A DNA stretch of 47,772 nucleotides from Candidatus Eisenbacteria bacterium (GTDB lineage: Bacteria; Eisenbacteria; RBG-16-71-46; CAIMUX01; JAHJDP01), in assembly GCA_018831195.1 (NCBI GenBank), contig JAHJDP010000116.1, positions 1 through 47,772 on the forward strand. Direction: 5' to 3'. Positions 1-47,772 of this stretch are shown here, one piece after another. The translations under genes and the position numbers were made by a program. The first letter of the stretch is position 1, and the number at the start of each line of letters is the position of its first letter. Below the pieces are notes generated by a model. The model had not been told where the DNA came from, did not search any database, and saw only the letters and a program-made list of their open reading frames with translations.

Positions 1-1
1 C

Positions 2-94
2 TTACCGCGCAGGCTCAAACAATATTACAACCGCACGATTGAGACCCGCTGCATCCCGAAGAACCGCCTTCATGAGCTGAAATACGCCTATTAG
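2..94 (+). CDS. C-terminal fragment of an unidentified protein (truncated by window edge)
   Basis: Frame 2 is open from the window edge to a TAG at 92-94 and gives a 30-residue basic C-terminus ending in ELKYAY. It is rich in Arg, Lys and Tyr and includes a short NRTIETRC segment. A strong hairpin follows at 113-147. The fragment is too short to assign a family. I treat it as the end of a real gene because of its open frame and the hairpin just downstream, but a chance open frame is possible. Confidence 0.4.
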   Translation, partial: LPRRLKQYYNRTIETRCIPKNRLHELKYAY

Positions 95-112
95 AGCCGC
101 GGCGAGCATGAA

Positions 113-147
113 AAGCGCCTGGCGGCCGTAGGGACCGCCGGGCGCTT
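113..147 (+). terminator. GC-rich hairpin after the partial gene
   Basis: The arms 113-125 and 135-147 form a 13-bp stem with one G.U pair around a 9-nt loop. No T-run follows, so it is either a weak terminator or a stabilising 3' structure for the gene ending at 94. The rest of the gap to 342 is AT-rich and presumably holds the promoter of the C10 peptidase gene. I see no convincing -35/-10 pair there. Confidence 0.4.
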
Positions 148-341
148 GACCCCCTCAGATGCAATTTCAGAAGCACAACCTACTATAACGACATTATTAA
201 TAATTGGTTATGATTGTATACACCCGCTGGACTCATTGTGTTACCTCGACAATCAGATTAGTTGCTGCTAAAATATTATTGTGGAATGAAATAGCATCGC
301 CATTTTGGGGGGTGCCCACATTCGAATCGAGGAGGAAGAAT

Positions 342-2846
342 ATGCGTGTCGCCACGATAATAGCCATGATGGTTTCTTTGGCCTTGGGAATTCTGGCAGC
401 AGGTCCCATCGGGTTGAGGGCCGAAACAGCCACACCGTTTGAGATGGAGAGGGTCTGCCATAATTGGCTATCCTTCATGGTTGAACAGAATGGAAGCTGG
501 GCGGGTTCCGAAAATCCGGGTATCGTGGATGCTCAGGATATTGTCGTTGATGGAGTGGTGCTGGCCCGCTGTTACTCAATCGCACCTATGGGCTATATCA
601 TTGTTCCAATTCTCAAAGAAATGATGCCGATCAAAGCTTATTCCATGGACAGCCATTTTGACGTGCATCAGACGGTTGGATTCCCTCAACTCCTAAAAGA
701 GCGTCTTCACATTTACACAAAGACATTTTCTGATAAATATGGAAATCTCGAAGCGATTCAGCCGCTTTCGGGGGATATCGTTTTTAATCCCGCGCAGAAG
801 GAGCGGTGGGCTCAATGCTCAGCAGATCCGGCGCTCTTTCTCAATACTTTGGCCACAGATGGCTCCAGTTCAAGAAGCACAGTGGGTCCGCTGCTATCAA
901 CGGTTTGGCATCAGGGATCACCCTATAATAACTTGTGTCCTGATGGTGACGGCGGGCGATGTATTGTTGGATGTGTCTCCACTGCAGTCTCCCAAGTTAT
1001 GAAATATTTTGAATGGCCTCCTTCCGGTATCGGCGATCACTCCTACTATTGGCCCGGTGATACATCCTGTGGTGGATCAACACCCGGTGAAACGCTCTAT
1101 GCGGACTTCTCTGATCCGTATGCATGGGAGAATATGCCCAATGGTTGTTTTCCCATCTGCGGGGAGATAGCCCAAGATGCCTTGGCCGAGCTTTGCTACG
1201 AAGTCGCTGTCGCTTTTAATATGAACTTTGGGAATTGCGGATCCGGAGCCTATACGAGTGAAGCCATCACGATTATGCCGGGCTACTTTCTCTATGATAA
1301 TTCAATCAATCAGCAATATCGGGGATCTTACACAGCGGAAGCCTGGTTTGAAATGATTAAGTATGAGATCAACAACGGGCGGCCCATGCTCTATAGCTTC
1401 AATTCAGGGACGAGCGGCCATGCCGTCGTTTGCGATGGCTGGTTGGATGAGCTTGGTTTCAGTCAGTATCATATCAATTACGGGTGGGGGGATGAACATA
1501 CCGCCTGGTACACGGTTGATGATATCTTCGGCGCAACCGGAGGTGAAAGAATTATCCGGAATATCTCTCCTGAACCCATATCTGTGACACTTTCGGCCGA
1601 TGGTCTCGGTGACTATCCGACAATCCAGGAAGCTGTTTCCGATCTCTACGGCGGCTGCATTATTGAGCTCGCGGACGGCGTCTATTCCGGCGACGGAAAC
1701 AGAGATATTGTCCTTGCCGGGAAGAGCCTTACGATCCGGTCCCAGAGTGGAGACCCCGCGGCTTGTATCATCGATTGCGAAGGCACCGTGGAAAACCCGC
1801 ATCGGGGTCTTGTCCTCAGTATGGGTGAGGATTCCGAATGCGTTATTGAAAATATAACAATCACAAACGGATATGATGGCAGCGGGGGCGGCGGGGTCAG
1901 CATTGATGGTATCGCCACACCTGTTTTGTCGGGGTGTGTTTTCTCGAATAACACGAGTTCTTGGGGCGGGGCTGTATATGTTAACAACGGCGCCAATCCG
2001 ACATTCAATAACTGCCGCTTCACGCAGAATTCCGCTACCAACAGCGGTGGAGCGCTTCGCATTAGAAACTCAGATGCATCATTAAATTATTGTGTCTTTG
2101 ACGGGAACTCCACAGACGGCAAAGGCGGCGCTCTCGAATGCCGGAGCTCCTCTCCTGATATCAGCTACTGCACATTTTTGCAAAATTCCGCAGTATCCGA
2201 CGGCGGCGGCATCCACCTTTTGACATCCTCGTCACCGGTCATCACCAACACAATCATTGCATTGGGAACGGCCGGAAATGCTGTGCACTGTGCAGATACA
2301 GGTTCTGTTCCCACCTTCAGCTGTTGCGATATTTTTAGCAATGCCGGCGGTCCCGGTGCTGCGGGTTCCTGGATCGGAACAAACAACAATATCGCCCTGG
2401 AACCCCTCTTCTGCGATATGGCCGGCGGGGATTTTCAACAGTGCGCTGATTCCCCTTGCGCATCGGGCCAAAGCCCGTGCGGGATGCAGATCGGGGCTTA
2501 TGATGTGGGATGCTCTTCATGCGGCGCAGGGGCCGATGTTGAGCCGATCTCACTTCCCAATAGACTCACCTTGTCCCCCTGCGCGCCCAATCCCTTCGGC
2601 ACTCTTACAGAGATCACCTACTCATTGCCGGATGGCGCCGGCCTGCATCAGATGGTCCTGAGCATCTATGGTCCCTCTGGGCGTCTGGTCCGGACACTGA
2701 TCAATTCCAAACGTTCTGCAGGCATTTATCATGTCTCCTGGGACGGCACAGATCAAACGGGGAAGCCGGTCGCAAATGGCGTTTATTTCTATCAATTGCG
2801 ATGGAATGATAGGAGTGAAACGCGGCGGGTGCTCCTCATCAAATAA
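342..2846 (+). CDS. Secreted C10 (streptopain-like) cysteine peptidase with beta-helix and FlgD-like C-terminal domain
   Basis: The frame is open from 204, but the ATG at 342 is preceded directly by GGAGGAAG and begins a signal peptide (MRVATIIAMMVSLALG...), giving 834 residues. The peptidase part carries the C10 motif GCVSTA with catalytic Cys211, then SGHAVVCDGW with His360 and an NYGWGDE segment, all typical of streptopain-family papain-fold enzymes. From about residue 410 a right-handed beta-helix begins with DGLGDYPTIQEA and contains repeated GGA(V/L) turns. The last ~90 residues (PNPFG...YSLP...GIYHVSWDG...NGVYFYQL) match the FlgD-like domain common at the ends of secreted FCB-group proteins, often linked to surface sorting. 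Likely role: secreted or surface-bound protein degradation. A perfect terminator follows, so it is probably monocistronic. The family call is firm; the substrate is unknown. Confidence 0.9.
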   Translation: MRVATIIAMMVSLALGILAAGPIGLRAETATPFEMERVCHNWLSFMVEQNGSWAGSENPGIVDAQDIVVDGVVLARCYSIAPMGYIIVPILKEMMPIKAYSMDSHFDVHQTVGFPQLLKERLHIYTKTFSDKYGNLEAIQPLSGDIVFNPAQKERWAQCSADPALFLNTLATDGSSSRSTVGPLLSTVWHQGSPYNNLCPDGDGGRCIVGCVSTAVSQVMKYFEWPPSGIGDHSYYWPGDTSCGGSTPGETLYADFSDPYAWENMPNGCFPICGEIAQDALAELCYEVAVAFNMNFGNCGSGAYTSEAITIMPGYFLYDNSINQQYRGSYTAEAWFEMIKYEINNGRPMLYSFNSGTSGHAVVCDGWLDELGFSQYHINYGWGDEHTAWYTVDDIFGATGGERIIRNISPEPISVTLSADGLGDYPTIQEAVSDLYGGCIIELADGVYSGDGNRDIVLAGKSLTIRSQSGDPAACIIDCEGTVENPHRGLVLSMGEDSECVIENITITNGYDGSGGGGVSIDGIATPVLSGCVFSNNTSSWGGAVYVNNGANPTFNNCRFTQNSATNSGGALRIRNSDASLNYCVFDGNSTDGKGGALECRSSSPDISYCTFLQNSAVSDGGGIHLLTSSSPVITNTIIALGTAGNAVHCADTGSVPTFSCCDIFSNAGGPGAAGSWIGTNNNIALEPLFCDMAGGDFQQCADSPCASGQSPCGMQIGAYDVGCSSCGAGADVEPISLPNRLTLSPCAPNPFGTLTEITYSLPDGAGLHQMVLSIYGPSGRLVRTLINSKRSAGIYHVSWDGTDQTGKPVANGVYFYQLRWNDRSETRRVLLIK

Positions 2847-2876
2847 TCGGCGCGTCATGCATATATGGTTCTATTG

Positions 2877-2915
2877 GACCGGGATCCTCTTCATTGAGGA
2901 TCCCGGTCATTTTTT
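2877..2915 (+). terminator. Rho-independent terminator of the C10 peptidase gene
   Basis: A perfect 13-bp stem (2877-2889 with 2896-2908) closes a 6-nt loop (TTCATT) and is followed by ATTTTTT. It lies 30 nt after the stop at 2846 and separates the two beta-helix genes into distinct transcripts. Confidence 0.93.
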
Positions 2916-3028
2916 GGATGTCCTGGCCTGGTGCTGTTCTGTATGGTAAAATATGCTCACTGCGGATGACGTGCGTGTTAGAAAGGGTCTGGAAGCGTCG
3001 CAAGAAATAATAGGGGGGAGGCATCTGT

Positions 3029-4327
3029 ATGAAAGTTCAGGTGGTGCACACTATCTGTGTCGCTCTTTTGATTTTTGCCATGACTTTTCCGGTCTCGGCG
3101 ACTATCTACACTATCAGCCCGGATGGACTGGGTGATTATGCCACAATCCAAGAAGCCATCGATGCTGCCGCGGATGAGGATACGATATTCCTGACGGATG
3201 GCATTTTTATGGGGGAAGGGAATCGGGATATCGTCTATCTCGGAAAAGGTATCACAGTCGCTTCGCAATCCGGGAGCGCCGAATCTTGTATTCTGGACTG
3301 TGAAAGCACCGAAACCGAACCACACTGCGGGTGTCTATTCTTTGCGGAAGATTTGAGCGCTGTCCTATCAGGTATTACCATAAGAAACGGCTGGGGCGCC
3401 TTAGATGACGAGGGTGGTGGCATCAAGTGCGCCGACGGCGCCACACCCAGCATCAATTTCTGCATTTTCACTGAAAATCAGAATAGCGCGGTATTTTGTG
3501 AGAGCCAAAGCCATCCGGTCTTCACGGAGTGTCTCTTTACGCAAAATCAGGGCATTAGGGGTGGTGGGGTCTATATTCGTGGAGCCAATGGAACTTTCAA
3601 TGACTGTGAGTTCATAGGAAACACCAGCACAAGTGGTGGCGGCGTCTATGGCCATGCCGCGGACCCCAGCTTTACTCGCTGTCTATTCGAAGAAAATATC
3701 GCTGAGATCGGAGGGGCCGCCGGTTTTATTTACGGCGGTGGAGGACATTTTGTCGACTGTACATTTTTGCAGAACGAGGCGCATCAAAGTAGCGCCTTGG
3801 ACGGTCATGGGATGATCCATACGAGCTTTGAGGGGTGTCTGTTTCTGGGGAATTCCAATGAATCTTGGGGCATGATTTCCATGACAAAGAGCTCAGATAT
3901 GAGATTCACAAATTGTACCTTTTGGGATAATGAAGCGCCCGGCGCCGTTCTCTTCTTCGAGGAGCAACAAGCATACTTGGACAATACGATCATCGCCTTC
4001 AATAGAATGGGCACGGCCGTTACCGGGGAGGGAACCGCGACGCTCAACTGCTGCGACATCTACGGGAATGAGGGAGGCGATTGGGTTGGCGGGATAGCCT
4101 GGCAATATGGCATTAATGGGAATATTTCTTCTGATCCCATCTTCTGCGATCCTGAGATAGCCGACCTCCATATCCGCGCCGATTCACACTGCGCGCCTTT
4201 CTCACCTCCAAATGAGGAATGCGACCTTATCGGCGCCTTGCCCGTCGGCTGCTATCCGCCGACAGCCACCGGATCCGCGAGTGGGATAACGACCTGGGGG
4301 CGCATCAAGGCGGTGTATCAGGAATAG
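3029..4327 (+). CDS. Secreted right-handed beta-helix repeat protein
   Basis: The 432-residue product starts at an ATG behind a GGGGGGAGG ribosome site and has a clear signal peptide ending near VSA (residue 24). The mature part opens with DGLGDYATIQEAID and then GNRDIV, closely resembling the start of the beta-helix in the upstream C10 peptidase, and continues with pectate-lyase-type short repeats (GGGV, NCTFWDN, CxFxxN). It has no FlgD-like tail and no recognisable catalytic residues, so polysaccharide binding or degradation cannot be claimed. It probably acts outside the cell or at the surface. The shared domain suggests that the two neighbours arose by duplication and domain loss or gain. 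Confidence 0.82.
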   Translation: MKVQVVHTICVALLIFAMTFPVSATIYTISPDGLGDYATIQEAIDAAADEDTIFLTDGIFMGEGNRDIVYLGKGITVASQSGSAESCILDCESTETEPHCGCLFFAEDLSAVLSGITIRNGWGALDDEGGGIKCADGATPSINFCIFTENQNSAVFCESQSHPVFTECLFTQNQGIRGGGVYIRGANGTFNDCEFIGNTSTSGGGVYGHAADPSFTRCLFEENIAEIGGAAGFIYGGGGHFVDCTFLQNEAHQSSALDGHGMIHTSFEGCLFLGNSNESWGMISMTKSSDMRFTNCTFWDNEAPGAVLFFEEQQAYLDNTIIAFNRMGTAVTGEGTATLNCCDIYGNEGGDWVGGIAWQYGINGNISSDPIFCDPEIADLHIRADSHCAPFSPPNEECDLIGALPVGCYPPTATGSASGITTWGRIKAVYQE

Positions 4328-4353
4328 GAGGCGGGACAAAGGCAGGGAGACTG

Positions 4354-4435
<82 letters not shown>

Positions 4436-4525
4436 ATCTCAGCTGCATATCATGGACCAGGATGGCAGGAAGATCAACCACCGAACTTCTTTTCCAGACC
4501 CTGGATCTCGCATGGGGAGGCCCAC

Positions 4526-4554
4526 TTGACAGGGGCATCCCGACACCGTAGTGT
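4526..4554 (+). promoter_or_regulatory. Sigma-70-type promoter of tRNA-Ala
   Basis: A consensus TTGACA at 4526-4531 and TAGTGT at 4549-4554 are separated by exactly 17 nt. The predicted start lies about 5 nt before the tRNA 5' end at 4566, which fits a tRNA promoter. Confidence 0.8.
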
Positions 4555-4565
4555 TGCGATCTGTT

Positions 4566-4638
4566 GGGGCCATAGCTCAGTTGGGAGAGCGCATGACTGG
4601 CAGTCATGAGGTCAGGGGTTCGACCCCCCTTGGCTCCA
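4566..4638 (+). tRNA. tRNA-Ala (anticodon GGC)
   Basis: The acceptor stem GGGGCCA/TGGCTCC (one G.U pair), a D arm with GCTCAGTTGGGAGAGC, the anticodon stem CATGA/TCATG with loop CTGGCAG (anticodon GGC, codon GCC), and the T arm AGGGGTTCGACCCCC-type loop are all present. The discriminator is A. The next bases are CCG, so CCA is not encoded. A hairpin terminator follows at 4650. Confidence 0.95.
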
Positions 4639-4649
4639 CCGCACCTTAC

Positions 4650-4679
4650 AAAGAGGCCCGGCATTGACCGGGCCTCTTT
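4650..4679 (+). terminator. Hairpin terminator after tRNA-Ala
   Basis: A perfect 12-bp stem (4650-4661 with 4668-4679) has a 6-nt loop. The 3' arm ends in CTCTTT and a T-rich stretch follows a few bases later. It ends the tRNA-Ala transcript. On the other strand it lies just beyond the clpP stop (4709) and may also stop that operon. Confidence 0.75.
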
Positions 4680-4708
4680 GCTGTCTATCTCTTTTGAAAA
4701 TCCTGAAA

Positions 4709-5353
4709 TTATTCCAATTCCTGCCGACTCGTGATCACACGTGTGAGAAGTCCATACTCCAGAGCCTCTTGGGCTGACATCCAGAAATCACGATCGGCGT
4801 CCCGTGTGACCTGCGCGAGATCTTTCCCCGTCACCTCAACAACGACCTGATTATAGGCATCCCGAAGCTTGAGGATCTCCATCGAAGCGATCTCTAAATC
4901 AGAAGCCTGCCCAAAAGTTGCCGTCATCGGCTGGTGCAATAAGAATCGGGAATTGGGGAGTGAGAACCGCTGGTCTTTATCCGCGGCAAGCGCCACCAGA
5001 ACGCCGGCACTTGCGCACAGACCAGCGACCAGCGTCCGGATCGGACATTTCACAAAGCGAATCATATCCATAATGCCGAAACCGGAATCGGCGTCCCCTC
5101 CCGGCGAGTTCACAATTATGGTGATCACCTTATCGGGATCAGCATCCTCGAGTAGGAGCAGGCCCTGGTACATCCGGCGGGCCAGTTTATCGCTAATCGG
5201 CTCACAGGCTAGGATAGTCCTGGTCTTGAGAAAGCGCTCAATCATCCGGCTTTCCTCACCTGACGCTTCAGATTCCTTGCCTTCTTCTTCTTCCATTTCC
5301 TCGTCGTCATCATCGTCATCATCATCCTCGAGCCGCGCCCAATTCTCCAACAT
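4709..5353 (-). CDS. clpP: ClpP-family serine protease with an acidic N-terminal tract
   Basis: This 214-residue ClpP homologue carries the complete triad: Ser115 in CASAGV, His140 in LLHQP, and Asp189 in ADRDF. The His-Asp spacing (49 residues) equals that of E. coli ClpP. It also has the NSPGGD oxyanion motif at 82-87. ClpP forms the barrel of an ATP-dependent protease that works with AAA+ unfoldases such as ClpX or ClpA, neither of which is in this window. Unusually, residues 9-24 are almost entirely Asp and Glu (eight Asp in a row), placed where the propeptide or axial-loop N-terminus normally lies. The start is supported by GGAGAAGGAG just upstream. It is the last gene of a minus-strand cluster. 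Confidence 0.92.
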   Translation of the reverse strand: MLENWARLEDDDDDDDDEEMEEEEGKESEASGEESRMIERFLKTRTILACEPISDKLARRMYQGLLLLEDADPDKVITIIVNSPGGDADSGFGIMDMIRFVKCPIRTLVAGLCASAGVLVALAADKDQRFSLPNSRFLLHQPMTATFGQASDLEIASMEILKLRDAYNQVVVEVTGKDLAQVTRDADRDFWMSAQEALEYGLLTRVITSRQELE

Positions 5354-5406
5354 AACTCCTTCTCCTTTCCAACTCGCCTCGATACCATCCCCATAGGGCC
5401 TACGCT

Positions 5407-5901
5407 TTAAACTGTCGGCGTTTCAGGGGGTGTCCTGGAGTCTCCGCTGTCCTCCCGCTGCTTCCCTTGAGCAAGAATTATGACATTTGAGAGGTCAATC
5501 AACTCAATCCCGGCCCGCTGGCTGACATCAAAGATTTTCTCTTCCCGGTAGAATTTGCCGAAACAGATGCGGCGAATGCCGGCATTGGCGATCAGTTTGA
5601 AGCAATTCCAGCAGGGGCTGGCAGTCGTGTAGATGTCCCCCCCATCTATCCGTATGCCGTTTCGAGCTGCTTGGATGATGGCATTAGCCTCTGCATGCAC
5701 GGTGGCTACGCAATGACCATTCTCCATCATGTGACCCTCCTCGTCGCAGTGGGGGAGACCGCGAATGCTCCCATTGTATCCGGTCGAGAGAATCATCCGA
5801 TCCCGGACGATCACGGCGCCGACCCGGTTCCGATCACAGGTCGCCCGGGTGGCAACCTGTATCGCAATCCGCATGAAGTATTCATCCCAACTAGCTCTCA
5901 T
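5407..5901 (-). CDS. Deoxycytidylate (dCMP) deaminase
   Basis: The 164-residue protein has the cytidine/dCMP deaminase zinc site: His69 and Glu71 in VHAEANAI and Cys97/Cys100 in SPCWNC. It also has the dCMP-deaminase insert GYNGSIRGLPHCDE between strands, with extra possible zinc ligands (His51, Cys52, His57). It converts dCMP to dUMP, feeding thymidylate synthesis. The N-terminus SWDEYFM is typical of the family. The ATG at 5901 follows an AAGGTG ribosome site. It lies 53 nt upstream of clpP in the same direction, so co-transcription is likely although functionally unrelated. ComEB-like proteins belong to the same family. Confidence 0.92.
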   Translation of the reverse strand: MRASWDEYFMRIAIQVATRATCDRNRVGAVIVRDRMILSTGYNGSIRGLPHCDEEGHMMENGHCVATVHAEANAIIQAARNGIRIDGGDIYTTASPCWNCFKLIANAGIRRICFGKFYREEKIFDVSQRAGIELIDLSNVIILAQGKQREDSGDSRTPPETPTV

Positions 5902-5962
5902 ATAACACCTTATGGATCTATCCCTGTTTTCACGGTGAACCTCAACTGGACCGCCTAACCGG

Positions 5963-6592
5963 TTAATCTACCACATTCAGCCGGTAACGGAACCAATAGA
6001 GACGCCGCCCCTGCGCCGCCCATTTCACGGCATAGTTGGTAAGGATCCAGTTCTCTTCCAGTGGATTCCAAAAGCGTCGCTCAAACGTGGGTTCTGTTCC
6101 CATGACCTCCTGAATCCGCTCCACATATCCCTCGTGATCGGATCCGATCAGAATCTCACCACCCGGTATCAGGACTCTTGCAGCCCACTCCGGAAAAGGC
6201 GGATTGAGCATCCTTCGCTTCTGTTGTCGTCTCTTGGGCCACGGATCAGGGAAATAGATATGTATCCGCTGGAGAGTCTGGCTTGGAATCCACCGTGTCA
6301 GAAGATTTCGAGCATCTGTTCTGACAAAAAGGGCATTTTTTATACCTCTTTTGGCGATTCTCTTCATCGAGCTTTGGAAATAGCGGTTCGCGATCTCTAC
6401 GCCCAGAAAATTTGTTTGGGGCCATCGCATCGACGCCTCCAGAACAAAACGGCCCTTGCCCGATCCGATCTCCATCTCCACAGGATTCTCATTTGAGAAG
6501 AGCAGAGACCAGGAAAAGGGTGGCTGGTGTTTTGTAAGATCCAATAGGGGATCGGATGTCATACGCTCCAGGCGGTGGTTTTCCTCATGCAT
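5963..6592 (-). CDS. trmB: tRNA (guanine-N7)-methyltransferase
   Basis: The protein shows the TrmB Rossmann methyltransferase signature: an SAM-binding EIGSGKG, FLGVEIANRYF, the hallmark IYFPDPWPKRRQQKRRM, and a C-terminal SDHEGYVE stretch. It makes m7G46 in tRNA. The start is uncertain. I list the ATG at 6592; a TTG at 6628 extends it by 12 residues, and an ATG at 6562 has a closer GGAG ribosome site. All leave the catalytic core intact. It sits between the DUF2225-like gene and the dCMP deaminase in a minus-strand cluster. Confidence 0.92.
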   Translation of the reverse strand: MHEENHRLERMTSDPLLDLTKHQPPFSWSLLFSNENPVEMEIGSGKGRFVLEASMRWPQTNFLGVEIANRYFQSSMKRIAKRGIKNALFVRTDARNLLTRWIPSQTLQRIHIYFPDPWPKRRQQKRRMLNPPFPEWAARVLIPGGEILIGSDHEGYVERIQEVMGTEPTFERRFWNPLEENWILTNYAVKWAAQGRRLYWFRYRLNVVD

Positions 6593-6663
6593 GGAAAGTA
6601 TGTTGAGGTGTGTCCGGTGCAAAGGCAAGGGGCGTCATCCCGCGGCGGAAATTTTGCATTGGC

Positions 6664-7683
6664 TCAAGCGGCTTCAGAGAGCCTTTTGCCGAGAATCTTT
6701 AGCAATTCTGTTGTGACCTTCCTGAAATGATCCAACTTCAGTAATTGATCCTGGAGACTCCATGTATGATCCAAATCATCCATCGTCTCTTTAGGATGGC
6801 CGGTCTCGCTTTCCCAATTCTCCTTGAGTTCATCGATCTGAATCACCAAATCTTCGAGGAGAGATTGAGCTTTCAAATGATCTCCAGTTTCACCAACCAA
6901 GTGAGCCCTCTGATTTGAGAGTTCAATTCGCTTGAGTGACGTTTCGCCCGGAAATCCCCGGTCGAGGGCGACACCGAAAGCATCGATGGCGATCTTCAGG
7001 GCCTCATTATAGCTCTGGGGTATCAATGACCAGGCTTCCTTGATGGGCTTCAAATCTTCTAGGATCTTCTCGAAGGCCGAAGCCAACGGTGATACGGCCG
7101 GCAATGCGACACTTTCCGGTGTTTCCCAGCAGGGCCCCCCATAATGAAGACGATCGAGATGAAAGCGAGCGATGCGCACCGCGCAATTCCCAATCCGTGT
7201 AAAATCACGAATCTCCGGATGCGGCAGCATCTGAATGGCCAATGCCGCAACCTGAATCATAAAAGCTGAATAAAGGGTCGGATCGATGGGGTTAATACCC
7301 TTGACCAAGGCGCGAAGGGGGCCGTCTCGTTGAATCAGCTTTTTTAAAACAAGGATCTGTTTTAGCGTTCGAGCATTTGGATACTTGACCTTGTCTAATG
7401 AACGGAATGTCTGTTGGGTTTCTGTAAACCCGCAGGCAGGGCAATGAAGCACTCCCAGATCGAACGGCCGCACATTGGGAAACTGATCAGAATTCTTTGT
7501 TCCTGTCCAAATGGGGACCCACTGAAAAAGATCATTTTCTATTTTTGCCCGTCGAACGCGCCGCGGTCGAACCAGGATTTGTTCTGATGATTTGCCACAG
7601 AGAGGACATGCTACAGAAAGAATATAATAAGGCGGCGGTTGGATATTCTTATTCTTGGATGCGTTGATTGGATTTGCATTCAT
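6664..7683 (-). CDS. DUF2225-like zinc-ribbon protein
   Basis: The 339-residue protein has two CxxC pairs, CPLCG (Cys26, Cys29) and CPACG (Cys81, Cys84). Between and after them lies the pattern expected of DUF2225 proteins: a probable rubredoxin-like zinc knuckle followed by a helical domain with TPR-like character. The ATG at 7683 is preferred over the one at 7695, because the latter has its AGAGG abutting the start codon while the former has GGAAG at normal spacing. No enzymatic function is known for the family. It appears to lead the trmB-dCMP deaminase-clpP cluster. Confidence 0.7.
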   Translation of the reverse strand: MNANPINASKNKNIQPPPYYILSVACPLCGKSSEQILVRPRRVRRAKIENDLFQWVPIWTGTKNSDQFPNVRPFDLGVLHCPACGFTETQQTFRSLDKVKYPNARTLKQILVLKKLIQRDGPLRALVKGINPIDPTLYSAFMIQVAALAIQMLPHPEIRDFTRIGNCAVRIARFHLDRLHYGGPCWETPESVALPAVSPLASAFEKILEDLKPIKEAWSLIPQSYNEALKIAIDAFGVALDRGFPGETSLKRIELSNQRAHLVGETGDHLKAQSLLEDLVIQIDELKENWESETGHPKETMDDLDHTWSLQDQLLKLDHFRKVTTELLKILGKRLSEAA

Positions 7684-7806
7684 TCTGTCTTCCATCCTCT
7701 ATGCACATGGCCCAGGCTGCGTTTTAATAATCTCCTGATTCAAGGAGTGCCCCGATAATCCTATCGGTTTAAAGGACTTGTTTCATTAGAACTGGAGTCG
7801 TATTTG

Positions 7807-7841
7807 TTTCGGCGCCGGTCCCATGAGGGACCGGGCCGAAA
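7807..7841 (-). terminator. Hairpin downstream of the Mrp gene
   Basis: The arms 7807-7822 and 7827-7841 form 15 base pairs with one bulged G and a 4-nt loop. Minus-strand transcripts leaving the Mrp gene (stop at 7859) meet it 18 nt later. No real T-run follows (CAAAT), so termination may be weak. The remaining 7696-7806 gap should hold the promoter of the DUF2225-like gene, but I see no clear one. Confidence 0.5.
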
Positions 7842-7858
7842 GTGCGATATGGCCTATT

Positions 7859-8947
7859 TCAGCTGAGGGTTTTCCGATCTTTTAATCCGGATGAGAGTAT
7901 TTCCAGTGTCATCTGGGCCAAGGCCCCGAAGACTCTTGCGGTTGGGGAATCGGGATAACTGACAACGAGCGGATGTCCGGTGTCCCCACCTTCGACAATC
8001 CGGGGATCAATCGGAATCTGGGCAAGGAGGGGCACACCCAATCGTTCCGCCTCCCGCCTGCCGCCGCCGGAGCCGAAAATGGGGGTTTCCTTGAGGCAAT
8101 GAGGACAGATGAAAGTACTCATATTTTCGACAAGCCCAAGGACAGGAACCTCAACCTTCCGGAACATGGTAATTCCCCGGATCGCATCGGCGAGGGCAAC
8201 ATCCTGGGGGGTTGATATAACGATTCCGCCATTCAGTTTCGTCTTTTGCGTAAGAGTAATCTGAATATCTCCAGTACCCGGGGGGAGATCGAGGAGCAAG
8301 AGATCGACACCGGTCCAATTAACATCGGTCATGAGCTGCTCAAGGGCCTTGCCCATCATGGGTCCGCGCCAGATCACGGCGGCGTCAGGATCCAAAAGGA
8401 GCCCGATAGACATGGCTTTGATGCCATAGACATCCAGGGGAACCAAGCGATCCCCGTCCATTTTGGGATATTGTCCCTGGATCCCCAGCATCATGGGGAT
8501 ACTGGGCCCGTGGATATCAGCATCGAGCAGGCCGACTTTCAAGCCCAACCGGGCGAGGGCCAAGGCGAGATTAACGCTGATGGTGCTTTTCCCGACACCG
8601 CCCTTCGCGCTGGCTACGGCAAGTTTCATGGGGATTTTCTCGAGAAGATCCTCGTTCGTAACCGGCGGGGAGGCTGGGGCTGTTTTCGCTCCGCCGGGCG
8701 GCGGCGCCATCTCAACAACATTGAATTTAAGATCATAAGAGAAATCGAGTGGATCCAATACCTTGCGGATTCTTTCTTCCAGTACAGAGGTGGTATCCGG
8801 TTTTCCGGTCACGAAATCCAGGATAATTGTAAAGCCGCCCTCAAGCGATTTTATCTCTTTGACACATCCCATGGTTACAATGTCTGTTTCGCTTTCGGGA
8901 AACTTGACGCCTTGTAGAGCCTGCAGGATACCATCTCGGTTTGTCAT
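7859..8947 (-). CDS. mrp: Mrp/NBP35-type iron-sulfur cluster carrier ATPase
   Basis: The 362-residue protein joins an N-terminal MIP18-family (DUF59) domain (about residues 5-80) to a MinD-like deviant Walker P-loop ATPase. The loop SAKGGVGKST lies at 113-122, and LLDADIHGPS and LLLDLPPGTGD follow. The Fe-S-bridging pair Cys281-Pro-His-Cys284 is present. Members bind and transfer [4Fe-4S] clusters to apoproteins in the cytoplasm. The start has GGGAG about 6 nt upstream. It is followed by a hairpin and preceded, 26 nt away on the same strand, by the secreted unknown gene. Confidence 0.93.
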   Translation of the reverse strand: MTNRDGILQALQGVKFPESETDIVTMGCVKEIKSLEGGFTIILDFVTGKPDTTSVLEERIRKVLDPLDFSYDLKFNVVEMAPPPGGAKTAPASPPVTNEDLLEKIPMKLAVASAKGGVGKSTISVNLALALARLGLKVGLLDADIHGPSIPMMLGIQGQYPKMDGDRLVPLDVYGIKAMSIGLLLDPDAAVIWRGPMMGKALEQLMTDVNWTGVDLLLLDLPPGTGDIQITLTQKTKLNGGIVISTPQDVALADAIRGITMFRKVEVPVLGLVENMSTFICPHCLKETPIFGSGGGRREAERLGVPLLAQIPIDPRIVEGGDTGHPLVVSYPDSPTARVFGALAQMTLEILSSGLKDRKTLS

Positions 8948-8973
8948 CTCGCGCTCCCATCTGGAAAAATGGT

Positions 8974-10206
8974 TTAATGCGTCGCGTATTCTTCCACGGT
9001 CAAAGTTGCGTCGGTGTGCACGAGCACCATTGCTTTAACTTTGCCCCAAACAATGCTGGTCGAGAGAGTCGTTAAAGTCTCATCACTAGGATCAAAAATA
9101 TCTATAACTGTGTACGAATCATCAACCCAATAGGCAATGGCCGCCCATCCCTTCCCATTCGTACAGAGTGCAGAAAATATCCCCGGAAGCTTGCGAGTGG
9201 CCATGATACCTGCCTTTGGCGGCGTCTTCTGCCACGTACGCGGCGTGGGGACTTCGAGTACAGTGAGCTTATCATCTGATGCTAAAAGCCATTCATATGC
9301 CCTTCCTTGGGGTCCGGTTGTACACGAGCCCCGGATTTCTGATAGGACATTTGTCTTCAATAGGCCATTTCCCGCATCACCAAGTCCGAGAACCTGAATC
9401 GAGGGACTCATTGGTTTGGCCTGATCCAAAACACAAACAGCCTGTTTCATGAAGAGGACTGAATTTCGGTTGACCAGAACATCATCTATACCGCCGGGTA
9501 CGGCCGGTAAGTGTAGCATCGACTCGCCGCCATAGGGAGGCATTGTGAAAAGGTAGACATCATTCCCGATCAAATTGGTGACCATGGCCATCGGTAGGAG
9601 GTCGTCCTTAGTTAGATGTGTCCATGACTTAACATTCGGGTCGATTTCGCGAAACCATGTCCCCTGCATCATTCCCATGAAGAGGTGCGGCGAATCCGCG
9701 GAAAATTCGCGTCCGGCCACCCATGTCTCATCCAGCAGCATTTCACTCAACTGAGATGTTTTTGCGCTAAGGAGCTGGGAGACCGGGGGTGATGCACCTC
9801 CGGATTTGCGTTTGACCACGACCCAAGCGCTATCATTTGCCGCCACCGCCAAAATATCATCTTTGAACTGCCAAACCGGTTCCATTATTTTCGGAGTCCA
9901 GAGCATCAGACCCTTGTCTGTAGCCACACCGACGCGGACATCGCGAAAATAGTCGGGATGGCGAACTATTGTCTGCGAGGCCATATCCCGAACCTCAGCT
10001 CCAATAGGGATGCCGGGGCGGGGCGGGAGAATTTCCGGCCGGTCGGGCTCTATAATCCAAAGTGAATCGCCGGCGGCGATAATCCCCACCGGTATTCCAG
10101 CCGCTTGAATCGCGGCATCGCCGAGTCCCACCAAAATCAAGAAGAAAAAAACGCCAGAAATGAGTCGGCAAATGACCATCTTGAGAGCCTTATGAAATGT
10201 CGACAT
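8974..10206 (-). CDS. Secreted protein of unknown function (beta-propeller-like)
   Basis: The frame is open to 10320, but the ATG at 10206 follows GGAG and starts a plausible signal peptide with a hydrophobic stretch (SGVFFFLILVGLGDA), giving 410 residues. The mature protein is rich in beta-strand patterns of the type V-x-x-DDIL-x-V-A and SDDKLTVLEV. It has no Cys-based or catalytic motif that I recognise, and looks like an exported propeller-like or solenoid domain. The longer version would add a second hydrophobic segment at residues 1-20, making a membrane-anchored alternative possible. It is co-directional with the Mrp gene 26 nt downstream. Confidence 0.55.
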   Translation of the reverse strand: MSTFHKALKMVICRLISGVFFFLILVGLGDAAIQAAGIPVGIIAAGDSLWIIEPDRPEILPPRPGIPIGAEVRDMASQTIVRHPDYFRDVRVGVATDKGLMLWTPKIMEPVWQFKDDILAVAANDSAWVVVKRKSGGASPPVSQLLSAKTSQLSEMLLDETWVAGREFSADSPHLFMGMMQGTWFREIDPNVKSWTHLTKDDLLPMAMVTNLIGNDVYLFTMPPYGGESMLHLPAVPGGIDDVLVNRNSVLFMKQAVCVLDQAKPMSPSIQVLGLGDAGNGLLKTNVLSEIRGSCTTGPQGRAYEWLLASDDKLTVLEVPTPRTWQKTPPKAGIMATRKLPGIFSALCTNGKGWAAIAYWVDDSYTVIDIFDPSDETLTTLSTSIVWGKVKAMVLVHTDATLTVEEYATH

Positions 10207-10502
10207 ATCCAATCTCCAAACCCTGGTCTGGTTAATGCTTAGGTCCCTGTTTCCCCGGGACAATAGAACAAAGATATACCCTGCCGGGAGCAGCGTCCAG
10301 AGGACAGCACCGAGGCGCATGTCCGCTCCAGCGATTTTCGATTTACAGGATATTTCAATTTCTGATTAAGTGAATCTTCTGAAAGGGTACTCTCTTACAG
10401 CCGGCTTATTCCGGGAACACCTTTGAATAATTGGAGTTGAATGAATTTGTCGGAAATCAAATGGAATTTATGCGAAATCATCTAGCCCGTTCCGTCTTAT
10501 CA

Positions 10503-10511
10503 TGCTATAAA
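10503..10511 (+). promoter_or_regulatory. Extended -10 promoter for the structured RNA
   Basis: TGC followed by TATAAA (10506-10511) forms an extended -10 element with a poor -35. The predicted start, about 7 nt downstream, falls on G10518-G10519, exactly where the long outer stem of the RNA candidate begins. Confidence 0.5.
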
Positions 10512-10517
10512 TGCCAA

Positions 10518-10697
10518 GGATGGGTTTGAAAGTCATCGACCCCTGGATTGGACGGCCCATCGTTCAGTGCTCGGGAGGGAGGCTGTGGGACCCCGGAGGT
10601 TCGCTTGGGTCCAATGTGTCGGGAGGGGACTGAGCCACGCAAGCGATCTATTGGCTTGCGCTTCATCATGACATCCCCATCTCCAGTTCAACCCATC
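10518..10697 (+). ncRNA. Candidate ~180-nt structured RNA (6S-like architecture) upstream of the malic enzyme gene
   Basis: In the 589-nt gap before the malic enzyme gene, 10519-10530 pairs with 10687-10697 (11 bp, one bulge), closing a 179-nt span. Inside lie GTCAT/ATGAC (10532-10536 with 10669-10673), TCAGT/ACTGA (10564-10568 with 10629-10633), a terminal GGACCC/GGGTCC hairpin (10588-10593 with 10607-10612), and a 7-bp side hairpin CGCAAGC/GCTTGCG on the 3' strand. Closed ends, large internal loops, this length, and a promoter aligned with the 5' end resemble 6S RNA. I do not recognise conserved 6S bases, so a cis-acting leader of the next gene is equally possible. The 14-bp palindrome at 10727-10740 beyond it may mark its 3' end. 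Confidence 0.35.
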
Positions 10698-10795
10698 AAA
10701 GGGATCGCGTTGTTTGAAGAACCCAGACAGCTAGCTGTCCACAATATTTTGTACGCTGGAAAGCCTGCGGCTCCCGAAAGGGAGGAGGTTGAATA

Positions 10796-13066
10796 ATGAG
10801 CAAATCGATGCGTGATGCAGCCTTGAAATATCATGCCTTTCCTGTGCCGGGAAAGATTGAAGTCACATCAACAAAACCTTGCCTGACCCAGTGGGACTTG
10901 TCTTTAGCTTATACCCCCGGCGTCGCCGTGCCCTGTCTTGAAATCGAGAAGGATCCGGCCTTGGCGTATAAATATACAAGCCGCGCCAATCTCGTCGCCG
11001 TCGTCAGCAACGGTACGGCTGTTTTGGGATTGGGAAATATCGGCGCCCTGGCCGGAAAGCCGGTCATGGAAGGGAAGGGCGTTCTATTCAAGAGATTTGC
11101 CGATATCGACGTCTTTGATCTCGAAGTGAATACCGAGAATCCCGATGAGATTATCAAGGTCTGCAAACTTCTCGAGCCGACATTCGGCGGAATCAATCTC
11201 GAGGATATAAAAGCCCCTGAGTGTTTTTACATTGAGGAAACACTGAAGAAAGAGATGGATATCCCCGTCTTCCATGATGATCAGCATGGTACCGCGATCA
11301 TCTCCGGCGCCGGCTTGCTTAATGCCCTTGAATTGGCCGGGAAAGATATTTCCAAGGTTCGGCTCGTCGTCTCCGGGGCCGGCGCCGCCGCCATCGCCTG
11401 CGCCAATCTCTATATTCGTCTCGGCGTCAAACGGGAAAATATCACACTCGTCGATTCCAAGGGTGTGGTTACCAAGGAACGTGCTGAGGGAATGAACCCA
11501 TACAAAGCCGCTTTCGCGGTTTCAGGCTCGGGGCCCAAAGATCTTGCGGGCGCCATGAAGGATGCCGATGTCTTTCTCGGTCTTAGCGTTAAAGATCTTG
11601 TGTCGCCCAAAATGATCCAGTCGATGGCCGCCAAACCGATTGTATTTGCTATGGCGAATCCGGATCCAGAAATCACATATCCTGATGCCAAGAACGCCAG
11701 GCCTGACATTATTATGGCGACCGGCCGCAGTGACTATCCGAATCAGGTCAATAATGTGTTGGGATTCCCCTTTGTCTTCCGCGGCGCCCTGGATTGCTAT
11801 GCCCGGTCGATCAATGAGGAGATGAAAGTGGCCGCATGCCACGCCTTGGCGAATCTGGCAAAAGAAGATGTTCCCGAGCAGGTGTGCCGCGCCTATCAGA
11901 GCCGTACTTTCCAATTCGGTCCAGACTACATCATCCCAACTCCATTTGACTATAGAGTCCTCCTGTGGGAAGCCTCCGCTGTCGCCAAGGCGGCGATGGA
12001 GACCGGCGTCGCCCAAAAACAGCTCGATCTCGATGAGTACAAGTACAAACTAGAAAGAAAACTCGGCCGCCGGTGGCAGGTTATGCAGAAAGTGGTCGTC
12101 AAGGCGAAGCGGGATCCCCGACGGATTGTCTATCCTGAGGGCACAAATCCGACAATCATTCGCGCCGCCCATCAGATGTTGGAAGAGGGAATGGTCAAGC
12201 CGGTCCTGATTGGTTCACGCCGGATGATTACTGATACGGCAAGAGAATTGGGTATCACAGAGGATCGTTGGGAAATCGTCGATCCCAGGAAGGATATGCG
12301 GAAGAGCCAATACGCGAAGGCTTATCTGAAGGCGCGACAGAGGAAGGGTATGAGTACGGCCGGCGCCGACCGGCAGATGCTGAATCCCATCATCTTCGGG
12401 ACCATGATGGTCCAAGAAGGCGACGCGGATGGCATCGTGGTCGGGATCAGCGGCAATCTGGAAAGTACACTATGCCCTGCACTTGAGATCATCCCCCTCC
12501 GGACCGGCGTGAAAAAGGTTGCAGGGGTTCAGCTGGTCATGACGAAGGATCGGGTCGCCTTTTTCGCCGACACAGTTATGACGGTGGATCCGACAGCGGA
12601 AGAATTGGCTGATATCGCCTTGTTGGCCGCCTCGGTGGCGAAGGAATTTAATGAGGAGCCGATCGTGGCGATGCTGTCTTTCTCCAACTTTGGAAACTCG
12701 CGCCATCCGACCACAGAAAAGGTTCGGAGAGCCGTCGAGATTCTGAATGAGCGGAATCCGAATTTGATTGTTGATGGTGAGATTCAGGCCGACCTGGCCC
12801 TGATGCCCGACAAACTCGAGCGCTTGTATCCCTTCAGCCGCCTTGTCGGGAGCCAACCCAATGTCTTCGTTTTCCCGGATTTGAATTCCGCGAACATATC
12901 GTATAAGCTGATCCACAGTTTGACCGGGGCCGAAACAGTCGGTCCCATCATTGTAGGACCAAGCAAACCCCTGCAGATGCTGCAGCCGCAATCGGAGACG
13001 CAGGATATTCTCCATATGACGACCGTTGCTGTGGCGGAGGCGCAAGAGGTTAACAAGCATACATAA
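10796..13066 (+). CDS. maeB: NADP-dependent malic enzyme with C-terminal phosphotransacetylase-like domain
   Basis: The 756-residue protein has the MaeB layout. Residues 1-420 form the malic enzyme: AYTPGVA with catalytic Tyr39, the [12 protein letters not shown] and FHDDQHGTA metal-binding stretches, and a dinucleotide loop SGAGAAA from Gly194. From about 430 to the end is a phosphotransacetylase-like domain ([35 protein letters not shown]), which in characterised MaeB enzymes is regulatory rather than catalytic. It decarboxylates malate to pyruvate, giving NADPH. The start has GGGAGGAGG about 8 nt upstream. It is monocistronic, bounded by the structured RNA region and a strong terminator. 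Confidence 0.95.
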
Positions 13067-13089
13067 GTATTGTCGGTGATGAATGTGAG

Positions 13090-13124
13090 ACCCCGGGCGC
13101 CGGTGAAACGGTGTCCGGGGTTTT
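13090..13124 (+). terminator. Rho-independent terminator of maeB
   Basis: A 13-bp stem with two G.U pairs (13090-13102 with 13109-13121), a 6-nt loop and a following TTTT tract lie 24 nt after the stop. It separates maeB from the convergent ABC permease gene. Confidence 0.88.
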
Positions 13125-13139
13125 GCTATGGTCGAAGGA

Positions 13140-14405
13140 TTACTCTTGCCGAGTCCATCTCGCCAACTCTCTCAACGTCGGTCGCTTGCCGTACATGAGA
13201 ATACCGACACGATAAATGCGAGCTGTGAACGAAACGAGAATCACTATGGTGGCCACGGTCAATATAATAGAAAGAACAACCTCATGCGCGGGCGGTGTGT
13301 AAAGATTCACCCGCATAAACATGAGAAGAGGAGTAAAGAAGGGGATGAGCGAGGTGACCGTCGCCACATTGCTGGAGGGGTCTTTAGCGACAACGGTGCC
13401 GATCATAACAGGCGTCACAAGAAGAAGTACAATCGGCCACTGAAGCTGCTGGGCTTCATGATCAGAATTGACCATTGCTCCAATGGCTGCGGCCAAACAT
13501 GAGTATAGGAAATACCCCAATACAAAAAATAGAATAAAGTAAATGAATGTTGAAACCGGAACCTGGCCCATTTCGGCCCAGACCCCGGTTCGTCCTCCGG
13601 CATAAGTTGAAATGATGACGCCGAAGATCCCCCAAATCGCGTACTGAGTCATCCCAACGAGACCAACGCCGAGAATTTTCCCCCACATCATCCGATACGC
13701 TGTTGTTGTCGAAAGCATCACCTCAATGATCCGCGACCCCTTTTCTTCAATAATGCTTCTTTGAATTGTGTTTCCATAAAGAAGAATGGTGCTATAGAGG
13801 ATCATAACAAAGATCCAACTGCCCATGAAATCCTGCATGAAACCGCCCTCTCTAGCGCCACCTTTCTCAATTTTATAAGTTTTCAACTCAATCGGCCGCG
13901 TCAATTCACCTATTTCTTGTGAATCAAATCCGTGTTCTTCCAGACGGGAATGAACTATAACTTCGGTGATCTCATTGCTCAGCCTGCTGATGATATCAAA
14001 ATCGCCGACTTTCCGGCTGTAGATTTTTCCATAACCGCCGTCGTAGAGATTCAGCGGCAGCACCAGGCAGATATCTGTTAAATCTTCCTCCAGGGCGTAG
14101 GTGAGGTATGGTGAAAGGGAATCAACCGAAGCATCCCTATTTATAGCCCTGTCCAGCTCGAAACGCCGGCCCCCATCGTTGAGGGTGTCATTCAGCGCTT
14201 CATAGAGCATCGGGTATAACACTCTCGAAGGATCCACAACGGTGATTCTCAAGGGCGTTTGTATTTCAGAGCCGGCAAGCAAAAGGGGAATAATCATGAA
14301 GCCGGACATGAGAACCGGGCCAAGAATAGTCCCGATGAGGAATAATCGTTTCCGTACGCGACTTAGGTATTCACGGAGAAGAATGATCCAGATCTGGCGC
14401 ATCAT
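13140..14405 (-). CDS. ABC-2 type exporter permease (NatB-like)
   Basis: The 421-residue membrane protein has one N-terminal transmembrane helix (about residues 20-45), a large extracytoplasmic segment to about 180, then five or so C-terminal helices including ILYSTILLYG and FFVLGYFLYSCLAAAIGAM. The central EEKGSRIIEVMLSTTTAYRMMWGKILGVGLVG motif is typical of NatB/ABC-2 permeases. Its gene overlaps the end of the ATPase gene by 4 nt, so the pair is co-translated. NatAB exports Na+ in Bacillus, but many homologues have unknown cargo, so substrate is not assigned. Confidence 0.88.
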   Translation of the reverse strand: MMRQIWIILLREYLSRVRKRLFLIGTILGPVLMSGFMIIPLLLAGSEIQTPLRITVVDPSRVLYPMLYEALNDTLNDGGRRFELDRAINRDASVDSLSPYLTYALEEDLTDICLVLPLNLYDGGYGKIYSRKVGDFDIISRLSNEITEVIVHSRLEEHGFDSQEIGELTRPIELKTYKIEKGGAREGGFMQDFMGSWIFVMILYSTILLYGNTIQRSIIEEKGSRIIEVMLSTTTAYRMMWGKILGVGLVGMTQYAIWGIFGVIISTYAGGRTGVWAEMGQVPVSTFIYFILFFVLGYFLYSCLAAAIGAMVNSDHEAQQLQWPIVLLLVTPVMIGTVVAKDPSSNVATVTSLIPFFTPLLMFMRVNLYTPPAHEVVLSIILTVATIVILVSFTARIYRVGILMYGKRPTLRELARWTRQE

Positions 14406-15322
14406 TCCACCTTTGTCATCATGGCGTCAATATCCTTTACTTGTCGAATAAAAATATCATCAAGGCTGGCCTCAGAAGTCTCAAAACGCCGAATGTCAAC
14501 ATGATTCACAAGTCTACGGAGAAGTTCGCCGGGCCGCACATTTTCTTTGAGCATTATTTCCGCGTAGCGGCCCTGATCATCGATGCTCAATATCCCATCC
14601 CATGGAAGGATCGTTGTGATATCTCCGTCATATTCCACCTTGACGGTAGGCGAGCCGTAGCGGGCCCGGACATCGTTTAGAGGCCCGTAGAGAACCGCCT
14701 TGCCTTTATGTATAAGAAGAATTTCGTCGCAACTTCGTTCGACCTGCTCCATCTGATGTGTCGAGAAGACAACGGTGCGGCCTTGGCGCTGAAGCTCCAG
14801 CATGATATCTTTCAGGAGCTGGCTGGCAACGGGATCGAGGCCGGAAAAAGGTTCATCAAGAATGATAAGTTCCGGGTCGTGAAGCAGCGTGCCGATAAAC
14901 TGAACTTTTTGCTGCATTCCCTTTGAAAGCTCTTCAACCTTCCGTTGCGACCAGTCGCCGATATTGAATCGTTCAAGCCACTTTAATGAACGGCGCGTCG
15001 CCTCATTCGAAGTCAAACCTCTCAGCCGGGCAAGAAACACAAGATGGTCAAGGATTTTCATATCCTTATACAAACCGCGTTCTTCGGGCAGATAACCAAT
15101 ACGGAGTTTGCTATTTTCATTCAATGAAGAACCGAAGACGCATATCGTTCCTTGATCCGGCAATAGAATCCTCAGAATCATCCTGATCGTGGTGGTCTTT
15201 CCCGAACCATTCGGCCCCAGCAAGCCGAAGATAGTACCGGGGCGAACTCGAAATGTCAGGTGATCGACAGCCGCATAAGATCCGAATCTTTTCGTTATTT
15301 CACGGCATTCTAAAATTGCCAT
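14402..15322 (-). CDS. ABC exporter ATP-binding protein (NatA-like)
   Basis: The 306-residue ATPase has Walker A GPNGSGKT (36-43), signature ELSKGMQQK, Walker B LIILDEPFSGLDP, and the switch His in STHQME. The longer C-terminal tail (after residue 220) is typical of the DrrA/NatA class. The ATG at 15322 is chosen because GAGGGAAAG stands directly before it; a start at 15340 adds six residues without such a site. It energises the permease encoded by the overlapping downstream gene. Confidence 0.92.
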   Translation of the reverse strand: MAILECREITKRFGSYAAVDHLTFRVRPGTIFGLLGPNGSGKTTTIRMILRILLPDQGTICVFGSSLNENSKLRIGYLPEERGLYKDMKILDHLVFLARLRGLTSNEATRRSLKWLERFNIGDWSQRKVEELSKGMQQKVQFIGTLLHDPELIILDEPFSGLDPVASQLLKDIMLELQRQGRTVVFSTHQMEQVERSCDEILLIHKGKAVLYGPLNDVRARYGSPTVKVEYDGDITTILPWDGILSIDDQGRYAEIMLKENVRPGELLRRLVNHVDIRRFETSEASLDDIFIRQVKDIDAMMTKVE

Positions 15323-15526
15323 TCTTTCCCTCGTCACCAAGGTTATAATGCGGCATTCGACGGCCTGCTCCGACCGATGTTCGGAGTATCCAACAGAGTT
15401 TGATGGGCCGCAACTTCCGTTGGGAGTCGCCCCGTTCCTCTGATAAAGTCAGCTCAAGAACGACGGCCGGTCTTGGTTCTGCGGCAGATGCTGTGATCAT
15501 TGGAGCAGGAGAGGTATTACGGATCG

Positions 15527-16411
15527 ATGAGTTCTCAATACCCACAGTGGCCGAGCGATGGCCGGGATCCCTTCTTTGTAGCCGCGCCGCCGCAACCCCA
15601 CATGCGGAACCGGTATTGGCTGCATCTTGGTCTTTTCATCGTCACGCTTGTCTCTGCGACATTTGTTGTCGCCGGATGGCCACCCAATTGGGGGATGGGC
15701 TTGCTCTATGGCATACCATTAGTCGTCATTCTCCTCTGTCATGAAATGGGGCATTATCTCATGTGCCGTCGTTACCGGGTTCCAGCGACATTGCCCTATT
15801 TTATACCTTTTCCGCTTAGTATTTTCGGTACGATGGGCGCTGTGATCCGAATGAAACAGATTACAGGACGGAAAGCTCTCTTTGATATCGGAATCGCCGG
15901 CCCTTTGGCCGGGCTCCTCATAACCTTGCCGGTCACCTATTTTGGATTGCAATTGTCGGAAGTGCGGGGAACCGGCGGTCTTCCTGATGGGGTTCTCACT
16001 CTCGGCGAACCCTTACTTTTTCAATGGTTAAGTCATCTGGCCTTGGGACCATTGCCCGCCGATGCGGACGTCGTGCTTCATCCTATGGCCTTCGCCGGGT
16101 GGGCCGGTTTCTTCGTGACATCGCTCAATCTGCTGCCCGCAGGTCAGCTTGATGGAGGGCATGTGATCCATGCCATGACTCCCAAGCTCAGTCACAAGAT
16201 ATCCTGGCTCACTTTGCTAGGTCTCGCCATCACCGCCTGGTTTTTCTCTGGGTGGTGGTTTGTCGTGATCCTGGTCTTTTTTATCGGCCTGCGGCATCCT
16301 CCCGTTGCCGATACTGAAGAATTGGGACAGAGCCGAATCTGGATGGGCTTTCTGGCGTTGATCATCTTTTTCCTGACCTTCACCCCCCATCCCTTCGGGA
16401 ACATTCCCTAA
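15527..16411 (+). CDS. Site-2 protease family (M50) intramembrane metalloprotease
   Basis: The 294-residue multi-spanning protein has the zinc motif HEMGH (His72, Glu73, His76) inside a hydrophobic helix and the third ligand in LPAGQLDGGH (Asp209). It also has the S2P-typical GPLAGL and IPFPLSIFGTMGAVI segments. Such proteases cut membrane-bound regulators such as anti-sigma factors. The ATG at 15527 is preferred to a TTG at 15500; an AGGAGAGG lies about 11 nt upstream. Its stop overlaps the next start (TAATG), coupling it to a glycosyltransferase. The substrate cannot be inferred from the sequence. Confidence 0.9.
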   Translation: MSSQYPQWPSDGRDPFFVAAPPQPHMRNRYWLHLGLFIVTLVSATFVVAGWPPNWGMGLLYGIPLVVILLCHEMGHYLMCRRYRVPATLPYFIPFPLSIFGTMGAVIRMKQITGRKALFDIGIAGPLAGLLITLPVTYFGLQLSEVRGTGGLPDGVLTLGEPLLFQWLSHLALGPLPADADVVLHPMAFAGWAGFFVTSLNLLPAGQLDGGHVIHAMTPKLSHKISWLTLLGLAITAWFFSGWWFVVILVFFIGLRHPPVADTEELGQSRIWMGFLALIIFFLTFTPHPFGNIP

Positions 16412-17517
16412 TGCCCGAGCACGGGACATTTATCCAGATCGCGCATGGGGCCGACTGGGGGGGGACGGAACGGCATCTCCTCGACCTTTCAACCAATCTC
16501 CTTCAGCGGGGTTATCCCGTTAAGATCATCCTGTCTCATGAGGGGGTGACGGCGGTGCGGGTGCGGGAGCAAAAGATCCCCCTCGAGATCATCCGACGCT
16601 CCAGAATTCCTTTGGATTACCTTTTCCGCCTCAGAGAAACGCTGAGGAGGCTTCCGCCCTCACTGGTTCATGTGCATTCGGGTCGCCTGCCGGCTCTTGC
16701 AGCTCGGGCCGCAGGCGTCAGCGCCGTCGTAGAGACACGGCATGGGCTGGGCTCGAGAAGAGCCGGGGCGGATCCTCCGGATTCGCGAGAGGGGATAAGG
16801 GAGATTGTCGGCGGATCCTGGATTGACGCGATCATCACTGTCTGCAGGACGGATAGGGACTACCTGGCCGCATTCCGGGGAGAGAAAGCGAACCGGGTCT
16901 TCCATATCCCCAACGGGGTTGCGCGGGATGAGTTTCCATTGAAAAGATGCCTTTCAAAGCCTGTTTGCAGCCCCGGGAACGAAAGAGCGCCTCTTTGTAT
17001 CGGCTATCTGGGACGCCTCTCCGAGGAGAAGGGACTCCTTCATCTCCTGCAGGCCCTTTCTGAGCATTCCCGACCCTTTCATCTCGAAATCGCCGGAACC
17101 GGCCCCCTCGAGAAGGAGCTACGAGCCGTAACGCAAAGTCTGGATCTCACATCACGTGTTCGATTCATTGGATTCTTGGACTCGATAGGCCGATACATTT
17201 CAGGCTGGGATCTTGTGGCGCTCCCCTCAATCTGGGAAGGTCTACCGTATGCGGCACTCGAGGCCTTGGGCTGGGGGAGACCGCTTTTGGCGACGCGTGT
17301 CGGAGGGTTGCCGGATCTCATCAGAGAGGGAGAGTGGGGATGGCTCGCGGCCCCTGGTGACGCATCTTCGTTGGGCCGGGCATTGGCCAGAATACCTTGG
17401 GATAGGAATCATCTGCGGAAGATGGGGGAGAAGGGTCGCCAGTATCTGTCCCTCCATTTCTCACTCGACCAGATGGTGGATAGAATCCTGGACATCTACA
17501 AAGAGGTGATGCGATGA
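16411..17517 (+). CDS. Family 4 glycosyltransferase (GT-B)
   Basis: The 368-residue protein begins with the donor-independent half (IAHGADWGGTERHLLDLS, a WcaJ/WaaG-like GGxE start) and continues with the GT4 nucleotide-sugar half: IGYLGRLSEEKGLLHLLQAL, IAGTGPLEKEL, VRFIGF, PSIWEGLPYAALEALGWGRPLLATRVGGLPDLI. The conserved E-x7-E motif lies in that last stretch. It probably adds a sugar to a surface glycan or glycolipid. It overlaps the site-2 protease stop by 1 nt and the next gene by 4 nt, so the three are coupled. Confidence 0.9.
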   Translation: MPEHGTFIQIAHGADWGGTERHLLDLSTNLLQRGYPVKIILSHEGVTAVRVREQKIPLEIIRRSRIPLDYLFRLRETLRRLPPSLVHVHSGRLPALAARAAGVSAVVETRHGLGSRRAGADPPDSREGIREIVGGSWIDAIITVCRTDRDYLAAFRGEKANRVFHIPNGVARDEFPLKRCLSKPVCSPGNERAPLCIGYLGRLSEEKGLLHLLQALSEHSRPFHLEIAGTGPLEKELRAVTQSLDLTSRVRFIGFLDSIGRYISGWDLVALPSIWEGLPYAALEALGWGRPLLATRVGGLPDLIREGEWGWLAAPGDASSLGRALARIPWDRNHLRKMGEKGRQYLSLHFSLDQMVDRILDIYKEVMR

Positions 17518-18242
17518 CCGAGCCACGAGCGCTGGGCTTAGAACCCGATAGGGAATGGCCTATTAAGCTCTCCGTCATCATGCCGGCGTACAACGAAGAA
17601 TCAACAATCGAAGAGATTCTCAGCCGCGTGAAGGCCGTTCCCATCCCAAAGGAGATCCTTGTTGTGGATGATGCGTCGGTCGATGGCACCGTGGATCTTG
17701 TTGAATCGCTGAATGATCCGGAAATTCGCCTCTTTCGCCATGATGTCAATCAGGGCAAAGGCGCCGCTATCCGAACCGCCATACCCCATTGCACGGGTGA
17801 TATCATTGTCATTCAGGATGCTGATTTGGAGTACTGCCCGGAGGAATTCCCGAATCTCATCCGCCCGATCGTCGATGGGCTGGCGGATGTCGTTTACGGC
17901 TCTCGCTTTCTTGGAGGCCCCCACCGTGTGCATCTTTTCTGGCACTGGGTGGGCAATCAACTCCTGACACTCTTCAGCAATATGATGACGAACATCAATC
18001 TTAGCGACATGGAGACATGTTATAAAGCCTTCCGAACCGAAATATTGAAGAGCCTGACCCTCAGATCGAACCGTTTTGGCTTTGAGCCGGAGGTAACGGC
18101 AAAAGTGAGCCGGCTGGGATGCAGAATCTATGAAACGCCGATTTCCTATCATGGCAGGGGGTATTCCGATGGAAAGAAAATCGGCTGGAGGGATGGATTC
18201 GTGGCATTCTGGACGATCATCAAGTACAGATTCACCGATTAG
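17514..18242 (+). CDS. Family 2 glycosyltransferase (dolichyl-phosphate-mannose synthase type)
   Basis: The 242-residue GT-A enzyme shows LSVIMPAYNEE, ILVVDDASVDGT, the metal-binding QDADLEY, VVYGSRF, and FGFEPEVTAK, followed by a short tail. It lacks the C-terminal transmembrane pair found in some relatives. Polyprenyl-phosphate sugar transfer is the likely reaction. It starts with an ATGA overlap on the upstream glycosyltransferase. A 15-bp palindrome follows 6 nt after its stop. Confidence 0.9.
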   Translation: MTEPRALGLEPDREWPIKLSVIMPAYNEESTIEEILSRVKAVPIPKEILVVDDASVDGTVDLVESLNDPEIRLFRHDVNQGKGAAIRTAIPHCTGDIIVIQDADLEYCPEEFPNLIRPIVDGLADVVYGSRFLGGPHRVHLFWHWVGNQLLTLFSNMMTNINLSDMETCYKAFRTEILKSLTLRSNRFGFEPEVTAKVSRLGCRIYETPISYHGRGYSDGKKIGWRDGFVAFWTIIKYRFTD

Positions 18243-18247
18243 CCATG

Positions 18248-18262
18248 TAATATCCGATATTA
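18248..18262. repeat. Perfect AT-rich palindrome after the glycosyltransferase gene
   Basis: TAATATC and GATATTA form 7-bp inverted arms around a single central C. No T-run follows, so it looks more like a protein-binding site than a terminator. Its partner is unknown. Confidence 0.4.
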
Positions 18263-18313
18263 TTGAGGGAAATTGGGGTAACTACGCGGCCCACGATACC
18301 CAAACCACTTGAA

Positions 18314-18343
18314 TATCCACTTCATTGTGTATCCACTTCATTG
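18314..18343. repeat. Two tandem copies of a 14-bp sequence upstream of the sigma-54 activator
   Basis: TATCCACTTCATTG occurs at 18314-18327 and again at 18330-18343, a 16-bp period. It lies about 25-50 nt upstream of the -35 box at 18366 and could be a tandem activator or repressor site. Confidence 0.55.
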
Positions 18344-18344
18344 C

Positions 18345-18358
18345 TGACAAATCTGTCA
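18345..18358. promoter_or_regulatory. TGACA-N4-TGTCA inverted repeat upstream of the activator promoter
   Basis: Arms 18345-18349 and 18354-18358 are complementary and end 7 nt before the -35 box. Related TGTCA/TGACA inverted repeats occur downstream (20238-20255), so autoregulation by the activator is possible. This is inference only. Confidence 0.4.
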
Positions 18359-18365
18359 CAATCTA

Positions 18366-18394
18366 TTGACAGATTCCCCCAAATTTCATAAGAT
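18366..18394 (+). promoter_or_regulatory. Sigma-70-type promoter of the sigma-54 activator gene
   Basis: Consensus TTGACA (18366-18371) and TAAGAT (18389-18394) are spaced by 17 nt, predicting a start near 18401 and a 75-nt leader to the ATG at 18477. Confidence 0.8.
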
Positions 18395-18476
18395 ATCTGT
18401 GCAGTCATTCGCATATCAGATCCCTTTTTGAAAAGAGGCGCGTGCCTGAACGCGGGCACTGGGCGGGGAGGAATTT

Positions 18477-20222
18477 ATGGGAGATCAACGGCCCAATTCA
18501 GGACCGATGCCAGAACCCATTCGGGACCCAATGAAGGAAAATGAACGCCCTCTGGAAAAGAAGAATCCCGCCCCCAAGGAAGGAACGAGTCGCCTCGAAA
18601 GGGAGTGGCTTACCGATCCATCCCCAACTGAAATCCGTCATGCATCCCACGATTTAAATGTTAAACAAACCGAATCAACTGAAGCGGGATCTTCTTCTCG
18701 AGAAAAAAGACTGGAAAAGCTTCTCTCTATTACCGGCCGCATCTCACAAGTTTTGGAACTCACACCGCTGCTCGATCAGATACTGGATGCCGTTCTAGAG
18801 ATATCGAATTGCCAACAAGGTATATTGCTGTTAGCCAATTCCGACGGCCGGTTGGAATTTGTAGCGGGCCGCGATAGGAACCACAAAAACTTGACGTCGG
18901 ACGGAGTCCAAATTTCTCATTCTCTGGCCACTCAAGCCTTCGATACAAGCCGCCCTGTTTGGGAAGACAATCTCCAGAAGGGCGGAAGGATTGACTACAA
19001 GCCGGGTGAGAGTATCTCGCGTTTATCACTCGAAACTGTCATTTGTGTGCCCCTGGTCGGACCGCATGGGACAGTGGGAGTCCTTTATCTCGATAGTCAA
19101 CTGCCCGGCCAGCTCGAAAAAAATGAGGACTTGTCACTGCTGAAATCCTTTGCTTCACAGGCAACCATTGCCATTGAAAATGCAAGGCTCCACAGCCAGA
19201 CGGCAACCCAGCGCGATTCACTCGCACTTGAGAATTCGGTACTCCGTCGCGAAGTCGAGCAAATCTGTACCTTTGACAATATCATCGGGCAGAGTGCTCC
19301 GATGAAACAATTATTCCATGTTATGGAGCGTGTTTTAGAGGTTTCGACCCCCGTCTTAATCATTGGTGACACGGGGACCGGTAAGGAACTTATTGCAAAG
19401 GCGCTTCATTACCATGGATCCAGGGCCGGCGGACCATTTGTTCCGGCGAACTGCGGCGCCATGAGTGACACCCTAATGTGGAGCACTCTCTTTGGTCATC
19501 GCAGAGGTTCTTTTACAGGAGCGATTGAAGATAAGGCGGGGTTGTTCGAATTGGCAAATCAGGGAAGCCTGTTTCTTGATGAAATCGGCGAACTGCCATT
19601 GAGCATACAGGCGGCATTGCTGCGGGCGCTGCAGGACGGTGTTATTACACGTCTCGGGGAGGAGCAGCGCCCGCGGAAGGTTGATACTCGTCTACTCTAT
19701 GCAACGCATCGCAATTTGGAGGATATGGTAGCGCAAGGAAAGTTCAGAGAAGATCTCTATTACCGTCTTAATGTTATCAAGTTGACCGTTCCCCCGCTTC
19801 GCGAAAGGGGAGAGGATCTTCGACTCCTTTGTGAAAATATCCATCAGAGATTGTCCATATCGATGAAGCGGCAAATCGGTCCGATTCCGCCGGAAACTTA
19901 TCGGCTGCTCTATTCCTACGCCTGGCCGGGCAACGTGCGGGAATTGGAGAATAAGCTCGAGAGGGCTGCTTTGCTGGCGGATCCTGGTAGTCCCCTCGGC
20001 CCCCACCTTTTCCCCGAACTGAAGGGGTCCCTGGCGAGTACCGTGGGGGATTATCAAGGAGAGACCCTGCGCGAGAAACTAGAGAGCGCAGAAAGAGGTA
20101 TCCTGGAAGATGAACTCTCAAAGGTCGAATGGAACATCTCGAATTGCGCCCGTCATCTCCGATGCACACGGCAACATCTGCATAATCGAATTAGAAAGCT
20201 AAAGATAAACCGCCCACGATAG
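18477..20222 (+). CDS. GAF-domain sigma-54-dependent transcriptional activator (enhancer-binding protein)
   Basis: The 581-residue protein has a charged, probably disordered N-terminus (1-75), a GAF sensor domain (about 84-240), a short coiled linker, and a sigma-54 AAA+ domain. Walker A GDTGTGKE starts at Gly297, the sigma-54 contact loop is GSFTGA at 344-349 (a Ser variant of the usual GAFTGA), and Walker B LFLDEIGE includes Asp368-Glu369. The sensor/arginine region KFREDLYYRLNV and PWPGNVRELEN-type stretch follow. A Fis-type helix-turn-helix ends the protein (NISNCARHLRCTRQHLHNRI). It hydrolyses ATP to open sigma-54 promoters in response to a GAF ligand. Three candidate sigma-54 promoters lie within 1.5 kb downstream, so local targets are likely. 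A GGGGAGG ribosome site precedes the ATG. Confidence 0.95.
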   Translation: MGDQRPNSGPMPEPIRDPMKENERPLEKKNPAPKEGTSRLEREWLTDPSPTEIRHASHDLNVKQTESTEAGSSSREKRLEKLLSITGRISQVLELTPLLDQILDAVLEISNCQQGILLLANSDGRLEFVAGRDRNHKNLTSDGVQISHSLATQAFDTSRPVWEDNLQKGGRIDYKPGESISRLSLETVICVPLVGPHGTVGVLYLDSQLPGQLEKNEDLSLLKSFASQATIAIENARLHSQTATQRDSLALENSVLRREVEQICTFDNIIGQSAPMKQLFHVMERVLEVSTPVLIIGDTGTGKELIAKALHYHGSRAGGPFVPANCGAMSDTLMWSTLFGHRRGSFTGAIEDKAGLFELANQGSLFLDEIGELPLSIQAALLRALQDGVITRLGEEQRPRKVDTRLLYATHRNLEDMVAQGKFREDLYYRLNVIKLTVPPLRERGEDLRLLCENIHQRLSISMKRQIGPIPPETYRLLYSYAWPGNVRELENKLERAALLADPGSPLGPHLFPELKGSLASTVGDYQGETLREKLESAERGILEDELSKVEWNISNCARHLRCTRQHLHNRIRKLKINRPR

Positions 20223-20237
20223 ATCCGGATGTGTAAC

Positions 20238-20255
20238 TGTCATTGATATGTGACA
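20238..20255. promoter_or_regulatory. TGTCA-N8-TGACA inverted repeat downstream of the activator
   Basis: Perfect 5-bp inverted arms lie 16 nt after the activator stop and about 330 nt before the first sigma-54 promoter. It resembles the repeat in front of the activator and may be an activator-binding site. Between it and 20456 the 477-nt gap is AT-rich with nothing else I can identify. Confidence 0.35.
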
Positions 20256-20455
20256 ACATTTTCTATAGATCGGAAGCGACTCTCAAGCCCGTTCAACAAA
20301 GATAAGTCTAATAGGCTGATATAGAATACGTTAGCCGGATGCATTCGTCATTTCTTGGCGTCAACGCTGCCGCCACAGTAAATTTCCAACAACTTGATTA
20401 TATGTCAACTGAAAACATCTTGGGATATAAGTCGTTATGGGGCTACAAGGAAATA

Positions 20456-20475
20456 GTGTCTATATATAGAGACAC
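20456..20475. promoter_or_regulatory. Candidate upstream activating sequence for micro-gene 1
   Basis: GTGTCT and AGACAC form 6-bp inverted arms around an 8-nt AT core. The half-site AGAGACA begins 113 nt upstream of the -24 GG of promoter 1. The same AGAGACA begins 112 nt upstream of the -24 GG of promoter 2 (20984-20990). The position suits an enhancer-binding protein. Confidence 0.5.
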
Positions 20476-20580
20476 CATCATTATTTTCCAAAATTGAACC
20501 AATAATTTCATCCTCCCCTAATGTATTGAATATCAGGGCGATACAGCTATTTTGCGAATCGCAATGCATTATGCAATTCT

Positions 20581-20594
20581 GGCATGCATTCTGC
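20581..20594 (+). promoter_or_regulatory. Sigma-54 (-24/-12) promoter of micro-gene 1
   Basis: CTGGCATGCATTCTGCAT has GG at 20581-20582 and GC at 20593-20594, separated by exactly 10 nt as sigma-54 requires. The predicted start is near 20605. An identical core is found at 21096-21109. Confidence 0.8.
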
Positions 20595-20605
20595 ATTTCT
20601 ATTAA

Positions 20606-20699
20606 ATCGAGAGCGGGTTCAGGTTAAGAACTCCTCACATCACCCGGACTCGAATCCGGAATGGCGGAGAAGAACTCAGATCAAAAAGGAGATTTAACC
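20606..20699 (+). promoter_or_regulatory. Structured leader of micro-gene 1
   Basis: The ~95-nt leader has hairpin I, GGGTTC/GAACTC (20615-20620 with 20628-20633, 7-nt loop), and hairpin II, CCGGA/TCCGG (20644-20648 with 20655-20659). Both recur at the same places in the leader of micro-gene 2. AAGGAG lies about 9 nt before the ATG. Confidence 0.6.
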
Positions 20700-20780
20700 A
20701 TGTTATTTCACATTGATGTCCCGATCCTCATCAGCCTTCTGACAGCTATCTACTTCGGTCGCGCGGGATGGACTTCCTAA
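20700..20780 (+). CDS. Sigma-54-controlled hydrophobic micropeptide 1 (26 aa)
   Basis: A 26-codon frame begins at ATG 20700 behind AAGGAG. The peptide has a polar start (MLFH), IDVPIL, a hydrophobic core (ISLLTAIYF) and ends GRAGWTS. It could form one transmembrane or amphipathic helix. It matches the peptide at 21218-21292 in 16 of 24 aligned positions, including an unbroken YFGRAGW. Six of the identical residues use different codons, which favours selection on protein over DNA. It has its own sigma-54 promoter, leader and terminator, so it is a stand-alone gene. Function unknown; a small membrane regulator, a signal peptide or a type I toxin-like peptide are possible. Confidence 0.75.
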   Translation: MLFHIDVPILISLLTAIYFGRAGWTS

Positions 20781-20813
20781 GTCGCCGATGCCAAGGCTGG
20801 TCAAGGTAAAATA

Positions 20814-20864
20814 ACTCCCGGAGTCGAGAACGGTCACAAAGCCAAGTCGATTTCGGGAGTTTTT
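20814..20864 (+). terminator. Terminator of micro-gene 1
   Basis: Arms 20814-20827 and 20847-20860 pair over 14 bp (two G.U pairs) around a 19-nt loop, followed by TTTT. The layout is the same as in the second unit. Confidence 0.85.
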
Positions 20865-21033
20865 ATGTCCTTCTAGCGAAGAGGCCGTCAAAAAGAGACG
20901 ACAAAGAGAGTATTACGGGTGACAACTTGTAATGTGTTATTATTTAGCACGTTAGAGAATATTCCCAAAATACGTAAATAAATAGAGACAGTCCATTCAT
21001 CCTTCCAGAATTCCGCTCAATCGAGACATATTC

Positions 21034-21045
21034 ATAACTTGTTAT
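21034..21045. promoter_or_regulatory. ATAAC-TT-GTTAT inverted repeat upstream of promoter 2
   Basis: The 5-bp arms lie about 50 nt before the -24 element of promoter 2. The sequence CTTGTTAT recurs (as ATAACAAG) in the 21630-21653 repeat before promoter 3, so this may be a shared operator. The rest of the 20865-21095 gap is AT-rich and includes the AGAGACA half-site at 20984-20990. Confidence 0.4.
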
Positions 21046-21095
21046 AGGACAACAGGATCTGAATATTTATTATCCATCATGCAAATTGCAATTCC

Positions 21096-21109
21096 GGCAT
21101 GCATTCTGC
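21096..21109 (+). promoter_or_regulatory. Sigma-54 (-24/-12) promoter of micro-gene 2
   Basis: CCGGCATGCATTCTGCAA has GG at 21096-21097 and GC at 21108-21109 with 10 nt between. The core GGCATGCATTCTGC is identical to promoter 1. The predicted start is near 21120. Confidence 0.8.
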
Positions 21110-21120
21110 AATTCTATTAG

Positions 21121-21217
21121 ATCGAGAGTGGGTTCGGGTCGAGAACTCCTCTCACTTACCGGACTCAGGTCCGGTGAAGCGAAGCGGTAAACGAGAATTG
21201 AGGAGGGAGGTTTGACC
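21121..21217 (+). promoter_or_regulatory. Structured leader of micro-gene 2
   Basis: Hairpin I, GGGTTC/GAACTC (21130-21135 with 21143-21148), matches unit 1. Hairpin II is CCGGAC/GTCCGG (21159-21164 with 21169-21174), one pair longer than in unit 1. GAGGAGGGAGG precedes the ATG. Confidence 0.6.
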
Positions 21218-21292
21218 ATGTTTCTACAGATTGATGTCACGATCCTACTGGGTCTGCTGATGGCAATGTACTTTGGTCGCGCCGGCTGGTAA
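21218..21292 (+). CDS. Sigma-54-controlled hydrophobic micropeptide 2 (24 aa)
   Basis: A 24-codon frame starts at ATG 21218, about 8 nt after a very strong GAGGAGGGAGG. The peptide reads MFLQ, IDVTIL, LGLLMAM, then YFGRAGW and stops. It is the paralogue of the 26-aa peptide 518 nt upstream, and lacks only its last two residues (TS). One Asp sits at the start of the hydrophobic core and one Arg near its end, as in many small inner-membrane peptides. It has its own sigma-54 promoter and a very stable terminator. Function unknown. Confidence 0.78.
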   Translation: MFLQIDVTILLGLLMAMYFGRAGW

Positions 21293-21326
21293 GCCAATCA
21301 ACCAGATGGCTGGCCAAGGTATCACC

Positions 21327-21379
21327 GCTCCCGGAATCGCAAGAAACGCACCAGCTATCACGCGATTCCGGGAGCTTTT
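21327..21379 (+). terminator. Terminator of micro-gene 2
   Basis: Arms 21327-21340 and 21362-21375 make a perfect 14-bp stem around a 21-nt loop, followed by TTTT. Compared with the first unit, several stem pairs differ but pairing is kept. Confidence 0.9.
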
Positions 21380-21443
21380 CATATCATGGCGGAGACAAGT
21401 GTCATCCCACCTCTGATCTTCTCGAGTTCTGCAGGTCAATAGG

Positions 21444-21473
21444 TCCCTCTGCGGGCTTAATGCCCCAGAGGGA
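21444..21473 (+). other. Stable hairpin between micro-gene 2 and the lipoprotein gene
   Basis: Arms 21444-21456 and 21462-21473 form 12 bp with one bulged C and a TTAAT loop; TCTATTTCG follows. It may be a second terminator or part of a small RNA. I find no credible open frame in this gap on either strand. Confidence 0.45.
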
Positions 21474-21629
21474 TCTATTTCGACCAATCTCCATATCTTC
21501 TTTAATTTATTCAAGATAGCGCCTCACTTCCTTAAAGCGCATGGGGCAATGACCCCAAAGTCGGGGATACGCCCAGACTGGAATTCTAAGGACTCCTGCA
21601 TCTATCAAGATGAACAAGTTTCCTAACAC

Positions 21630-21653
21630 CTTGTCATTATTAAGGATAACAAG
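21630..21653. promoter_or_regulatory. Inverted repeat upstream of promoter 3
   Basis: CTTGTCAT and ATAACAAG are inverted arms (7 of 8 match) separated by 8 nt, ending 45 nt before the -24 GG of promoter 3. It is a candidate activator-binding site and shares CTTGTTAT with the 21034-21045 site. Confidence 0.5.
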
Positions 21654-21698
21654 TCTGGATTTTGATAGAAAATTAATTTAGACAGTGTCGCCACTTGT

Positions 21699-21712
21699 GG
21701 CACCCTCCCTGC
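21699..21712 (+). promoter_or_regulatory. Sigma-54 (-24/-12) promoter of the lipoprotein gene
   Basis: TGGCACCCTCCCTGCAT has GG at 21699-21700 and GC at 21711-21712 with 10 nt between, and keeps the TGGCAC consensus. The predicted start is near 21724, 29 nt before the ATG. A GCCAC/GTGGC inverted repeat overlaps the -24 box. Confidence 0.8.
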
Positions 21713-21752
21713 ATTTAGAAGGGCCAGTTGCTGCCAAATAGGGAGGTCAAAG

Positions 21753-21992
21753 ATGAACAAGAACGCAAGAAAGCTGGCCGAGCGGATCACCAAGTTTGCC
21801 TCACTACTCGCCTTGAGCGCCTTTGTCGTTCTATTTGTAGTGGGATGTGGCCAAAGCAGTATTACCTCTCCTGAGCCGGAGATGGGTTCATCGCAAAAGT
21901 CCTGGTCCGATCCCGGTTGCTCGGGCTCTGACGCCTCCTATGAGGAAGAGCCTCTGGACTTTGGAAAGGATAGAGGTGACGTTCAGGATTAA
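21753..21992 (+). CDS. Small lipoprotein (79 aa) under a sigma-54 promoter
   Basis: The protein has a basic N-region, a hydrophobic stretch (LLALSAFVVLFVVG) and a lipobox VVGC with Cys32 as the predicted lipidated residue. The mature 48 residues are acidic and rich in Ser, Glu and Asp, with one further Cys and no recognised domain. GGGAGG stands before the ATG. It is a monocistronic gene bounded by a sigma-54 promoter and a terminator. Being in the same regulatory group as the micropeptides, it may act with them at the envelope, but this is inference. Confidence 0.85.
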   Translation: MNKNARKLAERITKFASLLALSAFVVLFVVGCGQSSITSPEPEMGSSQKSWSDPGCSGSDASYEEEPLDFGKDRGDVQD

Positions 21993-22035
21993 ATAAGTTT
22001 CCCTTCCCCAAACCGCTCCTCCATGGCAAACCCCC

Positions 22036-22076
22036 GACCCCCGGAGTCCTCCCCCTCCGGGGGTCCCTCTTTTTTG
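22036..22076 (+). terminator. Rho-independent terminator of the lipoprotein gene
   Basis: A perfect 11-bp stem (22036-22046 with 22055-22065), an 8-nt loop and CCTCTTTTTT follow the stop by 43 nt. Confidence 0.93.
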
Positions 22077-22102
22077 AAATTCAGTCAAGGTATCGTTCGG
22101 CT

Positions 22103-22131
22103 TTGGATTGCTTATCAGCTCTTGATAAGAT
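22103..22131 (+). promoter_or_regulatory. Sigma-70-type promoter of the kinase gene
   Basis: TTGGAT (22103-22108) and TAAGAT (22126-22131) have a 17-nt spacer, predicting a start near 22138 and a ~60-nt leader. The -10 hexamer is the same as that of the sigma-54 activator gene. Confidence 0.65.
22111..22129. promoter_or_regulatory. Palindromic operator inside the kinase promoter
   Basis: CTTATCA and TGATAAG are perfect 7-bp inverted arms separated by GCTCT. They fill the spacer and overlap the -10 box, the usual place for a repressor. The cognate repressor is not identifiable here. Confidence 0.6.
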
Positions 22132-22200
22132 GCTGCCTGAGATGGCACTAAGAACGATGAGGAAGTTCACGACCATTGGGAAGGATGTCGATCGGAGTCG

Positions 22201-25200
22201 ATGACAGAATCTCTGCTAAAGGTGCCGCGATACTCGATTCTGCGCCATGTGGGTTCCGGCGCCCATGCCGATGTTTTTCAGGCACGGGACCGGATCTCGG
22301 AGAAGATGGCGGCGCTGAAACTTCTGCGGCGCGACCGGTTCGGGACGCCGGAAGAAGATATCCTACAGCGGGAATATGAGCTTCTCCTGGATCTTCAGGA
22401 GCCGGCGCTGCCGGAAGTCTATGCCTTTCGGAGAAATGTCGACCTCCGGCCGGTCATCATCATGGAATGGATTGATGGAGAAAGCTTGGATCAAAAGAGC
22501 GAACCCCTTCCCTGGAATGAAACAACGCTCAATGCCCTCTACTCCCTGACCTCCGCCGTCTCGGCTCTGCACCGGCGGGGTTGGTCGCACCTCGATCTCA
22601 AACCGGCTAATATTGTCATCTCTTCTCAAAAGAGGGAAGAGACGGGGCGCACCCCTCTTCGCATTCTCGATGCCGGCCTCATGGCCTCGACAGGTCATTC
22701 GATTGAGCCCAGAGGCACCCCCGGCTATATCGCTCCCGAAATATTGAAAAGGGAAGGGTGGGATGAGCGGGCCGATCTCTTCTCTCTTGGAGGGATCTTC
22801 TATCAACTTCTGACGGGCCGGCCGGCCTTCGCCGGACCGGCGCTGGATGAGGTGATTGATCAAACACTTCGAGGAGCCTTTACCCCCCTTGAAATTTGTG
22901 AGCCGAGTCTCCCGCCCCCGCTCTGCCAGCTTGTCAACGGCCTACTGGATCCGGATCCTAAAAAACGACCTGGAAATGGGGCCGATGTTATCAATGTCTT
23001 GGAACGGCTTTCCGTTCTGGAGGGCTTGGATCCTCCCACCATTGTGCCGAATAGCTGGCAGCGCGAAAACGCCTTGCCCTGGCCGCCGATTCCCAGGCCC
23101 GAGACTCAAGAGATCGTCGATTCTCTGTCATCTGAGACAAAGGCATTGTTAAAAATCCTGCCCGTGACGGTGTCATCCGGATTGGGACGAGAGTCCTTCG
23201 CCCGTAATTTGGCCGACATCCTATCCATGGCCGGCTTTAACGCTTCTCTGCTGATGGGAGCCCAAGGACACTTTGCCTCTGCCAAAGAAGCCGACACAGC
23301 TCTCTGCGCCTTCTTTTCTCCCGCCGATTTGGGCGGCATCTCAGAACAGAGGAATCGCAAACAGTCACTGAATGGTTTTCTTTGGAATGAGTCACCGATT
23401 CTTGTTTGGGATTTGGGAACCACCCCTCCCGGCTGGCTCAATAAATGGCTCAATGATCTCGCTCTGGAACTGACATCCATCTCGGCGCATTCCGAGAAGG
23501 GGAGAGGCACTCCCAGCCTGGTTCTTCTATGCAGCCATATTGAGACGCCGGATATCCCACTTCGAACCGCTGACATCCAATCCTTTTCTCTCGCCCCTCT
23601 ATCCCCTGAAGCGCTGAGGTCATATACGGCGAGACACCTCTCTTCAGAACAGGATATTGAGAAGATCGTCAAACAATCTCAGGGCTATCCTGAAATTCTG
23701 GGTGGTCTTCTTGAAGCGAAGCGGCGGCACCAAACCACCATTACCGGTCTTTCAGACGACAAGATCGAAAGCCCCCTCAGCATTTTGCATGGCCTACTGG
23801 CCGCCCGAACAAGGATACTCTCTGATTCCTCAAGGAGAGCCCTCTCGATGCTTGAAATGGCTGGAATTCCATTGACCCTCGATCTTTGGGAGGAGTTATG
23901 TGAGGGGGGAAATCTGGATCTGCGGAGCATTTCAATCGAATTGCAAAATTTGGGTCTCATCGGATGCTCTTTGAAGGGCTGGGAGACGCATTATGCCGAT
24001 CTCATCGATCAGGGACGCTATCTTATCCGCTCTCCACGGAAAGAGGATCACATACGCATGGCATCCGTCCTAAAAAAGTTACAGAAGACGGATCAGGTTG
24101 AATATTGGAAGCCGATCATCGGTCATCTCCTGGCCGGGAAGGCCGCGGAAACGCCGAGAATGGGATTGGCGATGGCCATGCGGCTCTATCGAATGGGCAG
24201 GGAGGATGAAGCGCTGCACATCCTGAGGCGAATAGACGCAGATCTTGATCAGAGGGATCTGTCACGTCACTTATGGACACAAAGACTTCACTATAGGATC
24301 TCATGGGAAGTAGGGCCGCAAGGCAGGCAGTTAGAAACAATATCGAATCTATCATTAAAGGATCCGATTGTTATTTCATTAAACTCCAGGGGGCTATCGG
24401 CGGAGGGGAGAACACAAGAAGCTTGGAATCAGCTGGCGGAGTACTCCTGTGATGAATATCCAGCTCCATTAAGAGCCTTCGTCCTGTGTGCGAAAGCTCT
24501 GGTTTCTTATTATGTCATGAGTTCAAGAGCCTTCTGCGATGAAGCCCTGAAGGCCCTTGAATCTTTTCCACCCAAGGGGATGGACGATCTCCGCGCACTG
24601 CTGTTACAGAGGATTGTCCAATCCGCTCTCTGGGATGGTGACGAGACATTGGCGACGGAATCGCTGGAGCAACTGAAATCCTTTAAATCCACATCCTACA
24701 AAAACCATGTTATACATACCATAAAAATTGCAACCGGCTATTACAACTATCACCATAATAATCTCGAGGAAGCATGGAAAGCCGCCTCGCAAGCGACAGA
24801 ATCGGCCAGGCGTACCGGTCGAGTGGATCGGTTGACGGTTGCCCTATCAAATCAAGCAAATATTGCGGCTCAAAGTGGGAAATGGGAGGAGGCGGTTAAA
24901 GCCAACAGGGAGTATCTGGCATTTGCACGCACCCTCAATCATATTGGCAAGCAAATTAATGCGCTCCGCAATTTATCTTTAAATAGACAAATTCAAGCTC
25001 TCTACGATTTGGCCATTGAGATGGGGGCGGAGGCCGTTGACTTAGCCAGGAAAACAAGTGACCGGGAAAGAAAGGTCGCCGTCCTTCCCGTGCTGGCCTC
25101 AGCCCTTGTTTTGGTTGGCCGCCGGAGCGAGGCCCATGCAGCGGCGACTGAGGCCCTGACGCTCCTCAAAGAAACAGACTATGATTTTGATCGAGCCATT

Positions 25201-25770
25201 GCGTTCGATGCCGCAGCCCGCGCCTCACTCGACCTCAAAGATGACGACCGGGAGATTGAGCCTGAACTTATGTTAAAGGCGTATGAAACCTTTGAAAAGG
25301 CGGGGATGTCTGATGTCGCAGCGGAGGTTGCATTGGAAATGGCTTGGGAGGAACTCCGGCTTGAGAACAATGCAGAGGCCCGAATCTGGATGGATCGTGC
25401 CGCCGATTTCCCACGCGACAAGGTCCCCCGGGTTGATATCTGGAAGGGTCTTGTCCTGGCGCGCTGGATGTCGACGACAGACCGATGGGATACTCAAGAA
25501 GGCCAAATGATTTGGAGTGATTTAAAGCGAATGATGACAGCAGCCAGAACATTGGGTTTCTATGAGCTCCTCTGGCGGCTGGAGTATGTCTCGGCGCACG
25601 CACGACTGACCCGGGGGGATCGTCCCACCGCCCTCAATGAACTGCGACAGGCCCAAAGAACTTTTAATCGAATCGTGGAGGGATTGAAGGTCCCCCAGAA
25701 CCGTCAGGGCTACCTGACCCGGCCCGATCAAAGAAGGTTTACGCAGTTGATCAAGACGCTGGGGCTCTAG
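22201..25770 (+). CDS. Serine/threonine protein kinase fused to a degenerate ATPase-like region and TPR array
   Basis: This 1189-residue protein begins with a Hanks-type kinase domain (about 10-270): glycine loop GSGAHADVF, Lys40, HLDLKPAN with Asp132 and Asn137, GYIAPE, and RADLFSLG. Two canonical motifs vary: HRD is HLD, and DFG is DAG (157-159), but the catalytic and metal-binding Asp and Lys residues remain, so activity is plausible. Residues ~300-600 resemble the STAND/AAA region of PknK-like kinases, but the expected P-loop is GLGRES rather than GxxGxGKS, so ATP binding there is doubtful. From about 620 the protein is helical with TPR-like repeats. It has its own promoter and operator. 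It may signal to the adjacent sigma-54 activator, by proximity only. Confidence 0.9.
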   Translation: MTESLLKVPRYSILRHVGSGAHADVFQARDRISEKMAALKLLRRDRFGTPEEDILQREYELLLDLQEPALPEVYAFRRNVDLRPVIIMEWIDGESLDQKSEPLPWNETTLNALYSLTSAVSALHRRGWSHLDLKPANIVISSQKREETGRTPLRILDAGLMASTGHSIEPRGTPGYIAPEILKREGWDERADLFSLGGIFYQLLTGRPAFAGPALDEVIDQTLRGAFTPLEICEPSLPPPLCQLVNGLLDPDPKKRPGNGADVINVLERLSVLEGLDPPTIVPNSWQRENALPWPPIPRPETQEIVDSLSSETKALLKILPVTVSSGLGRESFARNLADILSMAGFNASLLMGAQGHFASAKEADTALCAFFSPADLGGISEQRNRKQSLNGFLWNESPILVWDLGTTPPGWLNKWLNDLALELTSISAHSEKGRGTPSLVLLCSHIETPDIPLRTADIQSFSLAPLSPEALRSYTARHLSSEQDIEKIVKQSQGYPEILGGLLEAKRRHQTTITGLSDDKIESPLSILHGLLAARTRILSDSSRRALSMLEMAGIPLTLDLWEELCEGGNLDLRSISIELQNLGLIGCSLKGWETHYADLIDQGRYLIRSPRKEDHIRMASVLKKLQKTDQVEYWKPIIGHLLAGKAAETPRMGLAMAMRLYRMGREDEALHILRRIDADLDQRDLSRHLWTQRLHYRISWEVGPQGRQLETISNLSLKDPIVISLNSRGLSAEGRTQEAWNQLAEYSCDEYPAPLRAFVLCAKALVSYYVMSSRAFCDEALKALESFPPKGMDDLRALLLQRIVQSALWDGDETLATESLEQLKSFKSTSYKNHVIHTIKIATGYYNYHHNNLEEAWKAASQATESARRTGRVDRLTVALSNQANIAAQSGKWEEAVKANREYLAFARTLNHIGKQINALRNLSLNRQIQALYDLAIEMGAEAVDLARKTSDRERKVAVLPVLASALVLVGRRSEAHAAATEALTLLKETDYDFDRAIAFDAAARASLDLKDDDREIEPELMLKAYETFEKAGMSDVAAEVALEMAWEELRLENNAEARIWMDRAADFPRDKVPRVDIWKGLVLARWMSTTDRWDTQEGQMIWSDLKRMMTAARTLGFYELLWRLEYVSAHARLTRGDRPTALNELRQAQRTFNRIVEGLKVPQNRQGYLTRPDQRRFTQLIKTLGL

Positions 25771-25954
25771 GGCGAAAGGAAAATCAATCCGCCCATCGCC
25801 ATATCCGCCTATTTCGCCGTTAGTTATAATTCCCAACTCCCGATCAAGACCTCTGCTTCCGCGGTCGATCACTATAGAGAGATGTGCCTTATTGTGGGGG
25901 ACATGGCTCGGTTTGCGGCAGAGTGGTCGAAAGCTTGGGAGATTAGGAAGCGTC

Positions 25955-27016
25955 GTGGCACGAATTGATTCCATCTTCAAACTTGTCAATGAACAAGGTG
26001 CCTCCGATCTTCATGTCGGTGCGGGGAGCCAGCCCCGTCTGCGCGTCTATGGCGAAATTCATCCCATTGACAGTCCTCCCATGGATGACAACCAAGTTCG
26101 TGAGTTGGTTTATGAAATCCTAACTTCCGAACAAACAAAATTATTCGAGAAGGATCATGACCTCGATTTTGCCTATGAAGTTCCAGGACTTCTCCGCGTG
26201 CGCGCCAATATCTTCGAGGATATTCGTGGAATGAACGGCGCTTTCCGGATTCTCCCGAATCGCGTTTTTACAATGGATGAACTCGAACTACCTCGCCAGC
26301 TCTCATACCTGTTAAAATTCCAAAGGGGTCTCATTGTTGTCACGGGTCCACCGGGAACAGGCAAATCAACAACGCAGGCGGCCTTACTTGATCATATAAA
26401 TCGTACACAGCGCCGCCATATCATCACCATCGAAGATCCCGTGGAGTATGTGCATACCAGCAATCTGTCTTTGGTGCATCAGCGGGAAGTAGGCCGCCAT
26501 ACGAGCACTTTCTCTTCAGCCCTTCGTGCGGCGCTGAGAGAAGATCCGAATATCATACTTGTTGGCGAGATGAGGGATCCAGAGACCGTTGCGCTCGCCA
26601 TTACAGCCGCAGAAACGGGGCAATTGGTCCTTGGGACGCTGCACACGTCGAGTGCGCCTCAAACCGTCGACCGCATTCTGGACACTTTCCCGGCTAATCG
26701 CCAGGATCAGGTGCGGGCCATGCTGGCGGAGAGCCTGCGCGGCGTCATTGCACAAAAACTTCTGCCGCGTTCCGACAAGGATGGGATGGTCGCTGCTGTT
26801 GAGGTCCTCATCGGCAATCGCGCTGTTTCAAATCTCATTCGCGAGAAGAAGACGCACCAACTTGAGGGAACATTGCAAGCCGGCCGCAAAAGCGGAATGC
26901 AGACTATGCTCATGGCTGTCGAGGAACTCCTGCAGGCGAAGAAGATTTCACCGGAGACAGCCGCCCTGAATGGCGTCATGAATACGATTACCCGCTCACA
27001 AAGGCCCGCCGCATGA
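25955..27016 (+). CDS. pilT: PilT-type twitching ATPase
   Basis: The GTG at 25955 follows AGGAAG and starts directly at the conserved N-terminal domain (ASDLHVGAGSQPRLRVYGEI), giving 353 residues; an upstream TTG at 25892 would add 21 unrelated residues. The core has Walker A GPPGTGKST (131-139, Lys137), the Asp box IEDPVEY, Walker B ILVGEMRDPET, and the His box LGTLHTSSA. PilT hexamers power type IV pilus retraction. The usual AIRNLIRE C-terminal motif is kept as VSNLIREKKTHQL. No other pilus genes are in the window. It overlaps the next gene by 4 nt. Confidence 0.95.
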   Translation: MARIDSIFKLVNEQGASDLHVGAGSQPRLRVYGEIHPIDSPPMDDNQVRELVYEILTSEQTKLFEKDHDLDFAYEVPGLLRVRANIFEDIRGMNGAFRILPNRVFTMDELELPRQLSYLLKFQRGLIVVTGPPGTGKSTTQAALLDHINRTQRRHIITIEDPVEYVHTSNLSLVHQREVGRHTSTFSSALRAALREDPNIILVGEMRDPETVALAITAAETGQLVLGTLHTSSAPQTVDRILDTFPANRQDQVRAMLAESLRGVIAQKLLPRSDKDGMVAAVEVLIGNRAVSNLIREKKTHQLEGTLQAGRKSGMQTMLMAVEELLQAKKISPETAALNGVMNTITRSQRPAA

Positions 27017-28242
27017 AAGAGACTCGGGACGGAACAGACGCCTTGGCGCCCGATCTGCAAGGACGGTTGGACACCATCAGTCTTTTTGATGTTTGCCAAT
27101 TCCTCATGATCAACAGGCGAACTGGGGCTCTGGCGACGAAATCTCGTGGAGAACGATATAAAATCACATTTCTGGAAGGCCAGATCCAGGAAGCCGTCGG
27201 CCCATCACTCAAACAAGGTCTTGAGGCGTTGCATAGCGTCTTAGCCCTCCGAATCGGGGAGTTCAGCTTTCAAACGTGTCCTGTTCCTCCTGTCGATACC
27301 TTTCAGGAATCGACCGATTCGCTGCTCTTGGATGCTATCCGGCTTATGGATGAGAGAGGGGAGGGGCAAGAGTCCGGTCCAACGGAACTGGAAGATCGGC
27401 AGAAAAGGGCTGAAGAGCTGGCCCATCTCCTGGGAAGGCACGATGCCGGTCAGAGTTTGCAGGAACGGACGGAGCCCCTTGAAGAATGGATTAAAATTCT
27501 GCATCAATGGGGCGCTCGGCTTCATGTCGATCCACGGGGAGAAGTTTGGCTGGAATCACCGGTGTCTAATACCCACAAATACAACCACGATTTGGAATTC
27601 CGTGAAAAGATGCTGGAGCGCCTCCTCGGCCCACGGAAGGATCGCTTGCTGGAAGGGCTGGCCGGTTTGGTAGAAACCGAATTGGGCGATCTCTGGTGGA
27701 ATCGATCAGGCAAGGGTTCCGCGCTGCTATCACTGGGATTTGTACAACAATCATATCCTCCACTGGCTGAACTGGGCCTTTCCTTTTCGGATCTCGAAAA
27801 TCCTGATTCAGACCTCATCTGTATCAAATCCTCCACGAGACTCGGGACGTCCCGGATCGTGGGATCCCTTTTCCAGGATGCCGAAGCCTTTGGGACTCAC
27901 GCCGGAGCCCTCCTCTCGCCTTGGGCCACGGCCAGACCCGAGTCGAGAAAGGGTCCGACACTCTGGGTTCCGGGGGCGGACACGAACAGCCTTGATGCGA
28001 TGTTGAAACAAGGAGCAGCCTTTGATGACCCGGTCTTGGCGATTGAGCCGCCATTAAGTCCCTCCATCGAACGCTTAAAACAACTTACCACCTCGGGTTG
28101 GAGGATCCTGCTCGGCCGGGCGGAATCCTGCGGATCAAATAATTATGATGACTTGGGATCCACCGTGACTCATTGGGTTTTTAAATCTCTGGCATCGCAA
28201 CCACTCCAATATAACTTGGTGACACCTTCGCAGGCGGCCTGA
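27013..28242 (+). CDS. DUF4388 protein with C-terminal domain resembling an inactive PilT ATPase
   Basis: Residues 10-110 match DUF4388 (PatA-like): LQGRLDTISLFDVCQFLMINRRTGAL and ITFLEGQIQEA. The remaining ~270 residues (from ~150) follow the order of the neighbouring PilT: an LHVDPRGEVWLESP segment like its SDLHVG...PRLRVYGE, a DLICIKSSTRLGTSRIVGSL segment (from 267) where PilT has its P-loop, and DDPVLAIEPPLSPSIERL...GWRILLG where PilT has DPNIILVGEMRDPET...GQLVLG. The P-loop lysine, Walker B acid and His box are missing, so it should not hydrolyse ATP. The ATGA overlap implies co-translation, so a regulatory partner of PilT is likely. Confidence 0.75.
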   Translation: MKETRDGTDALAPDLQGRLDTISLFDVCQFLMINRRTGALATKSRGERYKITFLEGQIQEAVGPSLKQGLEALHSVLALRIGEFSFQTCPVPPVDTFQESTDSLLLDAIRLMDERGEGQESGPTELEDRQKRAEELAHLLGRHDAGQSLQERTEPLEEWIKILHQWGARLHVDPRGEVWLESPVSNTHKYNHDLEFREKMLERLLGPRKDRLLEGLAGLVETELGDLWWNRSGKGSALLSLGFVQQSYPPLAELGLSFSDLENPDSDLICIKSSTRLGTSRIVGSLFQDAEAFGTHAGALLSPWATARPESRKGPTLWVPGADTNSLDAMLKQGAAFDDPVLAIEPPLSPSIERLKQLTTSGWRILLGRAESCGSNNYDDLGSTVTHWVFKSLASQPLQYNLVTPSQAA

Positions 28243-28358
28243 CGGGGCTTGGGGCCACCCACTCCTCAGACTCATCACGAGGCTTGCCGCGCTGCGTCCC
28301 TTGATTCATCATCTAATATCCTATTGATTTTGATTCTGAGCTCGGCCAAGAGGAAGCC

Positions 28359-29309
28359 ATGATGAGATCAGCGATCCTGCATGCCGATACTATTCATCGA
28401 TCGGTCGACGGGGGCTGGAATATCCTCGAGACAACGCCACAAGCTCATATCGACCGGCCGCGGTTGCTCTCCTCAGGCGTACAATGCGTAGGCTTGAGTC
28501 TCTGGACCGATCCCGTGGATCCCGCCCCGGAGCGCTGCCGCAGACTTATCCGCCAAACCGAAAAACTTCTTCAAGAGGCTCCCGAACAGTTCTGCTGTCT
28601 AACCGATAAAAGCCGACTTGAAAATCTGGGGGATAAAGTAGGGCTGCTCGTCGTCATCGAAGGAGCTCATGCCATCGCCGATTCTCTCGAGGTCATGGCG
28701 GAATTCGTCCAGTTCGGCGTCCGTTCATTGACTTTGACGTGGAATAATGCCAATTCCCTTGCCGATACATGCAGTGAAATCCGAACGCCATCAGGATTAA
28801 CGGCCCTCGGCCGGGAGTTTGTCACCGCTCTAGAGGAGTGGGGGTGTATTATCGATCTCGCCCATGCCTCTCAAGAGACATTCTGGCAGACATTGTCAAT
28901 GGCGCCGGACCGGGTTTGGGTGAGTCATACCGCTTGTACCTCTTTGGCTGATCATCCCCGGAATTTGACGGATGAACAAATAGCGGCCATCGCGCAGGCC
29001 GACGGTGTCATCGGTGTCATCTTCTGCCCGGAGTTTTTGGACCCAACCGCCCCGGATTCAGTGACCCTCGATACCGTCGCGGATCATCTCGAACATATGA
29101 TCAAAATCGGTGGAAGAGGATGTGCGGCGATTGGAACTGATTTCGACGGTATTACCCATCTCCCCAAAGGGATGAAAGGGGTTGAAGATCTTCCTCTCCT
29201 GATCCAGCGACTCAGAGACCGCGGTTGGCAAGAGGCGGATATTGAAGCGGTCGGCTGGGAAAATGCTTATCGAGTCATTCATCGGGCCCTGCCCGTCTCC
29301 TCAGATTGA
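28359..29309 (+). CDS. Membrane dipeptidase family (M19) amidohydrolase
   Basis: The 316-residue protein carries the M19 metal-site pattern: HAD at residues 8-10, VVIEGAHA with the bridging Glu, DLAHAS, SHTAC (usually SHSNA), HPRNLTDEQI, and GTDFDG. The family cleaves dipeptides, including those with D-residues, and some members act on beta-lactams. It has no signal peptide, so a cytoplasmic role such as recycling of peptidoglycan or dietary dipeptides is likely. A GAGGAAG site stands just before two consecutive ATGs (28359, 28362); either may be used. The next gene starts 12 nt after the stop. Confidence 0.92.
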   Translation: MMRSAILHADTIHRSVDGGWNILETTPQAHIDRPRLLSSGVQCVGLSLWTDPVDPAPERCRRLIRQTEKLLQEAPEQFCCLTDKSRLENLGDKVGLLVVIEGAHAIADSLEVMAEFVQFGVRSLTLTWNNANSLADTCSEIRTPSGLTALGREFVTALEEWGCIIDLAHASQETFWQTLSMAPDRVWVSHTACTSLADHPRNLTDEQIAAIAQADGVIGVIFCPEFLDPTAPDSVTLDTVADHLEHMIKIGGRGCAAIGTDFDGITHLPKGMKGVEDLPLLIQRLRDRGWQEADIEAVGWENAYRVIHRALPVSSD

Positions 29310-29321
29310 GGTCTGAAAGAA

Positions 29322-30839
29322 ATGAAGATGCAGAGAAAAAGAAAGAGGTCGCACCGCAAGAATCCTGTCGGCCGGTGGCTGCAACATCAGGTTGATGTCG
29401 AACCGATCGACCGGATTTACGTCAACCGCTCACTCAGAATGGATTCCATCGCCGCTGTCGGTTTTGATATGGATCACACCCTGGCTATTTACAAATCCAA
29501 ACCTTTCGAGACGCTAGCCTTTGAGAAGGCACAACAGAAGTTGATGGTGAAATGGGGTTATCCAAAATCCGTCGAAGATCTGAAATACGACAAGGATTTC
29601 GTAATCCGAGGACTCGTGGTTGACAAGCGCTTGGGAAACATCCTTAAAATGGACAAGCACCGCTATGTCTCAATCGCATCTCATGGAACAAGGCCGCTAT
29701 CCGATGAAGTGAGAAAGCAGATCTACTCAAATCGGCGTATTCGCCTATCCAGTGGAAATTACTCTGTTATCGACACGCTCTTCTCACTCCCCGAAATCAG
29801 TCTCTACGCGCAGATGGTCGACCTGATCGATAAGATAGCAGAGGGAGAAAAGGGACAGAGAGGCCGTAAGGAATATCGAAGATTGTACGAGCATGTCCGG
29901 GATTGCGTCGATGAGGCGCATGCCGATGACTCAATTAAAAAGGTCATTATAAAAAATCCGCTGCAATACACCGACATTGACCCAGATCTTCCTCAAACGC
30001 TCCAACAGATTCGGGCTCACAGAAAGCGTTTGTTTCTTCTGACGAATTCCGAACCGATCTATACCGACGTTATCATGTCAAAGCTGCTCTCCAACAAACT
30101 CCGCCGGTTGCCGCATTGGACCGATTATTTTGACGCCGTCGTTTTGCAGGCGGGGAAACCTGATTTCTTCACGCACCGGCTCGCCTTCCAGCCGGTCAAC
30201 GATATCAAGAACCGGGTCCCCATAAAGAACCGGAGAAGAATCTTCATTGGCGGATCGGTTCAGGAGTTGCAAAAATTCCTCAAAGTCCGGGGCGATCAAG
30301 TTCTCTATTTCGGCGACCACACTTATGGAGACATTCTCAGTTCCAAACACTCCAGCGGATGGAGGACCGCCATGATCATCCAGGACCTTGAGGAGGGGCT
30401 GGCAAAGGTAGAGCAAACGACTTCCATGCGGAAAAAACTCCTTTCACTGGAACGAAGGAAAGACCGGCTTGTCGGATGGAGGGATTTCCTGGAGCGCTCA
30501 AAGGAGGGTCAGCTGGGACGGAAGCTGGCTGAAGCCATTTTATCCCGGCTTAATATCTCCACCCAAGAAAAACGGGGCGGCCTCGAATACCACCTTGGCG
30601 TCCTCCAAAAGGAGATACTTTCTTTGGAAGAGCAAATCGAAGGTCTGGAATCCGATCTTCACATGGCTTTCAATCCTCATTGGGGCCCGATATTCAAGGC
30701 GGGCCGCGAAAACTCGCATTTTGGAGCGCAAGTTCACAGCTTCGCTTGCATTTATACAAGCCGGGTGAGTAATTTTCTCAACTATCCGGTAAATAAGTAC
30801 TTTGAGGCGCCGCATGAGTATTTGCCTCATGAGCAGTAG
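29322..30839 (+). CDS. HAD-superfamily IMP/GMP-type 5'-nucleotidase
   Basis: The 505-residue protein is a bacterial member of the cytosolic purine 5'-nucleotidase (NT5C2-like) HAD family. Motif I is FDMDHTLAIY (nucleophile Asp49, Asp51), followed by FETLAFEKA, motif II LLTNSEP, and the late motif VLYFGDHTYGDIL. The C-terminus keeps the family ending (SFACIYTSRVSNFLNYP...YEAPHEYLPHE type). It dephosphorylates nucleoside monophosphates. The first 35 residues are very basic (MKMQRKRKRSHRKN), which could bind nucleic acid or membrane. It probably shares a transcript with the dipeptidase and hisS. Confidence 0.92.
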   Translation: MKMQRKRKRSHRKNPVGRWLQHQVDVEPIDRIYVNRSLRMDSIAAVGFDMDHTLAIYKSKPFETLAFEKAQQKLMVKWGYPKSVEDLKYDKDFVIRGLVVDKRLGNILKMDKHRYVSIASHGTRPLSDEVRKQIYSNRRIRLSSGNYSVIDTLFSLPEISLYAQMVDLIDKIAEGEKGQRGRKEYRRLYEHVRDCVDEAHADDSIKKVIIKNPLQYTDIDPDLPQTLQQIRAHRKRLFLLTNSEPIYTDVIMSKLLSNKLRRLPHWTDYFDAVVLQAGKPDFFTHRLAFQPVNDIKNRVPIKNRRRIFIGGSVQELQKFLKVRGDQVLYFGDHTYGDILSSKHSSGWRTAMIIQDLEEGLAKVEQTTSMRKKLLSLERRKDRLVGWRDFLERSKEGQLGRKLAEAILSRLNISTQEKRGGLEYHLGVLQKEILSLEEQIEGLESDLHMAFNPHWGPIFKAGRENSHFGAQVHSFACIYTSRVSNFLNYPVNKYFEAPHEYLPHEQ

Positions 30840-30866
30840 ATTGAGCTGGGATTAAGGAGGATTGGG

Positions 30867-32192
30867 ATGCCGCCCATTACCCCGAAAACCTTCCGGGGCA
30901 CTCGTGATTTCCTTCCTGAGGTAATGGTGGCCCGAAGCGATCTGATCGATCGGATCCGGGGAACGTTCGAGCTCTATGGATTCTCGCCACTGGAAACGCC
31001 GGCCATCGAATATATGGAGACCCTCGCGGGGAAATATGGCGATGAGGGGGAGAAACTCCTCTATAAGCTGGCTTATAAGGGGGGAGACGTCCTCGCCCTG
31101 CGATATGATCTCACGATTCCCCTGGCGCGCGTGGCGGCGCAAAATCCCAATCTGCCCAAGCCTTTCAAGCGTTACCAGATTCAACCGGTCTGGCGTGCCG
31201 ACCGGCCTCAAATCAAGCAGGGCCGTTTTCGCGAATTCTACCAGTGTGATGTCGATATCGTCGGCAGTGACAGCCTGGCCGCTGATGCGGAAATCCTTGC
31301 CATGACGGTTGAGACGCTCACTCGGCTCGATATCGGCCCCTTTACCGTGCGTATTAATCACAGAGAGCTTCTGGCAGCGATCATCCGGGCTGCCGGGATA
31401 CCCGATGACGCCCTTATGACGGCTTCTCGATGTCTGGATAAATGGGATAAAATCGGCGCCGGCGGCGTTCGAGCAGAGATGGAAAACGAGGGATTTGATG
31501 CCGCGGTGATCCAGCGACTGCTGGCCTCCGTTGATGAAGATCCGAAGGAATCTTCGCTGGCTCGTATGGGTAAGCTCGAGTCGACTGTCAGAAAATTCGG
31601 CGGGTCGGAAGGGCTGGAGAAAATGAAAGAGATTTTCCAGCTGCTGGAAGCGCTGGGTGTGGACGAAAAGAGAATCGCCTTTTGGCCTTCATTAGCGCGC
31701 GGGCTCGATTATTATACAGGACCCATATTTGAAACCTTCCATGACGATCTGCCGCACATGGGGAGCCTTACCGGCGGCGGCCGCTATGACAATTTGATTG
31801 GAATATTCCTTGGCGAACAGATCCCGGCGACGGGCACGACCATTGGGATCGACAGGATTCTCGCCGCGCTTCAACAAACGAACCGGCTCCAGATGGCCCC
31901 CTCCAAGACACAGGTCTTTGTCGCTGTTTTTGATGAGGACTCAATGCGGAGCGCCTGCAGGCTTGCCGGTCTCGTTCGGCGCCAGGGCTTCCGAACTGAG
32001 ATTGCCTATGGAGCGCAGAAGTTAAAAAGGCAATTTGCCAGGGCCGACCGCCAGGGAATTCCTGTCGTCCTTATACAAGGTCCGGATGAGCAAAAAGAGA
32101 AGGTTGTTTCGGTGAAGCGGCTCGAATCCGGCGATCAGGTTAAAATCGCAGAAATCGATTTAGTGAAATATCTCAAAGAGATCCTGGAATAA
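30867..32192 (+). CDS. hisS: Histidyl-tRNA synthetase
   Basis: The 441-residue class II synthetase has RGTRDFLPE at its start, motif 2 PVWRADRPQIKQGRFREFYQCDVD, the histidine motif LARGLDYYTGPIFE, motif 3 TGTTIGIDRILAAL, and a C-terminal anticodon-binding domain. GGAGG precedes the ATG. Length and motifs are complete. Its last 33 bases overlap the 3' end of a convergent glycosyltransferase gene, an uncommon arrangement that constrains both reading frames. Confidence 0.96.
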   Translation: MPPITPKTFRGTRDFLPEVMVARSDLIDRIRGTFELYGFSPLETPAIEYMETLAGKYGDEGEKLLYKLAYKGGDVLALRYDLTIPLARVAAQNPNLPKPFKRYQIQPVWRADRPQIKQGRFREFYQCDVDIVGSDSLAADAEILAMTVETLTRLDIGPFTVRINHRELLAAIIRAAGIPDDALMTASRCLDKWDKIGAGGVRAEMENEGFDAAVIQRLLASVDEDPKESSLARMGKLESTVRKFGGSEGLEKMKEIFQLLEALGVDEKRIAFWPSLARGLDYYTGPIFETFHDDLPHMGSLTGGGRYDNLIGIFLGEQIPATGTTIGIDRILAALQQTNRLQMAPSKTQVFVAVFDEDSMRSACRLAGLVRRQGFRTEIAYGAQKLKRQFARADRQGIPVVLIQGPDEQKEKVVSVKRLESGDQVKIAEIDLVKYLKEILE

Positions 32193-33317
32193 AGGCTGAT
32201 AGAGTTCTTCAGCACGTGCGACCTGCTGAATCACATTGAACTCCCGCTCGATATGCCGGCGTCCCGCCTGTCCGAGAGCAGCCCAGGATTCCTGATCCGC
32301 CAACAATCGCTGGAGGCAAACCGTCAATCCATCGACATCTTTTTCATCAAACAGATAACCGGTGACACCATCTTTAACAATTTCTGGGATATCGCAGTGG
32401 GTCGACGCTACCGCAGGCAAGCCGGAAGCCTGCGCCTCGATTAAAGCCACCGGCGCGCCGCCCTCCGTATCCCCATCCGATGCGGTGACACTTGGGGAGA
32501 GGAAAAGGTCGGCCTCGGCGAGAGCCTGCAAATGTTCCGTATAGGAGAGATAACCCTCAAAAGAGACCCGCTCTTCAAGACCAAGGCTGCGGGACTGCTC
32601 GGTTAACTGCTCGCGCAACGGGCCGTCGCCTAGAATCCGTAGCACCCAGGGTGTCGTCTCAAGACATCGCCCGAGGGCGCTTAGGGCATAGGTCACACCT
32701 TTCTTCTCTCTCAAGCTGCAACTGATGAGGATGCGGACCGGACCCTCATGAGGTTTCCGTTCATGGAAGGGGATTCTGTCCAGATCAACACCAAGATGAA
32801 CGACGCGGATTTTATCCGCCGGACACCCGAGCGACAGGAGGCTTTTCCCGAGCATGGGACCTTCAACAAGGTAAAGAGAGGCGATCTTGAAGAGCCGCCG
32901 ATAGAGCCAGCGCCAGTAGGGGCTGCGGGGCAGAGCTGAGACATCGCGGCCGTAGAATGAAGCGACGAGGGGAAGGCCGGCGGCTTGGGCCACCGGTGCG
33001 ATACGAGCCGCCTCCCATCCGGTATGGGCATGGAGCAGACGGATCTTCTCGTTCTGGATCAATTCCAGATAAGGCCGGCTCGAGTATGATCCCATCCAGC
33101 GCTGGAAGCGCCCCAGCATCCTCTCAGCAGAGGAGATTCTATCTGTTACCCTATGGACAGGCTTGAAGGGAAAAGCCTCGGGGTGCTCGAGGCTCTGTGT
33201 CAACACGACGGGCCGGGTCGTTTGAGCGTGCCGGAGCTGTCCATGGACCCAACTCCCAGTGGGGAAAAGATATGGGGAGACGCAATGGCCAATCGTGGGT
33301 TTCCGATGTGCTGTCAC
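32160..33317 (-). CDS. Family 4 glycosyltransferase
   Basis: The GT4 architecture is clear: LHAHTGWEAARIAPVAQAAGLPLVASFYGRDVS in the acceptor half; then VHLGVDLDRIPF, RILISCSLREKKGVTYALSAL, ILGDGPLREQL, VSFEGYL, and PVALIEAQASGLPAVASTHCDIPEIV in the donor half. It resembles colanic-acid-type glycosyltransferases. I prefer the GTG at 33317, which has GGAG 8 nt upstream and enters the fold at once (KPTIGHCVSPYLF). The ATG at 33374 would add 19 unconserved residues. It faces and overlaps hisS. Confidence 0.88.
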   Translation of the reverse strand: MTAHRKPTIGHCVSPYLFPTGSWVHGQLRHAQTTRPVVLTQSLEHPEAFPFKPVHRVTDRISSAERMLGRFQRWMGSYSSRPYLELIQNEKIRLLHAHTGWEAARIAPVAQAAGLPLVASFYGRDVSALPRSPYWRWLYRRLFKIASLYLVEGPMLGKSLLSLGCPADKIRVVHLGVDLDRIPFHERKPHEGPVRILISCSLREKKGVTYALSALGRCLETTPWVLRILGDGPLREQLTEQSRSLGLEERVSFEGYLSYTEHLQALAEADLFLSPSVTASDGDTEGGAPVALIEAQASGLPAVASTHCDIPEIVKDGVTGYLFDEKDVDGLTVCLQRLLADQESWAALGQAGRRHIEREFNVIQQVARAEELYQPLFQDLFEIFH

Positions 33318-33527
33318 GCAACACTCTCCATAAGTTTGCGACCGATTAGCACAGAATGACGGTGCCGAACCCATAGGTCCAGGGCTATGATGGGTCTACA
33401 TAAGAGATTCAATCGCCCCTTCGTTGACATAGGGCGTGGTGAATGATAGTTTTCCGGCGGTGCCCAGAAGGCACAGCCCATCCGCGGGCAATGGCCGGGG
33501 AGGTCCGGACGGGAGGTGGAGAACGGC

Positions 33528-34442
33528 ATGCGGTATTTGCTTTCCAAAGCTTATCAAGTTGTCGGGTTTGTCCTAGGTATTTTTCTTATGGGTCTGATGA
33601 TCTCGCCCGTCATGGCGGAAGATCCTGTGGGACGGATCAGTATCGGGGTCAATTTCGGTATCGCCGGCCTGGCCATGGATGATGTGAACCGGGAAATCGA
33701 TCGCGGGAATGATTATTTGCGATTCAAGGGCCTGACCACCATGGACAGGCTCAGCTCCGGTTACAACGTCTACGGCGATTTTAAAACCGCCCTCAAAGAC
33801 CCCTTTTACATTTCTTTAGGGTATGGGACTCTCACCGCTCTTTCGGAGGTCTCTTACAACCAGATCCTCTCCGCCAAAGCCGATGCCACCGTCATCTTCG
33901 GTCGGCTGCTCTACGCCATTCCATGGAGGCCATTCGAGAATGGCCGCCTTTTTGTGGGTGGCGGAGGGGTCCTACTGCGTGATGCCGTTCTTGAGATCGG
34001 GCATGAGCGGGATGAAGAGGCAAAGGTTCCCGAACGTAAAGAAATCATCAGTTTCAAGGGCTCCGGAAGCGGTTTCCAGTTCGATATATTGGGTGAATAC
34101 CTCATTGGCGATCACATGACATTCATGATGAATGCCGGCTACCGATTCGCCACCGCCGACTACGACGATTGGTCGATAGCGATCAGGCATGCCGATCATC
34201 AGGCCTATCGCGGCATCGATGCCTTCGCTGATGATGAGCAACTCTTCTGGGCGTATAGAGACATCGACGCCTTCCTGCTCCACTCATTTCTTCAAGATCC
34301 CGGCAATAGACCGGATCCGGACGATGAAGAAGCCGCCAATGCCGATGGACCACCGATCAACACTCTAAAGGTAGTCGACAATCTCAATCTCGATTTCAGT
34401 GGGGCACGGTTCGAGGTGGGGTTGAGATTTTACTTCTTCTAA
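33528..34442 (+). CDS. Probable outer-membrane beta-barrel protein
   Basis: The 304-residue protein starts at the ATG 33528, 7 nt after GGAG, with a signal peptide ending ISPVMA-ED. The mature part alternates polar and hydrophobic residues (VFGRLLYAIPW, FQFDILGEYLIGDHMTFMMNAGYRF), with long acidic loops, and the last strand GARFEVGLRFYFF ends in Phe as expected for BAM-inserted barrels. No family-specific motif is recognised. It ends 8 nt before a convergent glycosyltransferase gene. The upstream gap (33318-33527) is divergent from the glycosyltransferase and must contain both promoters. Confidence 0.75.
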   Translation: MRYLLSKAYQVVGFVLGIFLMGLMISPVMAEDPVGRISIGVNFGIAGLAMDDVNREIDRGNDYLRFKGLTTMDRLSSGYNVYGDFKTALKDPFYISLGYGTLTALSEVSYNQILSAKADATVIFGRLLYAIPWRPFENGRLFVGGGGVLLRDAVLEIGHERDEEAKVPERKEIISFKGSGSGFQFDILGEYLIGDHMTFMMNAGYRFATADYDDWSIAIRHADHQAYRGIDAFADDEQLFWAYRDIDAFLLHSFLQDPGNRPDPDDEEAANADGPPINTLKVVDNLNLDFSGARFEVGLRFYFF

Positions 34443-34450
34443 TCCTCAAT

Positions 34451-35335
34451 TCAAGGCAGGAGTCTGTAGTTCTTATATTCGCCGAACCGGGTATGAAAGA
34501 TTTTGTTCTCCACCCAGGTTAAAATTCTCGTCGAAAGCCGATTGTGTTCATGCCCGGCATCATCGGTCCCCCAATCATCAGAATTCCAATCTTTAAGGGC
34601 GATGCGTTCAGACATAACTTTAGGATGCGTGCCCCGGAATTTCGCTAGATGCTGCAGGGTCCCATAGCGGAAGGCTTCCTTGGGATCAGGGTGGCGGTCC
34701 TTGACCCAGCTCTCATCGTGATGAAGCCGATCGAGGGCGATTGTCTTTTTCTTCATGAAGGAGGGATGCCGGACCCAGCCATAGTGGAAAATGCGGGCCT
34801 TGCAGTGTTTGACATGGATTTTCTTCTCATCCTTACGGAATCCCTGAGCACTTTTCCATGATCGGATCCCGATTCCTCCTCGAATCACGCGGACTTCACG
34901 CCGATACCAATTGCGAGCGGTATGATACCGGTCATAGTCTCCCCAGAAGTGAAGGTAATCGAAGAGCAGGCCTTCAACTCGGGGATCGTCAAGATATCTT
35001 TCCATGGCCTCGCGGATCATGGGATGATCCGCTTCATGGACGACCTCATCCGCCTGGATATAAAAACACCAGTCCCCTGTGCAAGCATCCAGAGCGATGT
35101 TGGACTGAACCGCATTGATTTTACCGTGCACGAAGTGGGCGGAGTCCCACTCCGTTTCAATAATGCGGATCTTGGGATCACCGATGCCGCGTATGGCTTC
35201 AAGAGTTCCATCTTCCCCCTTGCCGACCGCGATGACGAATTCATCGCACAGGGGTAGGATAGAACAGATGGCCTCCACAATCGGGTAATCAAGGAGGAGT
35301 GCATTTCTGACCATGGAAAATCCGCTGACCTTCAT
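34451..35335 (-). CDS. Family 2 glycosyltransferase
   Basis: This GT-A enzyme begins KVSGFSMVRNALLLDYPIVEAICSILPLCDEFVIAVG and has DGT, the QADEVVH segment in place of the DxD metal motif, and a C-terminal region rich in His, Trp and Arg (HYGWVRHPSFMKKK). It resembles lipopolysaccharide-type glycosyltransferases acting on core sugars, but the acceptor is unknown. The ATG at 35335 is preferred to 35371 because the fold begins there; its 5' end overlaps the start of the divergent S55 gene by 23 nt. Confidence 0.85.
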   Translation of the reverse strand: MKVSGFSMVRNALLLDYPIVEAICSILPLCDEFVIAVGKGEDGTLEAIRGIGDPKIRIIETEWDSAHFVHGKINAVQSNIALDACTGDWCFYIQADEVVHEADHPMIREAMERYLDDPRVEGLLFDYLHFWGDYDRYHTARNWYRREVRVIRGGIGIRSWKSAQGFRKDEKKIHVKHCKARIFHYGWVRHPSFMKKKTIALDRLHHDESWVKDRHPDPKEAFRYGTLQHLAKFRGTHPKVMSERIALKDWNSDDWGTDDAGHEHNRLSTRILTWVENKIFHTRFGEYKNYRLLP

Positions 35336-37343
35336 GCGACCTATCTTAAGGCGGTCTATTCCGCCTCTCAACTACAGCCTTCTCTGCAGCTTGATTACAT
35401 TGCACTTTTTTTTCGCCGCCGCGAAGGGAGAGGCCTCCACACCCTTCGAGTGGGGTGATAAACCTCTGCCGATCTTCCCCCTGGAAGAGATTAAACCCGG
35501 TCTGAGGGGCGTTGGCTGGTCCGTCTTCAGGGGATCGGAGCCGGACAGTTTCGGTGTGGAGATCCTTGGCGTCATGAAGGGAACGGGACCCAACTCCAGC
35601 CGGATTCTTTTCATCGCTGAGGGTGAGTTTCTCCAAAAGACCGGCATTGTATCCGGAATGAGCGGGAGCCCGGTTTTGATTGATGGACGGCTTGTCGGCG
35701 CCGCGGCCTTCGCCTATGGATTTGCAAAGGACCCGATCGGAGCGATTACGCCGATCGGGGAGATGATGGCGATTCTTGATCTTCCCGCCGATACCTTGAG
35801 AGCCAAAACGGGGATGCCCAGAAAGGGCGATGTCGACTTCAGAACGACCCGGGACGGGGGACCGGGGGATCTCATCGCCTGGCGCTCCCTGTGTGAGGAT
35901 CCAAAGGCTTGGGCTGAAAAGCTTGTCGGCCCCTACGCCACCGCCGGGGCGACGGCAACCGCGACTTCGCTGATTCCGATCCAAACACCCGTATCGATCT
36001 CGCCCATGACTCCTGATGCGAGAACTCTGATGACGCCTCTCTTTGAAGCCTTGGGATGGATCCCTTCTGAATCGATTCCATCGACAACACTCGATCGACT
36101 GATTGAAAACGCGACGCCCGCCGCCGGATGTGGCCTGGGCGACTCTCAAGCCCATCCTCTGAGCGCGGCCGCCGGCGCCGGTGGGTCAGAGGGAAGACCG
36201 GGACCCATTGTCCCCGGTAGCTCCATCGGCGCCCGGCTTCTGGGAGGTGACGCCGATCTCACGGCTATAGGAACGGTGACCTATCGTTCCGGCAATCGAA
36301 TCCTTGCCTTCGGCCACCCGATGATGAATAGCGGCGCCCTCTTTATGCCGCTGGTTCAAGCCGAGATCCACGGTGTGATGCCCAGCCGGAATGTATCGTT
36401 CAAAATGGGAAGCGGGGGAGAGACCGTCGGCACCCTGGTCCAGGATCAGCGCGCCGGTATCTCCGGTGTTCTCGGTTTTCCGCCGAAGACGCTTCCCATG
36501 GAGGTCTCCATACGCGATCCCCTCGGTGTGAAACGTGAGTATCATTTTGACCTGGTCCGGCAGCAGTTCCTGACACCCTTTCTTGTCGCCTGGGCCGCTT
36601 CAAACAGCTTTACTTATAATTTGGCCGAAGCCGATGCGGTGACGGCCGATATCCGGATTCAAATTCATCTGACCGACGGACGCACGCTCCACTTCCGGGA
36701 TCTCATAAGCTCCCAACAACCCGCCGGGTCCCTCGGGCTTTCCGCGACTCAAATGATGACGTATCTCTTGCAAAGCACCTTCGCTCCGTTCCCCGTTGAA
36801 TCGATCTCCCTTGATGCCGGCATTGAATGGGGATTGAAGAGACTCGTTCTCGAGAAGGTCGAGGCGGATCAATCCTCTATTGAACCCGGCGACGTTGTCC
36901 GGCTGCGTGTCTTTATGCGGCAGCATGAGGGGAAGGCTGCATGGCGGGAATATGACGTACCGATTCCGAAACAGGTGCAAGGAGATCGCATTATCGTCAT
37001 CGCTTCATCATTCCAGGATTTTTTAACGTGGGATCAGGAACGCGCCCCTGAAAAGTACAGTCCCCAGGATTTTGAACATTTAATCGATCTGCTCGGAGAT
37101 TTGCCGTCGCAAGAAGATTTGATCATCCGTGTTTATGCTCCCTCGGCGGGGGCTCTAATACGTGGCCGCGAGGTCGGCAGCCTTCCCGGCTCCGTCCTCC
37201 GGATTCTGCAAGATCCCTCAACACAGGGAACGGTTTCTCCAATATCCGGCCTGCTGGTCTATGAAGAGCGGATTCCCCTGGGATATCAACTTCTCGGTGG
37301 ATCCGGGGTTGTCCTGCAAGTGACACGAAAGGGAGTAAAATGA
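35313..37343 (+). CDS. SpoIVB-type peptidase S55 domain protein
   Basis: The 676-residue protein has an N-terminal hydrophobic export segment (LLCSLITLHFFFAAA). It then has the S55 signature GIVSGMSGSPVLIDGRLVGAAAF (probable nucleophile Ser117) and GAITPI. Later, around residues 325-370, it has TVTYRSGNRILAFGHPMM and NVSFKMGSG, the other conserved S55 block. In Bacillus SpoIVB the GH block comes before the GMSGSP block; here the order is reversed. The protease probably acts in the periplasm. Its stop overlaps the propeller gene by 4 nt, so the two are likely partners. Confidence 0.85.
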   Translation: MENPLTFMRPILRRSIPPLNYSLLCSLITLHFFFAAAKGEASTPFEWGDKPLPIFPLEEIKPGLRGVGWSVFRGSEPDSFGVEILGVMKGTGPNSSRILFIAEGEFLQKTGIVSGMSGSPVLIDGRLVGAAAFAYGFAKDPIGAITPIGEMMAILDLPADTLRAKTGMPRKGDVDFRTTRDGGPGDLIAWRSLCEDPKAWAEKLVGPYATAGATATATSLIPIQTPVSISPMTPDARTLMTPLFEALGWIPSESIPSTTLDRLIENATPAAGCGLGDSQAHPLSAAAGAGGSEGRPGPIVPGSSIGARLLGGDADLTAIGTVTYRSGNRILAFGHPMMNSGALFMPLVQAEIHGVMPSRNVSFKMGSGGETVGTLVQDQRAGISGVLGFPPKTLPMEVSIRDPLGVKREYHFDLVRQQFLTPFLVAWAASNSFTYNLAEADAVTADIRIQIHLTDGRTLHFRDLISSQQPAGSLGLSATQMMTYLLQSTFAPFPVESISLDAGIEWGLKRLVLEKVEADQSSIEPGDVVRLRVFMRQHEGKAAWREYDVPIPKQVQGDRIIVIASSFQDFLTWDQERAPEKYSPQDFEHLIDLLGDLPSQEDLIIRVYAPSAGALIRGREVGSLPGSVLRILQDPSTQGTVSPISGLLVYEERIPLGYQLLGGSGVVLQVTRKGVK

Positions 37344-39541
37344 GCCACCATGTGAGTGCGAATATGGATGAGTTCCAGGGATTTGGAATAAAGCGCGCTT
37401 GGGGCCCGGGAGTCTTTGTCCTCATCGGTTTGCTTCTTCTGGGCTCTCTTCCAATCGATGCCGTCGAGACCCTGGAATTTATAACCTCGGCTGAAGCCGA
37501 ATTCCTACTGGGAACCTCTGAAGGATTTGGAATTTCATCCAAAGACTATCTGGTCCTCGCGCCTCACACGACGACACTGGCGGTTAACCTTGCTCCCTAT
37601 GTTTGGAAGCTATGCCAAGACCCCGAAGGAAGGATTTACGCTGCTACGGGCAGTGATGGGATTTTATACCGGCTCAATGCCGAAGGCGAGATCGAGAAAG
37701 AGATCAACTCTCATGAGTATGAGATCTTCGCTTTAACATTAGATGCAAAGGGCAGGCCCATTTTCGCCGGCGCGCCCAATGGCACGATTCAAATGTGGGA
37801 TAATGAAGAGGTCAGAACCCTCTTCGACGTTCCTGAGGGAATCGTTTGGACCCTTGTGGTTGGAGATGATGGCACCATCTATGCCTCGACAGGTGAACGG
37901 GGCCGCATCTACGCCATTAAGCAGGACGGCACCGCAAAATATATCTATGAAGCTCCCGAAACGCATATCGTCTCCATGGCCTGGGGAACGGGCGGTCGTC
38001 TCATCGCGGGGACCGACAGCCAGGGCCTGTTGCTCTCCATCGATCCGGCCACGGGTGATTCAGAGGTGCTCTATGATGCGCATCAGGAGGAGATCGCCGA
38101 AATTTTGACACTGGAGAATGGCGACATTATCTTCGCCGCCAATGGCGGGGCGGCCATGGGCAGGAAAAATGATGAAGAAGGTGTCAACGAATTCAGTTTA
38201 AATATCCGTCCGGCACCCGAGGGTCCCGTCGTCTACCGCCGGGAGGCATCGGGTCTCATCACCGATCTCTGGCGATGCCCCGAAGATGACATCCTCAGTC
38301 TGGCTCCGGCCGGTGAGGGATCGGTCTGGATCGGCACCGGATCCAACGGCGTCCTTTACCGCATCTATCCTGATGGGACATCTGAGCGCACTGCGGTGCT
38401 GGAGCAGAATCAGATTCTCACGCTTTTGAGCACCGACGCCGGCCTGCTTCTGGGGACGGGGAATGGCGGCGGCATCTATCGCCTCGATGGAAAGGGAATA
38501 GTCGCGGGAATTTATACATCCCAAGTTCTTGATGCCGGCGCAACCTCCACCTGGGGGACACCCTTCCTCAATATCGAATTGACTCCGGGCGCCGAACTCT
38601 CCTTCCTGACGCGGTCGGGTGCGACCAGCAATGTCGAAGCCGGATGGTCTGAGTGGTCGGCGATCGACCGCTCCGCCGGCGCGGCGATCAATTCGCCTCC
38701 GAATCGTTTTCTTCAATGGAAGATTGTATTGAATTCATCGGCCGTCTATGGAGAGACAGGGCCGAAGGTTTATGAAGTAAGGACACCCTACCTGAGGCCG
38801 AACCGGCCGCCGCGTATCCGCCAAATCATTGTTTCACCAAGTGAGGCAATGTTCACCGGAGGAACTTCCGTTCGTCCGGGCACTGTCTCGCAAACACTAC
38901 CGGGCGGCGTTCAGATCGATTATACATTCCAAGAAGCGGCGAATCGAACGAACAGCCTGCCGGCGGCCAAGTTAATGGGACCATGGGCAAAAATCTATCG
39001 AAGCGCCGTGTGGGAAGCGGATGATGTCGATGGGGATCGGCTGAGCTATGACATATCCTTCCGCCCCGTTGACGACAATGAGTGGACCCTCCTGGAGGAG
39101 GAGGTCATGGAGCCGGCTTATACATGGGATGCCTCAGCTTGGCCGGAGGGCAAGTATCAGATTCGGGTCCGCGCCACCGACCTGCCCGGCAACCCCGAAC
39201 AGTGGTCTTTGGAGACAATCGCGGAAAGCCATCCCTTCGAAATAGATCACACGCCCCCGGCGCTCGAGAATGTCCGGGCACAATCCATCGTTGATCAAGA
39301 GGGGCGCGCCATTCTCGTCAGCGGGCGGGCCGTGGATATGAGTCAGCGGATCGCCGCTCTCGAGGTCTCATTTGACGGCAAGGGATGGAAATCGATCGCG
39401 CCCAGCGATGGTATCCTCGACAGCCGGATCGAATCGTTTAGCGCAAGGATCTCAATCGGAAAGGATCTGCCGCGCTTCATAGCGGTACGCGCCCGCGACG
39501 CCATCGGCCACCCGGCTATCGCGCGAGCCCGGCTGGAATGA
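37340..39541 (+). CDS. Exported beta-propeller protein with C-terminal Ig/FnIII-like domains
   Basis: After a signal or anchor segment (residues ~20-40) the 733-residue protein shows at least six propeller-blade repeats of the type GRIYAATGSDGILYRLNAEG and GSVWIGTGSNGVLYRIYPDG (about 75-400). The second half has strand-rich domains with EWTLLEEEVMEPAYTWDASAWPEGKYQIRVRATDLPGNP, typical of FnIII-like modules. No catalytic motif is seen. It is co-translated with the S55 protease gene (ATGA overlap), and I infer a shared periplasmic function such as scaffold or regulator of the protease. Confidence 0.8.
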   Translation: MSHHVSANMDEFQGFGIKRAWGPGVFVLIGLLLLGSLPIDAVETLEFITSAEAEFLLGTSEGFGISSKDYLVLAPHTTTLAVNLAPYVWKLCQDPEGRIYAATGSDGILYRLNAEGEIEKEINSHEYEIFALTLDAKGRPIFAGAPNGTIQMWDNEEVRTLFDVPEGIVWTLVVGDDGTIYASTGERGRIYAIKQDGTAKYIYEAPETHIVSMAWGTGGRLIAGTDSQGLLLSIDPATGDSEVLYDAHQEEIAEILTLENGDIIFAANGGAAMGRKNDEEGVNEFSLNIRPAPEGPVVYRREASGLITDLWRCPEDDILSLAPAGEGSVWIGTGSNGVLYRIYPDGTSERTAVLEQNQILTLLSTDAGLLLGTGNGGGIYRLDGKGIVAGIYTSQVLDAGATSTWGTPFLNIELTPGAELSFLTRSGATSNVEAGWSEWSAIDRSAGAAINSPPNRFLQWKIVLNSSAVYGETGPKVYEVRTPYLRPNRPPRIRQIIVSPSEAMFTGGTSVRPGTVSQTLPGGVQIDYTFQEAANRTNSLPAAKLMGPWAKIYRSAVWEADDVDGDRLSYDISFRPVDDNEWTLLEEEVMEPAYTWDASAWPEGKYQIRVRATDLPGNPEQWSLETIAESHPFEIDHTPPALENVRAQSIVDQEGRAILVSGRAVDMSQRIAALEVSFDGKGWKSIAPSDGILDSRIESFSARISIGKDLPRFIAVRARDAIGHPAIARARLE

Positions 39542-39557
39542 TAGAAGCGTCCGCTCT

Positions 39558-40994
39558 CTAATAAGATTGCGACCAGACAACCCGATGGGGGCTATCCTTG
39601 CCGCAGACGAGACAGGGACCTTTGTTGCTGTCGTCCTGACCAAAAGGAAGGACCCGGATTGTCGCCTTGGTCTCTTCCTTCACCTTCTCCTCACACAACG
39701 GAGAACCGCACCAGCAGCCCTCGATGAAGCCGCCCTTTTCGGTGTTGGTCTTCAGGAATTCATCCCAGCTTTCCACCTGATGGGTCTTCTCCTCCCGATG
39801 CTTTAAGGCTTTCTGGAAGAGATCGACCTGCAATTGATCCAGGGTCTCCCGTAAGGCTTTATCAATCTCTGAAATGGCGACGAATGATTTCTGCCGATTA
39901 TCCCGGCGAACCAGGACGGCTTGGTCTTTCGCCACATCCCGCGGACCGACCTCGATGCGGACCGGTATGCCGATGAGCTCGGCATCGGCGTACTTCCATC
40001 CGGGCGTGAACTGGTCGCGGTCATCGACCTTAAGACGGAAGCGCTGCTTCAGGCCCGCCTCAATCGCCCGGGCCTTTTCCATGACAAGGCGCTTTTCATC
40101 ATCCGTCTTATAAATTGGAATGATCACCGCTTCAGTCGGGGCGAGCTTGGGTGGCAGGATGAGGCCCTTGTCATCGGAATGGGCCATGATCACCGCGCCG
40201 ATAAGCCGCGTCGAAACACCCCAGGATGTCTGCCAGCAATACTGCATTTGCCCCTGTTCATCCTGGAATCGAACATTGAAGACTTTTGAGAAATTTTGAC
40301 CCAGATTATGGGATGTCCCGGCTTGCAGCGCCTTCCCATCCTGCATCATCGCTTCGATCGCATAAGTCCGCAGGGCGCCGGCGAACTTCTCAGACTCGGT
40401 CTTCTGACCGGTCAAGACCGGAATCGCCATAACATCCTCAGAGAGGGTCTTGTAAACCTCCAGCATCTTCAGAGTCTCTTCCTCGCCCTCCTCGGCGGTG
40501 GCATGGGCCGTATGGCCTTCCTGCCAGAGAAACTCCGTCGTTCGCAGAAAGAGGCGGGTTCTCATTTCCCAACGGACCACATTGGCCCACTGGTTGATGA
40601 GGAGCGGAAGATCGCGGTATGACATGATCCATTTCGAATACATATCGTAAATGATCGTTTCTGACGTGGGACGGATGATCAGGGGTTCTTCAAGAAGTTT
40701 CCCTCCGCCATGCGTCACGACCGCTGTCTCCGGGGCGAATCCTTCTACATGCTCCGCCTCTCTTTTGAGAAACGACTCCGGGATCAAGAGAGGGAAATAG
40801 GCGTTTTTATGCCCGGTCTCCTTGATCATCGTATCGAGAGCCTTCTGCAGCAGCTCCCAGACCGCATACCCATTCGGACGGATGACCATGCACCCGCGGA
40901 CCGGCGAGTAATCGGCGAGTTGGGCCCTTAAAACGATATCCAGATACCACTGGGAGAAGTCATCCGCTCTTTTTGTGATTCCCTCTTCTGCCAT
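39558..40994 (-). CDS. proS: Prolyl-tRNA synthetase, archaeal/eukaryotic type
   Basis: The 478-residue enzyme starts at an ATG preceded by GAGGAG. It is of the short class (ProRS without the bacterial editing insertion), with [17 protein letters not shown], motif 2 [25 protein letters not shown], the [16 protein letters not shown] segment, and a C-terminal zinc-binding-like domain ([19 protein letters not shown]) ending in Tyr. Bacteria with this form usually gained it by transfer. The frame extends to 41060, but those residues are not part of the fold. It lies 16 nt from the convergent propeller gene. Confidence 0.95.
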
Positions 40995-41082
40995 AATCCG
41001 CTCCTCTTTTCTGGGCTTGAACCGGTGGGCAGGATGCCACAGGCACAGGGAGGGTGTCAATCAGCTTGGCCGCCGGTTAATA

Positions 41083-42498
41083 TTATCGCCGCGGCGATGC
41101 GTCATCTGGTAGATAAAGTGTCTGCCCCACGTAAATCCGATCACTCCGAAGGCCGTTGGCGGATTTCAGATCGCTCAGGCTGATCTTAAAGCGATTGGAT
41201 ATCGACGAGAGGGTATCTCCATTTTTGACCTGGTACGTCGGCGGCCGCGGGGGTTGGTCCCATCGGGCGTTTTGGGGGATTTCAGCAAAGGCTTCCCAAA
41301 GATCCGGAACACTCCCCGCCGGTATCTTGACCGCATATCCCTTCGGGATGGCGCGTCTGCCGCCCCAGAAGGAAGGACCGAGTCCGGGGTTCAGCACAGC
41401 CAATTCGGAGGGTGAGACCTTGAGGGCCCGGCCCAACGCCCTGGAATTGACATATTGCGGGAGGATAAAACTCGTTTGCTTGATCGGTTGCCGATAAGGC
41501 AAGGGTCCGAAGTAGAGCTCCGGATTGACGGCAATCTCAAGAGCGGCGAGAAATTCGATATAGAAATTGCGTGAAGCGAATTGAAAGGACCGGCCCTTAT
41601 AATGGCGGATGATCGTCTCCACATCCCGTGTCCCCAGCTGCTCAATCGCCCGGCTCATACCGCCGGCCCCATGGTTATAGGCGATAATCGCCAGCGGCCA
41701 GGAACCGAGCGTATCGTAATTGTCTTTGAGGTGGCGCGCCGCGGCATGTGTGGCGATCAAGACATCTTTTCTTTCATCGATGTCATACCCAATTCGTAGA
41801 TAGCGCTGTCCGGTTGTGCCTGTGAACTGCCAGATGCCGACAGCCCCGGCATGCGAGTGCGCTTCGGGATTGAACGATGATTCTACATGGGGGAGAGCAG
41901 CGATCTGCTCAGGAACGCCATATTGCCTGAATATCTCGACCATGACCTGCTGCCAGCATCCCGCCCGGATCAAGCCTTCTCTAAAATTCTCCCACATGCC
42001 TCGTTGCGCCCGCACCGAATAGATGGCTTGCTGGAATCGCGTGGGCTCCAATCCGTCAAAGAGGCGGGCGACCCGTCTTTCTTCCCGCGTCCATTGAGGG
42101 GATGGTTTTGAGGCGAGGGATTTTAAAATATGTTGGTAATGACGGATCCGCGTACGGACCAATCGGGTTCGTTCCGTTTCTGAAGGAGTCCTCGATGTAT
42201 CCAGCACTTCATAGATTATCCCTAGATCATCGGAATCATGGATGAGTGTTTGTTGGGTGGAATAATGGGCGAAAACGCTCTTCCAGAATTCCACATCGGG
42301 CAGAAATCCGTCAGGATAGGGGAGGGTCTGGGAATCGATCACAAGATTCCAATTATGATAGGCGCCGATGGCCGGCGTCGTGATGGAGAAAATGGCCAGC
42401 GCAAAAAGGCTCACGAGGGTGCCCATGGCCGCATGGAGGCCGTCGCCAGGGAGGCCGAAGGCGCGGATCAATGATGCTCTGCTCTTTCCCCGATTCAT
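41083..42498 (-). CDS. MltD-like lytic transglycosylase with LysM domain
   Basis: The ATG at 42498 has GGAGAGA directly before it and gives a 471-residue protein with an N-terminal hydrophobic segment (MGTLVSLFALAIFSITTPAIGA). The catalytic domain has PHVESSFNPEAHSHAGAVGIWQF (catalytic Glu), then AARHLKDNY and AIIAYNHGAGG as in MltD/family 1D transglycosylases. One LysM domain closes the protein (YQVKNGDTLSSISNRFKISLSDLKSANGL). It cleaves peptidoglycan glycan strands in the periplasm. It is divergently arranged to the ABC operon; a start at 42582 would add 28 residues. Confidence 0.92.
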   Translation of the reverse strand: MNRGKSRASLIRAFGLPGDGLHAAMGTLVSLFALAIFSITTPAIGAYHNWNLVIDSQTLPYPDGFLPDVEFWKSVFAHYSTQQTLIHDSDDLGIIYEVLDTSRTPSETERTRLVRTRIRHYQHILKSLASKPSPQWTREERRVARLFDGLEPTRFQQAIYSVRAQRGMWENFREGLIRAGCWQQVMVEIFRQYGVPEQIAALPHVESSFNPEAHSHAGAVGIWQFTGTTGQRYLRIGYDIDERKDVLIATHAAARHLKDNYDTLGSWPLAIIAYNHGAGGMSRAIEQLGTRDVETIIRHYKGRSFQFASRNFYIEFLAALEIAVNPELYFGPLPYRQPIKQTSFILPQYVNSRALGRALKVSPSELAVLNPGLGPSFWGGRRAIPKGYAVKIPAGSVPDLWEAFAEIPQNARWDQPPRPPTYQVKNGDTLSSISNRFKISLSDLKSANGLRSDRIYVGQTLYLPDDASPRR

Positions 42499-42618
42499 TC
42501 TCTCCACTCTCTCAGATCGCTCTGGAAATTCTTTGGTGTTCTCTTTCTCTGATGTCACTATCGGCGTGGAGGCCGGGGACATTCAGTGATCCCAAATCTT
42601 TAGGAGACTCATCCGGTT

Positions 42619-43587
42619 ATGACCGGTTCCGCGAATCATACATCCATTAGACCACCCCTTCTCGAAGCAACCGAGCTTTGCCGGTATTACGGCACAGTTC
42701 GCGCGGTACATCAGCTCTCCCTGAGCATCTTCCCGGGGCAAATCGTCGGTCTTCTGGGACCCAACGGCGCGGGGAAAACGACCACGCTCCGGATGCTCGT
42801 CGGCTCTCAAGTCCCCAGCCAGGGCCGAGTGATGATTTCCGGATACGATGTTTTTCGCCAGGGGCCTCAAGCAAAGAAGTTCCTCGGCTATTTGCCGGAA
42901 AACCCAGGAATGGCCCGGGAGATGGATGTGATCAGTTATCTTGAGTTTGTCGCCCGTCTCAAGGGCATGAAAGGATACGAGATAGGGCCTTCGGTTCAGA
43001 ATGCGGTTAAGATATGGAATCTGAGGGAAGTGGCCCGCCGGCCCGTGGCCCAGCTCTCACGCGGTTTCCGACAGCGGACCGGCCTGGCCCAGGCCACCCT
43101 GAACAATCCTCCCCTCCTGATCCTGGACGAGCCGACCACCGGCCTCGATCCCAATCAGGCCGCCGACCTGAGGGGCACGTTGCGGCGGCATGCCGCCACC
43201 GGCGCGGTTCTCATTTCGACCCATCTTCTGGCGGAGGCAACCAGCCTTTGCGATCAACTGGTCATCCTTCACCGAGGCGAAGTCGTCGCTCAAGGAGATC
43301 GGCAGATTTTAACACAAAGGGTCGCTGATTCGGGGTCCCTGCGGGCTGTGATCCGCGGTGGAGCGAGGCTTGCCGAGATCGCGAGGCGCCGGGGCCTCAA
43401 GATAACGGCCAAGGGGGAAGGAGATCCGGACCATGAGTGGATTCTTGAGGGAACCTTGCCCGAGCAGGATCGCGATGTCCTACTCCAAGAGCTGATCGCG
43501 GCAAAGGGTGAGTTGGTCGAATGGACCGCCGGCGGCCGCACATTGGAGGATCTCTTCCGCCAACTGACGCAGGAGGGCAAGCCGTGA
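42619..43587 (+). CDS. GldA-like ABC transporter ATP-binding protein
   Basis: The 322-residue ATPase has Walker A GPNGAGKTT (47-55), signature AQLSRGFRQRTGLAQ, Walker B LLILDEPTTGLDP and the switch His in STHLLAE. A C-terminal region (about 235-322) follows, as in GldA and CcmA-type proteins. It powers the GldF-like permease encoded by the overlapping next gene. An AGGAG lies 14 nt before the ATG, longer than ideal. In Bacteroidetes GldA/F/G support gliding motility, but such operons are widespread in non-gliding bacteria, so no motility role is claimed. Confidence 0.92.
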   Translation: MTGSANHTSIRPPLLEATELCRYYGTVRAVHQLSLSIFPGQIVGLLGPNGAGKTTTLRMLVGSQVPSQGRVMISGYDVFRQGPQAKKFLGYLPENPGMAREMDVISYLEFVARLKGMKGYEIGPSVQNAVKIWNLREVARRPVAQLSRGFRQRTGLAQATLNNPPLLILDEPTTGLDPNQAADLRGTLRRHAATGAVLISTHLLAEATSLCDQLVILHRGEVVAQGDRQILTQRVADSGSLRAVIRGGARLAEIARRRGLKITAKGEGDPDHEWILEGTLPEQDRDVLLQELIAAKGELVEWTAGGRTLEDLFRQLTQEGKP

Positions 43588-44366
43588 AAATCTGGACACT
43601 GGCACGCCGGGAACTTTCCCTGGCCTTCCGGACGCCGATCGGGTTCATCCTTCTTTGCGTCTATTCCCTGATATCTGGTTTTGTCTTTGTCCTCCTTCTT
43701 CTCCGTTTTCAGTCGATCGGCCTCCAGGCCTTACAAAACCCATACGGCACGCTCGATACGGTGATTCCGATCTCAACCGAGAGCTGGCTGATACAGCCCT
43801 ATCTTTCAAATATTTCACAAGTCCTCATCTTCTTTATTCCCTTCCTTACCATGGGCAGCATTGCCGGCGAGCGGCGGACAGGGAATTTGGAACTTCTTCT
43901 CAGTTATCCCATGACAACCGGTGAAATCGTTCTGGGGAAATTCCTCGGTGTCTTGATGGTCTTCGCCTGCCTTTTGGCGGTGAATTTCATCCATATTCTG
44001 CTCTTTGCCCTCTTCCGCGATCCGGGTTGGGGAACGGTTGGGGCCAGTCTTCTGGGGCTGCTCTTTATGGGGGCCGCCGCGATCGCCCTCGGCATTTTTA
44101 TTTCGGCTTTAAGCCAAGGCCCATTGGAAGCCGCGGTTCTCACGCTGGGTTTGCTGGCCGGATTGGTTCTCGTCGGCGGCACCCAGGCGAATGAGGGCTG
44201 GCGACAGATCTTACAATTCATTTCACCGCTCGGGCACTTTCAGGAATTGAGTCGCGGGATTCTGAAACTGGATCCCCTACTGGCGTACGGCGCGGGAATC
44301 GCCGCCGCCCTGGCCTTCGCCCTGCGCGGCGTTGATTGGCTTCGATGGCGGGGGGCCGGATCATGA
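43584..44366 (+). CDS. GldF-like ABC-2 permease
   Basis: The 260-residue protein starts with GTG at 43584, overlapping the ATPase stop (GTGA). It has six predicted transmembrane helices and the GldF-like SWLIQPYLSNISQVLIFFIPFLTMGSIAGERRTGNLELLLSYPMTTGEIVLGKFLG segment. The open frame upstream to 43521 is a shadow of the ATPase. It is the membrane channel of the system. Confidence 0.9.
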   Translation: MKIWTLARRELSLAFRTPIGFILLCVYSLISGFVFVLLLLRFQSIGLQALQNPYGTLDTVIPISTESWLIQPYLSNISQVLIFFIPFLTMGSIAGERRTGNLELLLSYPMTTGEIVLGKFLGVLMVFACLLAVNFIHILLFALFRDPGWGTVGASLLGLLFMGAAAIALGIFISALSQGPLEAAVLTLGLLAGLVLVGGTQANEGWRQILQFISPLGHFQELSRGILKLDPLLAYGAGIAAALAFALRGVDWLRWRGAGS

Positions 44367-45886
44367 AACAGACCCGCCCTTTCGTTCTTTTGCTGATTTC
44401 CTGCGTTATCGTTCTGCTGGGCGTTCTTTGGTCGGCCTTGCACAATGGCCATCCCGGATTTCCAGGCCGCCTCCTTTGGATCACCGGCGGCGCAGGTTTT
44501 CTTTTCTTCCTCGTGAGAACGGGGGATGAGATCCGCTTTTTTATCCTGCACCTGCGATCCTTCTCCGAACCTGGTCTGATGCTCACCCTTCTGCTGGCCT
44601 GCGGTTTTCTCATCCTCGGATCGATCGCGGTGGAAAGATCGGGTTTGCGCTGGGATCTTACACGGCAAAAAATCTACACATTGAAACCGGGCTCCCATGA
44701 GATTGTGAACGAAATACAAAACAAGGTCGAAATGATCGCCTTCTTAAAAGAGGGGACCTCGACCTGGAGAGAGGCCGGCGAGCTTCTTGGAATCTACGTT
44801 GCTTCATCGCGGAAAATCGAGATGCGGCGTGTTGATCCTGACCAGGATCCGGCCACGGCGAGAAAATATGGTGTCGGTGAAGTCGGCCTTATTTTACTCC
44901 GCAGCGGCGATCGCGAGGAGCGTGTCACCGATCTCTCTGAGCAGGCTTTGACCGCTGGTCTTATCCGGCTGATCAGCGGCAAAGGGAGAAGCATCCTTTT
45001 CAGCCGGGGGCATGAAGAGCTTTCGCCGAGCGCCGTCGATCCCACCGGCCTCTCCAAACTGACCCGGTTTCTGTCCGATGATGGGTACCAGGTCGGCGTC
45101 ACCGATCTCCTTGATCCGGCCCATTTCCCCGATCCCCCGGGGGTTGTTGTCATTGCCGGGCCGCGCCATGACTTGATACCCGGTGAGATTCGAAATCTCC
45201 AGGAGTTTCTTGACCGCGGGGGGCGCGCCGCCATCTTTCTTGATCCGGGCGTCAAAACAGAACTTTCACAGCCTTTTCTCTCCAGCGGCATCATCCTGGG
45301 TGACGGCCCGATCGAGTTGACGGAAGCGACGTCGAAGCGACTGGGTCTTGATGAGGGCCAGATCCTGGCGGATCCGACGAATGACCATCCCGCCTCATCC
45401 TATCTCGGAACGCGGGCCCTGCTTGTGGGCGCCCGTCCCGTCGAGAGTTCCGAACCGGGACGGCAAATCTCGGAATCTTCTACATTATTGCGGACTCTCG
45501 CCGGGCAAGGCGGAGAAGCGCCGGCTGATCCGTCCTATAGCGTCGCCGTCGCTTCCGCCTGGCAAATCCATGCGCCCGATGATAATCTCACCAGATTCCG
45601 GGAACGCCCGTGGGCGCGGCTCATTGTGGTGGGTGACTCCGATCTTTTAACGAACCGCTATCTTGAGAGACAGGGGAACCGCCAGGTTGTCATGTCCTTT
45701 ATACATTGGTTGGCCGAGGAAGATATCCTGCTGCGGTCCGAGGCGAAACAGCAACAGCCGGTGCTGTTGCTGGATGAAACCATCATTCGAACCCTCTGGC
45801 TGATCATGATGATTTTGCTTCCTTTGGCCTTTCTCCTTCTGGGAATTACTATCTGGTTGAGACGGCGCTCGGTGGGAAGGGGATGA
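44363..45886 (+). CDS. GldG-like ABC auxiliary protein
   Basis: The 507-residue protein begins at ATG 44363 (4-nt overlap with the permease stop). It has two or three N-terminal helices, then the GldG/ABC-auxiliary extracytoplasmic domain (RWDLTRQKIYTLKPGSHEIVNEIQNKVEMIAFL, ILFSRGHEE, VVIAGPRHDLIPGEI, RLIVVGDSDLLTNRY), and a C-terminal helix (LIMMILLPLAFLLLGITIWL). It is the third subunit of the complex. Confidence 0.9.
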   Translation: MKQTRPFVLLLISCVIVLLGVLWSALHNGHPGFPGRLLWITGGAGFLFFLVRTGDEIRFFILHLRSFSEPGLMLTLLLACGFLILGSIAVERSGLRWDLTRQKIYTLKPGSHEIVNEIQNKVEMIAFLKEGTSTWREAGELLGIYVASSRKIEMRRVDPDQDPATARKYGVGEVGLILLRSGDREERVTDLSEQALTAGLIRLISGKGRSILFSRGHEELSPSAVDPTGLSKLTRFLSDDGYQVGVTDLLDPAHFPDPPGVVVIAGPRHDLIPGEIRNLQEFLDRGGRAAIFLDPGVKTELSQPFLSSGIILGDGPIELTEATSKRLGLDEGQILADPTNDHPASSYLGTRALLVGARPVESSEPGRQISESSTLLRTLAGQGGEAPADPSYSVAVASAWQIHAPDDNLTRFRERPWARLIVVGDSDLLTNRYLERQGNRQVVMSFIHWLAEEDILLRSEAKQQQPVLLLDETIIRTLWLIMMILLPLAFLLLGITIWLRRRSVGRG

Positions 45887-47265
45887 GATCAAGAATCTGG
45901 ATACAGATCTTATTAGCCGGCGGCATCCTGCTTCTCTGGTATTACATTGCGCACCACCCGAACAATTTGTTACCAGAACCCGGTCCCTTTGATTCTATCG
46001 AACCTGATTCGGTACGGTCATTGATTTGGATCGGGGATGATGGACTCAGGCTTATTGAAAGATCCGGTGAAGAGTGGATCTATCGCTGCGGTTCGACATC
46101 CAGACCCGCGTGGCGGACGGATCTCGCCAACGAACGGTTTGTTAAACAGATGCTCCAGGAACTCAATCGCTTCAGGGCAAAGAGAATCCTGACGCCCGAT
46201 GAAGAAAGTGATCTTTTCGGCTTAAATCGTCCGCTGGCCGGGCTCGTCATTCAAGCGACGGCCGTTGCTGAAACATTATGGATCGGCAACCGGACGCCGG
46301 TCGCCGGCGGTTGTTACGCCTATTGGTCAGGGTTGGGGGGCAGCGCCGCTGTTCTGGATGCCTATATTGTAGAGCAGTATGTCATGTCGCGGGACGACCA
46401 ACTCCGTGAACCCAAGCTGGGACGGATCCCCCTCGGCAAGATTGAACACGCCGAAATCATCCAGGGCGAGCGCCGCTTCCGGTTGACCTTCTTGGAGCAC
46501 GCCTGGTGGATAGAGAAACGGGCCGGTTCGCAGTGGACCCAATCGTCACGGGCCGATTCCCTGCTCTGCCAGAAGGCTGTCGGCACGTTACAGCGGATGC
46601 GGGCGATTCACTTTCTCAACGGGCCCGGTGAGCTGGAACCCGCCGATCTCGATCTTGATCCGCCGCTGGCTCAATGGATTTTGACAGCCGGTTCTAAAAT
46701 CGACACCTTTCGCATTGGACGGCACCTGGCTTCGGAGGGAAGACTCGCTGTCTGGGTCAATCAGCGCCCGCCGGCATGGCTCCAAGAAGAGAGCTGGGCC
46801 GTTTTTTCCATGCCCGCGGCATCATTCCGCTACCGGTCTCTCTTTGGAACCGATGAGAAGACTTGGGTTGAAATCGAGGTGAGGCGCCCCGGCGGAGAGC
46901 CGATCCATTTTCGCCGGATAGAGGAGATGTGGGTCCTTGAGAAGGGGGAATTGAATCTTAGCGCTCCCGATCCGAAGAGAATCCTCTCAACAGCCATCGC
47001 CAATCTCTCGCGTCTCCGGTTCGCCTCGTTCGCCGAACCGGAACGAATTAAAGCTGACGATCTCACCTCTGATCGCACACCCGATCTTATCTTTATCGTG
47101 ACTCAAGCAGACGGATCGAAGGAATCGCTGCGGGTCTGGAATGTCTCATCAGATGAAAATCCCAATGAATCAATCGTGGAAGGATCCCACCAGCCCGGAA
47201 TATTCGGCTCCGTTCCGTCTACGGAGTTTGCTATTTGGAATCTTCTGAACCGGAAAAAAAATTAA
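45883..47265 (+). CDS. DUF4340 domain protein of the Gld-like operon
   Basis: The 460-residue protein starts at ATG 45883, overlapping the previous stop by 4 nt. An N-terminal helix (ILLAGGILLLWYYIAHH) anchors a beta-rich extracytoplasmic domain with repeated IWIGDDGLRLIERSGEEWIYR-type units, matching DUF4340. DUF4340 genes often follow gldG-like genes, so this is likely a fourth, periplasmic subunit. Its role is unknown. After it, 91 nt of AT-rich sequence lead to the next gene without a clear terminator. Confidence 0.85.
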   Translation: MRSRIWIQILLAGGILLLWYYIAHHPNNLLPEPGPFDSIEPDSVRSLIWIGDDGLRLIERSGEEWIYRCGSTSRPAWRTDLANERFVKQMLQELNRFRAKRILTPDEESDLFGLNRPLAGLVIQATAVAETLWIGNRTPVAGGCYAYWSGLGGSAAVLDAYIVEQYVMSRDDQLREPKLGRIPLGKIEHAEIIQGERRFRLTFLEHAWWIEKRAGSQWTQSSRADSLLCQKAVGTLQRMRAIHFLNGPGELEPADLDLDPPLAQWILTAGSKIDTFRIGRHLASEGRLAVWVNQRPPAWLQEESWAVFSMPAASFRYRSLFGTDEKTWVEIEVRRPGGEPIHFRRIEEMWVLEKGELNLSAPDPKRILSTAIANLSRLRFASFAEPERIKADDLTSDRTPDLIFIVTQADGSKESLRVWNVSSDENPNESIVEGSHQPGIFGSVPSTEFAIWNLLNRKKN

Positions 47266-47356
47266 AAAATAATCAAATTTAGCTATAGATTGCTCAAGTC
47301 ATTGCGCCTCCAACCGATATTCTTAAAAGTTTCGTTCCGGAAGGGGGTAAAAAACA

Positions 47357-47644
47357 ATGGTACGAACTAATATCAAATTGATCCATCCTGCGCAGATTGC
47401 CGCCTGGGGATACCAAGGTTGCAAGACAGTGCAGGGCGTTGTCAATTTCTGTCAGAAGAACAAGAGTTCGATTAACTGTGTGTGGTGGAAGGCTGATAAC
47501 CGGAAGATCTTGATGGTTGACCCTCAGAGCTTCCGTCAGGCCTGGAAGGAAACGGTTGGGACGCAGCAGTATTCGAAGCCTCAGCAGAAGCAGCCGAAGC
47601 AGACCCAGTACAAGCAGAGCCAGTACAAGAAGGTGATGTCTTAA
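47357..47644 (+). CDS. Small protein with Gln/Lys/Tyr-rich tail
   Basis: The 95-residue protein has GGAAGGGGG about 8 nt before the ATG. Residues 1-65 are compact (IHPAQIAAWGYQGCKTVQGVVNFCQKNKSSINCVWWKADNRKILMVD), with three Cys and a helix-turn-helix-like look, and the last 25 repeat QYK/QPK/SQYKK units. The tail would be strongly basic and disordered, as in nucleic-acid binding proteins. I do not recognise the family. Confidence 0.7.
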   Translation: MVRTNIKLIHPAQIAAWGYQGCKTVQGVVNFCQKNKSSINCVWWKADNRKILMVDPQSFRQAWKETVGTQQYSKPQQKQPKQTQYKQSQYKKVMS

Positions 47645-47661
47645 AGTTCCTGTAGAAGAAA

Positions 47662-47727
47662 ATGATGTATGGTTCCTCGGTAACCCAAAACCGGTCCCGG
47701 ACGGGACAGAAAGGAACCACACATCAT
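47662..47727 (+). promoter_or_regulatory. Hairpin sequestering ribosome site and start of the last gene
   Basis: Arms 47662-47677 and 47712-47727 pair over 16 positions with one A/C mismatch. The 3' arm contains the AGGA ribosome site (47712-47715) and the first two bases of the ATG at 47726. An inner hairpin (GTCCC/GGGAC, 47694-47698 with 47703-47707) sits in the loop. Translation would be blocked while it is folded. Confidence 0.7.
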
Positions 47728-47772
47728 GTCCAAAGTACTACCAAGCCAGAGGCTTTTAAAGCAATTCGAGGA
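47726..47772 (+). CDS. N-terminus of an unidentified protein (truncated by window edge)
   Basis: The frame from ATG 47726 runs to the window edge and gives MSKVLPSQRLLKQFE. An AAAGGA site lies 10 nt upstream, buried in the hairpin described above. Fifteen residues do not allow a family assignment. Hairpins that hide the start are common for transposase genes, so a mobile-element gene is one possibility. Confidence 0.5.
   Translation, partial: MSKVLPSQRLLKQFE

Follow-up and report, generated by a model that had tools for sequence, protein, structure and literature searches.

What do the two very short tandem reading frames in the window (the whole 47,772-nucleotide stretch of DNA analysed here) encode, and what might their products do? 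The original prediction was that they are paralogous micro-genes below the usual gene-calling length, encoding hydrophobic peptides that share YFGRAGW, belong to no known family and recall either type I toxins or small membrane proteins.

Two micro-genes and their transcription units

Both frames were found on the forward strand, at 20700–20780 (26 aa, MLFHIDVPILISLLTAIYFGRAGWTS, ending GRAGWTS) and 21218–21292 (24 aa, MFLQIDVTILLGLLMAMYFGRAGW, ending GRAGW). As had been claimed, the two peptides were identical at 16/24 positions, six of the identical residues used different codons, and YFGRAGW was intact in both despite three third-base changes. The 18 base differences between the copies over 24 codons were distributed 4/1/13 over codon positions 1/2/3 (permutation P = 1.5e-4), and it is this concentration at third positions that indicates a translated frame for the window pair. 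Across 12 homologous micro-ORF pairs, the window pair among them, the differences were 29/11/71 by codon position (chi-square P = 7e-12). The codon test and the homologues described below support both frames as real, tandem genes shorter than the usual gene-calling length. Micro-gene 1 continues for two residues past its Trp, so that an exactly C-terminal Trp appears to be dispensable in this copy.

The duplication included whole units, with identities between copies 1 and 2 of 31/34 for the promoter, 66/95 for the leader, 54/72 for the ORF and 65/92 for the 3' region. The structured 5' leaders at 20605–20699 and 21120–21217 (both forward strand) contain the candidate pairings GGTTAA/TTAACC and GGTCGA/TTGACC respectively. 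The strong ribosome site predicted for each micro-gene was present (GGAG at 20688 for micro-gene 1), as was a terminator after each in the form of an intrinsic-terminator-like hairpin on the same strand, at 20810–20868 (inverted repeat I3, then a T run) and 21327–21383 (14-bp perfect inverted repeat I6 and a T-rich run). A further strong inverted repeat was observed at 21438–21479 (AATAGGTCCCTCTGCGG / CCCCAGAGGGATCTATT), in the stretch that separates micro-gene 2 from the lipoprotein-like ORF described below.

Each micro-gene also had its own promoter, as expected, but of a type that had been missed: a sigma-54 -24/-12 element rather than a sigma-70 promoter. These forward-strand elements lie at 20580–20595 (TGGCATGCATTCTGCA, 17.1 bits) and 21095–21110 (CGGCATGCATTCTGCA, 13.5 bits), and a third at 21698–21713 (TGGCACCCTCCCTGCA, 15.9 bits) precedes a 79-aa lipoprotein-like ORF at 21753–21992 (forward strand; lipobox VVGC). 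A candidate activator site, its function predicted, was located 5' of promoter 1 at 20456–20475 (GTGTCTATATATAGAGACAC), and its core ATATATAGAGACA at 20462 repeats at 20978 within a second candidate site 5' of promoter 2 (20978–20990, ATAAATAGAGACA); the spacing of 516 compares with a promoter spacing of 515.

Upstream on the forward strand, at 18477–20222, is a gene for an enhancer-binding protein (EBP) with GAF, AAA (sigma-54 activator) and Fis domains by Pfam, whose orthologues adjoin homologous micro-genes in genomes G001, G002 and G012. This neighbouring protein is the probable activator of both window micro-genes. Downstream at 22201–25770 (forward strand), Pfam identified a Ser/Thr kinase with a C-terminal TPR region, possibly the sensor. 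Kinase genes are also present at the G001, G002 and G012 loci, with TPR confirmed in G001 and G012; within the order, a search with the kinase yielded numerous paralogues but not one close orthologue of full length.

A micropeptide family in the Eisenbacteria

Searching relatives by DNA similarity or for the exact string YFGRAGW gave no match beyond the organism's own genome, owing to the divergence of the peptides, and a protein profile of two sequences had to be used. With this profile, made of the window peptides alone, the best non-self match was a micro-ORF on contig 41 of G002, a genome from another family of the same order (MIIGGAVLAGLLMLVNYGRAGW; E = 0.05 per genome). This ORF has a ribosome site and lies directly 3' of the EBP orthologue and of the kinase gene next to it. 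The cluster of EBP, micro-gene and kinase was also found in G001, where the micro-ORF MFFTLLLQLLAVVVAAMGRAGW is placed between EBP and lipoprotein genes with a sigma-54 element 87 nt upstream, and on contig 248 of G012, a member of a third family (f6), where the EBP was 41% identical over its full length. A second G012 locus, on contig 408, has a 249-aa gene, a micro-gene and a MASE9-HD-GYP gene. Three tandem copies were found on contig 52 of G002 and single copies in G007, G017 and G046. Homologous frames, whose absence from related genomes would have counted against the original prediction, were thus numerous. A profile of ten members scored the family loci at E = 3e-10 to 2e-4, values that are not independent because those loci supplied the profile rows.

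A pattern scan of 84,980 species, which demanded Arg and GGAGG and would therefore miss Lys-tailed members, returned 61 stretches, most of which were not in frame or encoded no hydrophobic peptide; the Nitrospira match MFRLSTADLEKMFGRAGW is an example of those dropped. Filtering for in-frame hydrophobic peptides left only Eisenbacteria and Co_bin.215, which is G002, and added the micro-gene of G005. The latter is near a TPR-EBP fusion gene (L251:4985-7492, minus strand), in which an N-terminal TPR region is fused to the sigma-54 AAA domain.

Frames ending in G[RK]AGW and a stop were then collected across all 47 genomes of the class, and since the chance background of this pattern is sizeable, only in-frame micro-ORFs with a ribosome site, or lipoproteins with an HFS motif, were kept. 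An in-frame Lys-tail candidate on contig C2 of G046 (L311) was dropped as non-hydrophobic. About 42 micro-ORFs of 16–26 codons, often tandem, were obtained from 29 of the 47 genomes, counts that rest on incomplete metagenome assemblies. They share a hydrophobic or amphipathic N-terminal part and the G[RK]AGW end, which is encoded by 23 distinct codon strings; 39 of the 40 distinct peptides have a neutral or negatively charged N-part, and the tail is basic. The invariance of the tail is partly one of ascertainment because the later searches demanded it; the early profile search did not.

The micropeptide profile matched 25 genomes of the class, and its one match among 338 others is probably due to chance; neither micropeptides nor tailed lipoproteins were convincingly found in the 338 genomes outside the class. 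As originally suspected, the micropeptides matched no family in Pfam, NCBIfam or Rfam; apart from tRNAs the Rfam scan gave no match, including for the micropeptide transcripts, and a text search of the literature for GRAGW returned unrelated papers only. On these searches the family appears to be previously unrecorded and, as far as searched, restricted to the phylum Eisenbacteria, to which the genome of the window belongs.

In the 200 nt upstream, 13 of 42 micro-ORFs and 11 of 29 lipoproteins had a sigma-54 match scoring 12 bits or more, compared to 0.6% of random stretches. Tandem pairs ending in GKAGW were present in eight genomes of family f7, and the first copies in seven of the eight pairs carry TGGCACG-N4-CTGCT (17.5 bits); the second copies, 130–170 nt further on, probably share the transcript of the first. 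Three of these pairs (L335, L341, L343) are upstream of a Lon protease gene, and L335 and L343 have a dCache-HAMP histidine kinase gene on the side opposite Lon. An EBP gene was adjacent or nearby at the window, G001, G002, G005, G012 and f10 loci.

The f10 micro-ORFs encode 16–18 residues, mostly acidic and amphipathic (e.g. MDLLIEIVELFGKAGW), and no sigma-54 promoter could be recognized for them; the GG-N10-GC spacing of the -24/-12 promoter was present for the window copies and absent for the f10 members. The f10 ORFs examined are flanked by a conserved gene of roughly 250–280 aa on one side and a MASE9-like HD-GYP gene on the other, and a PspF-like EBP gene follows further downstream. Their ribosome-binding region is predicted to be paired, and the enclosing helix has compensatory changes. 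These ORFs (L247, L248, L249, L250, L254-L257) were also observed to be inside a long-range inverted repeat, GAGACCGGC...GCCGGTCTC, within which the motif GCGAAGCGGA recurs; the whole may be a structured RNA element in its own right.

As a general function, a purely cis-acting role, whether as leader or in arrest, was set aside as unlikely, since several micro-genes, among them those of G005 and G007, have no recognized same-strand gene closely downstream. The short contig of the G007 micro-gene (L258) also carries a LanC-like gene fragment at 3–407 and a CHAT-domain protein gene at 2756–4330, both on the minus strand.

The shared tail on lipoproteins

About 30 lipoproteins with the same tail were found in 18 genomes of the class, typically with a signal peptide and lipobox and with the ending L.HFSxY..G[RK]AGW. 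HFS was invariant among 20 aligned lipoproteins, and a fixed-spacing pattern for the ending occurred in 14 of 47 genomes of the class and 0 of 338 others. Similarity to the ZU5 domain was weak, with 4 of 20 tailed lipoproteins matching at E up to 0.1; PF00791 was above the gathering score in an untailed lipoprotein of G002. A search of solved structures with the lipoprotein profile gave weak matches only, mostly to the signal-peptide region. ZU5-type lipoproteins are encoded downstream of the micro-gene in G001 and G002, and the lipoproteins at these EBP loci have HFS and lack the tail. The 79-aa lipoprotein-like ORF of the window has neither a ZU5 domain nor the tail, and no convincing ZU5 remnant was detected in it.

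The window's own genome has two tailed lipoproteins, on contigs 19 and 23. The first (L253:6490-7461, minus strand; a 324-aa frame ending GRAGW) has two ZU5-like repeats, a sigma-54 element 49 nt 5' of its likely start and a MASE9-like membrane protein gene about 20 nt after its end. The second (L293:3018-3611, minus strand) ends ...HFSLYGGGRAGW and has a sigma-54 element 59 nt upstream. Proteins of G040 at L329 and L330 end in ...LPPGKAGW without the HFS motif, and the tail may therefore occur on further protein types.

The presence of the tail on both micropeptides and lipoproteins points to a common reader. The choice of Arg or Lys agrees between the two groups within f1-f3 and f6 (Arg) and f7 (Lys), which is weak evidence for such a reader because the agreement largely tracks clade and breaks down in G038 and, in part, in G040.

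Possible functions and comparison with known systems

We tentatively favour, as a quite possible reading of the comparative sequence data, a sigma-54-induced regulon whose small membrane peptides present the tail that they have in common with lipoproteins, to be read by a common partner. An EBP, probably the neighbouring GAF-AAA-Fis protein, would activate both window genes through their sigma-54 promoters, and the adjacent Ser/Thr kinase-TPR protein would be a plausible sensor of the signal. The hydrophobic or short amphipathic N-part would reside in or on the cytoplasmic membrane and the tail would act as a docking or recognition signal for one common partner, so that the micropeptides would present it at the membrane when a signal arrives. 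They would then be small regulators or mimics of the tail, cooperating or competing with the lipoproteins that carry it. The simplest topology to assume is a membrane-inserted peptide whose tail faces the cytoplasm, the orientation predicted from the charge pattern by the positive-inside rule. The tail of a lipoprotein ends outside the cytoplasm, and therefore either the partner would meet it before export or this topology guess is wrong.

Since TPR domains are known to bind C-terminal peptides, one possible reader is the TPR region of the kinase; TPR candidates are the kinase-TPR proteins of the window, G001 and G012 and the TPR-EBP near the G005 gene. Others are the MASE9-like proteins encoded beside the f10 ORFs and, in the window's own genome, immediately behind a tailed lipoprotein. 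It is conceivable, at a somewhat lower level of confidence, that this represents a phylum-specific signalling or sorting system in which a dedicated partner reads G[RK]AGW on sigma-54-induced membrane micropeptides and secreted ZU5-like lipoproteins, for example a TPR kinase sensing unexported tails in the cytoplasm with the micropeptides setting the threshold.

The tail might instead be a peptide signal, with cleavage of the micropeptide setting free its C-terminal end, for instance YFGRAGW, the lipoproteins freeing S-x-Y-x-x-G-[RK]-A-G-W by ZU5-type autocleavage at HF/S, and TPR or MASE9-type proteins as sensors. TPR kinase or TPR-EBP genes do lie near micro-genes, and a syntenic block includes a gene of the M50 protease class, to which Eep belongs; however, this M50-GT4-GT2-EBP block also exists without a micro-gene (G005), and the tail barely varies between genera, unlike typical pheromones. 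The invariant HFS is consistent with autocleavage, HF/S being the autocleavage motif of PIDD and Nup98 (PMC3210808), and bacterial ZU5 autopeptidases have been proposed (PMC3482391). Cleavage nevertheless remains a prediction given the weak ZU5 likeness, and the EBP-locus lipoproteins of G001 and G002 carry HFS without the tail, leaving a peptide signal unlikely overall. Nascent-chain arrest, in which a stall near the tail controls the downstream gene, would draw on the resemblance of [RK]AGW to SecM GIRAGP and the RAGP/RAPP motifs, with which it has the RAG core in common (PMC10951299, PMC10987492). In f10 and G012:C408 a MASE9-like HD-GYP gene follows the ORF, the lipoprotein on contig 19 (G000:C19) is similarly close to its MASE9-like neighbour, and the f10 leaders fold over the ribosome-binding region within the compensated helix. 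Against this, the A-site Pro of the R-A-[GP]-P core is absent, Lys replaces Arg in many copies, peptides of 16 residues are short and window copy 1 extends beyond Trp. The genes of the window, G005 and G007 are separate units, with terminators or no nearby same-strand gene, and so have no regulated downstream gene in the same transcript, an arrangement possible in f10; arrest is accordingly considered very unlikely.

If the peptides were accessory subunits of a single membrane enzyme or transporter, with the tail as an incidental contact site, their length and hydrophobicity, typical of small membrane subunits, would be accounted for. This too is rather improbable, as it leaves the same tail on lipoproteins unexplained and there is no constant membrane-protein neighbour, the contexts being EBP-kinase, TPR-EBP, MASE9-HD-GYP, histidine kinase with Lon, and ECF sigma factor. 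The least credible explanation is that of type I toxins, hydrophobic micropeptides silenced by a structured leader and antisense RNA. The genes are short, hydrophobic and tandem with a ribosome site within a structured leader, but they have sigma-54 promoters and an adjacent EBP, no antisense gene was recognized (Rfam scan, no match at the gathering threshold), what is conserved is the tail, found at the end of large lipoproteins as well, and the f10 forms are very short and mostly acidic. Of the two likenesses originally drawn, that to a small membrane protein fits and that to type I toxins gained no support. It had been overlooked that the promoters are of the sigma-54 type, that the genes are linked to an EBP, that the conserved element is the C-terminal G[RK]AGW and that this element also occurs on lipoproteins. 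The original observation stands and its interpretation is partly supported.

With members of as few as 16 codons, the family represents genes that annotation has probably overlooked and that occur in most of the genomes sampled from an uncultured phylum. It also offers an entry point to sigma-54 signalling in this phylum, which is rich in EBPs and Ser/Thr kinases. The shared tail ties the micropeptides to surface lipoproteins, and function becomes testable through G[RK]AGW binders. If the tail serves sorting, feedback or peptide signalling, it would represent a new kind of bacterial C-terminal code.

Several known systems resemble the regulon in part. SecM/RAPP arrest peptides share the RAG residues, whereas here Pro is absent, Lys is allowed and the genes form separate transcription units. 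SHP pheromones with Rgg (TPR) receptors likewise arise from short hydrophobic precursors, with a TPR protein and an M50-type protease gene in the vicinity; the present family differs in its sigma-54 promoters and EBP, in a tail constant across genera and in the tail on lipoproteins, and no Rgg-type HTH-TPR receptor was found beside the micro-genes, the neighbour being the kinase-TPR protein. ZU5/FIIND autoproteolytic proteins are comparable to the tailed lipoproteins in weak ZU5 similarity and the invariant HFS, but cleavage is only predicted here and the micropeptides have no such domain. The phage-shock (Psp) system also combines a sigma-54 EBP, of which the f10 loci have a PspF-like single-domain form, with small membrane products; here no PspA or PspC was seen, and the products are much shorter and share a C-terminal tail. 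PEP-CTERM, GlyGly-CTERM and LPXTG tags are similarly recurrent C-terminal motifs on many exported proteins, in contrast to which the present tail is of five residues only, has no helix and basic cluster after the motif, matches no NCBIfam model and is also found on free-standing micropeptides. Finally, in the LuxO-Qrr system an EBP activates paralogous small RNAs, and here too an EBP gene is beside paralogous short sigma-54 transcripts with terminators, but these transcripts carry a conserved reading frame.
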